From Anaerolineae bacterium (GTDB lineage Bacteria; Chloroflexota; Anaerolineae; Anaerolineales; Anaerolineaceae), in NCBI GenBank assembly GCA_013314735.1, contig JABUFD010000001.1, positions 1,116,001 through 1,180,000 on the forward strand: a stretch of DNA of 64,000 nucleotides, written 5' to 3'. The notes below the pieces were generated by a model. That model did not search any database, was not told the origin of the DNA, and was given only the letters and a program-made list of their open reading frames with translations. Shown in pieces: positions 1 to 64,000 of the stretch. Both the position numbers and the translations under genes were made by a program. The stretch's first letter is position 1, and every line of letters starts with the position of its first letter.

Positions 1-246
1 CAAGCATTCGGTGATTGCCTTGATCGCTCCCCCCTTCCCGGCGGCATCACGTCCCTCAAAAATAACAATTGCCCGATCATTGTTGGCTCTCATCCATTCC
101 TGCATTTTTACCAGTTCAATTTGCAGTCGGCTCATTTCTTCTTCATAAAACTTCTTTTTTACTTTTTTGCCACTGCCCCCATTGGCAGAAAGTTTTCCCG
201 ATTGGATTTCTTTTTGATCATCTTCCAGTTTCTCAGTGTTTCCCAT
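1..246 (-). CDS. ppk2: Polyphosphate kinase 2 family protein, N-terminal part (cut by window edge)
   Basis: The first 82 residues are in the window; the rest lies beyond position 1. After a charged tail of about 35 residues comes the PPK2 core start: an amphipathic helix (EEEMSRLQIELVKMQEWM), then beta-strand plus Walker A FEGRDAAGKGG at residues 64-73, which is diagnostic of PPK2 (polyphosphate-dependent nucleotide phosphorylation or polyphosphate synthesis). The ATG at 246 follows a GGAGG seven bases upstream. The catalytic lid and second Asp motif are outside the window, so the subclass (ADP- or AMP-phosphorylating) cannot be told. Confidence 0.85.
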   Translation of the reverse strand, partial: MGNTEKLEDDQKEIQSGKLSANGGSGKKVKKKFYEEEMSRLQIELVKMQEWMRANNDRAIVIFEGRDAAGKGGAIKAITECL

Positions 247-330
247 GGTCAGGCCTCCAGGTTGGTTAATAGCATCATTTCCAGGATTCATTCGATCGAT
301 TATTGATAAGTGTGAGGTATGGTTATTCTT

Positions 331-336
331 ATTATA
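331..336 (-). promoter_or_regulatory. Putative -10 element for the ppk2 gene
   Basis: TATAAT on the minus strand, about 85 bases upstream of the ppk2 ATG, in the 192-base gap between rpoC and ppk2. No convincing -35 is seen at 16-18 bases, so this is only a plausible sigma-70-type promoter. It lies downstream of the rpoC terminator, which fits separate transcription. Confidence 0.4.
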
Positions 337-390
337 CAAAAATATGTAGCTTTAACTGCATAACAAATAACCTCACTCAAGAGGGTAAAC

Positions 391-422
391 AAAAACACGC
401 CCTTCGAACGGAAGGGCGTGTT
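391..422 (-). terminator. Rho-independent terminator of rpoC
   Basis: Inverted repeat of 12 bp (AACACGCCCTTC / GAAGGGCGTGTT) with a 5-base loop, starting 17 bases after the rpoC stop. It is followed on the minus strand by a T-rich stretch (TTTTTGTTT). This is a strong canonical terminator. Confidence 0.9.
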
Positions 423-438
423 TATCCTGTTTAATAAC

Positions 439-3400
439 TCAGTCACCTGTGGGTGTATTGATACCGGATTTCTCCAACGCAATTCGCAAGGATTCATCTT
501 CAAACCGGCCAGGCACAAAACCGGTGCCGGCAGGAATCAATTTCCCAATGATCACATTCTCCTTCAAGCCATACAAAGGATCAGCACTCGATGCAATCGA
601 TGCGCCGGCAAGAACTTTGATGGTGTGTTGGAACGAAGAAGCTGATAACCAGCTATCAGTGCTAAGTGATGCCTTTGTGACACCCAACAGCACATCTTCG
701 TATTGAATCAAGGCTTTTCCTTCAGCAACCAGGCGCTCATTGACCTCGTTCAATTCCATGCGGTCGATCAGGTCATCGGGCAGGTAGGCAGAATCACCTT
801 GTTCAGTGACTATTGCCCGTCCAAGCATCTTGCGAATGATTACCTCAAAATGCTTGTCATTAATATTCTGGCCCTGGGCACGATAAACAGCCTGGATTTC
901 GCCCATCAAATACAACTGGCAAGCTTCACGCCCACGGATCTCGAGTACTTTGTGCGGGTTGAGCGAACCTTCGGTGATCTGCGCGCCTGCTTCAATGTTC
1001 TCCCCATCACGCACCAGCAGCCTGGCAGTGGAAGGGATTTCGTATTCGCGGGAGTCATGCTCGTCATAAGATACGATCACTTTTCCGGGTTCCACCCGTA
1101 CCCGTCCAGCATGTTGACTCGTGATTGTCAGAGCTTCCTGTTCGGCAAGTATCGCATTAACCTCAATCTGGGCTTCATCCTTCACTTTCACATCCCAGCC
1201 ATCGGGAATTTCGAAGACATCACTGACCAGTTTGCTGAAATCGACGTGAACGATGCGCTGGTCACTGTAACGGTCTGATTGCATAATGCTGACCTTGCCC
1301 GGAATCTCGCTGATCAGGGCTTCGCCTTTCGGCGTTCGCCGTGCCTCAAACAACTCTTCAACACGGGGCAAACCAGTTGTGATATCGCCGCCAGCTGCAA
1401 CACCCCCGGTATGGAAGGTACGCAGTGTCAGTTGGGTACCAGGCTCACCAATTGATTGAGCGGCAACGGTACCCACAGCAGCGCCAAGTTCCACATCACG
1501 CCCACGGCCCAAATCCAAGCCGTAGCACATCTGACATAAGCCATGTTTGGCTTCACAAGTTAAAGAAGAGCGAACAAACACCTGGTCAATACCAGCGTTT
1601 GTGATTTTGCGGATCAGTTTCCGATCCAGAAGATCGTTTCGCTCGCCCAAAATCTCACCAGTAGCAGGATCGACAACCGTCCCAGCGAGGCGCCGCCCAT
1701 ACAGACGGGTTCCCAGCGATTGACCTGCCACATTATCCGCCTTGCGGATGAAAATACCCTCATTGGTTCCACAGTCCTCCTCGTTGATGATGAGGTCCTG
1801 GGCGATATCAACGAGGCGGCGGGTCAGGTAACCAGCGTCAGCAGTACGCAGTGCGGTGTCCGCCAGACCTTTACGAGAGCCATGCGTGGAAATGAAGTAT
1901 TCCAACGCGGTCAAGCCTTCGCGGAAGTTTGAACGAATTGGCAGAAGGATAATCCGCCCTGAGGGATCAGCCATCAAACCGCGCATCCCTGCCAACTGGG
2001 AGATTGGACCAAAACCGCCTTTGGTGGCACCGGAATTTGCCATGGTAGACAAGTTTCCAACAGGATCCATATTTTTTCGAACGGCATCGCCAACGTCCTT
2101 CGTCGTCTTCTGCCAGATTTCAATCGTGCGGTCATCCTTTTCTTGTTCGGTAAGTAGACCCCGACGATATGCCCTGGTTACTTTGTCAACCTCAGCCTGT
2201 GAATTATCCAGGATCATTGCTTTTTCTTCAGGAATTTTGATGTCATCAACAGCAATCGTAGCGCCAGAGATCATCGCATATTTAAACCCGATATCTTTTA
2301 CTTCATCCGCGACGACTGTAGTGACCTCCGGACCACTGATATCATAAACCTCAGCGATCAGGTCCTTTACTCCACCCTTATCAAGCATCTGGTTCATAAA
2401 TTGAATTTCAGGAGGCAATATCCGGTTGAAGATGACCCGCCCCACAGTTGTTTTGATCAACGCTTTGCGGGATTCGTCCAGGCGGGAACCATCATCATCA
2501 TACCATGTATCCGTATAGAGTTTGATGGGTTGGTGTAAGGATAAACTATGTAACTGGTAGTCCAATTCGACTTCATCCATGTCACCATACACTGTCAGGT
2601 TTTCGGTGCTAAATTTCTTATCTTCCATGGTCAGGTAATAGACACCCAGAACCATGTCTTTGGACGGACTGATGATCGGTTCACCATCAGCAGGTTTCAG
2701 CAGGTTTTTTGAAGCAAGCATCAGATTCCGCGCTTCCCAGACAGCCTTTTCTGAAAGAGGTACGTGAACAGCCATCTGATCACCGTCGAAGTCTGCGTTA
2801 AAGGCTGTGGTTACCAATGGATGCAGTTGAATGGCGCTGCCCTCAATCAACATCGGCTCAAAGGCTTGAATGCCAAGCCGGTGAAGTGTTGGAGCACGGT
2901 TCAACAACACGGGGCGTTCCTTAATGACCTCCTCCAAAACCTCCCACACTTCAGGACGGTTGCGCTCGATGAAACGGCGGGCACCTTTGACATTCAGGAC
3001 ATAGCCCTTCTGCACCAGGCGTGAAATCACAAACGGACGATACAACTCCAAAGCCATTGTCTTCGGAAGTCCACACTGGTACAGTTTCAATTGCGGACCA
3101 ACGACGATCACGGAGCGGCCGGAATAGTCTACACGTTTCCCAAGCAGGTTTCTGCGGAAACGGCCCTTCTTCCCCTTCAACATGTCGCTCAGTGACTTCA
3201 ACTCGCGACGCCCACGCCGGGAGAGAGCCTTGCCGCGTTGACTGTTATCCACCAGTGAGTCGACAGCTTCCTGTAACATGCGTTTTTCGTTGCGAACGAT
3301 TACATCCGGCGCGCCTAACTCCAACAATCGCTTCAGGCGATTATTCCGGTTAATCACACGTCGATACAGGTCATTCAGGTCAGAGGTAGCAAAACGTCCG

Positions 3401-4671
3401 CCGTCCAACTGCACCATCGGCCGCAGGTCAGGGGGAATGACGGGCAAAACAGTCAAGATCATCCACTCAGGCCGGTTGCCAGATTGACGAAATGCCTCCA
3501 CCACTTTTAAGCGGGTAGTTGCCCGTTTCCGTTTCTGTTTTGAACGTGTGGTATTCATCTCATGCCACAGTTCTTCCGCAAGCTTATCCAGGTCAAGTCG
3601 TTTCAGAATATCATAAAATGCTTCTGCTCCCATGTCTGCACGGAAAACCTGCCCCCAGCGGTGTTTTAATTCCCGGTATCGGTTCTCGCTCAGGAAGGTA
3701 AACGGACGCAGCTCCATTAATTCCTCGCGCAGCACCTGGCTTCTGTTCTGCTTCTCTGCAAGGTTATCTGACAGATCTAATTGCAATTTTTGCATTTGAG
3801 TATCAGATTCCGCCTTGATCTGTTCCATGTTTAACTTGATTTGTTCGATCTCACGCGTATGCTGTGCACGGGCTTCAGCTTCAAGCTCTTCCAGTTGTTC
3901 CTTCACAATACGTTGGACTGTTGCAATGTGTTCTTTTGTAACAACTTCACCAGCATTGACAATCACGGTATTAGTACTGACAAAAGCGACCGGATTGGTA
4001 ACCTGGTTCCCCAGTTTCGCTTGAAGGTCTTGTTCCAAACGCTGGCCTTCGCGCATCACTGGCTGCAGACGCAACGCTATTTGTTCATCGGCACGCTTCT
4101 CAAGATCTTCACGGTCAGATCGCAGCTCTTTCAGTGATTGGTCACGCGATGCTTTGATTTCATCAATCCGCTCAGTGATTTGGTGGGTTTGATCTGTATC
4201 GCTGGCCTCTTGTTCATCTTCCAGCCGCGCCAGGGCCTTATCGCGTGCTTCCTCGTCCACGTATGTGACAATGTACTGAGCAAAATACAAAACACGATCT
4301 AAATTTCGGCGCGAAATGGAAAGTAACAATCCTAGATAGGATGGAATTCGGCGGGTGTACCAGATATGAGCCACTGGTGAAGCCAGCTCGATATGCCCCA
4401 TCCGTTCGCGACGAACAGAAGAGCGGGTTACTTCGACACCGCATTTGTCACAAACAATCCCTTTATAGCGAGGATTTTTATATTTTCCACAATAACACTG
4501 CCAATCTCGGGTTGGCCCAAAAATGGCCTCGCAGAACAATCCGTCTTTCTCAGGTCGCAGTCTGCGATAATTGATCGTTTCCGGTTTCGTCACTTCGCCA
4601 TACGACCAACCGCGGATGGTATCTGGAGAAGCCAAACTGATACGGAGTGCAATCAAATCTTTCGTTTCCAC
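439..4671 (-). CDS. rpoC: DNA-directed RNA polymerase subunit beta'
   Basis: 1410 residues. The N-terminal zinc finger uses Cys59, Cys61, Cys74 and Cys77; the catalytic Mg-binding motif NADFDGDQ is at 625-632; the trigger-loop motif [16 protein letters not shown] and a second CxxxxxxCxxC cluster ([11 protein letters not shown]) are in the C-terminal half. The start is taken as GTG at 4671, with AGGAGG seven bases upstream; the open frame runs 16 codons further but has no ribosome site there. Residues ~140-310 form a highly charged coiled-coil-rich insertion between the zinc finger and the clamp, longer than in the Bacillus-type subunit. Unusually, rpoB is not upstream: the neighbour is a histidine kinase, and rpoC has its own promoter and terminator. 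Confidence 0.98.
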
Positions 4672-4707
4672 TAAAATTCCTCCTGGGGTCTGGTTCACAC
4701 ACATGAA

Positions 4708-4733
4708 GTTAAGGCGCAAAAATGCACCCTAAC
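4708..4733 (-). promoter_or_regulatory. Stem-loop in the rpoC 5' leader
   Basis: Ten-base-pair stem (two G-U pairs) with a six-base A/T loop, read on the minus strand between the putative promoter and the GTG start of rpoC. It has no T-run, so it is not a terminator for rpoC transcription. It could be a leader structure affecting rpoC expression or mRNA stability. Confidence 0.45.
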
Positions 4734-4787
4734 TTTCGGTTTTAATTGAGGGATTGAATAACATTAATCGTTGACATGCAAATTAAA

Positions 4788-4817
4788 AGTATAGCACATA
4801 TTGTCAAGTTTATCCAA
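4788..4817 (-). promoter_or_regulatory. Putative rpoC promoter with extended -10
   Basis: On the minus strand an extended -10 TGC-TATACT (-10 hexamer 4788-4793) is preceded at 18 bases by TTGGAT (4812-4817). A better -35 (TTGACA, 4802-4807) lies too close to this -10, but could pair with TTTAAT at 15 bases. The predicted leader is about 110 bases and contains the stem-loop at 4708-4733. Confidence 0.5.
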
Positions 4818-4844
4818 GCATTTTTGCCTGTCAGTTTTTATTCA

Positions 4845-7800
4845 TTACAGAAATTTTTCCTCATCTTGGATTCTTGGCACCCAGATTTTAAATGAACTGC
4901 CTTTTCCCAGAACACTCTCAACCTGAATCGTACCTCTGTGGCGGTTGACAATCGATTTTGAAAGCGCAAGGCCAATCCGTGAAGTATTTCCTCCAGTTGT
5001 TCGCTTTCTCACATCTAATCCATCAAATATGTGGGGTATGTCGATAGGAGCAATCCCAATCCCTGTGTCAGATATTGTGAATGACAGCCCATTCGGAGCG
5101 AATTCGAGGTTGATGCTTACCTCACCGCCGTAACGGTTAAATTTAACCGCATTATCAACCACATTAAACAAGGCCTGGGAAAACAATGTCGGGTCAGCTT
5201 CGAATTTTGCACTTCCCCCGGGCGTCTGGGGGTCAAACTGGATTTGAATTCGCCTTTGTCGAGCATCTGGAGTGATTCTGTTAATCACATCCTCAATAAT
5301 TTCAATGGCATTGCAATCCTTAACCTGAATCCCCAAACCTGCTGAAATTCGATTAATATCAAGAACCCCGTTAATAAAATGATCCATCTCCGCCAGGTTG
5401 TTAGAAACCGCGTTAATGTATTCTTTTTGTGCCTGGTTCAAGTCACCTACAGTGCTTAACATCGCGATGTAACCTGAAGATAACTTCAATGGCATCTGTA
5501 TATATTGTCCAACTGTCTCCAAAAACTCTGTGCGCATTTCATCTTTTTTCTCATAAGCGGTAACATCATGTAATGTGCACACCAGCCAATCCTGGGTTGT
5601 ATCAGGACTGGAGTGAATCGAAGACGCAACGATAGAAAATACATTACCAGATGAAAGGGTAATTTCCATTGCATTTTGATGGTTACCAATCATCTCTCTC
5701 AAATAAGGAATGATTTTTTCATCGATAAAATGCTCGGTGATGCCTTTTCCATTTGTAATATCGATGCGGATTTTCCCCGCGGATGAATTCTCCATTACCA
5801 GGTTGAGTGCAGAGTCAAAAACCAAAACTGGCTCAGGCATCGCCTGGATCACTGATTCAAGCCGGAATTTTTCAATTTCCATTCGTCGAAACAGGAAGAA
5901 TGATGAAAGAATTCTGGATACTTCTTCACTGAGCAACATAAAAAATTGTTGCAACGGCACCTCGATCGTTCCTGGTTGATCATTGGCAATCCACAACACG
6001 CCATAATACACCCCCTGGTACCGCAGTGCATGTACCGCCAAACACCCTGGCGTAGTTTTGCCGGGGGAAGGCACATGGGCTTTTCGGACATCATCAATTA
6101 TACGATAATCGCCTTTCACCATGCCTTTAAACAGCAATGAATCCATGGAGGCATATGCCGCCGCCATCCGCCCTTTCCCGCCCTGTGGGGCAGGCCTGTC
6201 AGGAAAAATTTCACAAAATTCTGGTGAAAGGGAATAACGAATGGAATCCACCTCCGAGAACACCTGAGAATTCAGGACAAAGCGAAACAGGGAAGAAACA
6301 TCCAATTGTGCTCCCAGGTCTCGAAGCATTTGGGTTTGCAGTTCGTACTTTCGTAATCTGTTGTGAACACTCTGAACTGTACGACTCACAGTTTGTATGA
6401 TTAAATCTTGATCAGGGTCATAAAATACCGGGGGATCCTGATATTCATCACCTTCGAGTGATGTTACCCATGTAGCAACCAGCTTGCCGGACTTTTGGCT
6501 ACGCGTAACTACAACCCACCCTACAACAACACACATAGCCATAAGAGGTATCAGTGATAGGAGTGCCCGTTTGCTGGATTGGAAAACCAGAGAAAAAATA
6601 TCACTCTCCGGTACAACATGCCGGGTCATCAGCGTCACATCTCCAACTTCCCGGCTGATTGTGAACGCCCAATGGATTCCATTCCGTTCTGGATTTTGAA
6701 CCGCCAGTTGACTCTCCTGAATGAGTGAGACAATTTCGTTCCGTGTCTGAAAGCGACCGGGGGGATAAATGCCGCCGCCCAATTCATCAAGCAAAATGAA
6801 CTCGCCAGGGAGGTGCAGAAAATTTGGATTCCCTGTTGCAAAGCAACTTTGATGCTGAATGGAGGCATAACCGGCAATCACTATTTCGGTGTTTTTCACG
6901 GGAGAGAGAAACAAGTAAAGAGGGCCTTCTTCGGTAATGAATACTTCTCGACGATACGGAAGTGACGTCCCCTTGATCTGGTCAGCGATATGGAGCACTG
7001 CATCCGCCAATGATTCACCTTGACTTCCACCACTGGTGGGTTTTACCACGCCATCGATTACCAAATCAAGCCGATAAAAAGGTGGCGCCAGAACCATCAG
7101 GTTTCTGATGGAATCATTCATCGCTTCCACCTCTGTACTCCCCTCATCCCCAATAAATTGGGCGTATTTTCGAATATAACTGCCACCCGATTCGATAAAT
7201 AACTGGTAATCTTCCAATAAGCTTTCAGCCACGTGTGTCGAATTGTCCTTCAATATCTTTAACACCTGTCGCTCTGTTTCGTGCCAGATGAGTGTTGCGA
7301 TGAAGAAAAGAAAACCAAAAAAAGCTGGAACACCGAACTGCCAAAAAAGTTGTTTCTTTGACACTCGGAGCAAGGAACCAAGCTTTCCATGATGGTTTGA
7401 TGATTGCTTTTCAGCACGGCCAGGCGCATACAGCATTGCGAGCCATACGATGGATGCGCTCAACAGGATCAATATTGTTTGATATCCAACGATGTGCCAG
7501 CCAAGGTGAAACATTTTCCCCAATTGGTTGAATATTGGGCCAGGAATGCTTAAGAACAAAAATAAAAAGGAAAATATAACACTGTAAAGCCAGAAGCTTA
7601 TCACTCGCTGACCAGCACTGGCTAAAGAAAGCTTACGTTGTGAAGATGAATCTTCTACATATCTCGGATTTAACAATCCCCAAACGATACCTATGGTTAA
7701 CCAGTATAAAAATGTATGGACATTATTCGTAATGAATATGCTTTGCAGCAGCCCTGTGATCAACGAAATGGCAATCGATGCCTTTTCACCAAGCCGATAC

Positions 7801-8054
7801 CCGCCGATGAGCATTGGCAAATAACAAAAGAGCGTGAGCGGATATACCAGATAGTCAACATCGATAAGCAGTCGTTCCAGTTGTATGAAACGGGGGAACA
7901 ATGCAAAAAGAAAACTTCCAAGAACAAACAAACGGAAATCCCATCTTACAACGAAACGCCAAGAACTCCTGGACGGATCTCTCAAGAATATTTTTATCAT
8001 CACCCACCCCAGGATGAAGAATAAGGTTATGGGAATCCAAGGCATTGAATGCAT
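4845..8054 (-). CDS. Large membrane-bound histidine kinase-like sensor with degenerate phospho-acceptor site
   Basis: 1069 residues. The N-terminal third has about eight hydrophobic helices resembling 5TM/LytS-type receptors. Then come an extracytoplasmic sensor region (~270-495, Cache-like by position), a further helix (~500-520), a GAF-like region (~560-720), a PAS-like region (~730-830), a HisKA-like helical pair and a HATPase domain. In HATPase the N box (NVVDNAVKFN) and G1 box (DTGIGI) are intact; the G2 box reads SRIGLALSKS. The position that should be the phosphorylated His (consensus SHELRTPL) reads GQYIQMPL, with Gln850 in place of His. No response regulator is adjacent. The start is uncertain between Met1 and Met4, as neither has a strong ribosome site. 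It may act as a pseudokinase or scaffold, or receive ATP-dependent control only. Confidence 0.8.
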   Translation of the reverse strand: MHSMPWIPITLFFILGWVMIKIFLRDPSRSSWRFVVRWDFRLFVLGSFLFALFPRFIQLERLLIDVDYLVYPLTLFCYLPMLIGGYRLGEKASIAISLITGLLQSIFITNNVHTFLYWLTIGIVWGLLNPRYVEDSSSQRKLSLASAGQRVISFWLYSVIFSFLFLFLSIPGPIFNQLGKMFHLGWHIVGYQTILILLSASIVWLAMLYAPGRAEKQSSNHHGKLGSLLRVSKKQLFWQFGVPAFFGFLFFIATLIWHETERQVLKILKDNSTHVAESLLEDYQLFIESGGSYIRKYAQFIGDEGSTEVEAMNDSIRNLMVLAPPFYRLDLVIDGVVKPTSGGSQGESLADAVLHIADQIKGTSLPYRREVFITEEGPLYLFLSPVKNTEIVIAGYASIQHQSCFATGNPNFLHLPGEFILLDELGGGIYPPGRFQTRNEIVSLIQESQLAVQNPERNGIHWAFTISREVGDVTLMTRHVVPESDIFSLVFQSSKRALLSLIPLMAMCVVVGWVVVTRSQKSGKLVATWVTSLEGDEYQDPPVFYDPDQDLIIQTVSRTVQSVHNRLRKYELQTQMLRDLGAQLDVSSLFRFVLNSQVFSEVDSIRYSLSPEFCEIFPDRPAPQGGKGRMAAAYASMDSLLFKGMVKGDYRIIDDVRKAHVPSPGKTTPGCLAVHALRYQGVYYGVLWIANDQPGTIEVPLQQFFMLLSEEVSRILSSFFLFRRMEIEKFRLESVIQAMPEPVLVFDSALNLVMENSSAGKIRIDITNGKGITEHFIDEKIIPYLREMIGNHQNAMEITLSSGNVFSIVASSIHSSPDTTQDWLVCTLHDVTAYEKKDEMRTEFLETVGQYIQMPLKLSSGYIAMLSTVGDLNQAQKEYINAVSNNLAEMDHFINGVLDINRISAGLGIQVKDCNAIEIIEDVINRITPDARQRRIQIQFDPQTPGGSAKFEADPTLFSQALFNVVDNAVKFNRYGGEVSINLEFAPNGLSFTISDTGIGIAPIDIPHIFDGLDVRKRTTGGNTSRIGLALSKSIVNRHRGTIQVESVLGKGSSFKIWVPRIQDEEKFL

Positions 8055-8101
8055 ATCAGTATCTATAGCCTGCTGTAAATGATAAACCGAAAGATGAAAC
8101 C

Positions 8102-8107
8102 ATTATA
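8102..8107 (-). promoter_or_regulatory. Possible -10 element for the sensor kinase gene
   Basis: TATAAT on the minus strand, 48 bases upstream of the sensor kinase start, in the divergent gap with the beta-mannosidase gene. No clear -35 is present at the right distance, so support is limited to the -10 hexamer. Confidence 0.3.
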
Positions 8108-8160
8108 CAGGCGAATAACAATCAAAATGAAATAAATGAGGGCACCAGTAAAAATGCACC

Positions 8161-8189
8161 TTCGCAATCAAGGAATCTACCCTTATAAT
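8161..8189 (+). promoter_or_regulatory. Promoter of the beta-mannosidase gene
   Basis: TTCGCA (8161-8166), 17-base spacer, perfect TATAAT (8184-8189). The most upstream ATG of the open frame (8188) lies inside this -10, which supports choosing the internal start at 8224. Confidence 0.6.
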
Positions 8190-8223
8190 GAACTCAAACA
8201 GACCAGGATATAGGAGTTGGCAA

Positions 8224-10683
8224 ATGGAAGTATTGACATTACAGCATGGCTGGGAATTCCGCCAGGGAGACCACGATGATTGGCTTTCGGCAGAGGTGCC
8301 TGGCAGTGTTCACCTTGACTTGATGAGGCATGGACGTATCCCAGATCCGTTCTTGTATGATAACGAAGAGAAAGTACAATGGATTATTGATCAGGAGTGG
8401 CAATATCGCTGCCAATTTGAGGTTAATCAAACACTTATCCTTGCTGAAAAGCAGGTAATGGTCTTCAACGGAATCGACACAATCGCTTCTGTTTCATTGA
8501 ATGGCACACTGTTGGGCAAAACAGACAATATGTTTCGGACGTACGAATGGGATGTTACCACCCTGATCAATACGACAGGTTCAAATGAATTGCTGGTTAC
8601 ATTCCCTTCAGTCGGCAAATTCCTTACTGAAAAATTATCAGAAAGAACAGTGAAAGGTGTCGGCGCCCTGGGGATTGATGGAAGCTACTATATGCGCAAA
8701 GCGCCATGTCATTTCGGCTGGGATTGGGGTCCGGCACTTCCCCCCATCGGTATATGGCAGCCTGTTACGATTGAAGGCCGCAACCTGGCTTTCTTGAAAG
8801 ATGTGCACTTCCGCCAACAACATGGCGAAGACAGTGTCATGATCAGTGCCACACTTGATGTGGGTTCACTTAGCAACGTCCCAGTCAAAGCCATTATGAG
8901 AGTGACCGCACCCGATGGGAAATCATGGACAACACAGAAATATGTACAATCAGAATGTGATCTTAGCATCAACGTGGATAACCCGCAGTTGTGGTATCCA
9001 AACGGTTATGGTGCACAGCCATTGTATGATGTAATGGTCACCCTCGAGTCTGATGATGACATCCTGGACAGCAAAGCGGTGAAGATGGGACTCCGCACAT
9101 TGGAGCTCCGCCAGGAACCAGACCAATGGGGAAAATCCTTTACATTTGTTGTTAACGACATCCCGATATTTGCAAAGGGCTCGAATTGGATTCCAGCTGA
9201 TTCCTTTCCAACCCGCCTGACCCATGCCCGTATGGAGCGATGGATTGCTGATACAGCGGCAGCCCATCAGAACATGCTCCGGGTTTGGGGGGGAGGTTTG
9301 TATGAAACCGATGATTTTTACACCCTTTGCGACCAGTATGGAATTCTTGTCTGGCAGGATTGCATCTTCGCCTGCAAAATTTATCCCCTCCACCAGGATC
9401 AATTCATCGAGAATATTCGCCACGAAATTATCGACAACGCTCGTCGGATTCGCCATCACGCAAGCCTCGCTCTTTGGTGTGGCAACAATGAAATGGAATG
9501 GGGATGGGAAGACTGGCACTGGAATTGCGCTGAAAACAGCGATCTGAAATCCGGTTATGACACATTCTTCCATTATCTGCTGCCCAAATGGTTGAAAACA
9601 TTGGACCCTGATACACCCTATTGGCCGAGTTCCCCTTCATCTGACACCCCGTTTTTCAACGTCAATGGTCAGGAGCAGGGTGATGCCCATTACTGGGATG
9701 TCTGGCATAAAGGCGCTCCATTTACAGCATACAGAAACCAATACCCGCGCTTTATGAGCGAATTCGGTTTCCAGGCTTTCCCGCCCATCGAAACCATCCA
9801 TCATTACACGAACCCCGAAGACCGAAACCTGACATCATATGTAATGGAACTGCATCAGAAGAATAATAACGGTAACCGATTTATCATCAACCAGATGTCC
9901 GCCTCGTACAAAATTCCAACCAATTTTGACAAATTGATGTATATGAGTATGGTTTTACAAGCCGAAGGAATTCGTTATGGGGTGGAGCATTGGCGGCGCA
10001 ATAAGAAACGCGTCAGTGGAACATTATATTGGCAGTTGAATGACTGCTGGCCAGTTGCTTCCTGGGCTAGTATTGATTATTACGGACGCTGGAAGGCACT
10101 TCATTACGCCGCAAAACGGTTTTATGCACCAGTACTCCTGTCATTATATGACGAAGACACCCATGTTGCCATGCACCTGACCAATGATTTGCCGCGCCAA
10201 TGGAATGGTGAGATTCGCTGGCGGTTGGAAACGCTAACCGGTAGCATTCGTGAACAAGGAAGTCTACCTGTTTCGGTTGAAGCACTCGAAAGCCGCGAAG
10301 TATGTGCGGTCGACCTGCCAGTGCCGGATGGGGATCGACGTGACCTCGTTTTCATTGCTGATCTATTTACAAATAACACATTGGTCGCCACCCAAATTTC
10401 AATATTTGCGCCGAATAAACACGTCAATTACGTAGACCCCCAATTGGTGGCAGAGGTGAGTCAAAGCGGCGATGATTTCATTATCACCCTGACCGCAAAA
10501 ACGTTGGCTCGATATGTGGAAGTGAAAATGGAAGGCTTCGATGCCGTGTTCTCGGACAACTATTTCGATCTGCCTGCAGGCAAATCGATCAGCGTTACAA
10601 CGAAAAAACCGGAGGGTTGGACGGTCGAAACTGCCCAAACGGCATTGCGTCTGATGCACCTCCATGCCAGTTATTCAGACTAA
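8224..10683 (+). CDS. Beta-mannosidase, glycoside hydrolase family 2
   Basis: 819 residues, predicted cytoplasmic (no signal peptide). It has the GH2 layout: N-terminal sugar-binding sandwich, immunoglobulin-like domain, TIM barrel and C-terminal beta domains. The acid/base Glu is Glu423 in the WCGNNE motif and the nucleophile is Glu513 in MSEFGFQ, both typical of beta-mannosidases (also HFGWDWGP near residue 160). It hydrolyses terminal beta-mannosides from mannan or N-glycan fragments. The ATG at 8224 is preceded by AGGAG at seven bases; an ATG 36 bases earlier overlaps the promoter -10 and is rejected. The following MFS gene has its own -10 and is separated by a terminator, so co-transcription is not required. 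Confidence 0.92.
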   Translation: MEVLTLQHGWEFRQGDHDDWLSAEVPGSVHLDLMRHGRIPDPFLYDNEEKVQWIIDQEWQYRCQFEVNQTLILAEKQVMVFNGIDTIASVSLNGTLLGKTDNMFRTYEWDVTTLINTTGSNELLVTFPSVGKFLTEKLSERTVKGVGALGIDGSYYMRKAPCHFGWDWGPALPPIGIWQPVTIEGRNLAFLKDVHFRQQHGEDSVMISATLDVGSLSNVPVKAIMRVTAPDGKSWTTQKYVQSECDLSINVDNPQLWYPNGYGAQPLYDVMVTLESDDDILDSKAVKMGLRTLELRQEPDQWGKSFTFVVNDIPIFAKGSNWIPADSFPTRLTHARMERWIADTAAAHQNMLRVWGGGLYETDDFYTLCDQYGILVWQDCIFACKIYPLHQDQFIENIRHEIIDNARRIRHHASLALWCGNNEMEWGWEDWHWNCAENSDLKSGYDTFFHYLLPKWLKTLDPDTPYWPSSPSSDTPFFNVNGQEQGDAHYWDVWHKGAPFTAYRNQYPRFMSEFGFQAFPPIETIHHYTNPEDRNLTSYVMELHQKNNNGNRFIINQMSASYKIPTNFDKLMYMSMVLQAEGIRYGVEHWRRNKKRVSGTLYWQLNDCWPVASWASIDYYGRWKALHYAAKRFYAPVLLSLYDEDTHVAMHLTNDLPRQWNGEIRWRLETLTGSIREQGSLPVSVEALESREVCAVDLPVPDGDRRDLVFIADLFTNNTLVATQISIFAPNKHVNYVDPQLVAEVSQSGDDFIITLTAKTLARYVEVKMEGFDAVFSDNYFDLPAGKSISVTTKKPEGWTVETAQTALRLMHLHASYSD

Positions 10684-10707
10684 AAAAAGATTAATTGATT
10701 ACCGTAA

Positions 10708-10737
10708 GAGCCCTTGCGAGTCTGGCAAGGGCTCTTT
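10708..10737 (+). terminator. Rho-independent terminator after beta-mannosidase
   Basis: Perfect 10-bp stem (GAGCCCTTGC / GCAAGGGCTC), seven-base loop, then TTT. It begins 25 bases after the beta-mannosidase stop and lies upstream of the real start of the next gene. Confidence 0.85.
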
Positions 10738-10763
10738 CCCATCTGTAAAAAGGTGATTTCAAG

Positions 10764-10769
10764 TATAAT
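10764..10769 (+). promoter_or_regulatory. Putative -10 of the MFS transporter gene
   Basis: Perfect TATAAT 46 bases before the ATG of the transporter and after the preceding terminator. The -35 is not recognisable, so the assignment rests on the hexamer and its position. Confidence 0.45.
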
Positions 10770-10815
10770 TCGAGCAATCCCAAATTCATTTGCACCCTCA
10801 TTAAGGAATTCTGTT

Positions 10816-12147
10816 ATGACAACCTTCAAAGAAATGCTGTATGAAACACCCAAAGACAGGCTGGAAAAAGAAAATCACCGAAAAGCAATACGCGCATGGA
10901 CAATGTATGACTGGGCGAATTCGGTCTTTGCCACAACGATCATGGCTGCGGTATTGCCAGTGTATTATTCCAGCGTTGCCTCTGCCAATTTGAAACCAGC
11001 AGAAGCCACATCCAACTGGGCATTTACTACGACCATTGCTCTGGTTCTGGTGGCGATCCTGTCGCCCATCTTGGGGGCTATGGCAGATTTCACCGGTGCA
11101 AAAAAAAGGTTTTTTACCACTTTCGTTTTTTTGGGGGTTACGGGAACGGCACTGCTTTTCCTTGTTAGCACTGGCGACTGGCTGTTGGCATCATTCTTCT
11201 ACATTCTGGGCAGTATCGGTTTTTCGGGCGCTAACGTGTTTTATGACTCCTTTCTGCCGCATATCGCCAGACCGGATGAAATTGACCAGGTATCAGCCCG
11301 AGGTTATGCCATGGGATATCTTGGCGGTGGGCTGATGCTCGCTGTCAACCTGGGAATGATCTTATTCGCGCCGGAGAATCTTACGGAAATGATGTCACGC
11401 CTTTCATTTTTGATGGTTTCGGTGTGGTGGCTGATATTCACGATTCCTTTATGGCGCAATGTCAAAGAACCAACCCGCCGCATACAACCTGGAGAAGAAA
11501 ACTTCAATCCAATCCAGGCTAGTTTTCGAAGGCTCATAAACACCTTCAAAGATATAAAAAAGTATCGGGAGTTGATGAAATTTATCGTTGCCTTCTGGCT
11601 GTACAACAATGGCATCGGCACGATCATATTTATGGCGACCATCTATGGCACAGAGCTTGGTTTCAGCAGCACAACGACCATCGGCACGCTTTTAATGGTG
11701 CAATTCGTAGCCATTCCTTTTTCATTCTTGTTTGGTTGGCTCGGAAAAAAAATTGGGACAAAACGATCGATCTTGATCAGCATTTTTATCTACGCATTAA
11801 TTGCTATTGGCGGATATTTCTTGATGCAGGAATGGCATTTTTGGGTGCTTGGTTTCGCAGTAGCTACCGTTCAGGGTGGCAGCCAGGCACTGAGCCGCTC
11901 GCTATTTGGGAGAATGTTGCCCAAATCCAAATCCGCAGAATTTTACGGTTTCTTCTCGGTATCCGAGAAAATTGCCGGGACAGTAGGCCCTTTGCTGTTT
12001 GGTCTTGTTTCACGCCTGATGGGCAACAGCCGTTTGAGTATCGTTTCGCTGATCATCTTCTTCATCCTGGGCGGACTATTACTCTACTTCGTCAGGGAAA
12101 ATGACGCAATCGCTATCGCAGAACAGGAAGAAATAGCTTTAGCGTGA
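10816..12147 (+). CDS. MFS transporter, UMF1/Atg22-like family
   Basis: 443 residues with about 12 predicted membrane helices. The N-terminal signature AWTMYDWANSVFATTIMAAV is characteristic of the Atg22/UMF1-like branch of the major facilitator superfamily; yeast Atg22 exports amino acids from the vacuole, but bacterial substrates are not established. The ATG at 10816 has AAGGA eight bases upstream. The open frame extends 34 codons further, but those codons cover the preceding terminator and promoter and are rejected. The substrate here could be a sugar or amino acid; the neighbouring beta-mannosidase is only weak context because a terminator separates the two genes. Confidence 0.85.
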   Translation: MTTFKEMLYETPKDRLEKENHRKAIRAWTMYDWANSVFATTIMAAVLPVYYSSVASANLKPAEATSNWAFTTTIALVLVAILSPILGAMADFTGAKKRFFTTFVFLGVTGTALLFLVSTGDWLLASFFYILGSIGFSGANVFYDSFLPHIARPDEIDQVSARGYAMGYLGGGLMLAVNLGMILFAPENLTEMMSRLSFLMVSVWWLIFTIPLWRNVKEPTRRIQPGEENFNPIQASFRRLINTFKDIKKYRELMKFIVAFWLYNNGIGTIIFMATIYGTELGFSSTTTIGTLLMVQFVAIPFSFLFGWLGKKIGTKRSILISIFIYALIAIGGYFLMQEWHFWVLGFAVATVQGGSQALSRSLFGRMLPKSKSAEFYGFFSVSEKIAGTVGPLLFGLVSRLMGNSRLSIVSLIIFFILGGLLLYFVRENDAIAIAEQEEIALA

Positions 12148-12170
12148 TAATTTAACAAAAAACCACTGAA

Positions 12171-12197
12171 ACCCGCGAAATATTCTCGCGGGTTTTC
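12171..12197. terminator. Bidirectional terminator between MFS gene and ruvA
   Basis: Perfect 8-bp stem (ACCCGCGA / TCGCGGGT) with a seven-base loop between two convergent genes. TTTTCTAT follows on the plus strand, and a run of six T lies 12 bases downstream on the minus strand, so it can serve both directions. Confidence 0.8.
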
Positions 12198-12772
12198 TAT
12201 TGGCCAAAATGCTGGAGGGCAATTCGCAATCGTGTCTCAATGTCATCGCTGGCATCACGGGGTATGGATTGCAGCGCTCGCTGTGCTTCCACAACGCTGT
12301 AACCCAGGGCTGTCAAAGCATCAACAACTTCAGCATCCACAACACTGGCGCCTCCTGCAAGGTATCCTTCGGCAGGACTGATTTTATCTTTGAGATGAAG
12401 CAGGATTTTTTCGGCTGTTTTCCTGCCTATCCCCGGAACTCGACTGAATATCAAGTATTCCTCAGCCAGAATCGCATTTCGAATCGCATCCAGTGACAAG
12501 GTGGATAATATCGCCAGGGCTGCTTTCGGGCCAATCCCGTTTACATCATTAAACAAAAGAAAAAATTTGCGCTCTTCATTCTCTGCAAATCCATACAGAG
12601 CCATGATATTCTCTCGTATGTAGAAATGGGTGTGCAGGAAAATCCGCTGCCCGATCTCCGCGGCTTGCGCAGTGAATAATGGCGTATACACCAGTATGCC
12701 AAATCCCTGTACATTCAGTACGATGCCATTGGGTTCTTTCGCGATTACTTCACCTTCTATCGAATGTATCAT
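12197..12772 (-). CDS. ruvA: Holliday junction branch migration protein RuvA
   Basis: 191 residues, normal length. N-terminal OB fold (1-62), two helix-hairpin-helix motifs (VNGIGPKAA at 78-86 and VPGIGRKTA at 112-120), an acidic/flexible linker, and C-terminal domain III (145-191) that contacts RuvB. It binds four-way junctions and directs RuvB-driven branch migration. It is the last gene of the yebC-ruvC-methyltransferase-ruvA operon, and its ATG overlaps the preceding stop by one base, so translation is likely coupled. No ruvB is seen in the window. Confidence 0.96.
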   Translation of the reverse strand: MIHSIEGEVIAKEPNGIVLNVQGFGILVYTPLFTAQAAEIGQRIFLHTHFYIRENIMALYGFAENEERKFFLLFNDVNGIGPKAALAILSTLSLDAIRNAILAEEYLIFSRVPGIGRKTAEKILLHLKDKISPAEGYLAGGASVVDAEVVDALTALGYSVVEAQRALQSIPRDASDDIETRLRIALQHFGQ

Positions 12773-13581
12773 CAGTCCTCCTTATGCGCATGAAATTGTT
12801 CATGAATCTCATAAAGAACAACACCCGTAGCGACCGCCAAATTGAGCGAGTCACACGAACCTTCCATGGGGATCATCACCATCGAATCACACAGCTCGAC
12901 ATGTGCGTCCGTTAATCCCTCACGCTCGCTTCCCATCACCAGAATCACCGGATTCGGATAAGCCAGCCTTCGGTAATGAACTCTTCCCTCATGATCTGAT
13001 GTGCCAACCAGATGAGCATCGACGTTTTTTTTCCATTGACGGAATTCCTCAAACGATGCTTTGACCACCGCCTGGGAAAAAATAGCTCCCATGCTGGCAC
13101 GAATTGATGTGGGATCATAAGGATCACAGCTTTGATCGAGCAGGATTACTCCGCAGCCGCCTACCGCATCCAGGGTTCTTAAGATCGTACCGAGGTTGCC
13201 CGGATCTCGTATGGTATCCAGCGCCACCCAGATTGCGCCGGCCTCCAGGTGAACCGTATCAATCGTCACCCAGGATTGTCTTGCAACCGCCATCAGCCCT
13301 TGAGGATTATCTTTACTGGCAATGCTGCTGAATACTTCACCACTCACTTCCAGCACCTGCCCGCCTGCTAGTCTGAAGTTTTCCACCACTTTCAACCCAT
13401 ATGTACTGGTCAGGTACTCCCGGGATACAATGATCACATCGATCAGAGCTTGTTGTTGCACTGCCTCACATACCAGTCGGACTCCTTCCAGGAGAAACAT
13501 GCCGGTTCGGTCACGCTCCTTTCTGGATTTCAGTTTCCTGATCTCCCTGATCTTTGCATTGGCGCTACTAGTGATTATCAA
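12772..13581 (-). CDS. SpoU/TrmH-family RNA 2'-O-methyltransferase
   Basis: 269 residues. The N-terminal L30e-like substrate-binding domain (1-100) begins with the ITSSANAKIREIRKL pattern. The C-terminal SPOUT knot has motif 1 DTIRDPGNLGTILRT, motif 2 VILVMGSEREGL and motif 3 IPMEGSCDSLNLAVATGV, all intact. It transfers a methyl group from S-adenosylmethionine to a ribose 2'-OH, most likely in 23S rRNA or tRNA; the exact target cannot be told from sequence. It overlaps ruvC by four bases (ATGA) and ruvA by one base, so it is part of a tightly coupled operon with Holliday-junction genes. Confidence 0.9.
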   Translation of the reverse strand: MIITSSANAKIREIRKLKSRKERDRTGMFLLEGVRLVCEAVQQQALIDVIIVSREYLTSTYGLKVVENFRLAGGQVLEVSGEVFSSIASKDNPQGLMAVARQSWVTIDTVHLEAGAIWVALDTIRDPGNLGTILRTLDAVGGCGVILLDQSCDPYDPTSIRASMGAIFSQAVVKASFEEFRQWKKNVDAHLVGTSDHEGRVHYRRLAYPNPVILVMGSEREGLTDAHVELCDSMVMIPMEGSCDSLNLAVATGVVLYEIHEQFHAHKED

Positions 13582-14081
13582 ACGGTTGGTCCTTTTTGGA
13601 GTTGATCATATCGCGCACGGTGCAGCTGGCAAATTGCAACAGCCAACGCATCGGCAGCATCATCAGGCCGGGGAAGATCATCCAGCTCCAGAATCGACTG
13701 CACCATTACCTGCATCTGGTGTTTGTCAGCCCCGCCATATCCTGTGATTGCCTGTTTGATTTCTGGCGGTGAAAATTCAACTACTTTAATTGAGGACTGC
13801 GCCAGTGCAAGCATCATCACACCACGCGCATGTCCAACAGAGATTGCGGTTGTGATATTTTTTGCAAAAAACAGCTTCTCGACCGCCGCATGGTCTGGCT
13901 TGTGGAGAAGTAGTAAATTTCGCATTTGCTCATACAATACAAGCAACCTGTTTTCCAGTGCCTGCCTAGCGGGTGTCAAAATGACCCCGTAATCGATCAG
14001 TTCTAAATCACCGTTTCCATTCTGCCGGACTAGACCATATCCAGTGGTACCAAGTCCGGGATCAAGTCCAAGTGTCAGCAT
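13578..14081 (-). CDS. ruvC: Crossover junction endodeoxyribonuclease RuvC
   Basis: 167 residues. It has the RNase H-like fold with metal-binding Asp7 (LGLDPGLGTTGYG), Glu68 (AAVEKLFF) and the C-terminal Asp cluster at 140-144 (RPDDAADALA). It resolves Holliday junctions produced by homologous recombination. It lies 20 bases after yebC and overlaps the downstream methyltransferase start by four bases. RuvC, RuvA and the missing RuvB form the resolvasome. Confidence 0.96.
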   Translation of the reverse strand: MLTLGLDPGLGTTGYGLVRQNGNGDLELIDYGVILTPARQALENRLLVLYEQMRNLLLLHKPDHAAVEKLFFAKNITTAISVGHARGVMMLALAQSSIKVVEFSPPEIKQAITGYGGADKHQMQVMVQSILELDDLPRPDDAADALAVAICQLHRARYDQLQKGPTV

Positions 14082-14101
14082 AACTACTGCCTGGCAAGGT
14101 G

Positions 14102-14857
14102 TCAGGCTGCATCAAGCGATTCCAACGCCTCATCGCTGATGGCAACATTGACATACACATTTTGTACATCATCCAATTCTTCAAGATGATCAATTGTCTT
14201 CAAAACTTTTAAGGTATCATCCAGGTTCAGCTCCAATTCCTGGTTAGGGAACATTCGCAATTCGGCTGTTTCTGGTGATATACCAGCATTATGCAAAGCA
14301 TTGCTCAGTGTCTTAAAACTCGAGGCGGGACCGAAAACTTCTACATTACCCTCCTCTTCGATAATATCATCTGCACCGCCATCGGCTGCCAGCATGAATA
14401 ACTCATCGAAATTTTTCTTCCCTAATGGGAATGTAAAATAGGCTTTTTGGGTAAATTGCCATGCGACTGAACCACTTTCGCCCAGGCTCCCACCTGCTCT
14501 GCTTAGAACATGTCTGACCTCAGCGACTGTGCGGTTTCGGTTTTCAGTCACACACTCAATGATCAGTGCTGCTCCTGCATTTGCATAGCCTTCGTATGTG
14601 ATCTCCTCATATTGGCTGCCATCCTTATCTTCACCCAGTCCGCGCTTTATTGCCCGCTCAATGTTATCTTTCGGCATATTTTCTGAACGAGCTTTATCTA
14701 CTGCCAGCCGCAGCCGGAAGTTAGAAGTATAATCTCCACCGCCCTCGCGCGCAGCCATCACAATTTCACGGGTGATTCGGGTGAATATTTTCCCCCGCTT
14801 GGCATCCTCCGCACCTTTTTTTCGCTTAATGGTCGACCATTTGGAATGCCCCGACAT
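14102..14857 (-). CDS. yebC: YebC/PmpR-family protein (DNA-binding regulator or ribosome-associated factor)
   Basis: 251 residues, the usual length of the family. It begins with the invariant MSGHSKWSTIKRKKGAED and keeps the downstream signature ARSENMPKDNIERAIKRG. YebC proteins were first described as transcriptional regulators and more recently as relieving ribosome stalling; the sequence alone does not choose between these. It heads the operon with ruvC and ruvA, a widely conserved arrangement. The start has a GGAG-type site (AAGGAG) eight bases upstream. Confidence 0.95.
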   Translation of the reverse strand: MSGHSKWSTIKRKKGAEDAKRGKIFTRITREIVMAAREGGGDYTSNFRLRLAVDKARSENMPKDNIERAIKRGLGEDKDGSQYEEITYEGYANAGAALIIECVTENRNRTVAEVRHVLSRAGGSLGESGSVAWQFTQKAYFTFPLGKKNFDELFMLAADGGADDIIEEEGNVEVFGPASSFKTLSNALHNAGISPETAELRMFPNQELELNLDDTLKVLKTIDHLEELDDVQNVYVNVAISDEALESLDAA

Positions 14858-14898
14858 AGATATCTCCTTGTTCGTACATGGGTTTTTGGAATGAAAAT

Positions 14899-14907
14899 AT
14901 TATACCA
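14899..14907 (-). promoter_or_regulatory. Extended -10 promoter of the yebC-ruvC-ruvA operon
   Basis: TGG-TATAAT on the minus strand, 42 bases upstream of the yebC ATG: a perfect -10 with the extended TG. No clear -35 is present, as is common for extended -10 promoters. Confidence 0.6.
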
Positions 14908-14969
14908 TGCACAACCCATCTACGTGATACACACGATATTGCTTCATACGCTGGGATGTGTTCGATTTA

Positions 14970-14978
14970 TGGTATCAT
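14970..14978 (+). promoter_or_regulatory. Extended -10 promoter of the surface protein gene
   Basis: TGG-TATCAT, 25 bases upstream of the ATG at 15003 and divergent from the yebC promoter. It overlaps the upstream part of the longest open frame, which argues that translation starts at 15003. Confidence 0.5.
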
Positions 14979-15002
14979 GATGTGGAATTTTCAAAGGAAC
15001 CC

Positions 15003-16268
15003 ATGACGGATAGCGACCTTAACCCAACACCCAAATCGAATTTTTTTCTGAAACTGGTCATCATCATTGGCTCTGGTTTGGTCATGTTTGGTTTCCTTCT
15101 CTCAGTCATCTATCAACCGGATCGCCTCACTTTGGTTTTTTTTGACCCCACAGCAACGCCAACAATGCTCACAAGCACACCTGCACCGACAATGACAAAT
15201 CAACCCAGTCAGACCCCTACGCTGACCGTGACTCCACAACCAACAGAAACACCCTTTCCATCTTCGGCTTATGCTGTATCTGACTTGAACGCAATCCGTC
15301 CGGAATTGAATATCGCAGGGAACAGCGCCATCATTCTTAACGAAGATATCGCCCAGGTGGAACCCCCATTGGATCATTTTCAATGGATCAGTTCTTCCGA
15401 CATATCGCAGGATATCGGTTACGAAATCGCGGAACCATATTTTGCCACATTTGGTTCGGGAAAAATTACCTGGTCTACCGATTTGCCAGTAAAACCAGCG
15501 TTATACGAGATTTTTATTTTGGACACACTCTTCAGCTCGGGAGGAGAACTCGATTTCGCAGTACGCTTGGATGATCAATTAATGGAACCTATTATTGGCG
15601 AATCCTATGTTCGGTATCAATCCTCCCAGGGAGATCCCCCCCAATACAATGACGTCTGGCAGAGCATTGGCATTTATGATGTAACGCAAATTGGCATCAT
15701 TTCCGTATCAAGTGAATGGAGTACCCGCGATGAACGTTCTATCGTTGCTGTCGATAGGGTTCTGATTCTAGAGCATCCTGCTGAAAGCCGGGAGATACTC
15801 CAACAGCTTCCCGCCACAGGTTCTATGGTATATGTCACAGACGAAGGCAATGCTGCATTTACCTCAACCCAATTTTGGGATTATTGGGAGGACCCGTTAT
15901 CCTGGGGGGGGCAATACCAGGTCATTTCAGATCCGCCAGTTGACACTTCAGTAACATGGACATTCCCTTCTGTTTTCACTCATGCGACTTATGATGTTTA
16001 TGCCTGGATTCCATCGGTCAGTGGCACCGCACCGGTCACATACCGCTTATTCGCCAGCGGGTTGCAAGTCGCTGACATAAATGGCGAAGTGGATATTGTT
16101 TTCGCTGATGGGCAGGGGAATCGAAATAAGGCCGCCTGGCTTCATATTGGCACATGGGTAATCCCCGAAGTTTTCGGAGACTCGATCCGGTTTGCCCTGA
16201 ACATGTCAGTAACTGAAAATACCAAGGGAGATTGCGTTGTTGATGCGATTGCCCTGGTACGGAAATGA
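15003..16268 (+). CDS. Membrane-anchored extracellular protein with golvesin-like domains
   Basis: 421 residues. A short cytoplasmic tail, one membrane helix (~15-37), a Thr/Pro-rich linker (~45-85, repeated TPT-type motifs), then two beta-rich domains. The C-terminal one (~275-420) has the pattern of golvesin C-terminal-like/xanthan-lyase-associated domains: a VYVTDEGNAAF-type opening, a W-rich core, a YDVYAWIPS strand and the ending VVDAIALVRK. The first domain (~100-260) is a more diverged relative. Such domains are thought to bind carbohydrate or help attach proteins at the surface; no catalytic domain is seen. The ATG at 15003 has AAAGGA five bases upstream. It stands alone, convergent with the next gene. 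Function unknown. Confidence 0.75.
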   Translation: MTDSDLNPTPKSNFFLKLVIIIGSGLVMFGFLLSVIYQPDRLTLVFFDPTATPTMLTSTPAPTMTNQPSQTPTLTVTPQPTETPFPSSAYAVSDLNAIRPELNIAGNSAIILNEDIAQVEPPLDHFQWISSSDISQDIGYEIAEPYFATFGSGKITWSTDLPVKPALYEIFILDTLFSSGGELDFAVRLDDQLMEPIIGESYVRYQSSQGDPPQYNDVWQSIGIYDVTQIGIISVSSEWSTRDERSIVAVDRVLILEHPAESREILQQLPATGSMVYVTDEGNAAFTSTQFWDYWEDPLSWGGQYQVISDPPVDTSVTWTFPSVFTHATYDVYAWIPSVSGTAPVTYRLFASGLQVADINGEVDIVFADGQGNRNKAAWLHIGTWVIPEVFGDSIRFALNMSVTENTKGDCVVDAIALVRK

Positions 16269-16270
16269 CC

Positions 16271-17077
16271 TCACAGGTGTTTTAAAAAAGCAGAAGGGTT
16301 ATGTAAAAAATCCCTGGTCAAATTTACATGCTCAAGGTCTTCGTATTTCGCCGGCCCAATCGGTGATGTATCGAAATTGATGATACTGGCTCCCGGAAAT
16401 GCCATGAGTATCGGTGAATGAGTAGCGATGATGAATTGAGCGTTCTCATTTACCATCTCGCGCAACAATGCCAGCAAGGTTAACTGGCGCAGCGGTGATA
16501 ATGGGACTTCCGGTTCATCCAGGAGGTACAGCCCGTCAGGAATAAACCTGGCTTGAAAAAAGGTCAGGAAGCTCTCTCCATGTGAACGTGCATCTAATCC
16601 ATCTCCATATCGATGTTGAATATCATAAAGCTGGTTATTGTATGCAGTCTTGGCTTGGTTAATTGCAAACGCTGACCTGCCTGTGTAGGTCTGATCAACA
16701 TTTGCCAATTCCTTTTCCATTTCCATCTTGATCTGGTTCATTTTTTTTGCATAACCAAAAAAATCTTCTGCCCGAAGAAAGAAACCTTTATGTGTTCTGG
16801 CTGACCACTCCAACTTCAGGTGTTTTGCCAATTCCCGTGCTGGTCCCAGGGTTGGGTCTGTCTTTACCGGCTCAGAGCCAACTGTTGTGCACCCGATTGC
16901 ACAAGCCATGCCTTCCAATAAGGAGGATTTTCCTGAGCCGTTCTCGCCCACAAAAAAAGTGATTGGCGAAGTAAATGCCAATTCATTGAATCCTCGCAAG
17001 CAGGTTATGCTAAATGGATAATCCTTTTTTTCGATGGCGCTTTCACGCATTGTCAGTTTCCTAAGGTGGATTTTCAT
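16271..17077 (-). CDS. AAA family ATPase (RecF/SMC/ABC-like)
   Basis: 268 residues. Walker A GENGSGKSS at 44-52, an ABC-type Walker B region LYLLDEPEVPLS and the H-loop THSP near residue 220, so a complete ABC/SMC-type ATPase head without a long coiled coil. Related short proteins are annotated as predicted ATPases with unknown partners; some act in DNA repair or toxin-like systems. The chosen ATG (17077) follows AGGA eight bases upstream and overlaps the end of dinB by 17 bases. The longer open frame (to 17203) lies inside dinB and is rejected. Co-transcription with dinB suggests a link to DNA damage, but this is inference. Confidence 0.8.
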   Translation of the reverse strand: MKIHLRKLTMRESAIEKKDYPFSITCLRGFNELAFTSPITFFVGENGSGKSSLLEGMACAIGCTTVGSEPVKTDPTLGPARELAKHLKLEWSARTHKGFFLRAEDFFGYAKKMNQIKMEMEKELANVDQTYTGRSAFAINQAKTAYNNQLYDIQHRYGDGLDARSHGESFLTFFQARFIPDGLYLLDEPEVPLSPLRQLTLLALLREMVNENAQFIIATHSPILMAFPGASIINFDTSPIGPAKYEDLEHVNLTRDFLHNPSAFLKHL

Positions 17078-18269
17078 TGGATCTTTCCTCATTCTGTTTT
17101 CGTGTTTGCAAGTCCTTTCCAAACAAGATGACATCATTGCCAAACCGCACACTGATATCTGCCATGGTGTCGAAAATTCGCTGGTTTTTCTGAACCTCCA
17201 CATCCCATAAATTCAGCTGAATGGATTTTTGGCTTAAACCCGCCACACCGACGCCAATCAACCGGACAGGTTGCCGAAGCGCCCATGCCTGGTCAAATAA
17301 GGATTCGGCCAATTGGTCAATCAGGTTCATGTCATCCGTGGCTGAACAACTTCGTTGGCGTGTGATTGTTTCGAAATCTGCCCATCGTAGTTTGATTCGA
17401 ACTACCGAGGCTCTGAGCCGTTGATCGTTCATCCTTCGGGTGATATTGCGCACGATCCTTTTGATCTGCTCTCTCAATTTCATTTCGTCTGTAGTATCAA
17501 TCGGAAAGGTGTGTTCTTCGCTGATCGATTTTGATTGACTGCTTCCAGGGTACACAGGCCGATCATCGCGGCCATTGGCATGTTGAACCAATTCCAGCCC
17601 GGTTTGGCCGAAAGACCGGAACATGGTATCAGGAGATGATACCGCCAGATCTCCAATGGTCGAAATTCCCATTTCGTCTAAACGAGATGCCGTTTTCGGC
17701 CCTACCCCCCACAAGGACCTCACCGGGAGTAGGCGCAGAAAATCTGCTTCCATCCCAGTTGTCACCACGGTCAACGCATTGGGAAATCCATTACCACGGA
17801 ATTGTCCCTTTCCATAATCATTCGCTATTTTCGCCACCAGTTTATTCCCAGCAATCCCCAGACTGCACGGTAAATGTACTTCCCGATTGACCCGTGTTTG
17901 AATCGCCTGCCCAATTTCTCGTGCCCCGATCTCCACCTCGGATACATCCAGAAAAGCTTCATCAATTGATATTTGTTCCACTTTTGTTGTAAATTGACGC
18001 AACACTGCCATCACATGATGTGAATATTGACGATACAAGGAATGTGAACCGGGTACTGTTATCAAGTCAGGGCATAGACGAATCGCCTGTGACATCGGCA
18101 TGGCCGAATGTACCCCATACTCACGGGCGGCGTAGGAGCAAGAGGAAACAACTCCACGATGTTGGGGAGAGCCGCCTACCGCAAAACACTTCCCGCGCAA
18201 TAGTGGATTTCTTCGTTCTTCGACAGCACAAAAGAACGCATCCAGGTCCAGGTGAACGATGGTGGACAT
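17061..18269 (-). CDS. dinB: DNA polymerase IV (Y-family)
   Basis: 402 residues. The palm-domain motif VHLDLDAFF gives metal-binding Asp8; SIDEAFLDVS gives Asp103 and Glu104. The thumb HhH region (LWGVGPKTASRLDEMGI) and a C-terminal little-finger domain follow. It carries out translesion synthesis, usually in the DNA damage response. The start ATG at 18269 has no recognisable Shine-Dalgarno, and a TATAAT lies only 7-13 bases upstream, with another at 18290-18295; the transcript may have a very short leader. No LexA-like palindrome is obvious upstream. The last 17 bases overlap the start of the AAA ATPase gene. Confidence 0.95.
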   Translation of the reverse strand: MSTIVHLDLDAFFCAVEERRNPLLRGKCFAVGGSPQHRGVVSSCSYAAREYGVHSAMPMSQAIRLCPDLITVPGSHSLYRQYSHHVMAVLRQFTTKVEQISIDEAFLDVSEVEIGAREIGQAIQTRVNREVHLPCSLGIAGNKLVAKIANDYGKGQFRGNGFPNALTVVTTGMEADFLRLLPVRSLWGVGPKTASRLDEMGISTIGDLAVSSPDTMFRSFGQTGLELVQHANGRDDRPVYPGSSQSKSISEEHTFPIDTTDEMKLREQIKRIVRNITRRMNDQRLRASVVRIKLRWADFETITRQRSCSATDDMNLIDQLAESLFDQAWALRQPVRLIGVGVAGLSQKSIQLNLWDVEVQKNQRIFDTMADISVRFGNDVILFGKDLQTRKQNEERSNENPP

Positions 18270-18289
18270 ATGTACTATTATATGCAGAA

Positions 18290-18295
18290 ATTATA
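18290..18295 (-). promoter_or_regulatory. Putative -10 of the dinB operon
   Basis: TATAAT on the minus strand, 20 bases upstream of the dinB ATG. A second TATAAT (18277-18282) lies even closer. The leader would be very short, consistent with the missing ribosome-binding site. Confidence 0.4.
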
Positions 18296-18344
18296 CAAAT
18301 CCGGATACATGCCAAAAACCGCATTTTCCTTCGATAATGGTTTC

Positions 18345-18373
18345 TTGATTTATTTTTCGGCTCAATGTAAAAT
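18345..18373 (+). promoter_or_regulatory. Promoter of the glycine riboswitch-gcvH-gcvPA-gcvPB operon
   Basis: TTGATT (18345-18350), exactly 17-base spacer, TAAAAT (18368-18373). Predicted transcription begins near 18380, about 35 bases before the first glycine aptamer. The spacing and match make this a good sigma-70-type promoter. Confidence 0.7.
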
Positions 18374-18413
18374 CTAAATGAACACCCAACTGGGTGAGCG
18401 CTATACCACCATC

Positions 18414-18576
18414 ATCGGGAAGAGACTGTACCCGCAGCACCGAAGGGGCAAATCGAATGGTTTCGATGAATCTCTCAGGTAAAAGGACCCGGTAATGTGC
18501 AGACTCTGGAAAGTCTTTATGACACCGTCGGGGCAAACCGGTTCACCGGTGAATCTCTCAGGTCAATAACAGAGGG
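18414..18576 (+). promoter_or_regulatory. Tandem glycine riboswitch (two aptamers)
   Basis: Two consecutive glycine aptamers. Aptamer I (18414-18493) contains GCACCGAAGGGGCAAA and ATCTCTCAGGTAAAAGGAC closed by a TCGGG/CCCGG P1. Aptamer II (18502-18576) contains ACACCGTCGGGGCAAACC and AATCTCTCAGGTCAATAAC closed by CTCTG (18504-18508) / CAGAG (18570-18574). These are the hallmark conserved blocks of the gcvT-type RNA. It stands directly in front of gcvH-gcvPA-gcvPB, so it most likely switches glycine catabolism on when glycine is abundant. Aptamer II is slightly degenerate in its last conserved block. Confidence 0.95.
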
Positions 18577-18602
18577 GCAAACCGGCAGTTCGGGTTTGCC
18601 CC
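18574..18602 (+). promoter_or_regulatory. Expression-platform hairpin of the glycine riboswitch
   Basis: Ten-base-pair perfect stem (GGGGCAAACC / GGTTTGCCCC). The 5' arm repeats twelve bases of aptamer II (GGGGCAAACCGG at 18530-18541 and 18574-18585), and its first base is also the last base of aptamer II P1, so the hairpin and P1 compete. There is no U-run after the stem, so it is not a standard intrinsic terminator, and it does not cover the AAGGAG at 18621-18626. Confidence 0.75.
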
Positions 18603-18633
18603 GCATAACTTTAACTATAAAAGGAGCTTTACA

Positions 18634-19017
18634 ATGAAATTTCCGTCTGAATTAAAATATACCGAAACAGATGAATGGGTACTCGTGGAAGGAAACATAG
18701 CCATTATCGGCTTGACCGACTTCGCCCAGGATCAATTATCCGACCTGGTATACTTCGAATCTCTTGTCGAAGTTGGAGATGTGATTGAAGTCGAAACCCA
18801 GCTCGGGACTGTAGAATCGGTAAAATCAGCGGGTGATGTATTGGCACCAGTTTCTGGTGAAGTGATCGAAATCAACACAGATCTCGAAGACGAGCCGGAA
18901 ATTGTCAATGCAGACCCTTATGTTGACGGATGGATGTTCAAAATTAAAATGGCAAATTCTTCCGAATTGGATGATCTGATGTCGGCTGATGAATATATGG
19001 AACAATGCGAGGAATAA
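18634..19017 (+). CDS. gcvH: Glycine cleavage system H protein
   Basis: 127 residues, normal length. Lipoyl domain with the modified lysine Lys64 in VESVKSAGD. It carries the aminomethyl intermediate between P, T and L proteins of the glycine cleavage complex. AAGGAG lies seven bases before the ATG. First gene of the riboswitch-controlled operon; gcvPA follows after six bases. No gcvT or lipoate ligase gene is found in the window. Confidence 0.97.
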   Translation: MKFPSELKYTETDEWVLVEGNIAIIGLTDFAQDQLSDLVYFESLVEVGDVIEVETQLGTVESVKSAGDVLAPVSGEVIEINTDLEDEPEIVNADPYVDGWMFKIKMANSSELDDLMSADEYMEQCEE

Positions 19018-19023
19018 CCCCGG

Positions 19024-20361
19024 ATGTTCATCCCCCATACAACACAAGAACGGACTGACATGCTCAAAGCAATCGGCCTTGAGCATGTCAGTGATTTATT
19101 CATTGATATACCGGCTGAACACCGCTACCCAGATATAAAACTGCCAAAAGGAATCAGCGAAATGGAGGTCATGGACCATATCCATGAACTGAGCAGTGCC
19201 AATGAATCGCTGGAGGACTTAATTTGCTTCCTGGGCGCGGGTGCATATCGGCACTATATACCTGCGGTGGTCGATGGGATCATACAAGATGGGTCATTTT
19301 ATTCTGCCTACACACCATACCAGCCTGAAATTTCTCAAGGGACGCTGCAGGCTATTTATGAATACCAGTCCCTGATTGCTGCACTTACAGGGATGGAAGC
19401 CAGCAATGCCTCGCATTATGATGGTGCAACTGCTGCCGCTGAGGCATGCATCCTGGCCTACCACCAATACAGGGGGAAGCGAACAAAGTTTATTTTATCC
19501 CGCAACCTGCATCCTCATTATCAACAGGTGATACGAACCTATCTTGAAGGTTTTGAGGATACAAATATTGTGGTAGTAGATGGATATGCGTTAGCTGACT
19601 TCCAGGCAGAGATCGACAACAATACTGCTCTTGTTTATGTACAATACCCGGATTTTCTTGGAAAAGTGATCGAATTCGATGATCTTGTAACAATGACCCA
19701 CCAGGCCGGCGCGCTATTCGCTGTCAGCGCAAACCCGATCGCACTGGCATTGCTGAAATCACCAGCCGAATTTGGCGCTGATATTGTCACCGGGGAAGGC
19801 CAGCCGCTGGGAATACCATTATCTTACGGCGGTCCTTATCTGGGTTTTTTTGCTACCCGCAAAGAGCTGATTCGGAAAATTGCCGGTCGTATCGTCGGGG
19901 AGACGGTAGACCAGGATGGTAAACGAGGTTATGTACTGACATTGACTGCCCGTGAACAACACATCCGCCGTGAAAAAGCCACCTCCAATATCTGTACCAA
20001 CCAGGGTTTAATCGCACTCGCTGCCACGGTGTATCTAAGCGCGTTGGGCAAGAATGGGTTAATCCATGTTGCCGAAAGCTGTTACCAGAAAGCCCACTAT
20101 GCAGCCCGTCAGATTTCACAAATTCCAGGATACAAAGTGGATACTGACGAACTATTTTTCCACGAGTTTGTCGTTTCATGCCCATCGCCAGTGAGAGAAA
20201 TCAACGAACATCTCCTGTCGCATCAAATCCTTGGTGGATTGGACCTTTCCAGCCTCTATCCCGACTTAAAAAACCCGATGTTGTTGGCAGTGACAGAATC
20301 AAACGACAAAACACAAATCGATTATCTATGCGAAGTACTCAGCGAGGCCCGGCATGTCTGA
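19024..20361 (+). CDS. gcvPA: Glycine dehydrogenase (decarboxylating) subunit 1
   Basis: 445 residues. It is the N-terminal half of the two-subunit P protein: early MFIPHTTQERTDML, then FLGAGAYRHYIPAVVD and YTPYQPEISQGTLQ, which are signature blocks of GcvPA. It forms an alpha2beta2 enzyme with GcvPB that decarboxylates glycine and loads the methylamine on GcvH. It overlaps gcvPB by eight bases, implying translational coupling and matched amounts. Confidence 0.97.
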   Translation: MFIPHTTQERTDMLKAIGLEHVSDLFIDIPAEHRYPDIKLPKGISEMEVMDHIHELSSANESLEDLICFLGAGAYRHYIPAVVDGIIQDGSFYSAYTPYQPEISQGTLQAIYEYQSLIAALTGMEASNASHYDGATAAAEACILAYHQYRGKRTKFILSRNLHPHYQQVIRTYLEGFEDTNIVVVDGYALADFQAEIDNNTALVYVQYPDFLGKVIEFDDLVTMTHQAGALFAVSANPIALALLKSPAEFGADIVTGEGQPLGIPLSYGGPYLGFFATRKELIRKIAGRIVGETVDQDGKRGYVLTLTAREQHIRREKATSNICTNQGLIALAATVYLSALGKNGLIHVAESCYQKAHYAARQISQIPGYKVDTDELFFHEFVVSCPSPVREINEHLLSHQILGGLDLSSLYPDLKNPMLLAVTESNDKTQIDYLCEVLSEARHV

Positions 20362-21823
20362 AAAAAACATCTTCGAATTATCAGTACAGGGCAGAACTGG
20401 CGTACGATACCCGGATATTGATGTCCCCTTGACAGAATACCCGCAACATCTCAAACGGGAGAATCTTGCCCTGCCAGAATTATCAGAACTTGATGTAGTC
20501 CGCCATTTCTCACATTTGGCGAAACTCAATTATTCGATCGACAGCGGGTTTTACCCATTGGGTTCCTGCACGATGAAATACAATCCCAAAATGAATGAAC
20601 AGGCCGCCAGGCAGCCGGGATTTGCCAGCACACACCCACTCCAACCTATTGAGACAACCCAGGGGAACCTGGTCTTAATGTATCTCCTGCAGGAGGCACT
20701 CAAAGAAATATCGGGGTTCCACAGCGTTTCGTTACAACCAGCTGCTGGCGCACAAGGTGAGTTTGTCGGCGTCCGAATCATCCGTAGATACCTCCAATCA
20801 ATTGGCGAAGGACACCGCGACAAAATCCTCATACCCGATTCCGCCCACGGGACCAATCCTGCCAGCGCATCCATGAATGGTTTGAAAGCAGTCCAGGTGC
20901 CTTCTGATGAACGAGGGAACATCGACCTTGTGGCGTTACAGAATATGATAGACAACAATGTGGCTGGTCTTATGGTAACCAACCCGAACACATTGGGGTT
21001 ATTCGAGGAAAACATCTGCGAAGTTACAAAAATAATCCACGCTGCCGGAGGACTGGTGTACGGTGATGGCGCAAATATGAATGCGCTCATGGGAATCGCC
21101 AAGCCAGCCGATCTGGGCATAGATGTGATGCACTTTAACCTCCACAAAACTTTCTCCACACCCCATGGTGGAGGCGGTCCAGGTTCTGGTCCGGTAGGTG
21201 TGATTGAGAAGTTGGCTCCATTTCTACCATCCCCAATCGTTGCCATCATCGAGCCCGGAAATGACGAATATGCACCTTTATATGGATTCATTGAGCCAGA
21301 GCAATCGATTGGCCGGGTTAAAGCATTTCATGGGCAATTTGGGGTTCTGGTACGTGCTTTTGCATACATCGACTTGCTTGGATCGGACGGGCTTCGGTTA
21401 GCAGCTGAACACGCCGTTCTCAACGCCAATTATCTCCTCGCAAAATTGAAGGATTATTATCATGTACCTTACCCGCGCCTATGCAAGCACGAATTCGTAG
21501 TTGAGGGTGCATGGGAGGAGGCTCCAGATATCCACGCCCTTGATATCTCAAAACGCCTGATGGATTACAACTTTCATCCCCCAACCAATTACTTCCCCTT
21601 GATCGTCCATGAAGCGTTGATGATCGAACCGACCGAAACAGAAAGCAAGGATACGCTTGATGAATTTATCGAGGCGATGATTTCGATTGCCAACGAAGCC
21701 CATACCAGGCCGGAATTACTGCACGCGGCACCAGCAACAGCACCACTCCGCCGACTCGATGAACTGAAAGCGGCGAAAGAATTAACCGTTTGTTGTACCC
21801 CAATTTTTAACCAGGATGATTAA
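20354..21823 (+). CDS. gcvPB: Glycine dehydrogenase (decarboxylating) subunit 2
   Basis: 489 residues. It carries the pyridoxal-phosphate lysine Lys265 in FNLHKTFSTPHGGGGPG, and the FYPLGSCTMKYNPK block of the P protein. Together with GcvPA it decarboxylates glycine. Last gene of the operon, followed by a strong terminator. Confidence 0.97.
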   Translation: MSEKNIFELSVQGRTGVRYPDIDVPLTEYPQHLKRENLALPELSELDVVRHFSHLAKLNYSIDSGFYPLGSCTMKYNPKMNEQAARQPGFASTHPLQPIETTQGNLVLMYLLQEALKEISGFHSVSLQPAAGAQGEFVGVRIIRRYLQSIGEGHRDKILIPDSAHGTNPASASMNGLKAVQVPSDERGNIDLVALQNMIDNNVAGLMVTNPNTLGLFEENICEVTKIIHAAGGLVYGDGANMNALMGIAKPADLGIDVMHFNLHKTFSTPHGGGGPGSGPVGVIEKLAPFLPSPIVAIIEPGNDEYAPLYGFIEPEQSIGRVKAFHGQFGVLVRAFAYIDLLGSDGLRLAAEHAVLNANYLLAKLKDYYHVPYPRLCKHEFVVEGAWEEAPDIHALDISKRLMDYNFHPPTNYFPLIVHEALMIEPTETESKDTLDEFIEAMISIANEAHTRPELLHAAPATAPLRRLDELKAAKELTVCCTPIFNQDD

Positions 21824-21850
21824 CTCAATCTGGTTTTGACATACAACAGA

Positions 21851-21892
21851 AAGCATCCCCGCAAATATATATTTTCGATTGCGGGGATGCTT
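21851..21892. terminator. Bidirectional terminator between gcvPB and alaS
   Basis: Perfect 14-bp stem (AAGCATCCCCGCAA / TTGCGGGGATGCTT) with an AT-rich loop, ending in TTTATAAG on the plus strand. It lies between convergent stops, so it can serve both transcripts. Confidence 0.85.
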
Positions 21893-21907
21893 TATAAGTG
21901 AGTTCGG

Positions 21908-24643
21908 TTATTTGACCGAATTTCGAATCAAATCAGGTACCGCATCTATCGCTTCCTGCAATTTGTTCGCATCTTTCCCGCCAGCCTGGGCGATATTCGG
22001 CTTGCCACCGCCGTTCCCGCCAATCATTGCGGCTATCGATTTTACAAAGTTGCCGGCATGATATCCTTCAGCAACCAGGTTGTCAGTAACAGCACAAATC
22101 ACGGTAGGCTTCTCGTTAATGACAGCCCCCAGAACTACCACCCCGCGTTCCACCTGCTCACGGAAACGGTCAGTCATCTGTCGCAAGAGTTCTATGCTGG
22201 CATCAGGGATCAAGGCTGCCATCACCGGAATGCCATTCACTGTTGGAATATGGGAAAATTTTCGTTCAAACTCATACCCCGCGAGTTTGGCCTGTAGATT
22301 GTTGATCTCTTTGGCAGTTATACCCAATTGATCCAATACTGCTTTGGTTTTTGCTGGTGTTTCATCCAGGCTGCATTCCAGGTATCCAGCGGTATCTCGT
22401 AACTGTTGGAGGCGCTGTTGCACCAGGTGAAACGCTTTTGAGCCAGTTACAGCTTCAATCCGCCGGATACCAGCAGCCACACTGGATTCACTGACAATCA
22501 GAAATGTCCCAATCACGCCGGTTTCTGGTACATGGGTTCCTCCGCATAATTCATAAGAAACCACCTGTTGGTCGCCAATAGTTACAGTGCGGACTGTATC
22601 TCCATATTTCTCACCGAATAAAGCCATCGCCCCCTGTAACAGGGCTTCTTCTCTGGATTTTTCCTGAATGGTTAATGGGTGATTTTGTAAAATATGAAAG
22701 TTGACCCGGGCTTCTATCTCCCGAAGCTGATCTGCCGTCACCCCTTTCGGATGGGTAAAGTCGAATCGCAGCCGATCTGGTGACACCATCGAACCCGCCT
22801 GGCGCGCATGCTCACCCAGCAATTTTTGCAGCTCGCTATGCAGAAGGTGTGTCGCAGTATGGTTGCGCATGATATCGAATCTGCGGTTTCGATCCACCTC
22901 CAGAAATGCCAGGTCACCAACATGAGGTTGTCCGAAGGTTACAACACCGCAATGGGCAATGATACCAGCCGCAGGACGCCTGACATCTGTTACATTGATC
23001 TCCCACCTGCCATCCTGTGCACGCAGTCGCCCTTGATCGGCAACCTGTCCACCGCTTTCGATATAAAATCCGGTTGTGGGAACAATGAATTCTACTTCCA
23101 TTCCCGGTTCGGCCGCTTCAATCGGTTGATTATCAAGTACCAGGGCAAGAATCCTGGAGACTTGCTCAGATGCGGAATACGGATCATACCGAACACCACC
23201 TGCTGGCAATTCTCCCTCTGACACCAGTTGATCATAAATACCCCGATAGAGATCAACCGCGTCACCGCCCATTTCGCCAAAGGCTTTTCCAGCACCCGAT
23301 GCTATACGGTGGTTTTCCATGGCAGTTCGAAATCCACTGTCATCCACCGAATAGCCGCGTTCCGTCAAAATATCACGAGTTATTTCCAAAGGAAGGCCAT
23401 GTGTGGCATACAACTCGAATGCACTGATTCCATCCAATTGGCACTCACCAAGTTGTTCCAAATCGCGGATGAGAGTTTCCAACTGTGACAGCCCAGCCTC
23501 AAGTGTGCGGTGAAAACGTTCTTCTTCCCTTGTGATATTATCCAGGATTGTTTTCCGGTTTTTCACCAGTTCAGGATAGAAATTCCCATATTCTTTGATG
23601 ACTTCTTCTGTAACGTCAGCTAAAAAAGGTTGGTGGAGGCCGATTTTTCCGCCAAACCGGGAAGCACGGCGAATAATCATACGGCAGATGTAATTACGGC
23701 CAACATTCCCTGGTACAACCCCATCAGCAATTAAAAAGGCAGCAGCCCGTGAATGATCGGCAATTACACGATACGGTGTGAAGTCTGCTTCCATCTCTTT
23801 TTCAGAATGTCCTGCCAGGTTCCGAATCGAAGCCATGACTCCCTTGAACAAATCGGTTCGATAGTTGGAATACACTTTTTGCAAGATCGAAACAATGCGC
23901 TCAAACCCCATCCCCGTATCAACATGAGTCTTAGGTAATGGAACAAGCGTGTTTTCATCAACCCGGTTGTATTGAATAAATACCAGATTCCAAAATTCCA
24001 CTATCCGCTTACAATCACCGTTTGCTTGGCAAACATGGCCTGAAAACCCCTGCTTATCGCAGAATTCCGGACCCAGGTCATAATGTATCTCGCTGCAAGG
24101 GCCACAAGGTCCAGTGTCGGCCATCTCCCAAAAATTATCTTTCCGCCCGCATTGCATAATATGGGCCGGATTCATTCCTTCGCAATTTTTCCATTCCAGG
24201 TATGCTTCATCATCGGTGGGAATTTGGCCATACTCATCCTTGAATGTGGTAGCCCACAGGCGTGATGCATCCAAACCCCAAACCTTTGTAATTAACTCCC
24301 AAGCCCAGGCAATGGCTTCTTTTTTGTAATAATCGCCGAATGACCAGTTACCCAGCATCTCAAAAAATGTGTGATGGGTGTCATCACGCCCGACTTCGTC
24401 CAGGTCGTTATGCTTGCCAGCAACGCGGATGCATTTTTGGGAATTTGCGGCGCGAACATAAGGGCGGTGATCTTCGCCCAGGAAAACATCTTTAAATTGC
24501 ACCATCCCCGCATTTGTGAATAACAGGGTTTGATCGCCTCCCGGCACAAGTGATGATGAAGGAACGAATGTATGTCCCTTTTTATCTACGAAAAAATCAA
24601 TAAAAGATTGGCGAATCGCTGCGCCGGTTAATAAATGCTCCAT
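21908..24643 (-). CDS. alaS: Alanine--tRNA ligase
   Basis: 911 residues, usual for the family. Class II catalytic core at the N terminus (VPSSSLVPGGDQTLLFTNAGM), editing domain with zinc-binding HTATHLLH and CGGTHV, and C-terminal C-Ala/DHHA1 domain ending in the glycine-rich GGNGGGKPNIAQAGG. It charges tRNA-Ala and hydrolyses mischarged Ser/Gly. AGAGGA lies four bases before the ATG. The promoter is predicted at 24711-24739, with a perfect hairpin at the 5' end of the transcript. Confidence 0.97.
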   Translation of the reverse strand: MEHLLTGAAIRQSFIDFFVDKKGHTFVPSSSLVPGGDQTLLFTNAGMVQFKDVFLGEDHRPYVRAANSQKCIRVAGKHNDLDEVGRDDTHHTFFEMLGNWSFGDYYKKEAIAWAWELITKVWGLDASRLWATTFKDEYGQIPTDDEAYLEWKNCEGMNPAHIMQCGRKDNFWEMADTGPCGPCSEIHYDLGPEFCDKQGFSGHVCQANGDCKRIVEFWNLVFIQYNRVDENTLVPLPKTHVDTGMGFERIVSILQKVYSNYRTDLFKGVMASIRNLAGHSEKEMEADFTPYRVIADHSRAAAFLIADGVVPGNVGRNYICRMIIRRASRFGGKIGLHQPFLADVTEEVIKEYGNFYPELVKNRKTILDNITREEERFHRTLEAGLSQLETLIRDLEQLGECQLDGISAFELYATHGLPLEITRDILTERGYSVDDSGFRTAMENHRIASGAGKAFGEMGGDAVDLYRGIYDQLVSEGELPAGGVRYDPYSASEQVSRILALVLDNQPIEAAEPGMEVEFIVPTTGFYIESGGQVADQGRLRAQDGRWEINVTDVRRPAAGIIAHCGVVTFGQPHVGDLAFLEVDRNRRFDIMRNHTATHLLHSELQKLLGEHARQAGSMVSPDRLRFDFTHPKGVTADQLREIEARVNFHILQNHPLTIQEKSREEALLQGAMALFGEKYGDTVRTVTIGDQQVVSYELCGGTHVPETGVIGTFLIVSESSVAAGIRRIEAVTGSKAFHLVQQRLQQLRDTAGYLECSLDETPAKTKAVLDQLGITAKEINNLQAKLAGYEFERKFSHIPTVNGIPVMAALIPDASIELLRQMTDRFREQVERGVVVLGAVINEKPTVICAVTDNLVAEGYHAGNFVKSIAAMIGGNGGGKPNIAQAGGKDANKLQEAIDAVPDLIRNSVK

Positions 24644-24677
24644 GAAATCCTCTGCCAGTCATCAAGAACAAATCAAA

Positions 24678-24707
24678 TGTTACTTGTGGCAAGCATGCCA
24701 CAAGTAA
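24678..24707 (-). promoter_or_regulatory. Perfect stem-loop at the 5' end of the alaS leader
   Basis: Thirteen-base-pair perfect inverted repeat (GTTACTTGTGGCA / TGCCACAAGTAAC) with a four-base loop. It starts right after the putative alaS -10, so it would form the very 5' end of the alaS mRNA. It is followed on the minus strand by ATTTGATTTGTT and could equally be the terminator of the upstream peptidase operon. Confidence 0.6.
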
Positions 24708-24710
24708 CCA

Positions 24711-24739
24711 ATTATAAGCGATTGGGGGGTGTGGCGCAA
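24711..24739 (-). promoter_or_regulatory. Putative alaS promoter
   Basis: TTGCGC (24734-24739), 17-base spacer, perfect TATAAT (24711-24716) on the minus strand in the gap between the peptidase gene and alaS. Transcription would begin near 24705, at the foot of the hairpin. Confidence 0.5.
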
Positions 24740-24775
24740 TAATCCACCATATCCACGCTGATGCACAGCAAACGT

Positions 24776-27070
24776 CTACCTGGAAACAGCCAATTTGATC
24801 ACTCTGCCATCAGTGTTAACAGTTACCTTTGCAAAGTACCGGTGCTTTTCATCAAGGTGTATAGTTTCTTTTTGAAAACTCATCACAACATTACCGGATT
24901 CATGACGTTGGAGTTTTTCAGGAGCACCCATCCGGAATTTCGAATGCACTCCTTCAGAGTCAATAACAAACTGTTGATATAAATCATAATCTGATTCCAC
25001 CAGACCAGGGAGATACGCACTCAATACTTGTTTGACTTCGGCAATGGTTTTGTCAGAAATCCGCAAGGGTTCATGTGCGGTGATATCGGTTTCAGAAAAT
25101 ATGATAATCTGGTCAGAAATTTTTTCCCGCTCAATTTTGCTGATCTTCCCACCAGTTTCCCCCTTGACTCTGGCAAGTGGATCACCATACAACACGAACG
25201 ATAAGAGGGTTTTCTGATCTTCTCCATCGAGAAAATTCTGTCTTTTCTGCATTTCCTGGGCAAGCTCAACTTTTGCACGCATCAGCGCATCGCCTTGTGC
25301 GTAACCTTCCTGCAGGCGTTTCCAAAACAGAAAGGCGAGTAGGTCAGCGCCAATTAATGGCGGTTGAATGGAACCATAGGCAATCGCTGTCGAACCTATA
25401 AATCCTTTGCACCCGGATGTTATGTATCGTAAAGCAATGGACTGATCTGCATTCTTCGATTCAATATACCCACCATAACAAGCTTCACTGAATATGATCT
25501 GCCGGTACCGAGGAGTGGGTGATATATCAGTTGGTTGAAGCGCAACTGGGTAATCCGGTCCATCAGAGGCATCAACGAAATCTTTTTGCCCAAACCATTC
25601 TGCCCCGTCCTCGATTCCGTGTAAATTGAAGTAAGCAAATTCTGTTTCTGACAACCACAATTTGTCTAGTTTCGGAGAAGTTATAGGAGGCGAAGCAATG
25701 ACGAAATTCGCTGATCCGATTGGCCGGTAAGCAGCAATCGAAGACCTTCTCCATATTGCAGCACTATACCCAATCGAATTTTTGGCTTGAGTTTCCGGTT
25801 TACCGCCAAAAAGGGCGGTGAAAAATTCTACTAAAACCTCTATTGAAAATGAAAATGGCAGGACTGACTTCTTTTCTGCGGATTTTGGTGTTGCATGGTC
25901 GCGGATCGCCCCTCGTAACTGTAGCAGCAGCAATCCAGGATCGTTGGTATTTTCGTCCGGCATTCTCCCCACTGGCCATTCTGGAATGTAGTAGTTTTCA
26001 TCGATGCTGCCATACGGATTATCTGACAAAATCGCAGTATCGTTGTCATCTGTCGGATTGGGCAATTGATGAAATGGCACAATATCATTCCCCCCAACGA
26101 TTAATAGTGCACCGATCATCGAGCCCTTTTTTGCTAGCTGCTGGTCGAGGTCATTGAGCGCTAACTTTATTTGCCACGGGTCTTTTGGATTTTTCAGTTC
26201 CAGTCCCAATTCCCTCATTCCTTCCTTATCATCCGGGGTGAAGACCATTGCTGACCAGCCAGGTGCCTGGCTTATTGTCGATACCAGGTTTTTCATGACG
26301 CCAAAAATGATGCCAGCGCTTTCAGGTCCATATTTGTGTTCCAGCGCACCACGACAAGTAACAATCACATATACAGGAAACCGACCATCAACCATTCTCG
26401 GGCTTTTCTTTCCCAAAGACGTTGATACTTTTTCAAAAATGGAAATCACTTCGTCATTATTACTGACGGGAGAGGTGTAACCTTGTTGATTGATGGGTCG
26501 AGGTAATTCCAAAGATGCCTCAAAATTTGTGAGATCATCTCCGATATCAGAATTTGCTTCGTCCACAACCGTGCCCGATGTCAATTGATTTATCCCGAGA
26601 CGAGTGAGCAGCGGGGTTGGAACCTTGACTCCCAAACTGGCAGAGAGTTCATCTTCCATGGGCCATAAATGTCGATAGGCATGATTTGCTCCCCATAACC
26701 GTTTCGTACTCAACCCGGCCAGATCATGTTTTACGCATTCCTGAAGCAACTCGATCCCAAGAATTTCATCGCCCTTTTTTATCGCATAATCGGCCAGTAT
26801 CAGCTTAAACTGCAGCGTATTAGGCCAACGATCATGATATAGACGCGCAAGCACCAGAACGGCGTCATCCGGTTGGAATTTCATCGCATACAACAAATGA
26901 AACAAATCTACCAATACGCTTTCCCCGGAAAACTGCAGCAAATTGGGTAGCGCTTCATCCAATGCGGGTTCATTTACTGCTTCCAATGCATCCATAAAGG
27001 TGTGTGCTACAGGTGCCCATAATGGTAAAGCTTCTTCGCCAATGGGTGCCCCCCCAGCGCCAATATACAA
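24776..27070 (-). CDS. Gingipain-like (peptidase C25 type) cysteine peptidase, frameshifted C-terminal part
   Basis: 764 codons from a TTG at 27070. Residues ~25-150 are helical, like TPR repeats. Residues ~230-635 match the C25 layout: ALLIVGGNDIVPFHQLP, the NPYGSIDENYYIPEWPVGRMP block, catalytic His484 in YFNLHG, catalytic Cys531 in FSEACYGG, GFIGSTAIAYG, and the closing LLSFVLYGDPLARV. A short beta domain follows (~650-764). There is no signal peptide. The frame has a stop just before the TTG and no ribosome site, so it is almost certainly reached from the overlapping upstream frame (27007-27366) by a -1 shift at the seven-G run (27049-27055), giving a protein of about 863 residues. Last gene of the sigma-54 operon. 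Confidence 0.8.
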   Translation of the reverse strand: MYIGAGGAPIGEEALPLWAPVAHTFMDALEAVNEPALDEALPNLLQFSGESVLVDLFHLLYAMKFQPDDAVLVLARLYHDRWPNTLQFKLILADYAIKKGDEILGIELLQECVKHDLAGLSTKRLWGANHAYRHLWPMEDELSASLGVKVPTPLLTRLGINQLTSGTVVDEANSDIGDDLTNFEASLELPRPINQQGYTSPVSNNDEVISIFEKVSTSLGKKSPRMVDGRFPVYVIVTCRGALEHKYGPESAGIIFGVMKNLVSTISQAPGWSAMVFTPDDKEGMRELGLELKNPKDPWQIKLALNDLDQQLAKKGSMIGALLIVGGNDIVPFHQLPNPTDDNDTAILSDNPYGSIDENYYIPEWPVGRMPDENTNDPGLLLLQLRGAIRDHATPKSAEKKSVLPFSFSIEVLVEFFTALFGGKPETQAKNSIGYSAAIWRRSSIAAYRPIGSANFVIASPPITSPKLDKLWLSETEFAYFNLHGIEDGAEWFGQKDFVDASDGPDYPVALQPTDISPTPRYRQIIFSEACYGGYIESKNADQSIALRYITSGCKGFIGSTAIAYGSIQPPLIGADLLAFLFWKRLQEGYAQGDALMRAKVELAQEMQKRQNFLDGEDQKTLLSFVLYGDPLARVKGETGGKISKIEREKISDQIIIFSETDITAHEPLRISDKTIAEVKQVLSAYLPGLVESDYDLYQQFVIDSEGVHSKFRMGAPEKLQRHESGNVVMSFQKETIHLDEKHRYFAKVTVNTDGRVIKLAVSR

Positions 27071-27366
27071 CCGTTGATGAATGGGTTATTTTTGTCCATT
27101 TGCTGGTAAGTTAGGTATGCTGGCAGGAAAAATGGTTCCAATTCAACCAATTTTTCCAGGTGACGCCTGGCCAGTTTGTTTTTTCCCAATGCAAAACTCA
27201 AGCACCCATTGAAGAGATGGGTTTGCAAATCACCTGGAAATATTTGTAACCATTCACCGATCGCTGATCCCATATACTCGTATTCCTGCTCAGCCAATGC
27301 CGCAGCCATGAGTTGTAGAAATTGGCGATGATTGAGATGTAATCTTGGGAGTGTTCCGTCATCCAT
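27007..27366 (-). CDS. N-terminal TPR-like segment of the gingipain-like peptidase (short frame product)
   Basis: 119 codons. It begins six bases after the stop of the giant TPR gene, with AGAAGG nine bases before the ATG. It contains TPR-like helices (FPGDLQTHLFNGCLSFALGK, then LARRHLEKLVELEPFFLPAY). It ends in the wrong frame after CTG GGG GGG (codons 104-106). A -1 slip on this G run would continue into the 764-codon frame without loss of homology-like helical pattern. Taken as written it is a truncated protein of unknown function; more likely it is the N terminus of one TPR-peptidase. Confidence 0.65.
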   Translation of the reverse strand: MDDGTLPRLHLNHRQFLQLMAAALAEQEYEYMGSAIGEWLQIFPGDLQTHLFNGCLSFALGKNKLARRHLEKLVELEPFFLPAYLTYQQMDKNNPFINGCILALGGHPLAKKLYHYGHL

Positions 27367-27372
27367 GGTACT

Positions 27373-30300
27373 TTACCTTCTCGCTTCATGTGAATTATGA
27401 ACAAAATTTAATGCCATCACAGCCCCCAACTGGTTACGAATATCATCATTCATGGGCTGTAGTTTCAATGCCTTGGTAAACATTACTTCGGCATCTTTAT
27501 ACTTTTTGGCTTCTCGTAAAATCAAGGCCGACTCATAATACAAACGATAATCATCATCCACCTGTTGGATACCCTGATGGAATACTTCCAGCGCTTTATG
27601 AGGTTCACGCCGCAAGATATGGACTTTGGCCAGTTGCAGGTAAAGGTCAACTCGATTCTTCTGCAGTTTCAATGCTTCCGCAAAGTGGTAAATGGCTTGA
27701 TCCAACTGCCCGTTGTCACGATATAGACTCCCAGCCAGTTCATGGTATTCTGCCACCTGCCCGTCTTCACGCAATGCCTGCCGGATGCAACTTAACGCAT
27801 CGCTCTTATGATTGTTCTTAGCGGCTTCGATCGCTTTCATATACAACAATTGAGGATGATGGTTGTGTTGAGCTGAAGCGTTTTCCAGTTGCCGCAGATA
27901 TTCGTCTTCTCCTGAAAGTTCTCGCACCAGTTGCAAATGTTCTGCGATAATGTCCGAGTTGGCGGTGGAATCAATCTGCCGAAGCAGTGTTACTGCGTCA
28001 CTGGTATGTCCTTCTTCTTTCAGGATTTTCGCCAGCCATACCAGCGTCAATGGATTTTTCGGATTAAATTCATAAGCGGTTTTCGCATACTTCAATGCTG
28101 AATCATACTCTTTGCGGGAAAAAGAAATGGCTGCTCCAGCCAAAATGGCATTTAGGGAGTTTTCATCCTCACAAATGACTCCAGATAAATGAGCAAGAGC
28201 GTCATTTTCATTCCCAGCTTTGTGATGCGCCAATACGTACAAGGACTCAATACGATTTCGATACACTTCCTTGGCGAAATCACCAGCTTTGTCTAACAAA
28301 TCCAATCCCTTCAACCATTGTCCTGTTTCCAAGTAAACAGAGACCAATCCCAGGCTTATCCCAACATCACCAGGCTGATGTTGGTTCAACAATTCAAGAT
28401 GAACCATCGCTGACGTAAACTCACCAGCATTCCTGGCTGCGTTCGCGGCCCACTCCCGCCAATACCATTCTTCAGGCCAGGCAGACAATGCCGCCTCAAT
28501 GGAATGTAAAGTCCCATGATAATCGCCCATCGATTCAGACAACATGGCATATATAACTCGTGATATCGGATCACCTGGGCTGATCCCAAGCGCTCGTTTT
28601 GCATACGTTAGCCCCTGTTCTGGATCATGTTCTTGTAAAGATAAGGCCATTTGCATTAAGTGCCTTTTATCTTCTACATCCACCCAATGCGCAATTTCCT
28701 GTAAGCGAACACCTGCCCGGGAATGTCGCAGCAATAACAGTGATGTTTCTGCATCTGCGCCACTAACCGAAGTAAAAAAGGCATCCACCGAGTCAATTTC
28801 TGAACCTTCATACAACTGCATCAACGCGTGAAGTCGCTTGATTATGGCAGAATCCGGATCAATGGTGTTTGTGTCGAGTAAAGAGGTGGTAAATTGATGG
28901 AGGGCAACAAAGTCAACTTGCTGGGAAGGCAGGTGAGTAAGTATCCCAATATCATGAAAATAGACCTCATAATGATACAACCGTGTTACCAACCGCACCA
29001 GTTCCCTTACCGCATATTCTTCATTCTTGTGGTCCGCAAAATACTTCTGCAATCCGATCCAGGCATCATGAAAATGCCCCAATTCAATTGCGCCATCCAT
29101 AAACCACAAATCATCTGATTCCAACAGGGCAAACACCGAATAAAAGCCCAGGTCACTATTGAAGCTCATCTCAATTGGTTGAAGAACTGTTGCACATTCC
29201 TGGTACTTTTTCTGAGCGGAATGCCATTCTCCCTGTTGTTTGAGCATTTTTGCCTGAATCATCAATCCACGAGCAACAATTGATAATTCACTGTTGAATT
29301 TCCCTTTTACTTTTTCCCAAACGATACGCTTTTCACCCTGGTACAGGCTATCAATATACATCAGGGAAACCAGGCGGCGGAAATACTTTTCCACCGGAAC
29401 CGCTGGAGTTGTTGGAATATTCATTACTCCTGTTTCGAACCAGATTTTGAAAATCCGGGGGAGTTGCGAGAGGCGTTTCTCATCATTGGCAATTTTCATC
29501 AACATCAAGGTATAATACCTCGCGACTGGATTGTCCTGGGCAAAAGCCAATGCCTTTTCGGCACAGGTAACTGCCTCACGATATTCGCCCAACAATCGCT
29601 GAACCAACGCCAGGCGCAGAAACACTCCTGCAGGGCATTGATGGAAGTAGATTTCCTCACGTGTTAGTGGGAAGGAAACGTTTGGCAACTTGGTTTTGCT
29701 GACATCCTGCGTCTGCCAAATGCCGGGTTGCTCAATAATGCCCAGCAAAATCTCCTTCGCTTTTGCAATTTGGTTGGAATAGATGAACGCATCTGCTGCC
29801 AGAACTTGTGCAAATAACGGAAACTCAGAGTTGGTTTGCTTTTCCATCACCATGCTTGCCGACCCAAATTCCTGGCGAAGCATCTCAACCCGGTAGATTT
29901 CGAGTGCGACCTCAAACCCGGCTTTCGAACCTGGGTCTTCCGCACATAAGTTTAATAGCCTTAAGGCCATATCATATTGTTTTTGAATCTCATAATAATG
30001 CGAGAGTTTCCGAAGATCATCAGTTGTTAACTGTTGCGAACCCGCCAGCTTTTCCATGTGCCCCTGCATTTCCGCAGTGTCCCCTGCTTCAGATGCGAAC
30101 TCTAGCGCTTTAAACCGGTAGAACTCATGGTCAGGATCGGTCGCGATAAAATCAACCAGCTTCTTTCTTGCTAAAGTTGACTCACCACAACTTTTTAGAA
30201 AACCGAAATACCACTCAAGATGCGTCCTGTCACCATCGGCCAGTTCACATACCTGGTCAGCAATGACCAACGCCTGTGGTTCCAGTTGCGCCATCCAGGT

Positions 30301-32844
30301 TGCTTCTGCTAACCACATAAGAATATGAATCTCCTCCGGGTTGGTGGATCGGGCTGATTGGAAAGCGGCCATTGCCTGGTTCACTTGCGCCTGCCTGAGG
30401 GCAAGCAAACCAAGCCCCGCTTGAATTTGCCATTTGTACAGGGGCAGATTGGATTCATAAAATTTCGACAAATTCCGGAAGGCTGCCTCGGCAGATGCCG
30501 TTTCACCAGACAGGACCATAAGTTGTGCTTTCGTCAGCAGCAAGAGAAAGTCATCTGGCGAATGTGACATACCCAAATCAACAACTTTCATCAGGAGAGA
30601 GTGGATCTCACCCATTTGATCTACTGTCGTGAACAGCAAATTTCCAAACATCCCATTGACGGTATCGATGAGACAATGGATCTTTTCAAGATCATAATCA
30701 CCATTGGTGATGGCAAGAGTCAAGAAAGGAATGGCTTCATCAAACCGGTGTGAATATGACAGTAATCGCGCTTTATAAAACAAAACTTCCGGTGACACTT
30801 CCCAAAAATCGCCATACCTTTGAAGTAATGACTCAATCTCGGCAATGTTATTCGTTTCCCAAAGCACTCTAATCAAAGATTGTGCTGCCTCTATGCTTTC
30901 AGGAGCCATCTCAATCGCCTGGCGGAGAAGGCTGATACTTTCTGCTTGTTGTCCTGAACGATACAGATAGGTACCAAGTGCTGTCAATAAGTGATGATCA
31001 TCAGGTTGATACGAAATCGCTTTCTGGAGAAGCCCCTCAATCCGGTCATGGTCACCTAATTTTTCATACAATTCAGCCATACCCAACCAGGCATCTGTAG
31101 AATTTGATGCTGTCTCCAACGCTTTGTTGAAATGTTCGGCAGCTTTATCGTATGAACCCAATTGTAGTGATGCCAGTCCTGCTGCTGTATGGGCATCCGC
31201 ATCATTGGGGTATATCTCCAGGATTTTTAAACTTGCTTCGAGCATCACAGCATACTCACCGCATTGACCTGCGCTTTTGGCCATAAATAGCCAGTCATCA
31301 CGATCAAATACTGTTTGCCGTGCGAGTAAATCACGGTATTGCATCATTGCATCATCCCACCGTTTTTCACTGGCGGCAATTTTCCCCAAATTTCGATGTA
31401 ATACGGGATTTTCAGGATTCAACACAAGCAGCCAGTTCCCAAACAACTTCGCAGTGTCATAATCCCCAAATGCATAAGCGGAGTCAGCAAGAAGGATCAG
31501 ACTGCGGGAGGAATGGATACCCATCTCTGGCAATAGCATCCCAATTTTGTTGGCAAGGGAGTGATGTTTACCTGTTTTGATAATTTTTTCCAACACCCTG
31601 AAGACCAGATCCTCAAGATCAATATAGGTGTGGTACTGAATTTTTTGCCCATTCACACCTTCTGCATCGATGTAACCCTCGATTTCCTCCAAAGTTAACC
31701 CGGTGTCTGTCATGCCGGGATCATCCAGGACGAGATCGATTTTTTTTATCCAACTCATGACATTCTTTTTTGCAGCAGGGAACTGTGTAAGCATCTGGGT
31801 GTATTCATCCAGTGTCGAACTGGTCAGAATCGCATCCCATTGAAATAATTCCGATTGTGCATTGCTAGCAATTGCCTCCAGATCACCGATACCTCCCGAA
31901 CGGGTGCTGCCTTCTCTCTTTGCATATCGGATTTCGAATTGTATTCCTGCAGAAATTCGCGCCAACATTTGTTGGGTATCAGTAAAACAACGAATTGCTT
32001 TTTGGGATTGATCACGATACAGCAGACTCTTCGCATTTTGGTGCTGGGTTAACGCAAAATTCATCAATTGCTCGAATGGAATTTCATCATTGACTGTACC
32101 CAAAACACTGGTTACATTCGTGATATCGGGAAGCACTTTACGAGCCAGGCTTCGCACCAATGTTCTTGCTTGTTGGCGATGAAGCTCAGACAATACCGGT
32201 TGAATGACATCCAATGGCAAACCATTGAATAACTTCAGGAATCGGCTTTCATGTGCAGTTTCAGCAACAGGCTGGCACAACATTGCATGGCAGATTAAAC
32301 TGATCGCTTCTCGAGTTGGGAGGTTACGCAGAACAGATTGATAAACAGTTGTCTCATTGGTCAGAACGCTGTCCAGGATGGCGAAAACCAACTGCCAGAT
32401 CTTGGCAAATTCACCATGATCAGAGTTGATTGTCCGAAGCGATAAAAAGGAAAGAAATTGAAAGTTCTTCTCTTTTTCAAATTGGTAACGAATCAGGTAA
32501 GCAATTTTTACAGCTGTCGGTATATTGTGCTGTTTTAGCGATGAAGAAATACTTCCGGAGAGTGCCTCAAATGAATGTGACAATTCCTTGAATTTCTGGC
32601 AAATGTCCTCTGATTGCTCCAGATCAGGATATTCCTCCCTTAGTACCGCAAAAACCCCCAATTTTGCGGGTGTCCATACCTGCAATGACCGCCCAAAACT
32701 TTGTTCGTAGAGGGTATATATGTTCGATGAAATCAACCACTGCCAGAGCTGTTTTTCACGACTGAGTGCTCCAAACAAAATTTTTCCATCATTGGGTTCA
32801 AATTTTTCGTGAATAAACCGTAAGAACTGTTCTGATGATTTCAT
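27373..32844 (-). CDS. Giant tetratricopeptide-repeat protein
   Basis: 1823 residues. No signal peptide or clear membrane helix. From about residue 430 to the end it is an almost continuous array of TPR units, with repeated 34-residue helical pairs such as DAHTAAGLASLQLGSYDKAAEH, in places interrupted by longer helical linkers (~1060-1260). The first ~400 residues are helical and not recognised. It is likely a large scaffold for protein contacts. The start ATG at 32844 follows GAGG at five bases; the longer frame (to 32913) reaches into the upstream gene and lacks a site. It sits between a small membrane protein and the TPR-peptidase in one sigma-54-driven operon. Confidence 0.8.
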   Translation of the reverse strand: MKSSEQFLRFIHEKFEPNDGKILFGALSREKQLWQWLISSNIYTLYEQSFGRSLQVWTPAKLGVFAVLREEYPDLEQSEDICQKFKELSHSFEALSGSISSSLKQHNIPTAVKIAYLIRYQFEKEKNFQFLSFLSLRTINSDHGEFAKIWQLVFAILDSVLTNETTVYQSVLRNLPTREAISLICHAMLCQPVAETAHESRFLKLFNGLPLDVIQPVLSELHRQQARTLVRSLARKVLPDITNVTSVLGTVNDEIPFEQLMNFALTQHQNAKSLLYRDQSQKAIRCFTDTQQMLARISAGIQFEIRYAKREGSTRSGGIGDLEAIASNAQSELFQWDAILTSSTLDEYTQMLTQFPAAKKNVMSWIKKIDLVLDDPGMTDTGLTLEEIEGYIDAEGVNGQKIQYHTYIDLEDLVFRVLEKIIKTGKHHSLANKIGMLLPEMGIHSSRSLILLADSAYAFGDYDTAKLFGNWLLVLNPENPVLHRNLGKIAASEKRWDDAMMQYRDLLARQTVFDRDDWLFMAKSAGQCGEYAVMLEASLKILEIYPNDADAHTAAGLASLQLGSYDKAAEHFNKALETASNSTDAWLGMAELYEKLGDHDRIEGLLQKAISYQPDDHHLLTALGTYLYRSGQQAESISLLRQAIEMAPESIEAAQSLIRVLWETNNIAEIESLLQRYGDFWEVSPEVLFYKARLLSYSHRFDEAIPFLTLAITNGDYDLEKIHCLIDTVNGMFGNLLFTTVDQMGEIHSLLMKVVDLGMSHSPDDFLLLLTKAQLMVLSGETASAEAAFRNLSKFYESNLPLYKWQIQAGLGLLALRQAQVNQAMAAFQSARSTNPEEIHILMWLAEATWMAQLEPQALVIADQVCELADGDRTHLEWYFGFLKSCGESTLARKKLVDFIATDPDHEFYRFKALEFASEAGDTAEMQGHMEKLAGSQQLTTDDLRKLSHYYEIQKQYDMALRLLNLCAEDPGSKAGFEVALEIYRVEMLRQEFGSASMVMEKQTNSEFPLFAQVLAADAFIYSNQIAKAKEILLGIIEQPGIWQTQDVSKTKLPNVSFPLTREEIYFHQCPAGVFLRLALVQRLLGEYREAVTCAEKALAFAQDNPVARYYTLMLMKIANDEKRLSQLPRIFKIWFETGVMNIPTTPAVPVEKYFRRLVSLMYIDSLYQGEKRIVWEKVKGKFNSELSIVARGLMIQAKMLKQQGEWHSAQKKYQECATVLQPIEMSFNSDLGFYSVFALLESDDLWFMDGAIELGHFHDAWIGLQKYFADHKNEEYAVRELVRLVTRLYHYEVYFHDIGILTHLPSQQVDFVALHQFTTSLLDTNTIDPDSAIIKRLHALMQLYEGSEIDSVDAFFTSVSGADAETSLLLLRHSRAGVRLQEIAHWVDVEDKRHLMQMALSLQEHDPEQGLTYAKRALGISPGDPISRVIYAMLSESMGDYHGTLHSIEAALSAWPEEWYWREWAANAARNAGEFTSAMVHLELLNQHQPGDVGISLGLVSVYLETGQWLKGLDLLDKAGDFAKEVYRNRIESLYVLAHHKAGNENDALAHLSGVICEDENSLNAILAGAAISFSRKEYDSALKYAKTAYEFNPKNPLTLVWLAKILKEEGHTSDAVTLLRQIDSTANSDIIAEHLQLVRELSGEDEYLRQLENASAQHNHHPQLLYMKAIEAAKNNHKSDALSCIRQALREDGQVAEYHELAGSLYRDNGQLDQAIYHFAEALKLQKNRVDLYLQLAKVHILRREPHKALEVFHQGIQQVDDDYRLYYESALILREAKKYKDAEVMFTKALKLQPMNDDIRNQLGAVMALNFVHNSHEARR

Positions 32845-32867
32845 CATAACCTCATGCTGCCGCTTGA

Positions 32868-33188
32868 TCACATGTTCATGAATAGAAATGCCGCACCGAT
32901 CAACATCAGGCAACCGATCAAGATCAGAAAAATGCCAATACCAGAAGCTGTTTTCACCATCTGGTTTAGTGAATCGATCAAAATAGATGCGTTTCCTACC
33001 AGGCCTGAAAGATCATCTGTTATACCTTTTTCTCCCAATTTTGCAGTTTGCTCTGCGATTGTCGTGATCTCATGACTGAATGTTTTGCGAATTAAGACAA
33101 AAATTCCACCCGCAACACTGATTACACCCAGTCCGACAATAACAAGGGCAAACAGGGTGAGAAGCTCGTTTGGCTCTAGTGGCAGCAT
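32868..33188 (-). CDS. Small membrane protein with two transmembrane helices
   Basis: 106 residues. Helix ~10-33, then a polar amphipathic helical segment (~35-75), then a hydrophobic helix ~83-105. No recognised family. AGGAGG lies five bases before the ATG. First gene of the operon carrying the giant TPR protein and the gingipain-like peptidase, about 31 bases after the predicted sigma-54 start site. It may serve as a membrane anchor for the TPR scaffold; this is inference from order only. Confidence 0.7.
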   Translation of the reverse strand: MLPLEPNELLTLFALVIVGLGVISVAGGIFVLIRKTFSHEITTIAEQTAKLGEKGITDDLSGLVGNASILIDSLNQMVKTASGIGIFLILIGCLMLIGAAFLFMNM

Positions 33189-33228
33189 TGGGACCTCCTG
33201 TCATCCATATGGATATCTTTGAGGTTTG

Positions 33229-33246
33229 ATGCAATATCTATGCCAA
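33229..33246 (-). promoter_or_regulatory. Sigma-54 (-24/-12) promoter of the membrane protein-TPR-peptidase operon
   Basis: Minus-strand TTGGCATAGATATTGCAT: GG (-24) and GC (-12) are separated by exactly ten bases, with TGGCA and TTGCA blocks matching the consensus. Transcription would start near 33219, leaving a ~31-base leader before the ATG. It shares ATATTGCATCA with the promoter in front of rpoN. The cognate sigma factor and activator are encoded directly upstream. Confidence 0.85.
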
Positions 33247-33272
33247 ACCAATCCTTCCCCGTTCTGGGTTAA

Positions 33273-34445
33273 TCAGATGCTTTGGATGATCTCGTGAGGA
33301 AGATGAACCAGATCGATCACCTCATCATCGCAGAATAACAACGCCCGTTCAATAGCATTCTTTAATTCACGGATATTGCCCGGCCAATGATAATTCTGTA
33401 ACGCCGCCAAAGCGTTTTCGGAAACCTGCTCAACGTTCATTCCCATCTGCAGATTTTTCTCATGCAGGAAGAAACTGACCAACTCAGGGATATCTTCTTT
33501 TCGTTCACGCAGCGGCGGAATGGTTAAGTCAACCACATGCAAACGATAATATAAATCCTCCCGGAATTCACCATTTTCAATCAACCGCAAGACATTTTTA
33601 TTAGATGCAGCCAGAACCTGAACATCAACCGGAATTTGTTTTCCTCCGCCAACGCGGCGTATCGTCCGGTCTTCCAACGCTCTGAGTAATTTGGATTGCA
33701 TATCCATCGACATCGAGGAGATTTCGTCGAGGAACAAAATTCCACTGTCTGCCAATTCCATCAGTCCCAACTTCCGTTTCTCAGCGCCAGTAAACGCACC
33801 GGCCTCATATCCGAATAACTCTGATTCGATCATTGTAGGTTGTATTGATGCACTGTTGATGGGCATAAATGGCTTGCTCGCTCTTGGCCCTGAATCATGA
33901 ATAAATTTGGCTACAATTTCTTTTCCAGTGCCGGTTTCGCCTGTGATTAAAACTGACACACTGGCCAATGCTGCCCGTTTCGCCTTTTCAAGGACATCAC
34001 GCATTTTGGGCGATTTGCCCACAACAAAGTTAAAACGCTGACCCTGGTTGTGGCGAAAATGTTCCAGTTCACGGCGCATGGAAATAATTTCCGAGGCACG
34101 CATTAATGATTTTTCCAACCGTTCCAGATTTACCGGCTTTGTAAGAAAATCATGGGCACCAGCTTTCATCGCGGTAACGGCCATATCTATATCCCCGAAA
34201 CCAGTGATCATAATAACAAGTGGACGGGCGGGATTGATGGCAATTTCATCCATCAGGTCAGGACCATACCCGTCAGGCAATTGCACGTCCAGGAGAATGA
34301 CTTCGCCAACTCCCTTTCTTAAAAATGCCCGGGCTTCTGTCAAGCTGGAAGCTTGAACCACCTCATAACCCACATTGGTTAACAAATCACAGATGTTTAA
34401 ACGAAAATTTTCTTCATCATCGACGATCAATACGGTCAGGCTCAT
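33273..34445 (-). CDS. Sigma-54 response regulator (NtrC type) lacking a DNA-binding domain
   Basis: 390 residues. Receiver domain 1-120 with Asp9/Asp10 and phospho-acceptor Asp53 (LLDVQLPDG). AAA+ domain ~140-375 with Walker A GETGTGKE (169-176), GAFTGA loop (216-221) and Walker B ILFLDE (236-241). It ends 30 residues after the sensor II region, with no Fis-type helix-turn-helix; only 84 bases separate it from the next gene, so the domain is not simply frameshifted. It should hydrolyse ATP to open sigma-54 complexes, probably from solution without an enhancer. It overlaps the kinase gene by 29 bases, implying a coupled cognate pair. Confidence 0.92.
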   Translation of the reverse strand: MSLTVLIVDDEENFRLNICDLLTNVGYEVVQASSLTEARAFLRKGVGEVILLDVQLPDGYGPDLMDEIAINPARPLVIMITGFGDIDMAVTAMKAGAHDFLTKPVNLERLEKSLMRASEIISMRRELEHFRHNQGQRFNFVVGKSPKMRDVLEKAKRAALASVSVLITGETGTGKEIVAKFIHDSGPRASKPFMPINSASIQPTMIESELFGYEAGAFTGAEKRKLGLMELADSGILFLDEISSMSMDMQSKLLRALEDRTIRRVGGGKQIPVDVQVLAASNKNVLRLIENGEFREDLYYRLHVVDLTIPPLRERKEDIPELVSFFLHEKNLQMGMNVEQVSENALAALQNYHWPGNIRELKNAIERALLFCDDEVIDLVHLPHEIIQSI

Positions 34446-36405
34446 CTTCCTCTAACTCCCGAATCGGTAATAAAATGTGAAATACAGTCCCTCCAGGGAA
34501 GGATTCGACGGTAATGGTTCCCCTGTGTGCTGTCACAATCTGTTTGCTGATTGACAATCCCAACCCTGTACCTTCCCCTTTGGTTGTCATAAATGGGTCA
34601 AATACTCTCTCGCGCAATTCCGGCGGTATCCCGGCGCCATTATCTGAAATGCTGATCCGGATTTGTTGCTTTTGTAATGGCGAGGTTTCCTCTCTGGATA
34701 TCCTTACCCCAAGAACGGGGTTGTGAATATTTTCTGACATGGCTTCGACAGCGTTTGATATCAGGTTAATGAAAACGCGTTCCATCGCCCTCCGATCCAC
34801 TCTGATGGAAGGGATCTTCGTAGCGGATGAATAATGTAATTGAATACCCTGTGTTTCCAGGGTTGGCTTCCACTTGCTGAGAATCCGCTGCAGCACCTGT
34901 TCTATATCGACCACTTCAAACCTCGTATTGTCTACGAGCCGTGAATAAGATAGGAATTGCTCCATCAATTGCGTCAATCTATCACAATCTTCTCCAAGCC
35001 TGTTAACAATTTCCCTGTTCGGATCATCTGCGCCAAAACGGCGCTGGAGCAACTGGAGTGAGGTTGATAGATTGTTAATTGGATTCCTGACATCATGGGC
35101 AAAAGCAGAGATGAATTCACCCAATATTGCTCGATGTTCCAGTTGCTGGGTTCGCAAAGTGATTTGCTCATACTCACTGATGTCTGTAATGATCAAAATT
35201 ACCTGTGTTACTTTTCCCAGTTCATTGACTGGCAATACTTGAACACGGGCCGAGAACGGATACCCCACCCGATGATGTAATTGAACTGTTCCCAAATTGT
35301 GTGCAGCGATTCCTGCCTGTGCGTCATTCAGCGCAGTCAGTAAAAGCGCGGAACCGATCAAGATATCTTCTGCCGGCAGGCTTGACACTTCCTGAGCTGT
35401 GTACCCTAACATAATTTCTGCTGCCGTGTTTATCTCCTGAACATGTAAGTCCGGGGTCAATAAGATCAGTCCATCTTTCAGGTTAGATATCACATTCTCG
35501 TGCACTTTGATGGAGGAATGTAGCCTGGCAATTTCCTTGTGCAGGGACTCAATCCTGACAAAATGCAATACCAGTGAATTGAGATTGATCCGGGTCAACT
35601 CAAGTAGCTTTTCGGCATCACCCGGCGGTTGATTTGTTTCATCGCCAATTAAAACGAGCCCAATCACCCCGGATGCCACACCGAGGGGTATCGATAATAA
35701 AAATTGTAGATGCATCCTGAACGACGGCCGCTCGGAGCTGATAAGACCTTCCTGATTATTGCGCCACATGAGCGGTTTTGACAGCATCATCATATCGGAT
35801 GCGGGTAATGTGCGAGGCAATATCTTCGCATGGTCAAATGCCACATATCGATTCATCAAAGGCGACTTGTCATCCAACAGATAAAAAGCAATGGCATTCG
35901 CCCGAAACAAGGCTCGCAAAATTGGAATGGCTTTTCCCATCGCAATCTCGAGTGATTGCTCTTCAATCAGGAACAAAAGGTTACGAATTGCATCAAACCG
36001 CCTTTGGGTACTGAGAGGTGCCCCCTCCTCTTCCTGCGGGTGAATAAGGAGCAAAACTGCATCCGTCTCTTGTTGAAGCTGTTTCACAGCTATCTGGCTG
36101 GAGAACGAATGGCCTGACCTGGTTAACAGTTGCTCCTGGCTGGAACCCTGGGCAAGCAAATTGGTGATGATCAAGTTGGGAAACAGCAAACTGATATGGT
36201 GGCCTACCAGCTGCTCCTTACTGTATTGCACCAGGTCACAAAAAACCTGATTGACCATAATCACCAGTCCATATTTGCTATCCAATAAAACAGAGGGCGC
36301 ATCCTGTTGACCACTATCTAAGAGGTTGGGATTTTGATCTGATCCGGTGTCATCAGTCAGTTTTTTAATTTTGCGACGGCTGGAATTGGGCGTTGCTGTT
36401 TCCAT
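34417..36405 (-). CDS. PAS/GAF sensor histidine kinase (NtrB/AtoS-like)
   Basis: 662 residues, no membrane helices. PAS (~35-110), GAF-like (~135-290), second PAS (~305-420), HisKA with phospho-acceptor His437 (FAHDVRNPINN), and HATPase with the G1 box DNGAGI and the G2 box GTGLGLSISKQ. It is a complete cytoplasmic kinase. It overlaps rpoN by 41 bases and the response regulator by 29 bases, so rpoN, kinase and regulator form one translationally coupled operon. It is likely to phosphorylate the adjacent NtrC-type regulator. The signal sensed by the PAS/GAF domains is unknown. Confidence 0.9.
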   Translation of the reverse strand: METATPNSSRRKIKKLTDDTGSDQNPNLLDSGQQDAPSVLLDSKYGLVIMVNQVFCDLVQYSKEQLVGHHISLLFPNLIITNLLAQGSSQEQLLTRSGHSFSSQIAVKQLQQETDAVLLLIHPQEEEGAPLSTQRRFDAIRNLLFLIEEQSLEIAMGKAIPILRALFRANAIAFYLLDDKSPLMNRYVAFDHAKILPRTLPASDMMMLSKPLMWRNNQEGLISSERPSFRMHLQFLLSIPLGVASGVIGLVLIGDETNQPPGDAEKLLELTRINLNSLVLHFVRIESLHKEIARLHSSIKVHENVISNLKDGLILLTPDLHVQEINTAAEIMLGYTAQEVSSLPAEDILIGSALLLTALNDAQAGIAAHNLGTVQLHHRVGYPFSARVQVLPVNELGKVTQVILIITDISEYEQITLRTQQLEHRAILGEFISAFAHDVRNPINNLSTSLQLLQRRFGADDPNREIVNRLGEDCDRLTQLMEQFLSYSRLVDNTRFEVVDIEQVLQRILSKWKPTLETQGIQLHYSSATKIPSIRVDRRAMERVFINLISNAVEAMSENIHNPVLGVRISREETSPLQKQQIRISISDNGAGIPPELRERVFDPFMTTKGEGTGLGLSISKQIVTAHRGTITVESFPGGTVFHILLPIRELEEDEPDRIDRR

Positions 36406-37831
36406 GGTATTTACGACTGGCTTTCCTTAGATGTGCTGGAAGGATTCCTTCCATCGACCTGTATTTGGCAACGGTTCGCCTGGCAACAGAATACCCAAAT
36501 TTTTCTAATTCTTTCACCAACATGCTGTCGCTGAGTGGTTTTTCTTCATGGTCTACCAATTCTTTCAAAACAGTCCTGACATTCAAATTACGGCTGAAAA
36601 ACGAGGACAAAGGGATAATCCTGCCATTTGGTAATTGAGCTGTTTTGTTTGCTACAGCACGCGAAATAGTTGACTCATGCACTTCTAACAATTCAGCAAC
36701 ACTTGCCCGGGTAATAGGTTTCAGGTATTTATCACCATGTAAAATAAAATCATCCTGATTCTTTGCCAGGAATTGCATCAATCGAAGCATGGTGAACGCC
36801 CGTTGCTGTAAACATTTTACCAGTAAAGATGCACGGTCATGATCCTTTTGCCACTCCTCTTTTTGTTCTTCGGGCGCATTGTTCATGGCTTCTTTAAATT
36901 GCCGGTTCAAGAAAGGACGATACACGTAAGGCATCATCACTTCCACTGCCAATCCAGCATCAGGATCATCATTCAGAAAATGGAAAATGACATCAGGATG
37001 GTGGTAGACATTCACATTCGCAGACACAGGCTGGCGACTCGATCCATAATGACTATGCGCAGGAAAAGGATTCAGATTATTCCCGATAAAGCGAATAACC
37101 TCCTGCAAATCTTCATCGTCCATGTCGAACCGTTCACACAAATCTGCTATTCGCCGCTGAAAAAGGAATTCCATGCCATCAGCAAGAACGAGATTCACCA
37201 GAGGGGGTATTTCCATCACATCAGCCAGCATTTCCAATTGAATGCGCATTGCCTCTGTACTGTTAACACTAGCAACGCCCAGGGGTTCACATCGTTGCAG
37301 CAAGGATTTGACCCGTTCCACCGCAGTAACAGGTACGTGGAAATACCGGCTGATTTCGAACAAAGAAATGGTTAAGAACCCATTCTCGTCCAGGTTGTTA
37401 GCCAGATGTTCAGCGATCTGATGCTCAACTCCATTGAGATCACCGCTGACTTGTTTTAATAAATAGGTCGCTAGATTTTCCTCTTGAACACGGAAATCGT
37501 CCTCGAAATCTTCATCACCATCCTGCTGGATGCGACTGCCAGATCGATCGTGGTACAAATCTCGCATTGGAGAAAGAAACACCACCGGCTCCCCATCTGC
37601 CTCCTGCTTGCGCTGTGAACATACAGGGCAAATTTCTGCCGGCCTTAAGATACGATGACAGTTCGGGCAACGCCGCTCGCTTTCCAATTCTAATGCGGGG
37701 TTCGCCGCCAATTCTGATTCCAGATGCTGCAGCAATTCCTCTGAATTCATATTCAGCAAGGTCATCGTCTGCGCCAGGTGGGCTGTTGCTTGTGGTCCAA
37801 TCGATGTTACCGTATAATGTCCCTGAAGCAC
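36365..37831 (-). CDS. rpoN: RNA polymerase sigma-54 factor, with zinc-ribbon-like insert
   Basis: 488 residues. The activator-interacting region I is at ~1-50 (diverged but recognisable, LLNMNSEELLQHLESELA). It is followed by CPNC...CPVC (Cys55, Cys58, Cys68, Cys71), a zinc-ribbon-like motif unusual for sigma-54. Then come an acidic region II, the core-binding region (~110-330), a helix-turn-helix (VAELLEVHESTISRAVANK) and the RpoN box ARRTVAKYR at 450-458. It directs RNA polymerase to -24/-12 promoters. The start is GTG at 37831 with AGGGAG seven bases upstream. A perfect -24/-12 site lies upstream of its own gene. Confidence 0.95.
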   Translation of the reverse strand: MLQGHYTVTSIGPQATAHLAQTMTLLNMNSEELLQHLESELAANPALELESERRCPNCHRILRPAEICPVCSQRKQEADGEPVVFLSPMRDLYHDRSGSRIQQDGDEDFEDDFRVQEENLATYLLKQVSGDLNGVEHQIAEHLANNLDENGFLTISLFEISRYFHVPVTAVERVKSLLQRCEPLGVASVNSTEAMRIQLEMLADVMEIPPLVNLVLADGMEFLFQRRIADLCERFDMDDEDLQEVIRFIGNNLNPFPAHSHYGSSRQPVSANVNVYHHPDVIFHFLNDDPDAGLAVEVMMPYVYRPFLNRQFKEAMNNAPEEQKEEWQKDHDRASLLVKCLQQRAFTMLRLMQFLAKNQDDFILHGDKYLKPITRASVAELLEVHESTISRAVANKTAQLPNGRIIPLSSFFSRNLNVRTVLKELVDHEEKPLSDSMLVKELEKFGYSVARRTVAKYRSMEGILPAHLRKASRKYHGNSNAQFQPSQN

Positions 37832-37862
37832 GATGTTACTCCCTTCTTCCGCATTATTACAT

Positions 37863-37881
37863 TCGTGTTAACTATACACGA
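37863..37881 (-). promoter_or_regulatory. Inverted repeat in the rpoN leader
   Basis: Six-base arms TCGTGT / ACACGA around a seven-base centre, between the sigma-54 promoter and the rpoN start. It could be an operator or a small hairpin; nothing else supports a particular regulator. Confidence 0.35.
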
Positions 37882-37898
37882 GCTCTTTAAAAAAGTGA

Positions 37899-37914
37899 TG
37901 CAATATTCGTGCCA
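37899..37914 (-). promoter_or_regulatory. Sigma-54 (-24/-12) promoter of the rpoN-kinase-regulator operon
   Basis: Minus-strand TGGCACGAATATTGCA, a full match to TGGCACG-N4-TTGCA, with GG and GC ten bases apart. Transcription would start near 37888, with a leader of about 57 bases before the GTG of rpoN. This implies positive autoregulation. Confidence 0.88.
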
Positions 37915-37961
37915 TTCTCATCAGAAAGGCTCCAGTCGTTGGAGATGGTGAACCTGTTCTC

Positions 37962-39326
37962 ATGGAAAAGTTGATCGTAGTCGGTGGTGGTCTTGCAGGC
38001 AGTGAGGCGGCCTGGCAAGCTGCAAAGCAGGGGGTAATGGTGGATTTGTATGAAATGAGACCCCTGGTCCCATCAGGCGCTCATACCACTGACCTGCTGG
38101 CAGAATTGGTTTGCTCAAATTCCCTGGGATCAAACCTGCCAGATCGTGCATCCGGTGTTCTTTTACAGGAGCTAAGATCATTAAATTCATTCATTGTCGC
38201 ATGTGCCGATCAGACATCAATACCCGCCGGTGGAGCCCTTGCCGTAGATAGAAATGCCTTTGCAGCCATGGTCACACAAAAGGTGATGTCCCATCCCCTG
38301 ATCAATGTTATTCGGCAGGAAATCACCACAATACCAGAGCAGCCAACCGTTATCGCCAGCGGCCCACTGACATCAACCGCACTCAGCCAGGCACTTTCCC
38401 TGCTATTGAATCATGAGGGTTTGGCTTTTTTTGATGCAATCGCGCCAATAATCACCGCAGAATCGATTGATATGAGAACTGCATTCCGTGCATCAAGATA
38501 TGGACGTGGCGTGGAAAATGAAGGCGATTATATCAATTGTCCATTAACACAGGAAGAATATGCCGTTTTTATCAAGGAACTGGGAAGCGGTGAACGCATC
38601 AGGATACGCAGTTTTGAAGAAGCCATTAACAATGGGGTCAGGGCTGGCATGCATACTTTCTTCGAAGGTTGTTTGCCGGTAGAAATACTGGCTGCCCGTG
38701 GCTTCGATTCACTTGCGTTCGGCCCAATGCGTCCGGTCGGTCTGGTCGACCCGAGAACCGGGAGTCGCCCATTCGCAGTCGTCCAATTGCGCCAGGATAA
38801 TTATGCAGCGTCATTGTATAACATGGTGGGGTTTCAAACCAACCTGACATTCTCCGAACAACGTCGAATTTTCCGCTTAATACCCGGCCTTGAAAATGCC
38901 CAGTTTGAGCGTTATGGGCAGATGCACCGCAACACATTCATCGCCTCCCCCCTGTTCCTCAACACGACACTCCAATTCAAGCACCGAAACGACCTGTTCT
39001 TTGCTGGACAAATCACCGGCGTAGAGGGGTATCTTGGCAATGCAGCCACCGGCCTATTGGCCGGGTTGAATGCAGTACAGGTATTAAAGGGAAAACCAAC
39101 CTATAACTTGCCAGAAGAGACCATGTTGGGTGCTCTTGTGAATTACATTACGCATGCAGATCTGTTGGATTTTCAACCGACCAAGGCAAATTTTGGTATA
39201 TTACCCGAACTGGATCCCCCCGTCAGAGGAAAACGCACCCGGGCAGTTGAATTCAGTAAACGCGCAAAAATTGTTCTTCACCAATATTTATGTGAAGTGG
39301 GACTTAATGATGATATCCCGGCATAA
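37962..39326 (+). CDS. trmFO: Methylenetetrahydrofolate--tRNA-(uracil-5-)-methyltransferase TrmFO
   Basis: 454 residues. FAD-binding motif GGGLAG at 8-13, followed by the family block LVCSNSLGSNLPDRASGVLLQEL, and the C-terminal GYLGNAATGLLAGLNA. It makes ribothymidine at tRNA position 54 using methylenetetrahydrofolate and FADH2. No strong ribosome site precedes the ATG. The end overlaps the start of the next gene by 20 bases. Confidence 0.97.
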   Translation: MEKLIVVGGGLAGSEAAWQAAKQGVMVDLYEMRPLVPSGAHTTDLLAELVCSNSLGSNLPDRASGVLLQELRSLNSFIVACADQTSIPAGGALAVDRNAFAAMVTQKVMSHPLINVIRQEITTIPEQPTVIASGPLTSTALSQALSLLLNHEGLAFFDAIAPIITAESIDMRTAFRASRYGRGVENEGDYINCPLTQEEYAVFIKELGSGERIRIRSFEEAINNGVRAGMHTFFEGCLPVEILAARGFDSLAFGPMRPVGLVDPRTGSRPFAVVQLRQDNYAASLYNMVGFQTNLTFSEQRRIFRLIPGLENAQFERYGQMHRNTFIASPLFLNTTLQFKHRNDLFFAGQITGVEGYLGNAATGLLAGLNAVQVLKGKPTYNLPEETMLGALVNYITHADLLDFQPTKANFGILPELDPPVRGKRTRAVEFSKRAKIVLHQYLCEVGLNDDIPA

Positions 39327-40236
39327 AGCTGTTAAATGGCACCTGGTGCTCTCAGTGTTTGGCAGTCTTCTACTGTTTGTTCTGGGCAGCTGCAATACCA
39401 TAGCCAAAGACCAGCAGAATATTGCATTTGATGCTGATAGATCAATGCGAGACCTGGAAACCCAGGTGGAAATGGGGCCTAGAATTCCGGGGACTGATGG
39501 GCATCAACGATTCCAGGAATGGATCATTGACCAGGTAGAATCCTATGGTTGGGAAAGTACTCTCCAAACAAATCTGCATAATGCTCCCCAGTTTGTGAAT
39601 ATCATCGCCGACAAGCATACTCAATCTGTGTACTGGATTTTGCTTGGCACTCATTATGACACCAGGCAGTATGCGGATCAATCACCGTTGAAGGATGACC
39701 AGACCCAACCAGTTCCCGGCGCGAATGATGGGGCCTCTGGCGTTGCAGTTTTGACAGAGTTGGCAAGGATATTGCCTGACAATTTAAACTGCCAGGTTTC
39801 CCTGGTTTTTTTTGATGCAGAAGATCAGGGAAACATTGGCAATCGGCAATGGAGTGAAGGATCTGGCTATTTTGCTGATTCACTGGTACGACTACCTGAT
39901 GAGGTTGTAATCATCGATATGGTCGGTGATGCTTCACTTAACATTTACCTGGAGGGTAATTCATCTGCCGAATTATCTGATGTCATCTGGAAACAAGCCA
40001 AAGAATTAGGGTATCAACGCCAGTTCATACCGGAAATTAAATACCATATGATTGACGATCATCTGCCATTCATCCGTTTGGGCATACCAACCACATTGAT
40101 CATCGATTTCGATTATCCTGCATGGCACACTACGGATGACAATCTCAGCCAGGTTTCGGCCGATTCACTTCAAGTGGTCGGCGACACCCTATTAACCTGG
40201 TTGTTGAACCATCCTCAATGTCAGGAGGAGCAATAA
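39307..40236 (+). CDS. M28-family metallopeptidase lipoprotein (glutaminyl-cyclase-like)
   Basis: 309 residues. The lipoprotein signal peptide has lipobox LGSC with Cys29. Metal ligands of the M28 fold are visible: His and Asp in LLGTHYDTR, Asp in GANDGASG, the acidic pair in FFDAEDQG, and a C-terminal His in AWHTTDDN. The order matches bacterial M28 peptidases and glutaminyl cyclases; which reaction it performs cannot be settled. It starts inside the end of trmFO (20-base overlap; the frame extends further upstream inside trmFO and is rejected). It acts outside the membrane. Confidence 0.88.
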   Translation: MMISRHKAVKWHLVLSVFGSLLLFVLGSCNTIAKDQQNIAFDADRSMRDLETQVEMGPRIPGTDGHQRFQEWIIDQVESYGWESTLQTNLHNAPQFVNIIADKHTQSVYWILLGTHYDTRQYADQSPLKDDQTQPVPGANDGASGVAVLTELARILPDNLNCQVSLVFFDAEDQGNIGNRQWSEGSGYFADSLVRLPDEVVIIDMVGDASLNIYLEGNSSAELSDVIWKQAKELGYQRQFIPEIKYHMIDDHLPFIRLGIPTTLIIDFDYPAWHTTDDNLSQVSADSLQVVGDTLLTWLLNHPQCQEEQ

Positions 40237-40278
40237 TCCTTAGGAAATTATGAATGGGTATTTCCATTTCTAAAAATC

Positions 40279-40287
40279 TGTTAAACT
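40279..40287 (+). promoter_or_regulatory. Extended -10 promoter of the histidine kinase-aminotransferase-hflX operon
   Basis: TGT-TAAACT about 45 bases upstream of the kinase ATG. There is no good -35. It marks a likely new transcription unit after the M28 gene. Confidence 0.4.
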
Positions 40288-40331
40288 AAACATATTCATT
40301 TCATTAATTGGAGACTAAATGAGGGTTACTG

Positions 40332-41525
40332 ATGCGATTCTCTGAAGCAGAATGGTTCACAAACCACAAATCCACATGGATCTCTCAAGCCATGGAGGCA
40401 ACCGGTTGGGGTGTTGGGCATAAAGAATCTACCATCGACATCCTGGATGAATTCTTCGGGTTGATGGTAGAAGCCATAGAAACCCGGGACCATGCTGTGT
40501 TGGACCAGCTTCTAACCCGTTGGGTGAAAGAGCAAGTGCCCACAGAGGTGCTTGGGGAAAACATCACAATCATTGCATTTCTTCGCCAATTGATGCAAGC
40601 GACATATATCACCTGCGAGACCTTCCTTTCTGGAAACCGCCTTACAGGCATTTATGAAACCGCCGTTCAATTATTCGCCTATTGTTTCGAACGCACCTCT
40701 GCTATTGAAATTGATTTTCGATTATCCAATGCAGACTTTCATTTTGCCGCACTCGAGAAAAGTTCAGCAAAACTGGAGCTATCAAAATCAGCATTCATCC
40801 AAATCACTGCCCATGAATTAAGGACGCCAATTTCCTTGATTAAAGGGTACAGCTCTATGTTGGAATCCAGCATCCCCAAAAACGAGGAGCATGTGAGTGA
40901 ACACAGGTTGCTGACCGGTATCAACCAGGGCGCAAACCGCCTGAATGAAATTATTAATAACATGCTGCTGGTAGCGATGATTGATAACCAGCGGTTAGAT
41001 CTCAGTTTACAGCCAGTCTGGATTGGAAAGATAATCAAGGGAATCCGTGATGAACATGAGGAGAACCTGATACGGCGCGGAATCAAATTCTCCATCAAAG
41101 GGGTCTCTAACAAAGAGAAGATGATTGTTGGCGATCCGCTCCGCTTGAAACAGGCATTTGAGAATATCGTCCTGAACGCCATAAAATTTACACCAGATGG
41201 CGGCAGGATCAATATCGATTTGCGCGAGCATAACGAGAAGTACCTGATCAGTATAGAAGACTCCGGCATTGGAATTTCGAAAACGAACCAACTCAGGTTA
41301 TTTAACCGCTTCAATTATCTTGGTGATGTCTCACACTACACAACGGGTAAAACTGACTTCAAGGCAGGCGGCCCAGGACTCGGTCTGTATATTGCAAAAG
41401 GCATTATTGATGCTCATCACGGATCAATCGCCGTGTATTCACCAGGATATGATGAGACCAGTAATCCGGGAACAACATTTACAATAACACTGCCGATGAA
41501 ACAGCCACATCAACTTAACCCATAG
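40332..41525 (+). CDS. Soluble sensor histidine kinase
   Basis: 397 residues, no membrane helices. Residues 1-145 are an all-helical domain without a recognised family; a short coiled coil leads into HisKA with His161 (TAHELRTPISL). HATPase follows with N box NIVLNAIKF, G1 DSGIGI and G2 GPGLGLYIAKG. It is a complete kinase with no adjacent response regulator. GAGGG lies six bases before the ATG. It is 13 bases upstream of the aminotransferase gene and likely co-transcribed with it, hflX and a small membrane protein. Confidence 0.9.
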   Translation: MRFSEAEWFTNHKSTWISQAMEATGWGVGHKESTIDILDEFFGLMVEAIETRDHAVLDQLLTRWVKEQVPTEVLGENITIIAFLRQLMQATYITCETFLSGNRLTGIYETAVQLFAYCFERTSAIEIDFRLSNADFHFAALEKSSAKLELSKSAFIQITAHELRTPISLIKGYSSMLESSIPKNEEHVSEHRLLTGINQGANRLNEIINNMLLVAMIDNQRLDLSLQPVWIGKIIKGIRDEHEENLIRRGIKFSIKGVSNKEKMIVGDPLRLKQAFENIVLNAIKFTPDGGRINIDLREHNEKYLISIEDSGIGISKTNQLRLFNRFNYLGDVSHYTTGKTDFKAGGPGLGLYIAKGIIDAHHGSIAVYSPGYDETSNPGTTFTITLPMKQPHQLNP

Positions 41526-41538
41526 ATAAAAATCGATC

Positions 41539-42717
41539 ATGAAAAACCATACCTTTCCGCCAGCAGAGCGCATTGCTCCCTTTACAACCTATTATTTTTC
41601 AACATTGTCCGAGAAGATTAAAGTCCTTAAGCAACAAGGGCTGGATATTATTCGCCTGGATATCGGCTCTCCAGACTTGATGCCCACCAGGGATATCATC
41701 GAAACGTTGGTGGCATCTGCCAGTAAACCAGGTAACCACGGGTATACACTGCATGCTGGCACAATCCGGTTCCGTCAAGCTGTGGCACATTATTATCGTC
41801 AACGCTTCAATGTAACTCTCGATGCTGAAACACAAATCACAGCGTTGATCGGTTCAAAGGAAGGGATATTCAACCTTTGCCAGGCTTTCATCAATCCTGG
41901 TGATATTGTCCTGATTCCAGACCCCGCTTACCCGGTTTATGAAGCGGCAACTCGGATTGCGGGCGGTAGTCCCCAATTCATGCCGCTCCTGGAAGGACAC
42001 TCATTTTTACCGGACTATGGCGCGATTCCATCTAATATCGCGCAACAAGCCAAAATGATGTGGTTAAATTATCCCAATAATCCTACTGGGGCAATCGCCT
42101 CCGACCAGTTCTTGCAAGATACTGTCCAATTCGCATCAGACCACGATATCCTGATCGCATATGATAATCCATATGTGGACACCTGCTTTGACGGTTATCA
42201 CGCTCAAAGTATTCTACAGGTTCCGGGCGCTGATTCTTGCGCGGTGGAGTTTAACTCACTATCGAAAACCTACAACATGGCCGGTTGGCGGTTGGGTTAT
42301 GCTTGCGGAAACAAGCAGGTGGTGTCATACATAAAAACGCTCAAAAGCCAGATGGATTCGGCAAACTTTCAACCAACATTGGATGCAGGCACATTCGCCC
42401 TCGAAGGGGATCAGGAATGGCTGGAAGAGCGCAATATGATCTACCAACAGCGCCGCGACCTGATATACAGAACACTGGTAAAATGCGGAATACAAACACA
42501 CCTCCCACACTCGACCCTATATTTATGGTGCAAGATTCCTCCACAATTTCCGACCTCGGAATCCTTTACAACAGCCTGCCTCGAACAAATCGGGATTTCG
42601 TTCGCTCCCGGAAATATTTACGGCTCACATGGAGAAGGTTATTTCCGGATATCTTTTGTAATCCCATTGGAGCGAATTCAACAAGCCATGGAACGGTTGG
42701 AGCGTTGGCTGTTATAA
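41539..42717 (+). CDS. Class I/II pyridoxal-phosphate aminotransferase
   Basis: 392 residues. Fold-type I aminotransferase with the PLP lysine Lys243 (NSLSKTYNMAGWRLGYA), NYPNNPTGA substrate/PLP loop (177-185), and AYDNPYVD. It is closest in pattern to the LL-diaminopimelate aminotransferase/alanine-aspartate group, but the exact substrate cannot be fixed. It lies between a histidine kinase and hflX in one unit. Confidence 0.88.
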   Translation: MKNHTFPPAERIAPFTTYYFSTLSEKIKVLKQQGLDIIRLDIGSPDLMPTRDIIETLVASASKPGNHGYTLHAGTIRFRQAVAHYYRQRFNVTLDAETQITALIGSKEGIFNLCQAFINPGDIVLIPDPAYPVYEAATRIAGGSPQFMPLLEGHSFLPDYGAIPSNIAQQAKMMWLNYPNNPTGAIASDQFLQDTVQFASDHDILIAYDNPYVDTCFDGYHAQSILQVPGADSCAVEFNSLSKTYNMAGWRLGYACGNKQVVSYIKTLKSQMDSANFQPTLDAGTFALEGDQEWLEERNMIYQQRRDLIYRTLVKCGIQTHLPHSTLYLWCKIPPQFPTSESFTTACLEQIGISFAPGNIYGSHGEGYFRISFVIPLERIQQAMERLERWLL

Positions 42718-42735
42718 ATGGTTTATAATAAATAA

Positions 42736-44088
42736 ATGACAGAAAAAGAAACCGTACCAACCAATCCACCACGGGAGAAGGCATTCCTCGTTGGTGTTGA
42801 CATTCAAAATGAAAATGCACTCCTTGCCATCGAAGACAGTCTCGATGAACTTGCTATGCTGGCAGATACAGCTGGCCTGGATGTTGTCGGAGAATTATTC
42901 CAACGGCTTCAGAAACCTCATCCAGCCACATTCATCGGCACAGGCAAAGTAGATGAAGTCATTGCCATGGTCGAGGAAACCGGCGCTACGGTAGTTCTTT
43001 TTGATAATGAATTATCACCCCGCCATTTACGCGAGTTGGAAGAGCGTATTGAGTTAAAACTCGGGTTGGGAAAAGTCAAGGTATTGGATCGAACTGCGCT
43101 GATACTAGACATATTTGCTCTCCATGCCAACACCAGTGAGGGCAAGTTGCAGGTCGAATTGGCACAATATGAATACCGCCTTCCGAGACTGACCCGTGCC
43201 TGGACACACCTGGAGCGACAGGCCGGAGGAGGTGGTGGACGCACCGGCAGCTCTGGTGGTGTTGGCCTGCGCGGTCCGGGGGAAACCCAGTTGGAAAGTG
43301 ACCGCCGTGAAATCTTGCGCATGATCAGCGCGCTGAAAGCTGATCTGGAGAAAGTCAGAGGGCAGCGCGCAAGATATCGAAAAACCAGAAAAGCCCATCG
43401 TATCCCCGTCGTCGCTTTGGTCGGTTATACGAATGCCGGTAAATCTACTTTGCTTAATTCTCTGACAGATGCCGGTGTCTATGTAGCCGATCAGCTTTTC
43501 GCCACACTGGATCCGACGACTCGTCGGGTGAAATTACCAAACGCCAGTGAAATTCTCATCACCGATACTGTCGGGTTCATCCAGAAGCTGCCTACCCAAT
43601 TAGTCGCCGCGTTTCGGGCCACGTTGGAGGAAATTGCAGAGGCTGACCTGTTGATTCATATGGTCGATATATCCCATCCCAACGCAGTAGCACATTATCA
43701 TTCAGTAATTGATACGTTGAAAGAGTTGCAGGCAGAATCCATTCCATCGATTACGGTACTCAATAAAATCGACCTTCTCCCTGCCCACCCCTCAAAAATG
43801 AATATATCTCCAGACTTTCATCGCCCGATTTTCATTTCCGCCGCCCACAAATATGGTCTGGAAAATTTGTTAAGCGAAATTGAGAACCAGCTCTTCAAGG
43901 CATATACTGACCTGACAGTATTGATTCCTTATCAAGAGGGCCAACTCACATCTTTATTCCACACATCCGGCAATATCGATGACATCCAACACCTGGAAGA
44001 TGGAATCCAGATAACCGGGCAACTACCCCAACATTTACTGGCCCAATTCCAACCCTATGTGATTCGTATTCAACAGGTGAATCGATGA
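42736..44088 (+). CDS. hflX: GTPase HflX
   Basis: 450 residues. N-terminal HflX domain (~15-160), glycine-rich linker with RQAGGGGGRTGSSGGVGLRGPGE characters (162-183), coiled coil, then a G domain with G1 GYTNAGKST (230-238), G3 DTVGF and G4 NKID. It splits or rescues stalled ribosomes, particularly under heat stress in other bacteria. It starts 18 bases after the aminotransferase stop and overlaps the small downstream gene by four bases. Confidence 0.96.
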   Translation: MTEKETVPTNPPREKAFLVGVDIQNENALLAIEDSLDELAMLADTAGLDVVGELFQRLQKPHPATFIGTGKVDEVIAMVEETGATVVLFDNELSPRHLRELEERIELKLGLGKVKVLDRTALILDIFALHANTSEGKLQVELAQYEYRLPRLTRAWTHLERQAGGGGGRTGSSGGVGLRGPGETQLESDRREILRMISALKADLEKVRGQRARYRKTRKAHRIPVVALVGYTNAGKSTLLNSLTDAGVYVADQLFATLDPTTRRVKLPNASEILITDTVGFIQKLPTQLVAAFRATLEEIAEADLLIHMVDISHPNAVAHYHSVIDTLKELQAESIPSITVLNKIDLLPAHPSKMNISPDFHRPIFISAAHKYGLENLLSEIENQLFKAYTDLTVLIPYQEGQLTSLFHTSGNIDDIQHLEDGIQITGQLPQHLLAQFQPYVIRIQQVNR

Positions 44089-44306
44089 GTGAGAAGCTTC
44101 TGAAACGTGTTTCGGCATGGATCGATACACTCTCAAATTTTTTTGCGGCCAGGAAAGGTCTGCTGCCATTGGCCGGTATACTGTTGGTGGTGGTAAACTT
44201 TTTTCTCTCATTATTCCTCACGGGTTTTTGGGCAGAAAGTAATCTGCTTTTGCATCTGGGTGTCATCATATCGCTACTAGGGATCATGCTCGCCTGGGCG
44301 TTGTGA
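44085..44306 (+). CDS. Small membrane protein downstream of hflX
   Basis: 73 residues with two hydrophobic helices (~24-46 and ~52-72) and a basic N terminus. No family recognised. Its ATG overlaps the hflX stop by four bases, and a strong terminator follows, so it is the last gene of the operon. It could be a membrane partner of unknown role; nothing more can be said. Confidence 0.65.
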   Translation: MSEKLLKRVSAWIDTLSNFFAARKGLLPLAGILLVVVNFFLSLFLTGFWAESNLLLHLGVIISLLGIMLAWAL

Positions 44307-44320
44307 TGCGTAAACAAACC

Positions 44321-44355
44321 AAAACGGGTTGTCCATCATTCGACAACCCGTTTAA
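44321..44355. terminator. Bidirectional terminator between the hflX operon and rpmF
   Basis: Perfect 12-bp stem (AAACGGGTTGTC / GACAACCCGTTT) with an eight-base loop, between convergent genes. TTTAAGG follows on the plus strand and TTTTGGTTTG on the minus strand. Confidence 0.85.
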
Positions 44356-44377
44356 GGATCTAATTGAAGTCGATCAG

Positions 44378-44563
44378 CTATTCCTTGTCAACGCTGACTA
44401 CTTCACGCCCCTGATAATAACCGCAGCTGGGACAGACAGTGTGCGGAAGACGCATTTCGCCACAATTGCTGCATTGCACCAGGTTTGCCGTTTTCAAAGC
44501 ATCGTGAGCCCGCCTTCGATCTCGACGTCCCTTTGATAATTTTCGCTTTGGTAGAGGTGTCAT
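44378..44563 (-). CDS. rpmF: Ribosomal protein bL32
   Basis: 61 residues. Basic N terminus (PLPKRKLSKGRRDRRRAH) and a zinc ribbon from Cys31, Cys34, Cys44 and Cys47 (CSNC...CPSC), both typical of bL32. The zinc-binding form is kept. It has its own near-consensus promoter at 44630-44659 and is flanked by a shared terminator. It is not next to the usual yceD/DUF177 partner. Confidence 0.96.
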   Translation of the reverse strand: MTPLPKRKLSKGRRDRRRAHDALKTANLVQCSNCGEMRLPHTVCPSCGYYQGREVVSVDKE

Positions 44564-44629
44564 TGTTCATCACTCCTGTTAATCATAATACCAGAATCAA
44601 TACTGGATAACGTCTGCTTTAGCGGAAAA

Positions 44630-44659
44630 ATTATACCCAATCCAATGACATATTGTCAA
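44630..44659 (-). promoter_or_regulatory. Strong promoter of rpmF
   Basis: Perfect TTGACA (44654-44659) and TATAAT (44630-44635) on the minus strand, with an 18-base spacer, about 65 bases before the rpmF ATG. A 13-base block containing the -35 (ACATATTGTCAAG read on plus) is also found upstream of rpoC (4796-4808). Confidence 0.85.
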
Positions 44660-44759
44660 GAAATCCCATCAACCTGTTTTAATATTCACAAAACTAACTG
44701 CTGGACAAACACCTGGAAACCTCACCAACATTTGTTCACTGCTTTTTTGGGGAATCTAC

Positions 44760-44765
44760 TATAAT
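44760..44765 (+). promoter_or_regulatory. Putative -10 of the NACHT-HEAT gene
   Basis: Perfect TATAAT 37 bases before the ATG. The -35 is weak (TTCACT at 19 bases). It lies in the 239-base divergent gap with rpmF; apart from the two promoters I see nothing else in that gap. Confidence 0.5.
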
Positions 44766-44802
44766 AACGAATAAACTGCAATTTTTTACTCAGAAGGAAC
44801 GC

Positions 44803-47262
44803 ATGAATTGGTTTGATTTTCCCTCTTTCCTGGTTGGTCTTGCATCAGCATCAATTTTTTGGTGGCTGTACACGAAATACCGTGGCAAAATTAAGAATGT
44901 AACCAGGGTTGTCACCCAAAAATCGGAGGTCGCTGCCAGACAGGATATCAGAGGTCTAGATCAGCTGATCAGGGTTGAAATGCACCGGCAGGCTCAGCAC
45001 CAGCATCTTGCCTGTCGGATTGCAGGGCTTAATGAGATTTTTGTCGAGCCCCAGTTGATCGCCCATCCTTTTTTGGAAGCGGAGCAACTGGGAGATCCGC
45101 CGATTGTGGATCAGATGATTCCATATCTGCCAGAGTGGAACGAACTGAGTGGTATCTTTGACCTTCAAGGAGTCCCCCTTCGCAATCTTCTTACAACGTC
45201 CGTCAACCTGATCCTTGTTGGACAATTTGGCGCTGGTAAAAGCAGCGCTCTTGCATATCTGACATCAGCTTTGGTGCAAAATCGAACCGGCCTAAAACGG
45301 TTTGAAGGCTATTTGCCATTATTGGTGCACATCAACGAAATGAATCTCCACGGCGTAGATGTTAACAAGCCGGAGGAAACAGTAATCAACGCATTCTGTG
45401 CAGTTTTTCCCAAAATGCTCAGGGTTCGTATCATGCGCCATATACATTCCTATTATAAAGCTGGCAAAATGATGATTTTTATCGACGGCCTTGATGAACT
45501 GGATGCTCCAGATTTTGACCAGGCGGCCCATTACATCAACACTCTTGCTCGAAAAAGTTCAACGGTACGGATCATTACAGCGACAACCCCCCAATACCTT
45601 GGAACACTTCCTCAGCAAGGATTTTTTCCGGTTGCCCTAAAGGGTTGGACTGACCGTGAAAAAAACAGGTTGGCCCAGCAATGGATATCCCTGTGGAATT
45701 TTTCACTGATCACAGAAGATACAATAGAAGCACAGGCCTTAACTTCTCTGCTACAAAATTGGATAGAAAATGAAACGCGCATCTTCTCACCACTCGAATG
45801 GACATTGAGAATATGGTCACTACTATCAGGCGATGCATTGGGAGATACATTTAGCGCTGATGTGGAATCCTATTTCCGCAGAGTCAGCAATGGCCAAATT
45901 TCTCACCAGGCTGTTGAGGCTTTGGCAAAAGCTTTCATTAACTTGCGCGCATCATCGCAGCCCCAAACAAGCCTCGAAATGATGCTCATCAAAAATAAAT
46001 TCAGCCTGCAGCCAGACCCACTACAACAGGCAGACGCATCAATCGATGAACTTCATAAAAATCGAAAGAAGGGGTCCTCAGGTCTCGATATCCTGGACAA
46101 GCTGGTTGAAATTGGTTTTTTGGAAGTCAACAGTCAAGCCAATTATCGGTTCAAACATCCGATGCTACTATGCTATTTTGCCGCTTTTTCCCTGATCCAA
46201 ACACCGCCATCATGGGATCAACTACGTGATTGGCCGGTAGGAGCAAATGCTCACGGATTGTCCGCATCCTTCCAGAAAGAACCGGCATGGCTTCTTGGTA
46301 TGCTTGCCCCAGACAGCAATGATCTTTTACAGAAAAAACGTTGGGCGGTGTCAAAGTGGTTGAAGTTTGTACCGAAAGACAGTCCATGGAGAAATGATGT
46401 TTTCAAAACCCTTGTCGGCATCCTCCAGGATGAATCAGCTCCCACCCCCATGCGTTACCGCTCATTGGCTGCCATCTTAAGCGCCAATGATCCGGGAGTC
46501 TATCGCTTGTTTGAGAAACTACTCAATGCCAAATCACCAACGGTCAGGCAATTGGCTGCGCTGGGTTGCGGCGCATTGAGAAACAAAATTCTCGCGTCTC
46601 AATTGGAAAATACCCTTCAGGACAATGCGGATGTTGTTGCTTATGCGGGTATGGTAGGAATTGGAATGATGCGCGATAAATCCCAACTCCGCATGCTTCG
46701 GGATTACTTGATGGGATCAACCGATGAAACATTGAGGCGCACGGCTGCAGAATCTTTGGCCCATCTGCCCCCTGAAGGGCACGATGTACTGAAAGAACTC
46801 GCGGAATCTCCCGATATCATCACCCGCAGGGCAGTTGTATTTGGTCTGGAGGTTGTGCGTGATGACTGGTCTCAGGAGCTACTCAAAAAACTATCGATGG
46901 AGGACCCGGAATGGATCGTGCGGACAACGGCAACACGCATCCTTGAGTCTCAATTGGACGCATCGTTTGCCATACCGCGTCGACTAACACCCTATACCTC
47001 AGCGGAATGGTTATTAAAGTTCGCTGCATCTATCGGGGAAGGAATTTCTCCTGAGATCGCTCCAGTTGACATCCTATTGCAGGGCCTGCAATCAGATGAT
47101 CCTGATATCCAGTGGAATTCATTGAATTACCTCAGGCACATTCCAGAAAAAGAAGTCATCCGCGCGACGATGAAACTCTACTTTTCATCCAAACTAAGTC
47201 TTGGGACTGCCCGTGCAACAGATTACAACCTGTGGTTGTACTCATCGGCCAAAATTGCATGA
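44803..47262 (+). CDS. Membrane-anchored NACHT-type STAND NTPase with HEAT repeats
   Basis: 819 residues. One N-terminal membrane helix (~7-24), a short helical region, then a NACHT NTPase: Walker A VGQFGAGKSS (139-148), Walker B MMIFIDGLDEL (223-233), and a sensor-type TATTPQ. Helical domains follow (~300-520), then HEAT-like repeats (~540-720, e.g. SPTVRQLAALGCGAL), which would recognise a partner. AGAAGGA precedes the ATG. It stands alone. NACHT-repeat proteins act in immunity in animals and in some phage-defence systems, but this one lacks a visible effector domain, so its role is unknown. Confidence 0.82.
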   Translation: MNWFDFPSFLVGLASASIFWWLYTKYRGKIKNVTRVVTQKSEVAARQDIRGLDQLIRVEMHRQAQHQHLACRIAGLNEIFVEPQLIAHPFLEAEQLGDPPIVDQMIPYLPEWNELSGIFDLQGVPLRNLLTTSVNLILVGQFGAGKSSALAYLTSALVQNRTGLKRFEGYLPLLVHINEMNLHGVDVNKPEETVINAFCAVFPKMLRVRIMRHIHSYYKAGKMMIFIDGLDELDAPDFDQAAHYINTLARKSSTVRIITATTPQYLGTLPQQGFFPVALKGWTDREKNRLAQQWISLWNFSLITEDTIEAQALTSLLQNWIENETRIFSPLEWTLRIWSLLSGDALGDTFSADVESYFRRVSNGQISHQAVEALAKAFINLRASSQPQTSLEMMLIKNKFSLQPDPLQQADASIDELHKNRKKGSSGLDILDKLVEIGFLEVNSQANYRFKHPMLLCYFAAFSLIQTPPSWDQLRDWPVGANAHGLSASFQKEPAWLLGMLAPDSNDLLQKKRWAVSKWLKFVPKDSPWRNDVFKTLVGILQDESAPTPMRYRSLAAILSANDPGVYRLFEKLLNAKSPTVRQLAALGCGALRNKILASQLENTLQDNADVVAYAGMVGIGMMRDKSQLRMLRDYLMGSTDETLRRTAAESLAHLPPEGHDVLKELAESPDIITRRAVVFGLEVVRDDWSQELLKKLSMEDPEWIVRTTATRILESQLDASFAIPRRLTPYTSAEWLLKFAASIGEGISPEIAPVDILLQGLQSDDPDIQWNSLNYLRHIPEKEVIRATMKLYFSSKLSLGTARATDYNLWLYSSAKIA

Positions 47263-47286
47263 GTTCTATGAAGAGAAAATGAAACC

Positions 47287-47604
47287 CTAACTACGCTGTG
47301 ACATTACCTGGTTGACCGTATCAACAGAAATATCAAGCAGGCAAACAATTTTGTCATTCGTGTGGTGACCAGCAGCAACCTCGATCTTGGTAATGGGAAT
47401 GCCGAATAGTTCTGCCAGAAACTGACACAAAACCTGGTTAACATCAGCAGTAAGTTCCTGAGGTAATGCCAGGTTCACATGAACCAAACCATTTCTGTCG
47501 ACCTGCGCCAACGATGTCTTTTTTGCGTTTGTCGTCACATGAACCTGCAAAGCAGCGCCCCCAGCCGGGTTGGTGAATGAAGTGTTTTTACTCGTAGTTG
47601 GCAT
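47287..47604 (-). CDS. DUF167 (YggU-like) family protein
   Basis: 105 residues. DUF167 core (~20-100): VHVTTNAKKTS, LVHVNLALPQ and KIEVAAGHHTNDKIVCLL align with the family's AKPNAK / L.APP..G.AN / G..S..K pattern, though key residues are diverged. Small alpha-beta fold of unknown function. Last gene of the LdT-DUF2085-pgeF-yggS-yggT cluster, eight bases after yggT. Confidence 0.75.
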   Translation of the reverse strand: MPTTSKNTSFTNPAGGAALQVHVTTNAKKTSLAQVDRNGLVHVNLALPQELTADVNQVLCQFLAELFGIPITKIEVAAGHHTNDKIVCLLDISVDTVNQVMSQRS

Positions 47605-47612
47605 GGGTTCTC

Positions 47613-47855
47613 CTAAACAATTCGCAATAAGATCGCCTGGATAATTTCCAGGGCCAGGATCAGGACGATCGGGCTAAAATCAAACATCATCCCTTTTGGC
47701 AGTATGGATCGGATGGGCTCAAGCACCGGTTGCACAATTCGGTCCAGGAACAGCCGCACAGGTTGATAAGGTGAGAGAAAGTTAGACACAATGACATCCG
47801 CAATAATGATGAGATTGAAGGCTCGAAATGCGACATTAATGATTATTCTTAACAT
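47613..47855 (-). CDS. yggT: YggT family membrane protein
   Basis: 80 residues with two membrane helices (~8-27 and ~60-78) and the family loop PYQPVRLFLDRIVQPVLEPIR. YggT proteins take part in cell envelope or division-site organisation in other bacteria. The usual location beside yggS is kept here, 13 bases downstream of it. Confidence 0.9.
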   Translation of the reverse strand: MLRIIINVAFRAFNLIIIADVIVSNFLSPYQPVRLFLDRIVQPVLEPIRSILPKGMMFDFSPIVLILALEIIQAILLRIV

Positions 47856-47868
47856 GGATTCTATTATT

Positions 47869-48633
47869 TTACATCATTCTTTTACCGAATATCACCTCAC
47901 CAATGCGTACAAAAGTTGCTCCTTCCTCTACTGCAGTCAGAAAATCACAACTTGTTCCCATGGAAAGTTGAGCAAAATTTTGCGTTGGAAAATTGAAAGA
48001 CAAAAACTTCTGCAATTTCCGCAACCGTTGATAAAAAGGCCGTGATCTTTCTGGATTATCGGTCAGCGGCGGCATTGTCATCATCCCAGTAACGCGGATA
48101 TGAGTAAGTTCTGTGATCACTCGGATATCTGGTAATAAATGATCCCAGCGATCTTCATTATCTGCACGCCACCCGCTTTTGCTTCCCTCACCCGATACAT
48201 TGAACTGGAGTAAAATCGGAAGCACTTTTCCATATCGTTTCGATGCTGCATCAAGTTTTATCGCGATACTGGTTCGGTCCACACTATGAACCATTGAGAA
48301 ATGATCGATGACCGTTGACACCTTCCTGCTCTGCAATGGGCCGATAAGATGCCATTCAGCGTCCAGACCAGCTTTTCGCAGCATCTCTCTTTTACGAGCG
48401 CCTTCCTCAGGATAATTCTCACCGAACAATTTCACACCTTTTCTGGCCAAATCCAACACAAGGTTATCTGGCTGGCGTTTGCTAACAACAACAATGTTAA
48501 CTGAATTTTCCGGACGCGCAGTTTTACGAAGGCTGGCATTGATCTGGTCAACAACGGCTACATATCGGGCGTGAATATCAGGAGCCGGATGACTACTCCA
48601 ATCTTGTGGCTTGCCCATATCTTCTTCCATCAT
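47869..48633 (-). CDS. yggS: YggS-family pyridoxal-phosphate homeostasis protein
   Basis: 254 residues. Single-domain alanine racemase-like TIM barrel with PLP-binding Lys52 (VVVSKRQP), and FGENYPEEG, WHLIGPLQSRK, MGTSCDF and VRIGEVIFG blocks of the family. It buffers PLP in the cell and has no known catalytic reaction. The start overlaps the pgeF stop by four bases. Confidence 0.94.
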   Translation of the reverse strand: MMEEDMGKPQDWSSHPAPDIHARYVAVVDQINASLRKTARPENSVNIVVVSKRQPDNLVLDLARKGVKLFGENYPEEGARKREMLRKAGLDAEWHLIGPLQSRKVSTVIDHFSMVHSVDRTSIAIKLDAASKRYGKVLPILLQFNVSGEGSKSGWRADNEDRWDHLLPDIRVITELTHIRVTGMMTMPPLTDNPERSRPFYQRLRKLQKFLSFNFPTQNFAQLSMGTSCDFLTAVEEGATFVRIGEVIFGKRMM

Positions 48634-49418
48634 TCTGGGAGGGCAAAAATCGCCCCGAATCTGCCAGTTTTTCCACTTTCACGCCGGTGGGAATACCAAT
48701 CCTGTGTATTCGAAAATGTAGATATTCCAGCGATCTCAATGGAATCAACTCCGCAATCTTCCAGCAGTAGCCGGTTCGCCTGCCATAAATCGAAGTGGTT
48801 TCGCCCATCATGCTGGACCAACACCTCATTACTTTTGGTCTTGAAGGTTTGTTCGGCACGCTGAATTACCTCTCCACCCACCTCATAATCATCAGGCCCA
48901 ATCGAGGGGCCGATCCCGGCGATAACATGATGAGGTTTTGACTTATAGATTTCCTCCATTTTTTTTATGGCGGCGCCTATGACATTTTTCACTGTCCCTT
49001 GCCAACCTGCATGAACGATGCCCCCTGCATTATGTTCGGGATCGTATAAAAAAATGGGTACGCAATCGGCAAATCGCATCATTAATGTAAGTTCAGCTGT
49101 ATCGGTTAAAATACCGTCTCCTTTTTGGTGTTCTTCCCCCCTGCTGCGCGGTTCACGGGAACAAACAATCTCATTTCCGTGAACCTGCCAGACATCAAAC
49201 ATGGAATCCAATCGGCGGTGAAACGTATCGAAAAGTTTTTGATGGTTGGCAAGCACAATACCCGGGTTATCGCCTGTCGTTCCACCCAGGTTCAGGCTGC
49301 TCCACGCACCGTTCGAATATCCGCCATGACGGGTAACGAAGCCATGAAGAACCCCATGCTTTGTGAACAGGTCCAATGTTAGATAGCGGATTTCATTTCT
49401 TTCGATGAAATCCATCAC
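48630..49418 (-). CDS. pgeF: Peptidoglycan editing factor / polyphenol oxidase family protein (YfiH/YlmD type)
   Basis: 262 residues. Motifs HGFVTRHGGYSNG (25-37), SLNLGGTTGD, ADCVPIFLYD, IVHAGWQGTVKNV and IGPSIGPDDYEVG, covering the metal-binding His and Cys of this fold. Members have been reported as peptidoglycan-editing factors and as purine nucleoside phosphorylases. It overlaps the preceding DUF2085 gene and the following yggS gene by four bases each. Confidence 0.93.
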   Translation of the reverse strand: MMDFIERNEIRYLTLDLFTKHGVLHGFVTRHGGYSNGAWSSLNLGGTTGDNPGIVLANHQKLFDTFHRRLDSMFDVWQVHGNEIVCSREPRSRGEEHQKGDGILTDTAELTLMMRFADCVPIFLYDPEHNAGGIVHAGWQGTVKNVIGAAIKKMEEIYKSKPHHVIAGIGPSIGPDDYEVGGEVIQRAEQTFKTKSNEVLVQHDGRNHFDLWQANRLLLEDCGVDSIEIAGISTFSNTQDWYSHRRESGKTGRFGAIFALPE

Positions 49419-50419
49419 GCCTCATTGTCCATCTGCACTTGCTCAACATAGGCGAACTTTTTTGACAACATCACGCGGGACTCACGCATGCTAAGTTCTA
49501 TCTGGGGCAACAGATACCAGAACGTGGTCAGGCCAAAGAGCGTTCCGGTCAGAACCCTGAAAAATGGTGTGCTTTCACGCATGATCATCCATTCCGGCAG
49601 TGAGATTCCCAACAGGCTTGGTATCTGAGAAACACCATCGAGGCCGATCGGTCCAAACCCCAGCAGAATCCATAAATACCAGGGGATAGATTTGATTTTA
49701 TTCTTGCTGGCCCAAAAAATGATTGCAAACAAAAGCATCGAACCATAAATGGCAAGGCAGCGCTCACAAATGGCAATTTTGTAGCCGGTAAACTCATTCC
49801 CCAAAAAGTTTCGCGCATCCAACAAATCATCGGGAGTTTCGATGTAAGAAAACAATTCTTCGTATGTGATCTTTCTCTCAATATTGGCCAGTTCTCTCGG
49901 GTAAAAAGCCTGCTGGCCATACAGGAAAAACGACCGAAAAGCCAGCTGATGGCAAAATGGTTTGTATACCACATAAATGATTTTTGCTGGTGCTTCCATC
50001 CCTGCCTTCATTAATACAGGTGCTAAAAATGCTAAGCCGAAGTAGGCTGCCAGCACAACAATAAACACAACCGGATAATTCTTACTAAACCAGTAATTGA
50101 ACCGGTCGGATCGGGTGATGGTTCTTCCCCGCTTTAATTGAGCTTGGTAACCCGCATCACCTGCCAGGCTGGCCGCACGGTCTGAAGCAGCACCCGCGGC
50201 TATGCGCAGTTCTTTTTCAGAGATCGGTGACTTTAACCGGTATGGCCCCATTTGGACCACCGGCGCCTGGCTGCCAAAGTATTCCGCCATGCCGGTATCA
50301 TCATCCAAATTCACCGTTATCACCTTCATTGGTATATCGCGCTGGATATCCACCAATTTCGCCATAACAGCAAGGCTTTCGTCTCGCTCCGGATAACTAT
50401 ACACAGTTACAGTAATCAT
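49415..50419 (-). CDS. DUF2085 membrane protein with N-terminal glutaredoxin-like domain
   Basis: 334 residues. Residues 1-70 look like a thioredoxin/glutaredoxin fold (VTVYSYPERDESL..., ending in a cis-Pro-like APVVQMG), but the CxxC is replaced by SYPE. Membrane helices follow (~115-135, ~220-235, ~240-262, ~290-312) and the DUF2085 signature: KPFCHQLAFRSFFLYG and ICERCLAIYGS, then GLDGVSQ. The function of DUF2085 is unknown; its Cys and His residues could bind a metal. It starts 12 bases after the L,D-transpeptidase stop and overlaps pgeF by four bases. Confidence 0.85.
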   Translation of the reverse strand: MITVTVYSYPERDESLAVMAKLVDIQRDIPMKVITVNLDDDTGMAEYFGSQAPVVQMGPYRLKSPISEKELRIAAGAASDRAASLAGDAGYQAQLKRGRTITRSDRFNYWFSKNYPVVFIVVLAAYFGLAFLAPVLMKAGMEAPAKIIYVVYKPFCHQLAFRSFFLYGQQAFYPRELANIERKITYEELFSYIETPDDLLDARNFLGNEFTGYKIAICERCLAIYGSMLLFAIIFWASKNKIKSIPWYLWILLGFGPIGLDGVSQIPSLLGISLPEWMIMRESTPFFRVLTGTLFGLTTFWYLLPQIELSMRESRVMLSKKFAYVEQVQMDNEA

Positions 50420-50431
50420 TGGCTTCGCCTT

Positions 50432-51523
50432 TCATGCTTCGATGACTTTAATGTTCGTGCTGGTAAACATTTGATTGACTGTAACATCACCTGGATCAAG
50501 AGAAACAACAGGAGATGTCCATCGAAATACCCATTTCGCATCCTCAGGACTGGCATTCACGCATCCATGACTGCGCGGGGTTCCGTAGTCATTGTGCCAG
50601 TACGTGGAGTGGAGTGCTACCCCATCACCAACAAACAGGCAGGTCCATGGTATACCCGGCAGGTCATAACCGCCGGAAACCGTTCCGCCAGCCATGTGGA
50701 TTGAGATGAGTTTTCGCCAAATGTAATGGGAACCGGTTGGCGTACCCCAATCCTCTACTTTTTCACCCCATGCATTGAATTTTGCGCCAGACGATATCCG
50801 GCAAAAATAGACCTCGCGACTGCCTTCGTAACAGGCTAGCGTCTGGTAGTTCAAATCAACGACGACTGTCTTATCTTCCACTTCAGGGTTGATGGGCGAG
50901 ATATCCTCTTCTGTCAATGGACGGAATGCCCGTGCGTCTGCCCAAAAGACATCGCCATACGTCCCATACTTCTCTACAACCCGATATTGGACCGTTCCAT
51001 CATCGAGTGTACGCAAGTCATCGACCCACATCACCTGGCTATAATACAATTTCGGGTACGTAAATTCCTGAAACCACGGCGACCTGGCTGGCGGATTTGC
51101 CAGGAAGATGTCCACATAAGGAACAGTGATTTCAGCCCAAAAACCAGGCCCGATGCTGCTGGATGGCAAAGCACTAACTGGTACGTTTGGTTGGTACCGA
51201 ACAGGCTGTACACTCGGTGCGTAAACATATCCATCTGGTGTTTCGACCCAACGCCGCCCCAATGCCAATCCAGGAGCTTCTCCGATCACCTCACGCAGCC
51301 ATGTGACCACCATATCTTCATACAACACACCTACGGATGCGCTGTTGGCAGAAGGCCGTAGACGGAGGTCTACTTTGCCAACACACACACGGCCCATTCG
51401 TTCTGCATCAGGGAATTCTGCCAACTGGTTTCCCCACAAGGGCATTGGCAAGATGGCGGCTCCTGCAAGCCCAACCATGCTTTTTTGAAGAAATTCGCGT
51501 CGATTCGTCTTTTTACTAGGCAT
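50432..51523 (-). CDS. L,D-transpeptidase with SH3-like domain, Tat-exported
   Basis: 363 residues. Tat signal NRREFLQKS near residue 7-15 with a hydrophobic stretch; SH3b-like domain (~45-105); YkuD domain (~215-345) with catalytic Cys321 in SHGCVN (318-323) and His302-region VALHSTYWHND. It forms 3-3 or lipoprotein-type cross-links in peptidoglycan outside the membrane. The ribosome site is weak. It begins the cluster shared with DUF2085, pgeF, yggS, yggT and DUF167. Confidence 0.92.
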   Translation of the reverse strand: MPSKKTNRREFLQKSMVGLAGAAILPMPLWGNQLAEFPDAERMGRVCVGKVDLRLRPSANSASVGVLYEDMVVTWLREVIGEAPGLALGRRWVETPDGYVYAPSVQPVRYQPNVPVSALPSSSIGPGFWAEITVPYVDIFLANPPARSPWFQEFTYPKLYYSQVMWVDDLRTLDDGTVQYRVVEKYGTYGDVFWADARAFRPLTEEDISPINPEVEDKTVVVDLNYQTLACYEGSREVYFCRISSGAKFNAWGEKVEDWGTPTGSHYIWRKLISIHMAGGTVSGGYDLPGIPWTCLFVGDGVALHSTYWHNDYGTPRSHGCVNASPEDAKWVFRWTSPVVSLDPGDVTVNQMFTSTNIKVIEA

Positions 51524-51612
51524 AACTATTTTCTTTCGCCGTTTTCTTTTCTTTCTACCGGGTTGCCAATATTTGCTCCATGAGAATTGATATATGTACG
51601 ATTGTGGTCTGT

Positions 51613-52566
51613 TTATGAAACATCTACTTTTTGTTTCACCCTCCGAATTGTTTCCTCGAAAAAATCGCCATCAGTAATGGACATCTTTATAGCTCCCGAA
51701 GGACAAACCTCGTAACACCTCCCACAACCAACACACACATCATCCATCATTGCGATAGAATCGACGATTGATATATTATGAGTCATACATATTTCCGGCG
51801 CTGCGCAGGCTCCACAGCCAACACATTCTTCTGCATCGATGAATATATCAAGGCCTGGCATTTTTTCGATCTTGTCCCTGATCGATTTATCCAAATCAGG
51901 AAGCACCTTGTAAAGGCAGCAACATGGGCAGCAACTGCACACCGTCAACAACTTCCCGCCTGGATGTACCCCCATCCATTGGGTATCTATTTTATTTTTG
52001 CCAATTAAGTGTACCAGGCCATGTTCCTGTGCCAGATCAATCCGGGCTTTTGCTTCTTCTTTGGAAGCGAGTTTTCCGAATTTTGGGTTAATTCCCAAAA
52101 CAGCCTCACCCATAAATATACAGCCAATTTCAATCGGAAAGTCCTTACATTGCATCGTATCGCGACACAGGCATTTATCCATCAACCACACATACCCGGC
52201 TTCATCAATAAATTCCTTGATAATAGTCGAAGGAAGGCTAATGCTGGTTCCACTATCTATTGGCTGCCGAATATCAATTTCTACTGCCACTTCAGTCGCA
52301 GTAGAATGGCTTTCATTGGTTACATTGGATTCATGGATTGTACTTGGGGTTGTTTTAAATAACGATTGTTCAACATCACCTGGTATTGGATGGAGAATTT
52401 CGGCAGCCACCTTGTCTTTCGGCAGGTAGAAAATTTGATCGCCAGAAAATAAAAAGAAATCAACCACTGTGCGGATCAGTTTTGACTTTTTTGTCCATCC
52501 GGCTATGCGGAATCGCTCTGGGAAGAAATGTTGGATAATGTTGATAAACCACTCAGGTCGAGACAT
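51613..52566 (-). CDS. 4Fe-4S ferredoxin-like protein with an extra Cys-rich region
   Basis: 317 residues, cytoplasmic. The N-terminal 150 residues are not recognised. The central part has CLCRDTMQC and the dense run CSCCPCCC. At the C terminus are two 4Fe-4S ligand sets: Cys248, 251, 254 with Cys260 (CVGCGACAAPEIC, not the usual CxxxCP), and Cys278, 281, 284, 288 (CVGCGRCYEVCP). It probably transfers electrons; partner unknown. The start ATG at 52566 follows GGAG at seven bases; the frame is open 37 codons further but that part is AT-rich intergenic-like sequence. Confidence 0.8.
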   Translation of the reverse strand: MSRPEWFINIIQHFFPERFRIAGWTKKSKLIRTVVDFFLFSGDQIFYLPKDKVAAEILHPIPGDVEQSLFKTTPSTIHESNVTNESHSTATEVAVEIDIRQPIDSGTSISLPSTIIKEFIDEAGYVWLMDKCLCRDTMQCKDFPIEIGCIFMGEAVLGINPKFGKLASKEEAKARIDLAQEHGLVHLIGKNKIDTQWMGVHPGGKLLTVCSCCPCCCLYKVLPDLDKSIRDKIEKMPGLDIFIDAEECVGCGACAAPEICMTHNISIVDSIAMMDDVCVGCGRCYEVCPSGAIKMSITDGDFFEETIRRVKQKVDVS

Positions 52567-52694
52567 GAAATAACTCCAGCCTAACGGGTGCGATGATGAT
52601 GTGTCTATTGTAACGTAATTATTTATATGAAAATTAATAAATTTCACAGCAAAAATGGAACTGGAAATTGCTAGCAATCGGACAATATTGCGTG

Positions 52695-54701
52695 TTATAG
52701 GTACTGGTTGAACCAGCGTTGCATGCTTTTTAACCGCATCACCCGTCGGTCGGTTCTGCCGTTTCGCGACAAACCGTGGGATTCATCAGGAAAGCGTACC
52801 ATTTCAGTCGGCACATCCAGGTATTTTAACGCGACAAATACCTGCTCACTCTGTTCTATTGGGCAACGAAGGTCATTTTCAGAATGAATAATCATGGTTG
52901 GCGTTTTTGCATTTCCAATATAAGCGATCGGTGAATGTTTCCAGAACACTTCTACATCTTCAAACGGAGTTTTGTTGCCAAAAATTTGTTGAAATACCCA
53001 GTTACCATCCGACGAACCCCACATTGACGTCAGGTTACTGACACACCGTTGTGATACTGCCGCTTTGAAACGGTTGGTATGCCCGATAATCCACACTGTC
53101 ATATAACCACCATAGCTGCCACCAGTTACCCCCATTCGCCTTTGATCGATAAATGGTTTATCTGCAATTAAATTAACCCAAGCCATCAAGTCAGCGTAAT
53201 CGCGGTTTCCCCAATCACCCCAGATTGCTTTACAATGCGCATCACCATAACCGGTTCCTCCGCGGGGGTTGGTGTAATACACCACCAGGTCATTGGCTGC
53301 GAGTGTGTAAAACTCGTGCATGAAGGCATTGCCATATTGCGCAGTTGGGCCACCATGAATCTCAAGAATGGACGCATATTGCTTTTGGGGATCAAATTGC
53401 GGTGGATACAGGACCCAACCCTGAAGGTCATTTCCATCTGGTCCTTTGAACCAGATTTCTTCCGTGTGGCCAAGGTCAAGTTCGGCAAGGAATTCATCAT
53501 TATGATGACTGATCTGATGGGTGCTCCTCGTAGAACAGAATTGGGTGTACACTTCCGGTAAATGGCGCTGATCGCCATAGGTAAAACTCATCACGGCATG
53601 ATCATCAGAAAAGTGGAAGGATCCTGCAATCCCCCCCTCGCCTATCACGTCAAACAAGCTTCTATCTGTTATCTTGACACCCATCACTTTTGAGCTGCCG
53701 TGATAGTCTACCTGGAAATAGATCACCTCGCTATTTGGTGCCCATGTAGGCGGCATTTGTTCGGCACTGCCGGTATCATTCAATGTCGATGAAGCACATG
53801 TATAATCCGTTCCTCGCAACAAATTAACCGGAGGTACACTTCCATCTGCAGGAATCAGCCACAAGTGATTCGTTTCATGCCAGGTGTACTCCCCTTCAAC
53901 GCCAAAATAGGCAATCCATTTCCCGTCTGGCGAAAAGGAAGGAGATTGTTTGAGGCCTATGGGCGTAATGACCTTGCGCAATTCTCGTGAAACAAGATCG
54001 ATCGTGTACAGGTCATCATTCGCTGGGTGGAAGTCAGGACGGTCACTTCGGTTGCTGACAAATATGACACGTTGCCCATCAGGTGACCATGCAGGATCTT
54101 TATCTGCATACAACGCATGCCCGGTGAGTTGCTCGAGTGTACCTGTCTCGGTATCCAACAACCACAAATGCGTAACTTCATGAGATAAAAAACCAATCCC
54201 ATCATATTTGAACCTCACCCGGTCATAGGTTCGCGACACAACCCCCAGTTTTCTCTTTTTTTCATCTGCTTCACGTGCAAGAGTATCATCATCTGTTTTT
54301 ATTGCAACAAGCAATATTTTCGAGCCATCTGGAGACCACAAAAACTTCTCGATGCTACCTGGAAAATCACACATCTGCCTGGCTTCACCGCCAGAAGGTG
54401 AAATCCGAAACAATTGCGCTGGTTTTTCACTGCTCCCCCGGTTTGATAAAAACGCAATTACCCCCCCATCCGGCGACCATTGGGGTGAAGCATCAACATG
54501 GTTGCCTACAGTGAACTGCAGTGGGGCTAACCCATTCACCTCAGCCATCCAGAAATTTGAGAACTTCTTTTCAGATTCCTGATCCACCCACTGAACTGAA
54601 TATACACACTTCTCACCATCCGGCGAGATTCTTGGAGTCATGACAGTTTTAAGTCTGTACAAATCTTCCGGAACCATACGACGAGGGGTATTTTCTGACA
54701 T
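52695..54701 (-). CDS. S9-family peptidase (acylaminoacyl-peptidase/prolyl oligopeptidase type)
   Basis: 668 residues. N-terminal seven-bladed beta-propeller with repeated WSPDG/FSPDG blades (~30-400), then an alpha/beta-hydrolase domain with the triad Ser529 (GGSYGG), Asp610 (SENDLRC) and His642 (DESHG). No signal peptide, so cytoplasmic; it would cleave peptides or acylated N termini. The ATG at 54701 has GGAGG eight bases upstream; an earlier ATG (54716) overlaps that site. It lies 22 bases after nadD and likely belongs to the obg-nadD unit. Confidence 0.92.
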   Translation of the reverse strand: MSENTPRRMVPEDLYRLKTVMTPRISPDGEKCVYSVQWVDQESEKKFSNFWMAEVNGLAPLQFTVGNHVDASPQWSPDGGVIAFLSNRGSSEKPAQLFRISPSGGEARQMCDFPGSIEKFLWSPDGSKILLVAIKTDDDTLAREADEKKRKLGVVSRTYDRVRFKYDGIGFLSHEVTHLWLLDTETGTLEQLTGHALYADKDPAWSPDGQRVIFVSNRSDRPDFHPANDDLYTIDLVSRELRKVITPIGLKQSPSFSPDGKWIAYFGVEGEYTWHETNHLWLIPADGSVPPVNLLRGTDYTCASSTLNDTGSAEQMPPTWAPNSEVIYFQVDYHGSSKVMGVKITDRSLFDVIGEGGIAGSFHFSDDHAVMSFTYGDQRHLPEVYTQFCSTRSTHQISHHNDEFLAELDLGHTEEIWFKGPDGNDLQGWVLYPPQFDPQKQYASILEIHGGPTAQYGNAFMHEFYTLAANDLVVYYTNPRGGTGYGDAHCKAIWGDWGNRDYADLMAWVNLIADKPFIDQRRMGVTGGSYGGYMTVWIIGHTNRFKAAVSQRCVSNLTSMWGSSDGNWVFQQIFGNKTPFEDVEVFWKHSPIAYIGNAKTPTMIIHSENDLRCPIEQSEQVFVALKYLDVPTEMVRFPDESHGLSRNGRTDRRVMRLKSMQRWFNQYL

Positions 54702-54723
54702 GGATGCTACCTCCATTGGAAAT

Positions 54724-55329
54724 TTATGGTCGATATAACTTTTCTGATGTGATGAAATCTGCTATGCTTATGGGCACATCACCCTCAATGGAATCTCCCT
54801 GAGAAACCTTACGCCGGATCTTCCATGATGATACATCCATCTGCCGCATGTTAAGGAAAGTTGTAGCAGAACTGATACCTGGCATCGCTGTTTCCAGGGA
54901 ATCCATATCCAATGCGTCACCAGGTCGACGCGCCACAATCAGCCCGTTTAGCCGTTTGAAGATTAATTCCTGGGCTTGATGCCATTTCACCAGGTTGCCC
55001 AATGAATCACCGCCGAGTATGAAGTAGAGTTGTACCTCGCTTTGATATCGCTGGCGGATCAGCCTTGCGGTGTCAACTGTGTAGTATGGAGCCTCCCGTT
55101 TCATATCGACATCGCACAGAACCATGCCGGATAAACCACTGATAATCATACTCACCATTGCGATTCGCTGCTCAAGCGTGGAATAGGTCACGGTTTTAAG
55201 AGGGCTTTGTGGTGTTATTACCCACAATACCTCGTCCAGTTTCATCCCATCCAAAGCTGTCTTTGCGAGTTCCAAATGGCCGTTATGGGGAGGATCAAAG
55301 GTGCCTCCGAAAAAACCTATCCGGGGCAT
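54724..55329 (-). CDS. nadD: Nicotinate-nucleotide adenylyltransferase
   Basis: 201 residues. GGTFDPPHNGH (8-18) is the nucleotidyltransferase motif; ISSATTFLNMRQ precedes the C-terminal SxxxR-type motif (SSWKIRRKV). It adenylates nicotinate mononucleotide in NAD synthesis. It starts seven bases after obg. A TTG one codon earlier (55332) has better spacing to AGGAG and may be used as well. The longer frame inside obg is rejected. Confidence 0.95.
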   Translation of the reverse strand: MPRIGFFGGTFDPPHNGHLELAKTALDGMKLDEVLWVITPQSPLKTVTYSTLEQRIAMVSMIISGLSGMVLCDVDMKREAPYYTVDTARLIRQRYQSEVQLYFILGGDSLGNLVKWHQAQELIFKRLNGLIVARRPGDALDMDSLETAMPGISSATTFLNMRQMDVSSWKIRRKVSQGDSIEGDVPISIADFITSEKLYRP

Positions 55330-55336
55330 CAAGCGG

Positions 55337-56599
55337 TTACTCCTGCCATTCCAAAGAATATTCACCGATCCGAACAGTATCGCCAGGAAGCACGCCTTCA
55401 TCGCGCAAGGCGGCATCGATACCAAGTACTTCCAGTATCCTCTGAAACCTCCGTACAGATCCAGGCTGATCCCACCAGGTCATCGCCGCAGCACGCTCAA
55501 TCGACTTGCCGGAAACGACGTACTCATGGTCATCGGCAACGCGAATCGAAAACTCTCTCGGGTCTTCCTGTGCATGATACTCAGGCATTAACGCTATCGG
55601 CTCCGGCAACGGTGTCTCCTGCAGCATGTGATAAGCCTTCCATAACATCTCCCTCAAATTTTGGTGAGATGCGGCAGACACAGGCAGAACAGGAAACCCC
55701 AAATTTTCAATTTGAGGTTGTAGTAATTCCCACAATGCCTGAACATCTGGTAAATCCATCTTATTAAAGACTACCAGCTGCGGTTTTTCTCCAAGTTTTG
55801 TATCAAAAAGTGATAATTCGGCATTGATCTGGTTAAAATCCAATAAGGGATCTTCCGCCATCCCGTCCAAAACATGGATCAAAATACGGGTTCGTTGAAT
55901 ATGCCGCAGAAAGGCATCACCCAATCCAACCCCCATGTGCGCTCCCTCGATTAATCCCGGGATATCGGCCAATACAATCGTGTCATCGACAGTTAATTCC
56001 GCAACCCCCAGGTTGGGTTCCAGAGTGGTAAATGGATAGTCAGCGATCTTGGGTTTTGCGTTGGTGACCGCAGCCAGCAGGCTCGACTTTCCCGCATTGG
56101 GAACCCCCACCAACCCCACATCAGCGATCAATTTTAATTCCAATCGAAGATTGCGCTCTTCACCAGGTTCACCCCGCTCGGCAGTGCGCGGTGCCTGGTT
56201 GCGTGAATTGGCAAAATGGGTATTCCCTCGTCCGCCACGCCCACCTTTGCAGATCAACAATGTCTGTCCCTCATCCACAAGATCGCCCAGCACCTCATCC
56301 GTATGTGCATCGTACACAATGGTTCCAGCTGGAACTTTGACGAACAAGTTGTCTGCCGATTTTCCGGTCATTTTTTTCGGACCACCGGATTTTCCGTTAT
56401 CAGCGATGAATTCATGCTGAAATCTGAATGTCGTAAGCGTGTTGATATGCCGATCGACTATCAGGATTACATTCCCTCCCCGACCACCATCACCACCATC
56501 CGGTCCACCTCTTGCGCGGTATTTCTCGCGAAGAAAATGCACAATGCCATCCCCTCCAGTGCCACTTTGGACATAAATTTCAGCTTCATCTACAAACAT
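55337..56599 (-). CDS. obg: GTPase Obg (ribosome assembly factor)
   Basis: 420 residues. N-terminal glycine-rich Obg fold (1-155) with GGDGIVHFLREKY, G domain with G1 GVPNAGKSS (165-173), G3 DIPGLIEGA and G4 NKMD, and C-terminal OCT domain (~345-420). It takes part in 50S subunit maturation and stress response. Upstream it shares a gap with a hairpin terminator; downstream it is followed at seven bases by nadD, a common pairing in bacteria. Confidence 0.97.
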   Translation of the reverse strand: MFVDEAEIYVQSGTGGDGIVHFLREKYRARGGPDGGDGGRGGNVILIVDRHINTLTTFRFQHEFIADNGKSGGPKKMTGKSADNLFVKVPAGTIVYDAHTDEVLGDLVDEGQTLLICKGGRGGRGNTHFANSRNQAPRTAERGEPGEERNLRLELKLIADVGLVGVPNAGKSSLLAAVTNAKPKIADYPFTTLEPNLGVAELTVDDTIVLADIPGLIEGAHMGVGLGDAFLRHIQRTRILIHVLDGMAEDPLLDFNQINAELSLFDTKLGEKPQLVVFNKMDLPDVQALWELLQPQIENLGFPVLPVSAASHQNLREMLWKAYHMLQETPLPEPIALMPEYHAQEDPREFSIRVADDHEYVVSGKSIERAAAMTWWDQPGSVRRFQRILEVLGIDAALRDEGVLPGDTVRIGEYSLEWQE

Positions 56600-56630
56600 T
56601 TTTATCTCTCATTGTTTCATTATATTATCA

Positions 56631-56667
56631 AACTGTCCCAACCCGAATTGCCCGGATTGGGACAGTT
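56631..56667 (-). terminator. Hairpin terminator after the cyclic-DPG synthetase-like gene
   Basis: Fifteen-base-pair stem (AACTGTCCCAAYCCG type arms, one G-U pair) with a seven-base loop, 13 bases after the stop. The tail TTTGATAATATAAT is only partly T-rich, so termination may be incomplete and obg could be read through or started from nearby. Confidence 0.6.
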
Positions 56668-56679
56668 GCTCATGGGCTC

Positions 56680-57999
56680 TTACTTCTTGAACCTGGTTTG
56701 CAACAAATCCACCAGATCGGGTTTGCCAATTTCCTGTAATTCATAGCGAACACGCTGGATTGGTTTATTAACCTTGATCACACGGGTGATGTCAATTGGT
56801 GTGCCTGATACAATCAGGTCGACTTCCGCATTTGCGATGGTTTGTTCAAGATCACGCATTTGCGCATCACCGTACCCCATCGCCGGCAAAATTGGGCCAG
56901 TTCCGGAATATTTTTGATACGTTGCAGCGATCGTTCCCACCGCAAAGGGACGAGGATCAACAATCTCAGCAGCGCCAAACCGACGGGCAGCGACGTATCC
57001 GGCACCATATTTCATTTCGCCATGCGTCAGGGTGGGACCGTCTTCGATCACCATCACACGCTTCCCACGTATGGCAGCAGGGTCATCGACAAATAATGGA
57101 GAAGCTCCCTCAATTATGGTGGCGCCAGGATTCATCCGGTGAAGATTCTCGCGAACTTGAATCACCGCTTCCGGATCAGCTGTATCCACCTTATTGATCA
57201 CAAACGCATCAGCAAGGAGCACATTGGTCATGCCAGGGTAGTACGAAATTTCGTGTCCCGGACGATGCGGGTCAGCCACAACGATCGTGAAGTCTGGTTT
57301 GTAGAATGCAAAATCATTGTTACCGCCGTCCCACAAAACAATATCAACTTCCTGTTCAGCCTGGCGCAGGATGGCTTCGTAATCGACCCCGGCATAAACA
57401 ATGACGCCACGGTCAATGTGAGGTTCATATTCTTCTCGTTCTTCAATGGTACACTCATGCCTGTCGAGGTCTTCATACGTCGCAAACCGTTGTACTCGTT
57501 GTTTCGCCAAATCTCCGTAAGGCATAGGGTGTCGAACGGCTGCGACTGTATACCCCATATCCTGAAGAATGGAAGCCACCCGCCTGGTTGTCTGGCTTTT
57601 CCCACAACCAGTACGTACCGCACACACCGCTACAACCGGTTTACTGGACACCACCTGGGTTTCTTTTGTTCCCAGCATTCGGAAATCAGCGCCTGCCGCA
57701 TTTACAAGGGCTGCTTTTTCCATCACATAAGCAAATGGCAAATCGCTGTATGAGAAAATCACCTGTTCGACGCCATACTTTGCGAGTAGAGGAAGCAATT
57801 CCGATTCGGGGTAAATCGGGATCCCTGCGGGATACAGGCTGCCTGCCAGTTCGGCCGGATACTTGCGTCCCTCAATGTTTGGAATTTGGGTGGCGGTAAA
57901 GGCTACCACTTCATACGCTTCGTTACCTCGAAATACGGTATTGAAGTTGTGGAAGTCCCGGCCAGCGGCTCCCATGATTAAGGTTTTGATACGGTTCAT
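56680..57999 (-). CDS. Cyclic 2,3-diphosphoglycerate synthetase-like P-loop protein
   Basis: 439 residues. Residues 1-115 are Rossmann-like (MGAAGRDFHNFNTVFRG). A P-loop follows at 130-137 (TGCGKSQT), then AAVRHPMPYGDL, an acidic metal-site region (VLWDGGNNDFAFYKPD) and VINKVDTAD (G4-like NKVD). This is the pattern of archaeal cyclic 2,3-diphosphoglycerate synthetase and its bacterial homologues, often annotated only as GTPase. In archaea the product is a thermoprotectant; bacterial roles are not established. It sits 38 bases after argS and before obg, so it is likely co-transcribed with argS. AAGGAG precedes the ATG by ten bases. Confidence 0.82.
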   Translation of the reverse strand: MNRIKTLIMGAAGRDFHNFNTVFRGNEAYEVVAFTATQIPNIEGRKYPAELAGSLYPAGIPIYPESELLPLLAKYGVEQVIFSYSDLPFAYVMEKAALVNAAGADFRMLGTKETQVVSSKPVVAVCAVRTGCGKSQTTRRVASILQDMGYTVAAVRHPMPYGDLAKQRVQRFATYEDLDRHECTIEEREEYEPHIDRGVIVYAGVDYEAILRQAEQEVDIVLWDGGNNDFAFYKPDFTIVVADPHRPGHEISYYPGMTNVLLADAFVINKVDTADPEAVIQVRENLHRMNPGATIIEGASPLFVDDPAAIRGKRVMVIEDGPTLTHGEMKYGAGYVAARRFGAAEIVDPRPFAVGTIAATYQKYSGTGPILPAMGYGDAQMRDLEQTIANAEVDLIVSGTPIDITRVIKVNKPIQRVRYELQEIGKPDLVDLLQTRFKK

Positions 58000-58037
58000 A
58001 ATGTAAGGTCTCCTTATGTGAGAATTGGGTGAATCAA

Positions 58038-59798
58038 TTACATCGCATCTGGTGCTACGATGCCCAGAACTGCAAGGCAGTTACCTAAAGCCTGCCGTGC
58101 AGCTGCGACAATATGCAAACGAAATGCCCTAATTTCACCATCTTCTTTTAAGACGGGACACTGGTTATAGAAATCATTGAATGCCCGTGCAAGGTCATAT
58201 GCCAGTGTGGCAACATGCAGAGGTCTGTATTCTTCAGCCGCTCGCTGAATAACATCCGGGATACGGGTCATCACATCAATCAGTTGGACTTCGGTGGGAT
58301 GCAAATCGCTGGCTGGATGTTCGATTGTGCCCACTGTACCGCCAGCTTTGCGCAGGATACTCCCGGCGCGCACATACGCGTACTGAATATAGGGCGCAGC
58401 CTGGCCATTGAAGTCCATTGCGCGTTCCCAATCAAAAGTAACCACTTTGGTATTGTCTTTGGAGAGCATGGAATATTTGATGGATCCCATGGCAACCGCA
58501 AAGGCAATTTCTTTTTTTGCAGCCTCAGAAAGTTCCGGGTTTTTTTCCGCCACAATCTGGAAAGCACGCTGGGTTGCTTCACGCACCAGATCTTCTAACA
58601 ACACCACCGTGCCTTCTCTGGAAGACATGGTCACGTTTCCTGGCAAATTCACAATTTCATACGCCAGGTGGTGGCATTTTTCAGCATACTCCGGATAGCC
58701 CATCAATTCCAAGGTTTTAAATATCTGCCTGAGGTAGAATGATTGGCGCACATCGATCACATAGATCGATTTTGCCAGGTCATACTCGTTAAATTTCTGA
58801 ATAGCCAGCGGTAAATCTTTGGTCGAATACAATGAGGTTCCGTCTGAACGCAGAACGACCAGAACGCGATAATCATTTTCCAGACCGAGAAGCTCATCCA
58901 GCGGAACGATCACGGAATCCTGGGGGCGTTCATCCCTGGCGATGCCGTCCTGGATCAGCTGATCAACGAGTTCCAATCCTGGTTTTTCGACCTCAGATTC
59001 AAAATAGTAGCGATCAAACTCCACCCCCATCATACGGTAAATCTGATCGAATGCGTCCAGGCTCCATTGTCGGGTTTTTAACCATAATGCTTCAATGTCT
59101 GGGTCCCCATTATGCCACCTTCCAAACAGCTGCCGCACTTCTTTTTCAACATCGGGATCTTCTTCAAAATGACGGGTAGCCTCGGCATAGATATCACCCA
59201 TCCAGCGCACCATATCATGCGCAGGGGTTTCTCCTTGATGGAATTTCAAATAACCCCACAGCCATTTGATCACATGCAAGCCAATATCACCCAGGTAATT
59301 CGCCCTGATCACATCATACCCAGCCCAATCCAAAATATTGCATACAGCTGATCCTAGAATCACATTCCGAAGATGTCCAACATGGAAGGGCTTATGTGTA
59401 TTGGGCTGGGAATATTCGACCATCACCCTTTGAGACTTGCGTGACAGTTTGCCGAAAGCATCTCCTTTTACCTGCACCTCAGTCAGCACCCGGTGTGCAT
59501 ATTCCACCGTCGAGAAGTATAGGTTAAGATACCCCCTGACGGGTTCGCATTTTGTAAACCCTTCAGGAGTACCGAGGCCATTCGCTACCATTTCTGCGAT
59601 CTCTTGGGCCCGTCTGGGAACAACAACTGATTTCCCATTACGAGCCTCTGCTGCAGCGGTGGCAAAAAATGAGGTCGTTATCCCCCATTCACCGGTAAAT
59701 GGAATCTGTGTCCATTTTAATTCACTGACAAAAATGTCCTGCTGAGTTAATATGGATAGAATTTGTTCTTCTAATCTTTTTTGTTCCGCTTCAAACAT
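58038..59798 (-). CDS. argS: Arginine--tRNA ligase
   Basis: 586 residues. N-terminal additional domain (1-110), class I catalytic domain with HVGH at 139-142 (PNTHKPFHVGHLRN), degenerate KMSK region (TMSSREGTVV), and C-terminal DALR anticodon-binding domain. It charges tRNA-Arg. The ATG at 59798 follows AGAGGG at four bases; a TTG 18 bases earlier is rejected. Likely first gene of the argS-cyclic DPG synthetase-like unit. Confidence 0.97.
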   Translation of the reverse strand: MFEAEQKRLEEQILSILTQQDIFVSELKWTQIPFTGEWGITTSFFATAAAEARNGKSVVVPRRAQEIAEMVANGLGTPEGFTKCEPVRGYLNLYFSTVEYAHRVLTEVQVKGDAFGKLSRKSQRVMVEYSQPNTHKPFHVGHLRNVILGSAVCNILDWAGYDVIRANYLGDIGLHVIKWLWGYLKFHQGETPAHDMVRWMGDIYAEATRHFEEDPDVEKEVRQLFGRWHNGDPDIEALWLKTRQWSLDAFDQIYRMMGVEFDRYYFESEVEKPGLELVDQLIQDGIARDERPQDSVIVPLDELLGLENDYRVLVVLRSDGTSLYSTKDLPLAIQKFNEYDLAKSIYVIDVRQSFYLRQIFKTLELMGYPEYAEKCHHLAYEIVNLPGNVTMSSREGTVVLLEDLVREATQRAFQIVAEKNPELSEAAKKEIAFAVAMGSIKYSMLSKDNTKVVTFDWERAMDFNGQAAPYIQYAYVRAGSILRKAGGTVGTIEHPASDLHPTEVQLIDVMTRIPDVIQRAAEEYRPLHVATLAYDLARAFNDFYNQCPVLKEDGEIRAFRLHIVAAARQALGNCLAVLGIVAPDAM

Positions 59799-59879
59799 GG
59801 ATCCCTCTTTGTACAAGGATATAGCTCGCGGTTAAACCACGCCGTTTTAGGTTGTTACACTGCTTCGGACCTCTCACCG

Positions 59880-59888
59880 ATTATAACA
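59880..59888 (-). promoter_or_regulatory. Extended -10 promoter of argS
   Basis: TGT-TATAAT on the minus strand, about 80 bases before the argS ATG. No good -35. The leader (59800-59875) shows no clear hairpin or known riboswitch pattern. Confidence 0.55.
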
Positions 59889-59940
59889 CAGCCAGTTTTC
59901 CAGAAAGGGCTTGCAGCCTCCTACCCCTTGCAATAGTCAC

Positions 59941-59971
59941 AAAAACAGGAGAGCGATGGAAAACGCCCTCC
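59941..59971 (-). terminator. Rho-independent terminator of rpsT
   Basis: Eight-bp stem (GGAGGGCG / CGCTCTCC, one G-U pair) with an eight-base loop, followed on the minus strand by TGTTTTTGTG. It is 33 bases after the rpsT stop. Confidence 0.75.
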
Positions 59972-60004
59972 TGCATAAACAGGTTATCTATTGACAAGCG
60001 AAAA

Positions 60005-60268
60005 TTATTCCATCGAGTTTAAACGAGCCATTAAACGGCTTTTGCGACGGGCAGCATTGTTCTTGTGGAGAACACCTTTTTGTGCCGCAAGGTCCAACGA
60101 CCGGACTGCCTGTTTGACTTCTTCTTCTGCAGCTTCTTTGTTGCCGGTTTCGATCGCTGCCAATGCTTTACGGATGTAGGTACGAGCAGAGCCGCGATAA
60201 ATTCGGTTGTGAAGTCGTTTTTTCTCGTTTTGTTTATTTCGCTTGATCTGAGACTTAATGTTTGCCAA
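60005..60268 (-). CDS. rpsT: Ribosomal protein bS20
   Basis: 87 residues, the normal length. It begins (M)ANIKSQIKRNKQNEKKR, the bS20 signature, and is a basic helical protein that binds 16S rRNA. The start is TTG at 60268, with GGAGG six bases upstream; an in-frame ATG at 60289 would add seven residues not found in the family and lacks a site. Two candidate promoters lie upstream. Confidence 0.95.
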   Translation of the reverse strand: MANIKSQIKRNKQNEKKRLHNRIYRGSARTYIRKALAAIETGNKEAAEEEVKQAVRSLDLAAQKGVLHKNNAARRKSRLMARLNSME

Positions 60269-60320
60269 AATATTCCTCCAGTTGACCACGATACAGTAAT
60301 ATCTCGAAACGCAAGTGCGG

Positions 60321-60329
60321 ATTTTATCA
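60321..60329 (-). promoter_or_regulatory. Extended -10 promoter of rpsT (proximal)
   Basis: TGA-TAAAAT on the minus strand, about 53 bases upstream of the TTG start. It lacks a good -35. Confidence 0.45.
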
Positions 60330-60420
60330 CACTTTGTTAAAATCTACCAGACCAGAGACAGGGATTTTTTCTGGCCAGGCGGAACTGAAACAGCATGGAA
60401 GGTTTTTTGAGGGTTGCATT

Positions 60421-60449
60421 ATTATAAGCAACCTCCCAAAAATTCGCAA
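60421..60449 (-). promoter_or_regulatory. Candidate distal promoter of rpsT
   Basis: TTGCGA (60444-60449), 17-base spacer and perfect TATAAT (60421-60426), on the minus strand just after the end of the MFS gene. The -10 sits in the loop of an imperfect hairpin, which could instead be a weak terminator of the MFS gene. In the 189 bases between the MFS gene and rpsT I see only these elements. Confidence 0.5.
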
Positions 60450-60457
60450 GAGTGAAG

Positions 60458-61777
60458 CTAATAAGTGTCCGCCAATGGTTGATCTTTCGTTTCAATTGGG
60501 ATCATATAAGAAGATATGGCTGCTAGGATATAACTGCCCGAAAATACCAGCATTGGAACCAGGAATGATTCACCCAGCAGCAACCCGCCCAATGTAGGGG
60601 CAATTGCACCGGAAATGCGCGTAAAAGCAGATGCTGTTCCCATCCCTGTGCCCCGGAGTGCGGTTGGATATACTTCAGGTGTGAAGGCATACAATGCGCC
60701 CCATGCGCCCAATGCAAAGAATGACATCCAGATTCCCATGAACACTACGAAACCAAGTGAATTCGCTGCGGCAAACAGGTAGGTAAAAACACCGCTTAAT
60801 AATAAGTACACCGCCAGCGTCTTCTTTCTACCCCACTTTTCCACAAGGTAAGCTGCGGAAAAATAACCCGGTAGTTGAGCCAATGCAAGGATGAATGTAT
60901 TACGGTACACCGGAAGCATTTCCATCCCGGATGACCGAAAATAATTCGGCAGCCATGTAAATATCCCATAATACCCAAAGGATATGAAGAACCAGACCAA
61001 CCATAAGAAAATCGTGGTTTGCCGGAAGTTTGGCCGCAACAGGTCCGCCATCCGGGTCTTGGGCTGTGGTGCAAGTTCATACAGGCCGTCTGCCTCAATG
61101 TGATTGCCGTTCGTCGCAGCCACATTCTGCAGAACCTGAAAAGCCTGGGCAGTTTTGCCGCGTGTCAATAAATAACGAGGAGACTCAGGAACCATCCTGC
61201 GAATCAAGAAAATGATCAAGCCAGGCACCGCTGACAACGCCAATAACCACCGCCATCCCAATCTCGGCACGACCAACCAGGCCAGCCCGGCTGCCACAAT
61301 CGTCCCTAAAGCCCAGAATGCTTCCAGTAAAACAAGGTAACGGCCACGTTTTTGCGTGGGCAGGTACTCAGAAAACATACTGTAGTCCACCGGCAAAGTC
61401 CCACCCACCCCAAAACCAGTCAGGCTGCGCAATACCATCAACACAATAAAACTGGGGGAAAAGGCAGAAAGCAAACCAAAACCGGAATCAATCGCAATGG
61501 TCGCAATGAAGCCTGCTTTTCGGCCAATCAGGTCACTGACCCGCCCCCATATCACTGCACCAGCCAGCATCCCCAGGAAAATCGCTGTACTCAACAGACC
61601 TTTTTGCGCTGCAGTAAGCCCCCATTCTTCCGCGATGGCGGGCACCGCAAAGGCTATCAGGAGTACTTCCATTGCATCGGCGGCCCAACCTAACCCGCAA
61701 ATCCACAACAGGCGTTTCTGAAAGGTTCCAAATCCAGCCTGCTCAATTGCTTCATCAAATGTAACCTTCCGATTCAT
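60458..61777 (-). CDS. MFS transporter, sugar/organic-acid porter type (NiaP/SV2-like)
   Basis: 439 residues with about 12 membrane helices. LLWICGLGWAADAMEVLLIA in helix 1, the RVSDLIGRKAGF loop 2-3 signature, and AFTPEVYPTALRGTGMG near helix 10 are typical of the metabolite:H+ symporter/sugar porter branch. Substrate unknown; niacin, aromatic acids and sugars occur in relatives. The ATG at 61777 is preceded by GGAGGAG at five bases; the frame upstream (to 61849) is rejected. It is divergent from gmk. Confidence 0.85.
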   Translation of the reverse strand: MNRKVTFDEAIEQAGFGTFQKRLLWICGLGWAADAMEVLLIAFAVPAIAEEWGLTAAQKGLLSTAIFLGMLAGAVIWGRVSDLIGRKAGFIATIAIDSGFGLLSAFSPSFIVLMVLRSLTGFGVGGTLPVDYSMFSEYLPTQKRGRYLVLLEAFWALGTIVAAGLAWLVVPRLGWRWLLALSAVPGLIIFLIRRMVPESPRYLLTRGKTAQAFQVLQNVAATNGNHIEADGLYELAPQPKTRMADLLRPNFRQTTIFLWLVWFFISFGYYGIFTWLPNYFRSSGMEMLPVYRNTFILALAQLPGYFSAAYLVEKWGRKKTLAVYLLLSGVFTYLFAAANSLGFVVFMGIWMSFFALGAWGALYAFTPEVYPTALRGTGMGTASAFTRISGAIAPTLGGLLLGESFLVPMLVFSGSYILAAISSYMIPIETKDQPLADTY

Positions 61778-61861
61778 CGTTACTCCTCCACATTCCTTCC
61801 ATTCATCATTGGACTTGAACCCATTCCCGCAGAGCTCAAGATTCTGCATGGAAAATCAAGG

Positions 61862-61867
61862 TATAAT
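61862..61867 (+). promoter_or_regulatory. Putative -10 of the gmk-rhomboid unit
   Basis: Perfect TATAAT. It overlaps the upstream part of the open frame, so translation must start at or after about 61885. No clear -35. Confidence 0.45.
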
Positions 61868-61889
61868 AGAAACCAATCAATCTTACCAT

Positions 61890-62549
61890 ATGGAAGAAAT
61901 GCGAACCTCATTCATGGATCCGAAAATTAATTTTGACATTTTCAATCCCACGCCATTATTGATTGTTATTTCGGGTCTGTCGGGTGCCGGAAAAGACGCT
62001 GTGGTTGGTAAATTGAAAGAGAAAGAATTCCCTTTTCACTTTGTTGTGACAGCCACAAGCCGCCCACCCCGCCCAAACGAAGTGAACGGTGTGGATTACT
62101 TCTTTTTCACCCGTGACGAGTTCCAAGCAATGATCGCCCGGGGTGATTTAATTGAGTATGCGCTTGTATATGACCAATTTAAAGGCGTACCAAAACAACA
62201 GGTGGAAGCCGCACTGAGCAGTGGCAAAGATGTGGTTATGCGCGTGGATTACCAGGGCGCTAAAACGATCAGAAGCATGTATCCGGATGCCAGGTTGATC
62301 TTTATCCTGCCTGAAAATCCTTTGGAATGGTTAAAACGTCTTGTTGACCGCGGTGAGGATAGCGAAGAACAATTAAAAATCAGATTGGATACCGCCCAAA
62401 AGGAAATGGAAGCTGCCCGTTGCTACTTTGATTACGTCGTTATCAACCCTGAAGGCAAGTTAGATCAAGCCGCCGATATGGTGATATCAATCATCAATGC
62501 GGAACACCATCGTATCCTTCGCCAACATGATGACAAATCCTGCGCCTGA
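61890..62549 (+). CDS. gmk: Guanylate kinase
   Basis: 219 residues from this start. P-loop GLSGAGKD (29-36), GMP-binding TATSRPPRPNEVNGVDYFF and a lid region follow in the usual order. It phosphorylates GMP to GDP. The start is uncertain: ATG codons at 61890, 61899 and 61914 are all possible and none has a well-spaced ribosome site (GGAAG precedes 61899 by only two bases). Earlier candidates (TTG at 61809, ATG at 61848) precede or overlap the -10 at 61862. The end overlaps the rhomboid gene by 23 bases. Confidence 0.93.
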   Translation: MEEMRTSFMDPKINFDIFNPTPLLIVISGLSGAGKDAVVGKLKEKEFPFHFVVTATSRPPRPNEVNGVDYFFFTRDEFQAMIARGDLIEYALVYDQFKGVPKQQVEAALSSGKDVVMRVDYQGAKTIRSMYPDARLIFILPENPLEWLKRLVDRGEDSEEQLKIRLDTAQKEMEAARCYFDYVVINPEGKLDQAADMVISIINAEHHRILRQHDDKSCA

Positions 62550-63312
62550 TACCAACCCCGATAATGGGCAGGTTGTCGAGGGTTTAAATGATACCTCCAA
62601 TCCGCCAGTCATCCAATATCAGCTCCCAGCCAGGCGGCCAATGGTCACTTACCTGTTGATGGCGCTGACCGTGCTTGTTTATGCCGGCCAGGTTCTCACC
62701 CGGCAGGTGTATCAGGTTGATCTGCCCGCCGCATTTGGGATGAAGATCAACGAAGCCATTATCAATGGCCAGGTTTGGCGACTGGTGACGCCAGTTTTAC
62801 TGCATGCCGATGTAATACATATCCTTTTTAATATGTATGCCCTGTTCGCCTTCGGACGACGTATGGAACGGTTTTATGGGCACAGCCGGTTTACCTGGCT
62901 GTACCTGCTGGCCGGGCTCAGCGGGAACATTTTTTCATTTTACTTCCAGGCTGCACCGTCATTGGGGGCCTCAACTGCGATTTTTGGTCTTGTCGCCGCT
63001 GAGGGTATCTTCATTTATACCAATCGGAAATTTTTCCCGAATGCCGGACGTGCATTGCGAGAAATCATTATGATCGTCGCAATCAACCTCGTTTTGGGGT
63101 TCTCTGCCCAATTTGATAACTGGGGACATCTGGGGGGGTTGGTAGGCGGGGCGGCCTTTGCCTGGTTTGCAGGGCCTTTCCTTGACATTCGCAATACAGC
63201 AGAAGGCCTGCAGATTTATGACCGCCACCACGGGAGACTCGCTTGGCAGGTGACGGTCGCAGAAAGCTTGATCCTGATCTTACTGGCAGCTGTTCGTATA
63301 ACCTCTGCTTGA
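62527..63312 (+). CDS. Rhomboid-family intramembrane serine protease
   Basis: 261 residues with six or seven membrane helices. Catalytic dyad Ser149 (GASTAIFG) and His201 (NWGHLGGLVGG); HILFNMYALF (98-107) supplies the oxyanion-side His98 and Asn102. It cleaves membrane proteins within the bilayer; substrate unknown. The ATG at 62527 (or 62530) overlaps the end of gmk; no clear ribosome site, so coupled translation is likely. An upstream in-frame ATG at 62497 is an alternative. Confidence 0.92.
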   Translation: MMTNPAPDTNPDNGQVVEGLNDTSNPPVIQYQLPARRPMVTYLLMALTVLVYAGQVLTRQVYQVDLPAAFGMKINEAIINGQVWRLVTPVLLHADVIHILFNMYALFAFGRRMERFYGHSRFTWLYLLAGLSGNIFSFYFQAAPSLGASTAIFGLVAAEGIFIYTNRKFFPNAGRALREIIMIVAINLVLGFSAQFDNWGHLGGLVGGAAFAWFAGPFLDIRNTAEGLQIYDRHHGRLAWQVTVAESLILILLAAVRITSA

Positions 63313-63317
63313 TGGTA

Positions 63318-64000
63318 TTAATTCGCCGGCAGCATAATTTGTAACGTCGTCCGTGCTGGTTGGTCAGCCATCACATAGATCAATACATTTCGTTCCTCTT
63401 TGGCAAAAACATACATCATCAGGTTTTGCGAACTCATCGCTGTCGTATTTTCCAGCGACCAACCCAGGTTCTCCATTTCTGACGTGAAATACGCCTCCAC
63501 TTTCTCATGGTCGTCTCCTGTTGAGTACGAGATGATCAGGTATTCTTCTGCTTCAGACGTCATCACATCGCCATTGTTGGGTTGGTAGACAGGTATGTCT
63601 GCCGGCAATTTTTCAATCTTACTCACAGAACCCACCGTTGCAGTTGGCTCCGCAAGATCAGATGGCGTTGCTGTGGCCAAAGCTTGATCCTGTTCTAGAT
63701 CAACTAGCGTTGCCTCTTCCTGATCGGGCGTGGCAGGATTCAAACCTGGTATTTGCGTTTCTGCCTGCTTTCCAAACATTCCCGATTGCCATAAGATAGT
63801 GAGAACAATGACAACCAGGCATCCGATACTGAGCAGGATTCCCCCGCCAATTGCCAATGGAACCCATTTCTTTTTCAACGGTTTCACCGGTTCTCGCGAA
63901 GAGGAATGCTGTATTCCAGGCATCGAAACTTCAGGTCTTCTTTCTCCCTTACTCTGAAGCGTTGATGCATCGAAATCATCCTGGTGAAGATCACCGCGAA
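63318..64000 (-). CDS. Single-pass membrane protein with Thr/Pro-type linker, cut by window edge
   Basis: The frame stays open to the window edge, so the N terminus is missing; an internal ATG at 63923 has no ribosome site. In order: a basic, low-complexity segment, one membrane helix (23-45 counted from that ATG), a linker rich in Ala/Thr/Pro/Glu (~50-100), and a C-terminal alpha-beta domain (~105-200: LPADIPVYQPNNGDVM..., EKVEAYFTSEMENLGW). The C-terminal domain resembles small extracellular domains common next to such linkers in Chloroflexi, function unknown. It is convergent with the rhomboid gene with a five-base gap. Confidence 0.65.
   Translation of the reverse strand, partial: RGDLHQDDFDASTLQSKGERRPEVSMPGIQHSSSREPVKPLKKKWVPLAIGGGILLSIGCLVVIVLTILWQSGMFGKQAETQIPGLNPATPDQEEATLVDLEQDQALATATPSDLAEPTATVGSVSKIEKLPADIPVYQPNNGDVMTSEAEEYLIISYSTGDDHEKVEAYFTSEMENLGWSLENTTAMSSQNLMMYVFAKEERNVLIYVMADQPARTTLQIMLPAN

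Follow-up and report, generated by a model that had tools for sequence, protein, structure and literature searches.

The operon that encodes a small membrane protein, a TPR-repeat protein and a C25-type peptidase in this Anaerolineae bacterium is very probably placed under the sigma factor encoded next door, through a −24/−12 promoter on the minus strand at 33246-33229 of the window, by which we mean the whole 64,000-nt stretch analyzed. That a sigma-54 promoter ties this operon to the neighboring sigma-54 system is a strong prediction, based on the sequence of the site (33229..33246, minus), on a matrix built from relatives and on its conservation. The minus strand reads TTGGCATAGATATTGCAT, in which the GG (33244-33243) and the GC (33232-33231) are separated by 10 nt and lie inside TGGCA and TTGC blocks, as the first-pass annotation had stated in claiming GG-N10-GC spacing and both conserved blocks. 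Its claim that the promoter lies 41 bases before the first ATG is equally correct, the end of the motif being followed by 41 nt and then by the ATG at 33188 of a 106-aa ORF (hereafter memb), with AGGAGG directly before this ATG. From the usual distance of ~12 nt after the GC, transcription would be expected to start near 33219. An exact TGGCAN6TTGCW core occurs twice in the 64-kb window, at the memb site and at 37914-37899 (minus) before rpoN, and the 11-mer ATATTGCATCA is common to the memb promoter and the rpoN upstream region, which bears out the shared stretch noticed earlier. The promoter itself is an ordinary −24/−12 promoter: like canonical ones, it has TGGCA and TTGCA blocks in GG-N10-GC arrangement before a ribosome-binding site. 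Compared with the canonical consensus, which a passage of PMC12316311 quotes as TGGCACN5-7TTGCT, 59 sites from the order differ in their preference for C before TTGCA and for C at +17, and in having GGTA for GGCA in eight cases, all of them rpoN promoters.

The genes on both sides of this site form a compact module on the minus strand. The rpoN gene (36365..37831), whose product displays the Pfam AID, CBD and DBD domains and the RpoN box ARRTVAKYR, stands with an NtrB-like PAS histidine kinase (34417..36405; Pfam HisKA, HATPase_c and PAS, in a conserved gene order), which we infer from its gene position to be the cognate sensor, and with a sigma-54 activator (33273..34445) recognized by Pfam and motifs as a receiver, an AAA+ domain with GAFTGA and a lid. 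The first gene of the downstream operon, memb (32868..33188), encodes a membrane-anchored helical hairpin with two hydrophobic segments; its AlphaFold model, computed from a five-row alignment, consists of two long helices with a mean pLDDT of 73.5, and the protein is predicted to be two long helices with hydrophobic outer ends. It is followed by a large protein matching Pfam TPR families (27373..32913), with a likely start at an ATG near 32847, and by the peptidase gene, present as an N-terminal piece (27007..27366), recognized as an ORF that is part of a single ORF in relatives, and a catalytic piece (24776..27070). Two overlapping frames split the gene at 27007-27070 (minus), with a G-run in the overlap, and assembly error, decay and slippage cannot be told apart as its cause; each of the other 16 loci in alignment A3 has a single ORF of 837-947 aa. 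A terminator-like hairpin with a 13-pair stem (24679..24708, minus) lies after the peptidase gene and before alaS, one such hairpin being found versus a mean of 0.3 in shuffles. Elsewhere in the window, a glycine riboswitch at 18407-18500 (plus) precedes glycine cleavage genes.

The catalytic piece, a predicted protease, matches Pfam Peptidase_C25 (clan CD) with 47.9 bits versus a cut-off of 23, and its dyad, a His in NLHG and a Cys in EACYGG, is invariant in 17 of 17 aligned sequences. It thus resembles the gingipain-type C25 peptidases in its family match and its His/Cys dyad, and differs from them in its TPR-like N-terminal part, in the lack of a hydrophobic segment in the N-terminal piece, and in its operon, shared with TPR and membrane-hairpin proteins. 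The AlphaFold model of the C25 part is poor (mean pLDDT 42.8), and in a profile search of solved structures the best 60 of 64 matches all fall on the TPR-like part, at profile positions up to 220.

The rpoN-kinase-activator-memb order is kept in 19 of 20 relatives; in the exception, G057, memb has moved away and no site lies behind the activator. The TPR and C25 genes then follow in 16 of these 19, are cut off in G002 and G007, and are reduced in G017 to C25 directly behind memb, the TPR gene being absent. Four named records have the same order, namely L065 and L067 (MAGs of Pelolinea sp., a member of the Anaerolineales, class Anaerolineae), L068 (a Chloroflexi MAG) and L069 (an Anaerolineaceae MAG), all with C25 cut by the end of the locus; L066 ends inside the activator. 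Loci from other orders (L297, L300, L302 and L303) have a small gene that separates activator and memb within the sigma-54 operon, and in G120 (L300) this gene encodes a stand-alone receiver domain.

We scored the sites with a 31-column matrix built from 59 sites of relatives (36 before memb and 23 before rpoN), the window's own genome being left out. Its core columns are inflated because the sites had been selected by GG and GC and by no more than one (memb) or two (rpoN) core mismatches. The spacer and flank columns, which were not used for selection, are biased toward Y at +5, R at +6, W at +8 and +9, and C at +10 and +17 (the T of TGG being 0), with 1.00 and 0.91 bits in the unselected columns +5 and +6. 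The memb site (33230-33245) reaches 26.8 bits and ranks first of ~128,000 positions on both strands of the window, the rpoN site (37899-37914) comes second with 21.6 bits, and the third position has only 8.7. In 300 dinucleotide shuffles of the window, 26.8 bits was never reached and 21.58 bits was reached by five. Matrices made of rpoN sites only or of memb sites only return the same two top ranks, the second rank of the rpoN-only matrix (13.9) being barely above its third (13.2).

Scanning of the genome (95.5% complete) was done with two patterns, the matches then being scored with the matrix. A strict pattern gave 57 matches versus seven for the reversed control, and 46 of the 55 outside the window fall inside an ORF call; a consensus-shaped pattern gave 12 versus two, with a best score outside the window of 19.6 bits. 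With these two patterns, the best match outside the window comes from the strict one and has 21.3 bits, versus 26.8 at the memb site. Since shuffles contain ~0.3 positions per Mb at 20 bits or more, lone genome sites of 19-21 bits mean little unless they are conserved.

Conservation is what the memb site displays. Of the 38 memb loci of the window's order that could be tested, 36 have a site with no more than one mismatch; on one strand, the background for such sites is ~0.02 per 200 nt, with the true sites counted in. For memb beside the activator, the first set of 19 relatives and the four named records has 21 such sites in 23 loci; none was found before memb in G017, where memb begins ~10 nt behind the activator, and G043 is untestable, with a run of 100 N between the two genes. 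Five further linked loci have the site (G050, G058, G009, G052 and G053), and that of G001 is cut by a contig edge. Where the memb operon is found away from the activator (G037, G038, G042, G044, G046, G048, G049, G051 and G055-G057), a site of its own precedes the memb match by 32-81 nt in 10 of 11. In the remaining one, G049, memb lies behind an ftsZ gene, and an exact site stands 74 nt before the ftsZ ORF, inside a questionable overlapping ORF call. Thirteen memb loci of the 49 relatives with memb were left out of the site count, and among the matches listed at least four of the left-out genomes (G003, G006, G023 and G032) have a pattern site no more than 50 nt before memb. Outside the order but within the class, 8 of 12 loci (three from one genus) reach 15 bits or more at a site before memb or before the small gene preceding it, the weak memb match of G065 being left out; no site was found before memb in G112, G120 and G093, nor within 164 nt in G233. 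Full-length RpoN is 37-51% identical among the compared genomes. The persistence of the site across such divergent genomes, and in operons away from the activator, supports the earlier claim that the TPR-peptidase genes are tied to the adjacent sigma-54 system.

The −24/−12 promoter of the rpoN-kinase-activator genes (37899..37914, minus), an exact TGGCAN6TTGCA, is conserved as well. A site with zero to two mismatches was found in 23 of 24 loci (20 relatives and the four named records) within the stretch from 120 nt upstream to 70 nt downstream of the first possible start codon, the remaining locus, G043, having only 58 nt upstream before a contig edge. Judged by these sites, rpoN is probably autoregulated. 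All 27 RpoN proteins examined, one of them from a Chloroflexia record (L071), have the RpoN box and a C-x2-C...C-x2-C motif after region I. This zinc-ribbon-like motif, at 37619-37669 (minus) in the window, is absent from a Cyclobacteriaceae RpoN (L070).

The activator of the window ends after the AAA+ lid, with no helix-turn-helix domain. HTH_8 was found in none of 25 aligned activators (window, 20 relatives and four named records), and it is present in 10 of 11 homologs from other orders (three from one genus), G237 being the one that lacks it. Consequently, comparison of the sequences points to a probable loss of a DNA-binding domain within the lineage to which the window's order belongs. 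Among the four proteins of the window's genome that match PF00158, GAFTGA is confined to the module activator; the rest, at 26-29 bits, resemble Clp and MoxR ATPases when judged by eye. In 10 of 61 genomes PF00158 is matched more than once at E 1e-20, although the two matches in G040 may be parts of a single gene lying at the ends of contigs. Activators with a signal-receiving part and an AAA+ domain and no DNA-binding domain are known, CtcC of Chlamydia and FlgR of Helicobacter being described as such in parts of PMC3162934 and PMC7482065, likewise in genomes with few activators. The window activator differs from both in being encoded beside rpoN, in the class Anaerolineae, and in that its other-order homologs keep a Fis-type HTH (10 of 11), which allows the loss to be assigned to a single gene lineage.

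The components of the module also tend to occur together. Among 61 genomes, the window's own included, RpoN was found in 51, memb in 50, PF00158 (E 1e-20) in 52 and C25 (E 1e-15) in 52. RpoN and memb are both present in 47 and both missing in seven, with four having RpoN only (G010, G024, G035 and G040) and three memb only (G001, G009 and G023; p=7e-5). In a class-wide set of 200 genomes that are at least 90% complete, memb was found in 16 and RpoN over the cut-off in 22: 14 have both, eight RpoN only, two memb only and 176 neither (p=3e-14). Both p-values are indicative only, because related genomes are not independent. This co-occurrence of RpoN, activator, memb and C25, and the presence of a single GAFTGA activator in the genome, lend further support to the tie with sigma-54.

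In related bacteria of the class, the sigma-54 wiring appears from the sequences to extend to a second copy of ftsZ. One of the stronger remaining genome sites (G000:C9:892393, 19.6 bits) is found where a 429-aa gene, g429, begins; this gene is followed by an FtsZ paralog (ftsZ2) with Tubulin GTPase and FtsZ_C domains; g429 itself has no Pfam family, its best weak match, at E 0.063, lying below the family cut-off. Using a matrix of memb and rpoN sites only, and requiring a site of at least 14 bits with both GG and GC, no farther than 130 nt from where g429 could first start, we examined 50 loci of relatives, three of them untestable, and found sites before g429-ftsZ2 in 41 of 47 testable genomes versus 2 of 80 control windows at other ORF starts of the same loci. 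The six misses are G046, G050, G052, G059, G018 and G056. In the first four, g429 lies 17-117 nt behind C25, so that a promoter of its own may be needless, and G040 and G053, in which g429 is also within 60 nt of C25, have yet kept the site. The ftsZ2 site of G018 has TTGT instead of TTGC, and hence GT for GC; this genome, in which neither RpoN nor activator, memb or C25 was detected, has kept the g429-ftsZ2 pair (L230). Counting against this extension of the wiring, intact ftsZ2 sites are present in G029 and G036 (88% and 75% complete), though no RpoN was found there.

In 10 of 12 loci from other orders, g429 and/or ftsZ follow C25 within ~0.55 kb (the ftsZ match of G093 being weak), and the remaining two loci end inside C25. 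At least two FtsZ matches, some of which are gene pieces, occur in 49 of 51 RpoN genomes; the seven genomes lacking both RpoN and memb divide into four with one FtsZ match and three with two. A recurrent site at the 3′ end of g429, before ftsZ2, was not counted, as by eye it lies inside conserved coding sequence. Sites of 12-25 bits were also seen inside g429, ~770-810 nt after its start, in six genomes (L244, L247, L248, L251, L252 and L253), and may be either an internal promoter or a coding coincidence.

Other candidate targets are fewer. The sites at a GH25 muramidase gene score 21.3 bits in the window's own genome and 23.8 in the congener G001. As a best score of at least 14 bits is found in only 5 of 30 GH25 loci (G000, G001, G006, G017 and G026), we rejected GH25 as a general member of the regulon and claim it for some genomes only. 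Of 40 pattern sites picked in seven relatives, already explained sites being left out, 18 lie outside ORFs of at least 100 aa, and the genes behind the picked sites include, by eye, lipoprotein-like ones and a membrane-protein family in G004, G012 and G027. Three uncharacterized families, also grouped by eye, recur behind sigma-54-like sites of different genomes (L262/L287/L293, L264/L273 and L265/L269/L143). Whole-genome site density gives no sign of a large regulon: 21-bit pattern matches number 1.98 per Mb in 51 genomes with RpoN versus 2.12 in ten without, and 1.77 per Mb in six of these ten that lack RpoN, memb and C25, or 2.04 if G036 (75% complete) is included as a seventh. As a test of regulon size, genome-wide density is thus not in favor, and probably too blunt.

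As a whole, the data are best explained by a working sigma-54 promoter, a reading in which we have high confidence, within a kinase-activator-RpoN scheme that would serve one envelope/cell-division programme. The possibility that the site is a chance match in A+T-rich intergenic DNA can be given almost no credence. The core pattern with up to two mismatches is indeed common, with 179 matches in the window versus 153 expected, but both exact matches lie upstream of genes of one module, no shuffle attains the score of the memb site, and the persistence of the site in divergent genomes, also where the activator gene lies elsewhere, in the main refutes this idea. It is less far-fetched, if still improbable, that the promoter is real but minor and that the memb operon owes its transcription mainly to read-through starting at the rpoN promoter. 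Only 27 nt separate the stop codon of the activator from the site, and since no terminator was found between this stop and the memb site, some read-through of the rpoN operon into memb is likely too; the closely spaced memb of G017, with no site found, points the same way. Against read-through as the main source stand the 10 of 11 operons away from the activator that have their own site. Sigma-54 control would hold even then, because the source of the read-through is itself a −24/−12 promoter.

Nor do we consider it at all likely that the motif is bound by a factor other than RpoN, or that an overlapping sigma-70 promoter matters more. Nothing speaks for this directly, apart from the sites persisting in G029 and G036; against it, GG-N10-GC with TTGCA is a sigma-54 signature, no sigma-70-like site was found on the minus strand at 33100-33420, RpoN and memb co-occur, and it is in G018, with no RpoN found, that the ftsZ2 site has lost its GC. 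Very little probability also attaches to the promoter being driven by an activator other than the neighboring one. Ten of the 61 genomes would offer a second PF00158 candidate, but the other three matches in the window's genome, Clp/MoxR-like by eye, have no GAFTGA, and the gene order of the module is conserved.

In the preferred reading, a working sigma-54 promoter fired by the neighboring activator, a signal sensed by the PAS kinase would lead to phosphorylation of the activator's receiver, and the AAA+ ring, with no DNA-binding domain attached, would work from solution on RpoN-polymerase poised at −24/−12 sites. It would fire the rpoN promoter, feeding back on rpoN, kinase and activator, which would rise together with the targets; it would also fire the memb-TPR-C25 promoter, the g429-ftsZ2 operon and, in some genomes, the GH25 muramidase gene, a target set best read as a single envelope/cell-division programme. 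Sigma-54 dependence, activation from solution, rpoN feedback and the physiological role are what we infer from the sites, genes and domains described above.

Sigma-54 and its activators have been noted in some Chloroflexi, according to a portion of PMC3162934, and the predicted targets (membrane protein, lipoprotein-like genes and, in some genomes, GH25) fit the view of sigma-54 as controller of the cell exterior put forward in that portion. To this published theme, as there set out, are added here a clan CD peptidase with its TPR protein and a second FtsZ. Among the papers listed from the open-licence literature searched, none describes in its title or abstract beginning this sigma-54 module, a regulon that joins a single activator devoid of a DNA-binding domain to a second FtsZ and a peptidase-TPR-membrane operon.

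Within one gene lineage and the same gene order, some sigma-54 activators have a DNA-binding domain and others lack it, which makes the loss of DNA binding testable by comparison, and a poorly studied bacterial class gains a concrete, conserved and testable sigma-54 regulon, in which a second FtsZ and a caspase-type peptidase would come under one switch. More tentatively, and with more doubt than conviction, we suggest that sigma-54 in the Anaerolineae is a self-amplifying switch for one division or differentiation programme, in which the kinase, together with an activator whose DNA-binding domain has been lost in this order, would fire all sigma-54 promoters at once, to yield a caspase-like peptidase, its TPR partner, a membrane hairpin and a second FtsZ, joined in some species by a muramidase. 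If true, such a switch could serve the cutting of filaments or the building of a specialized septum.
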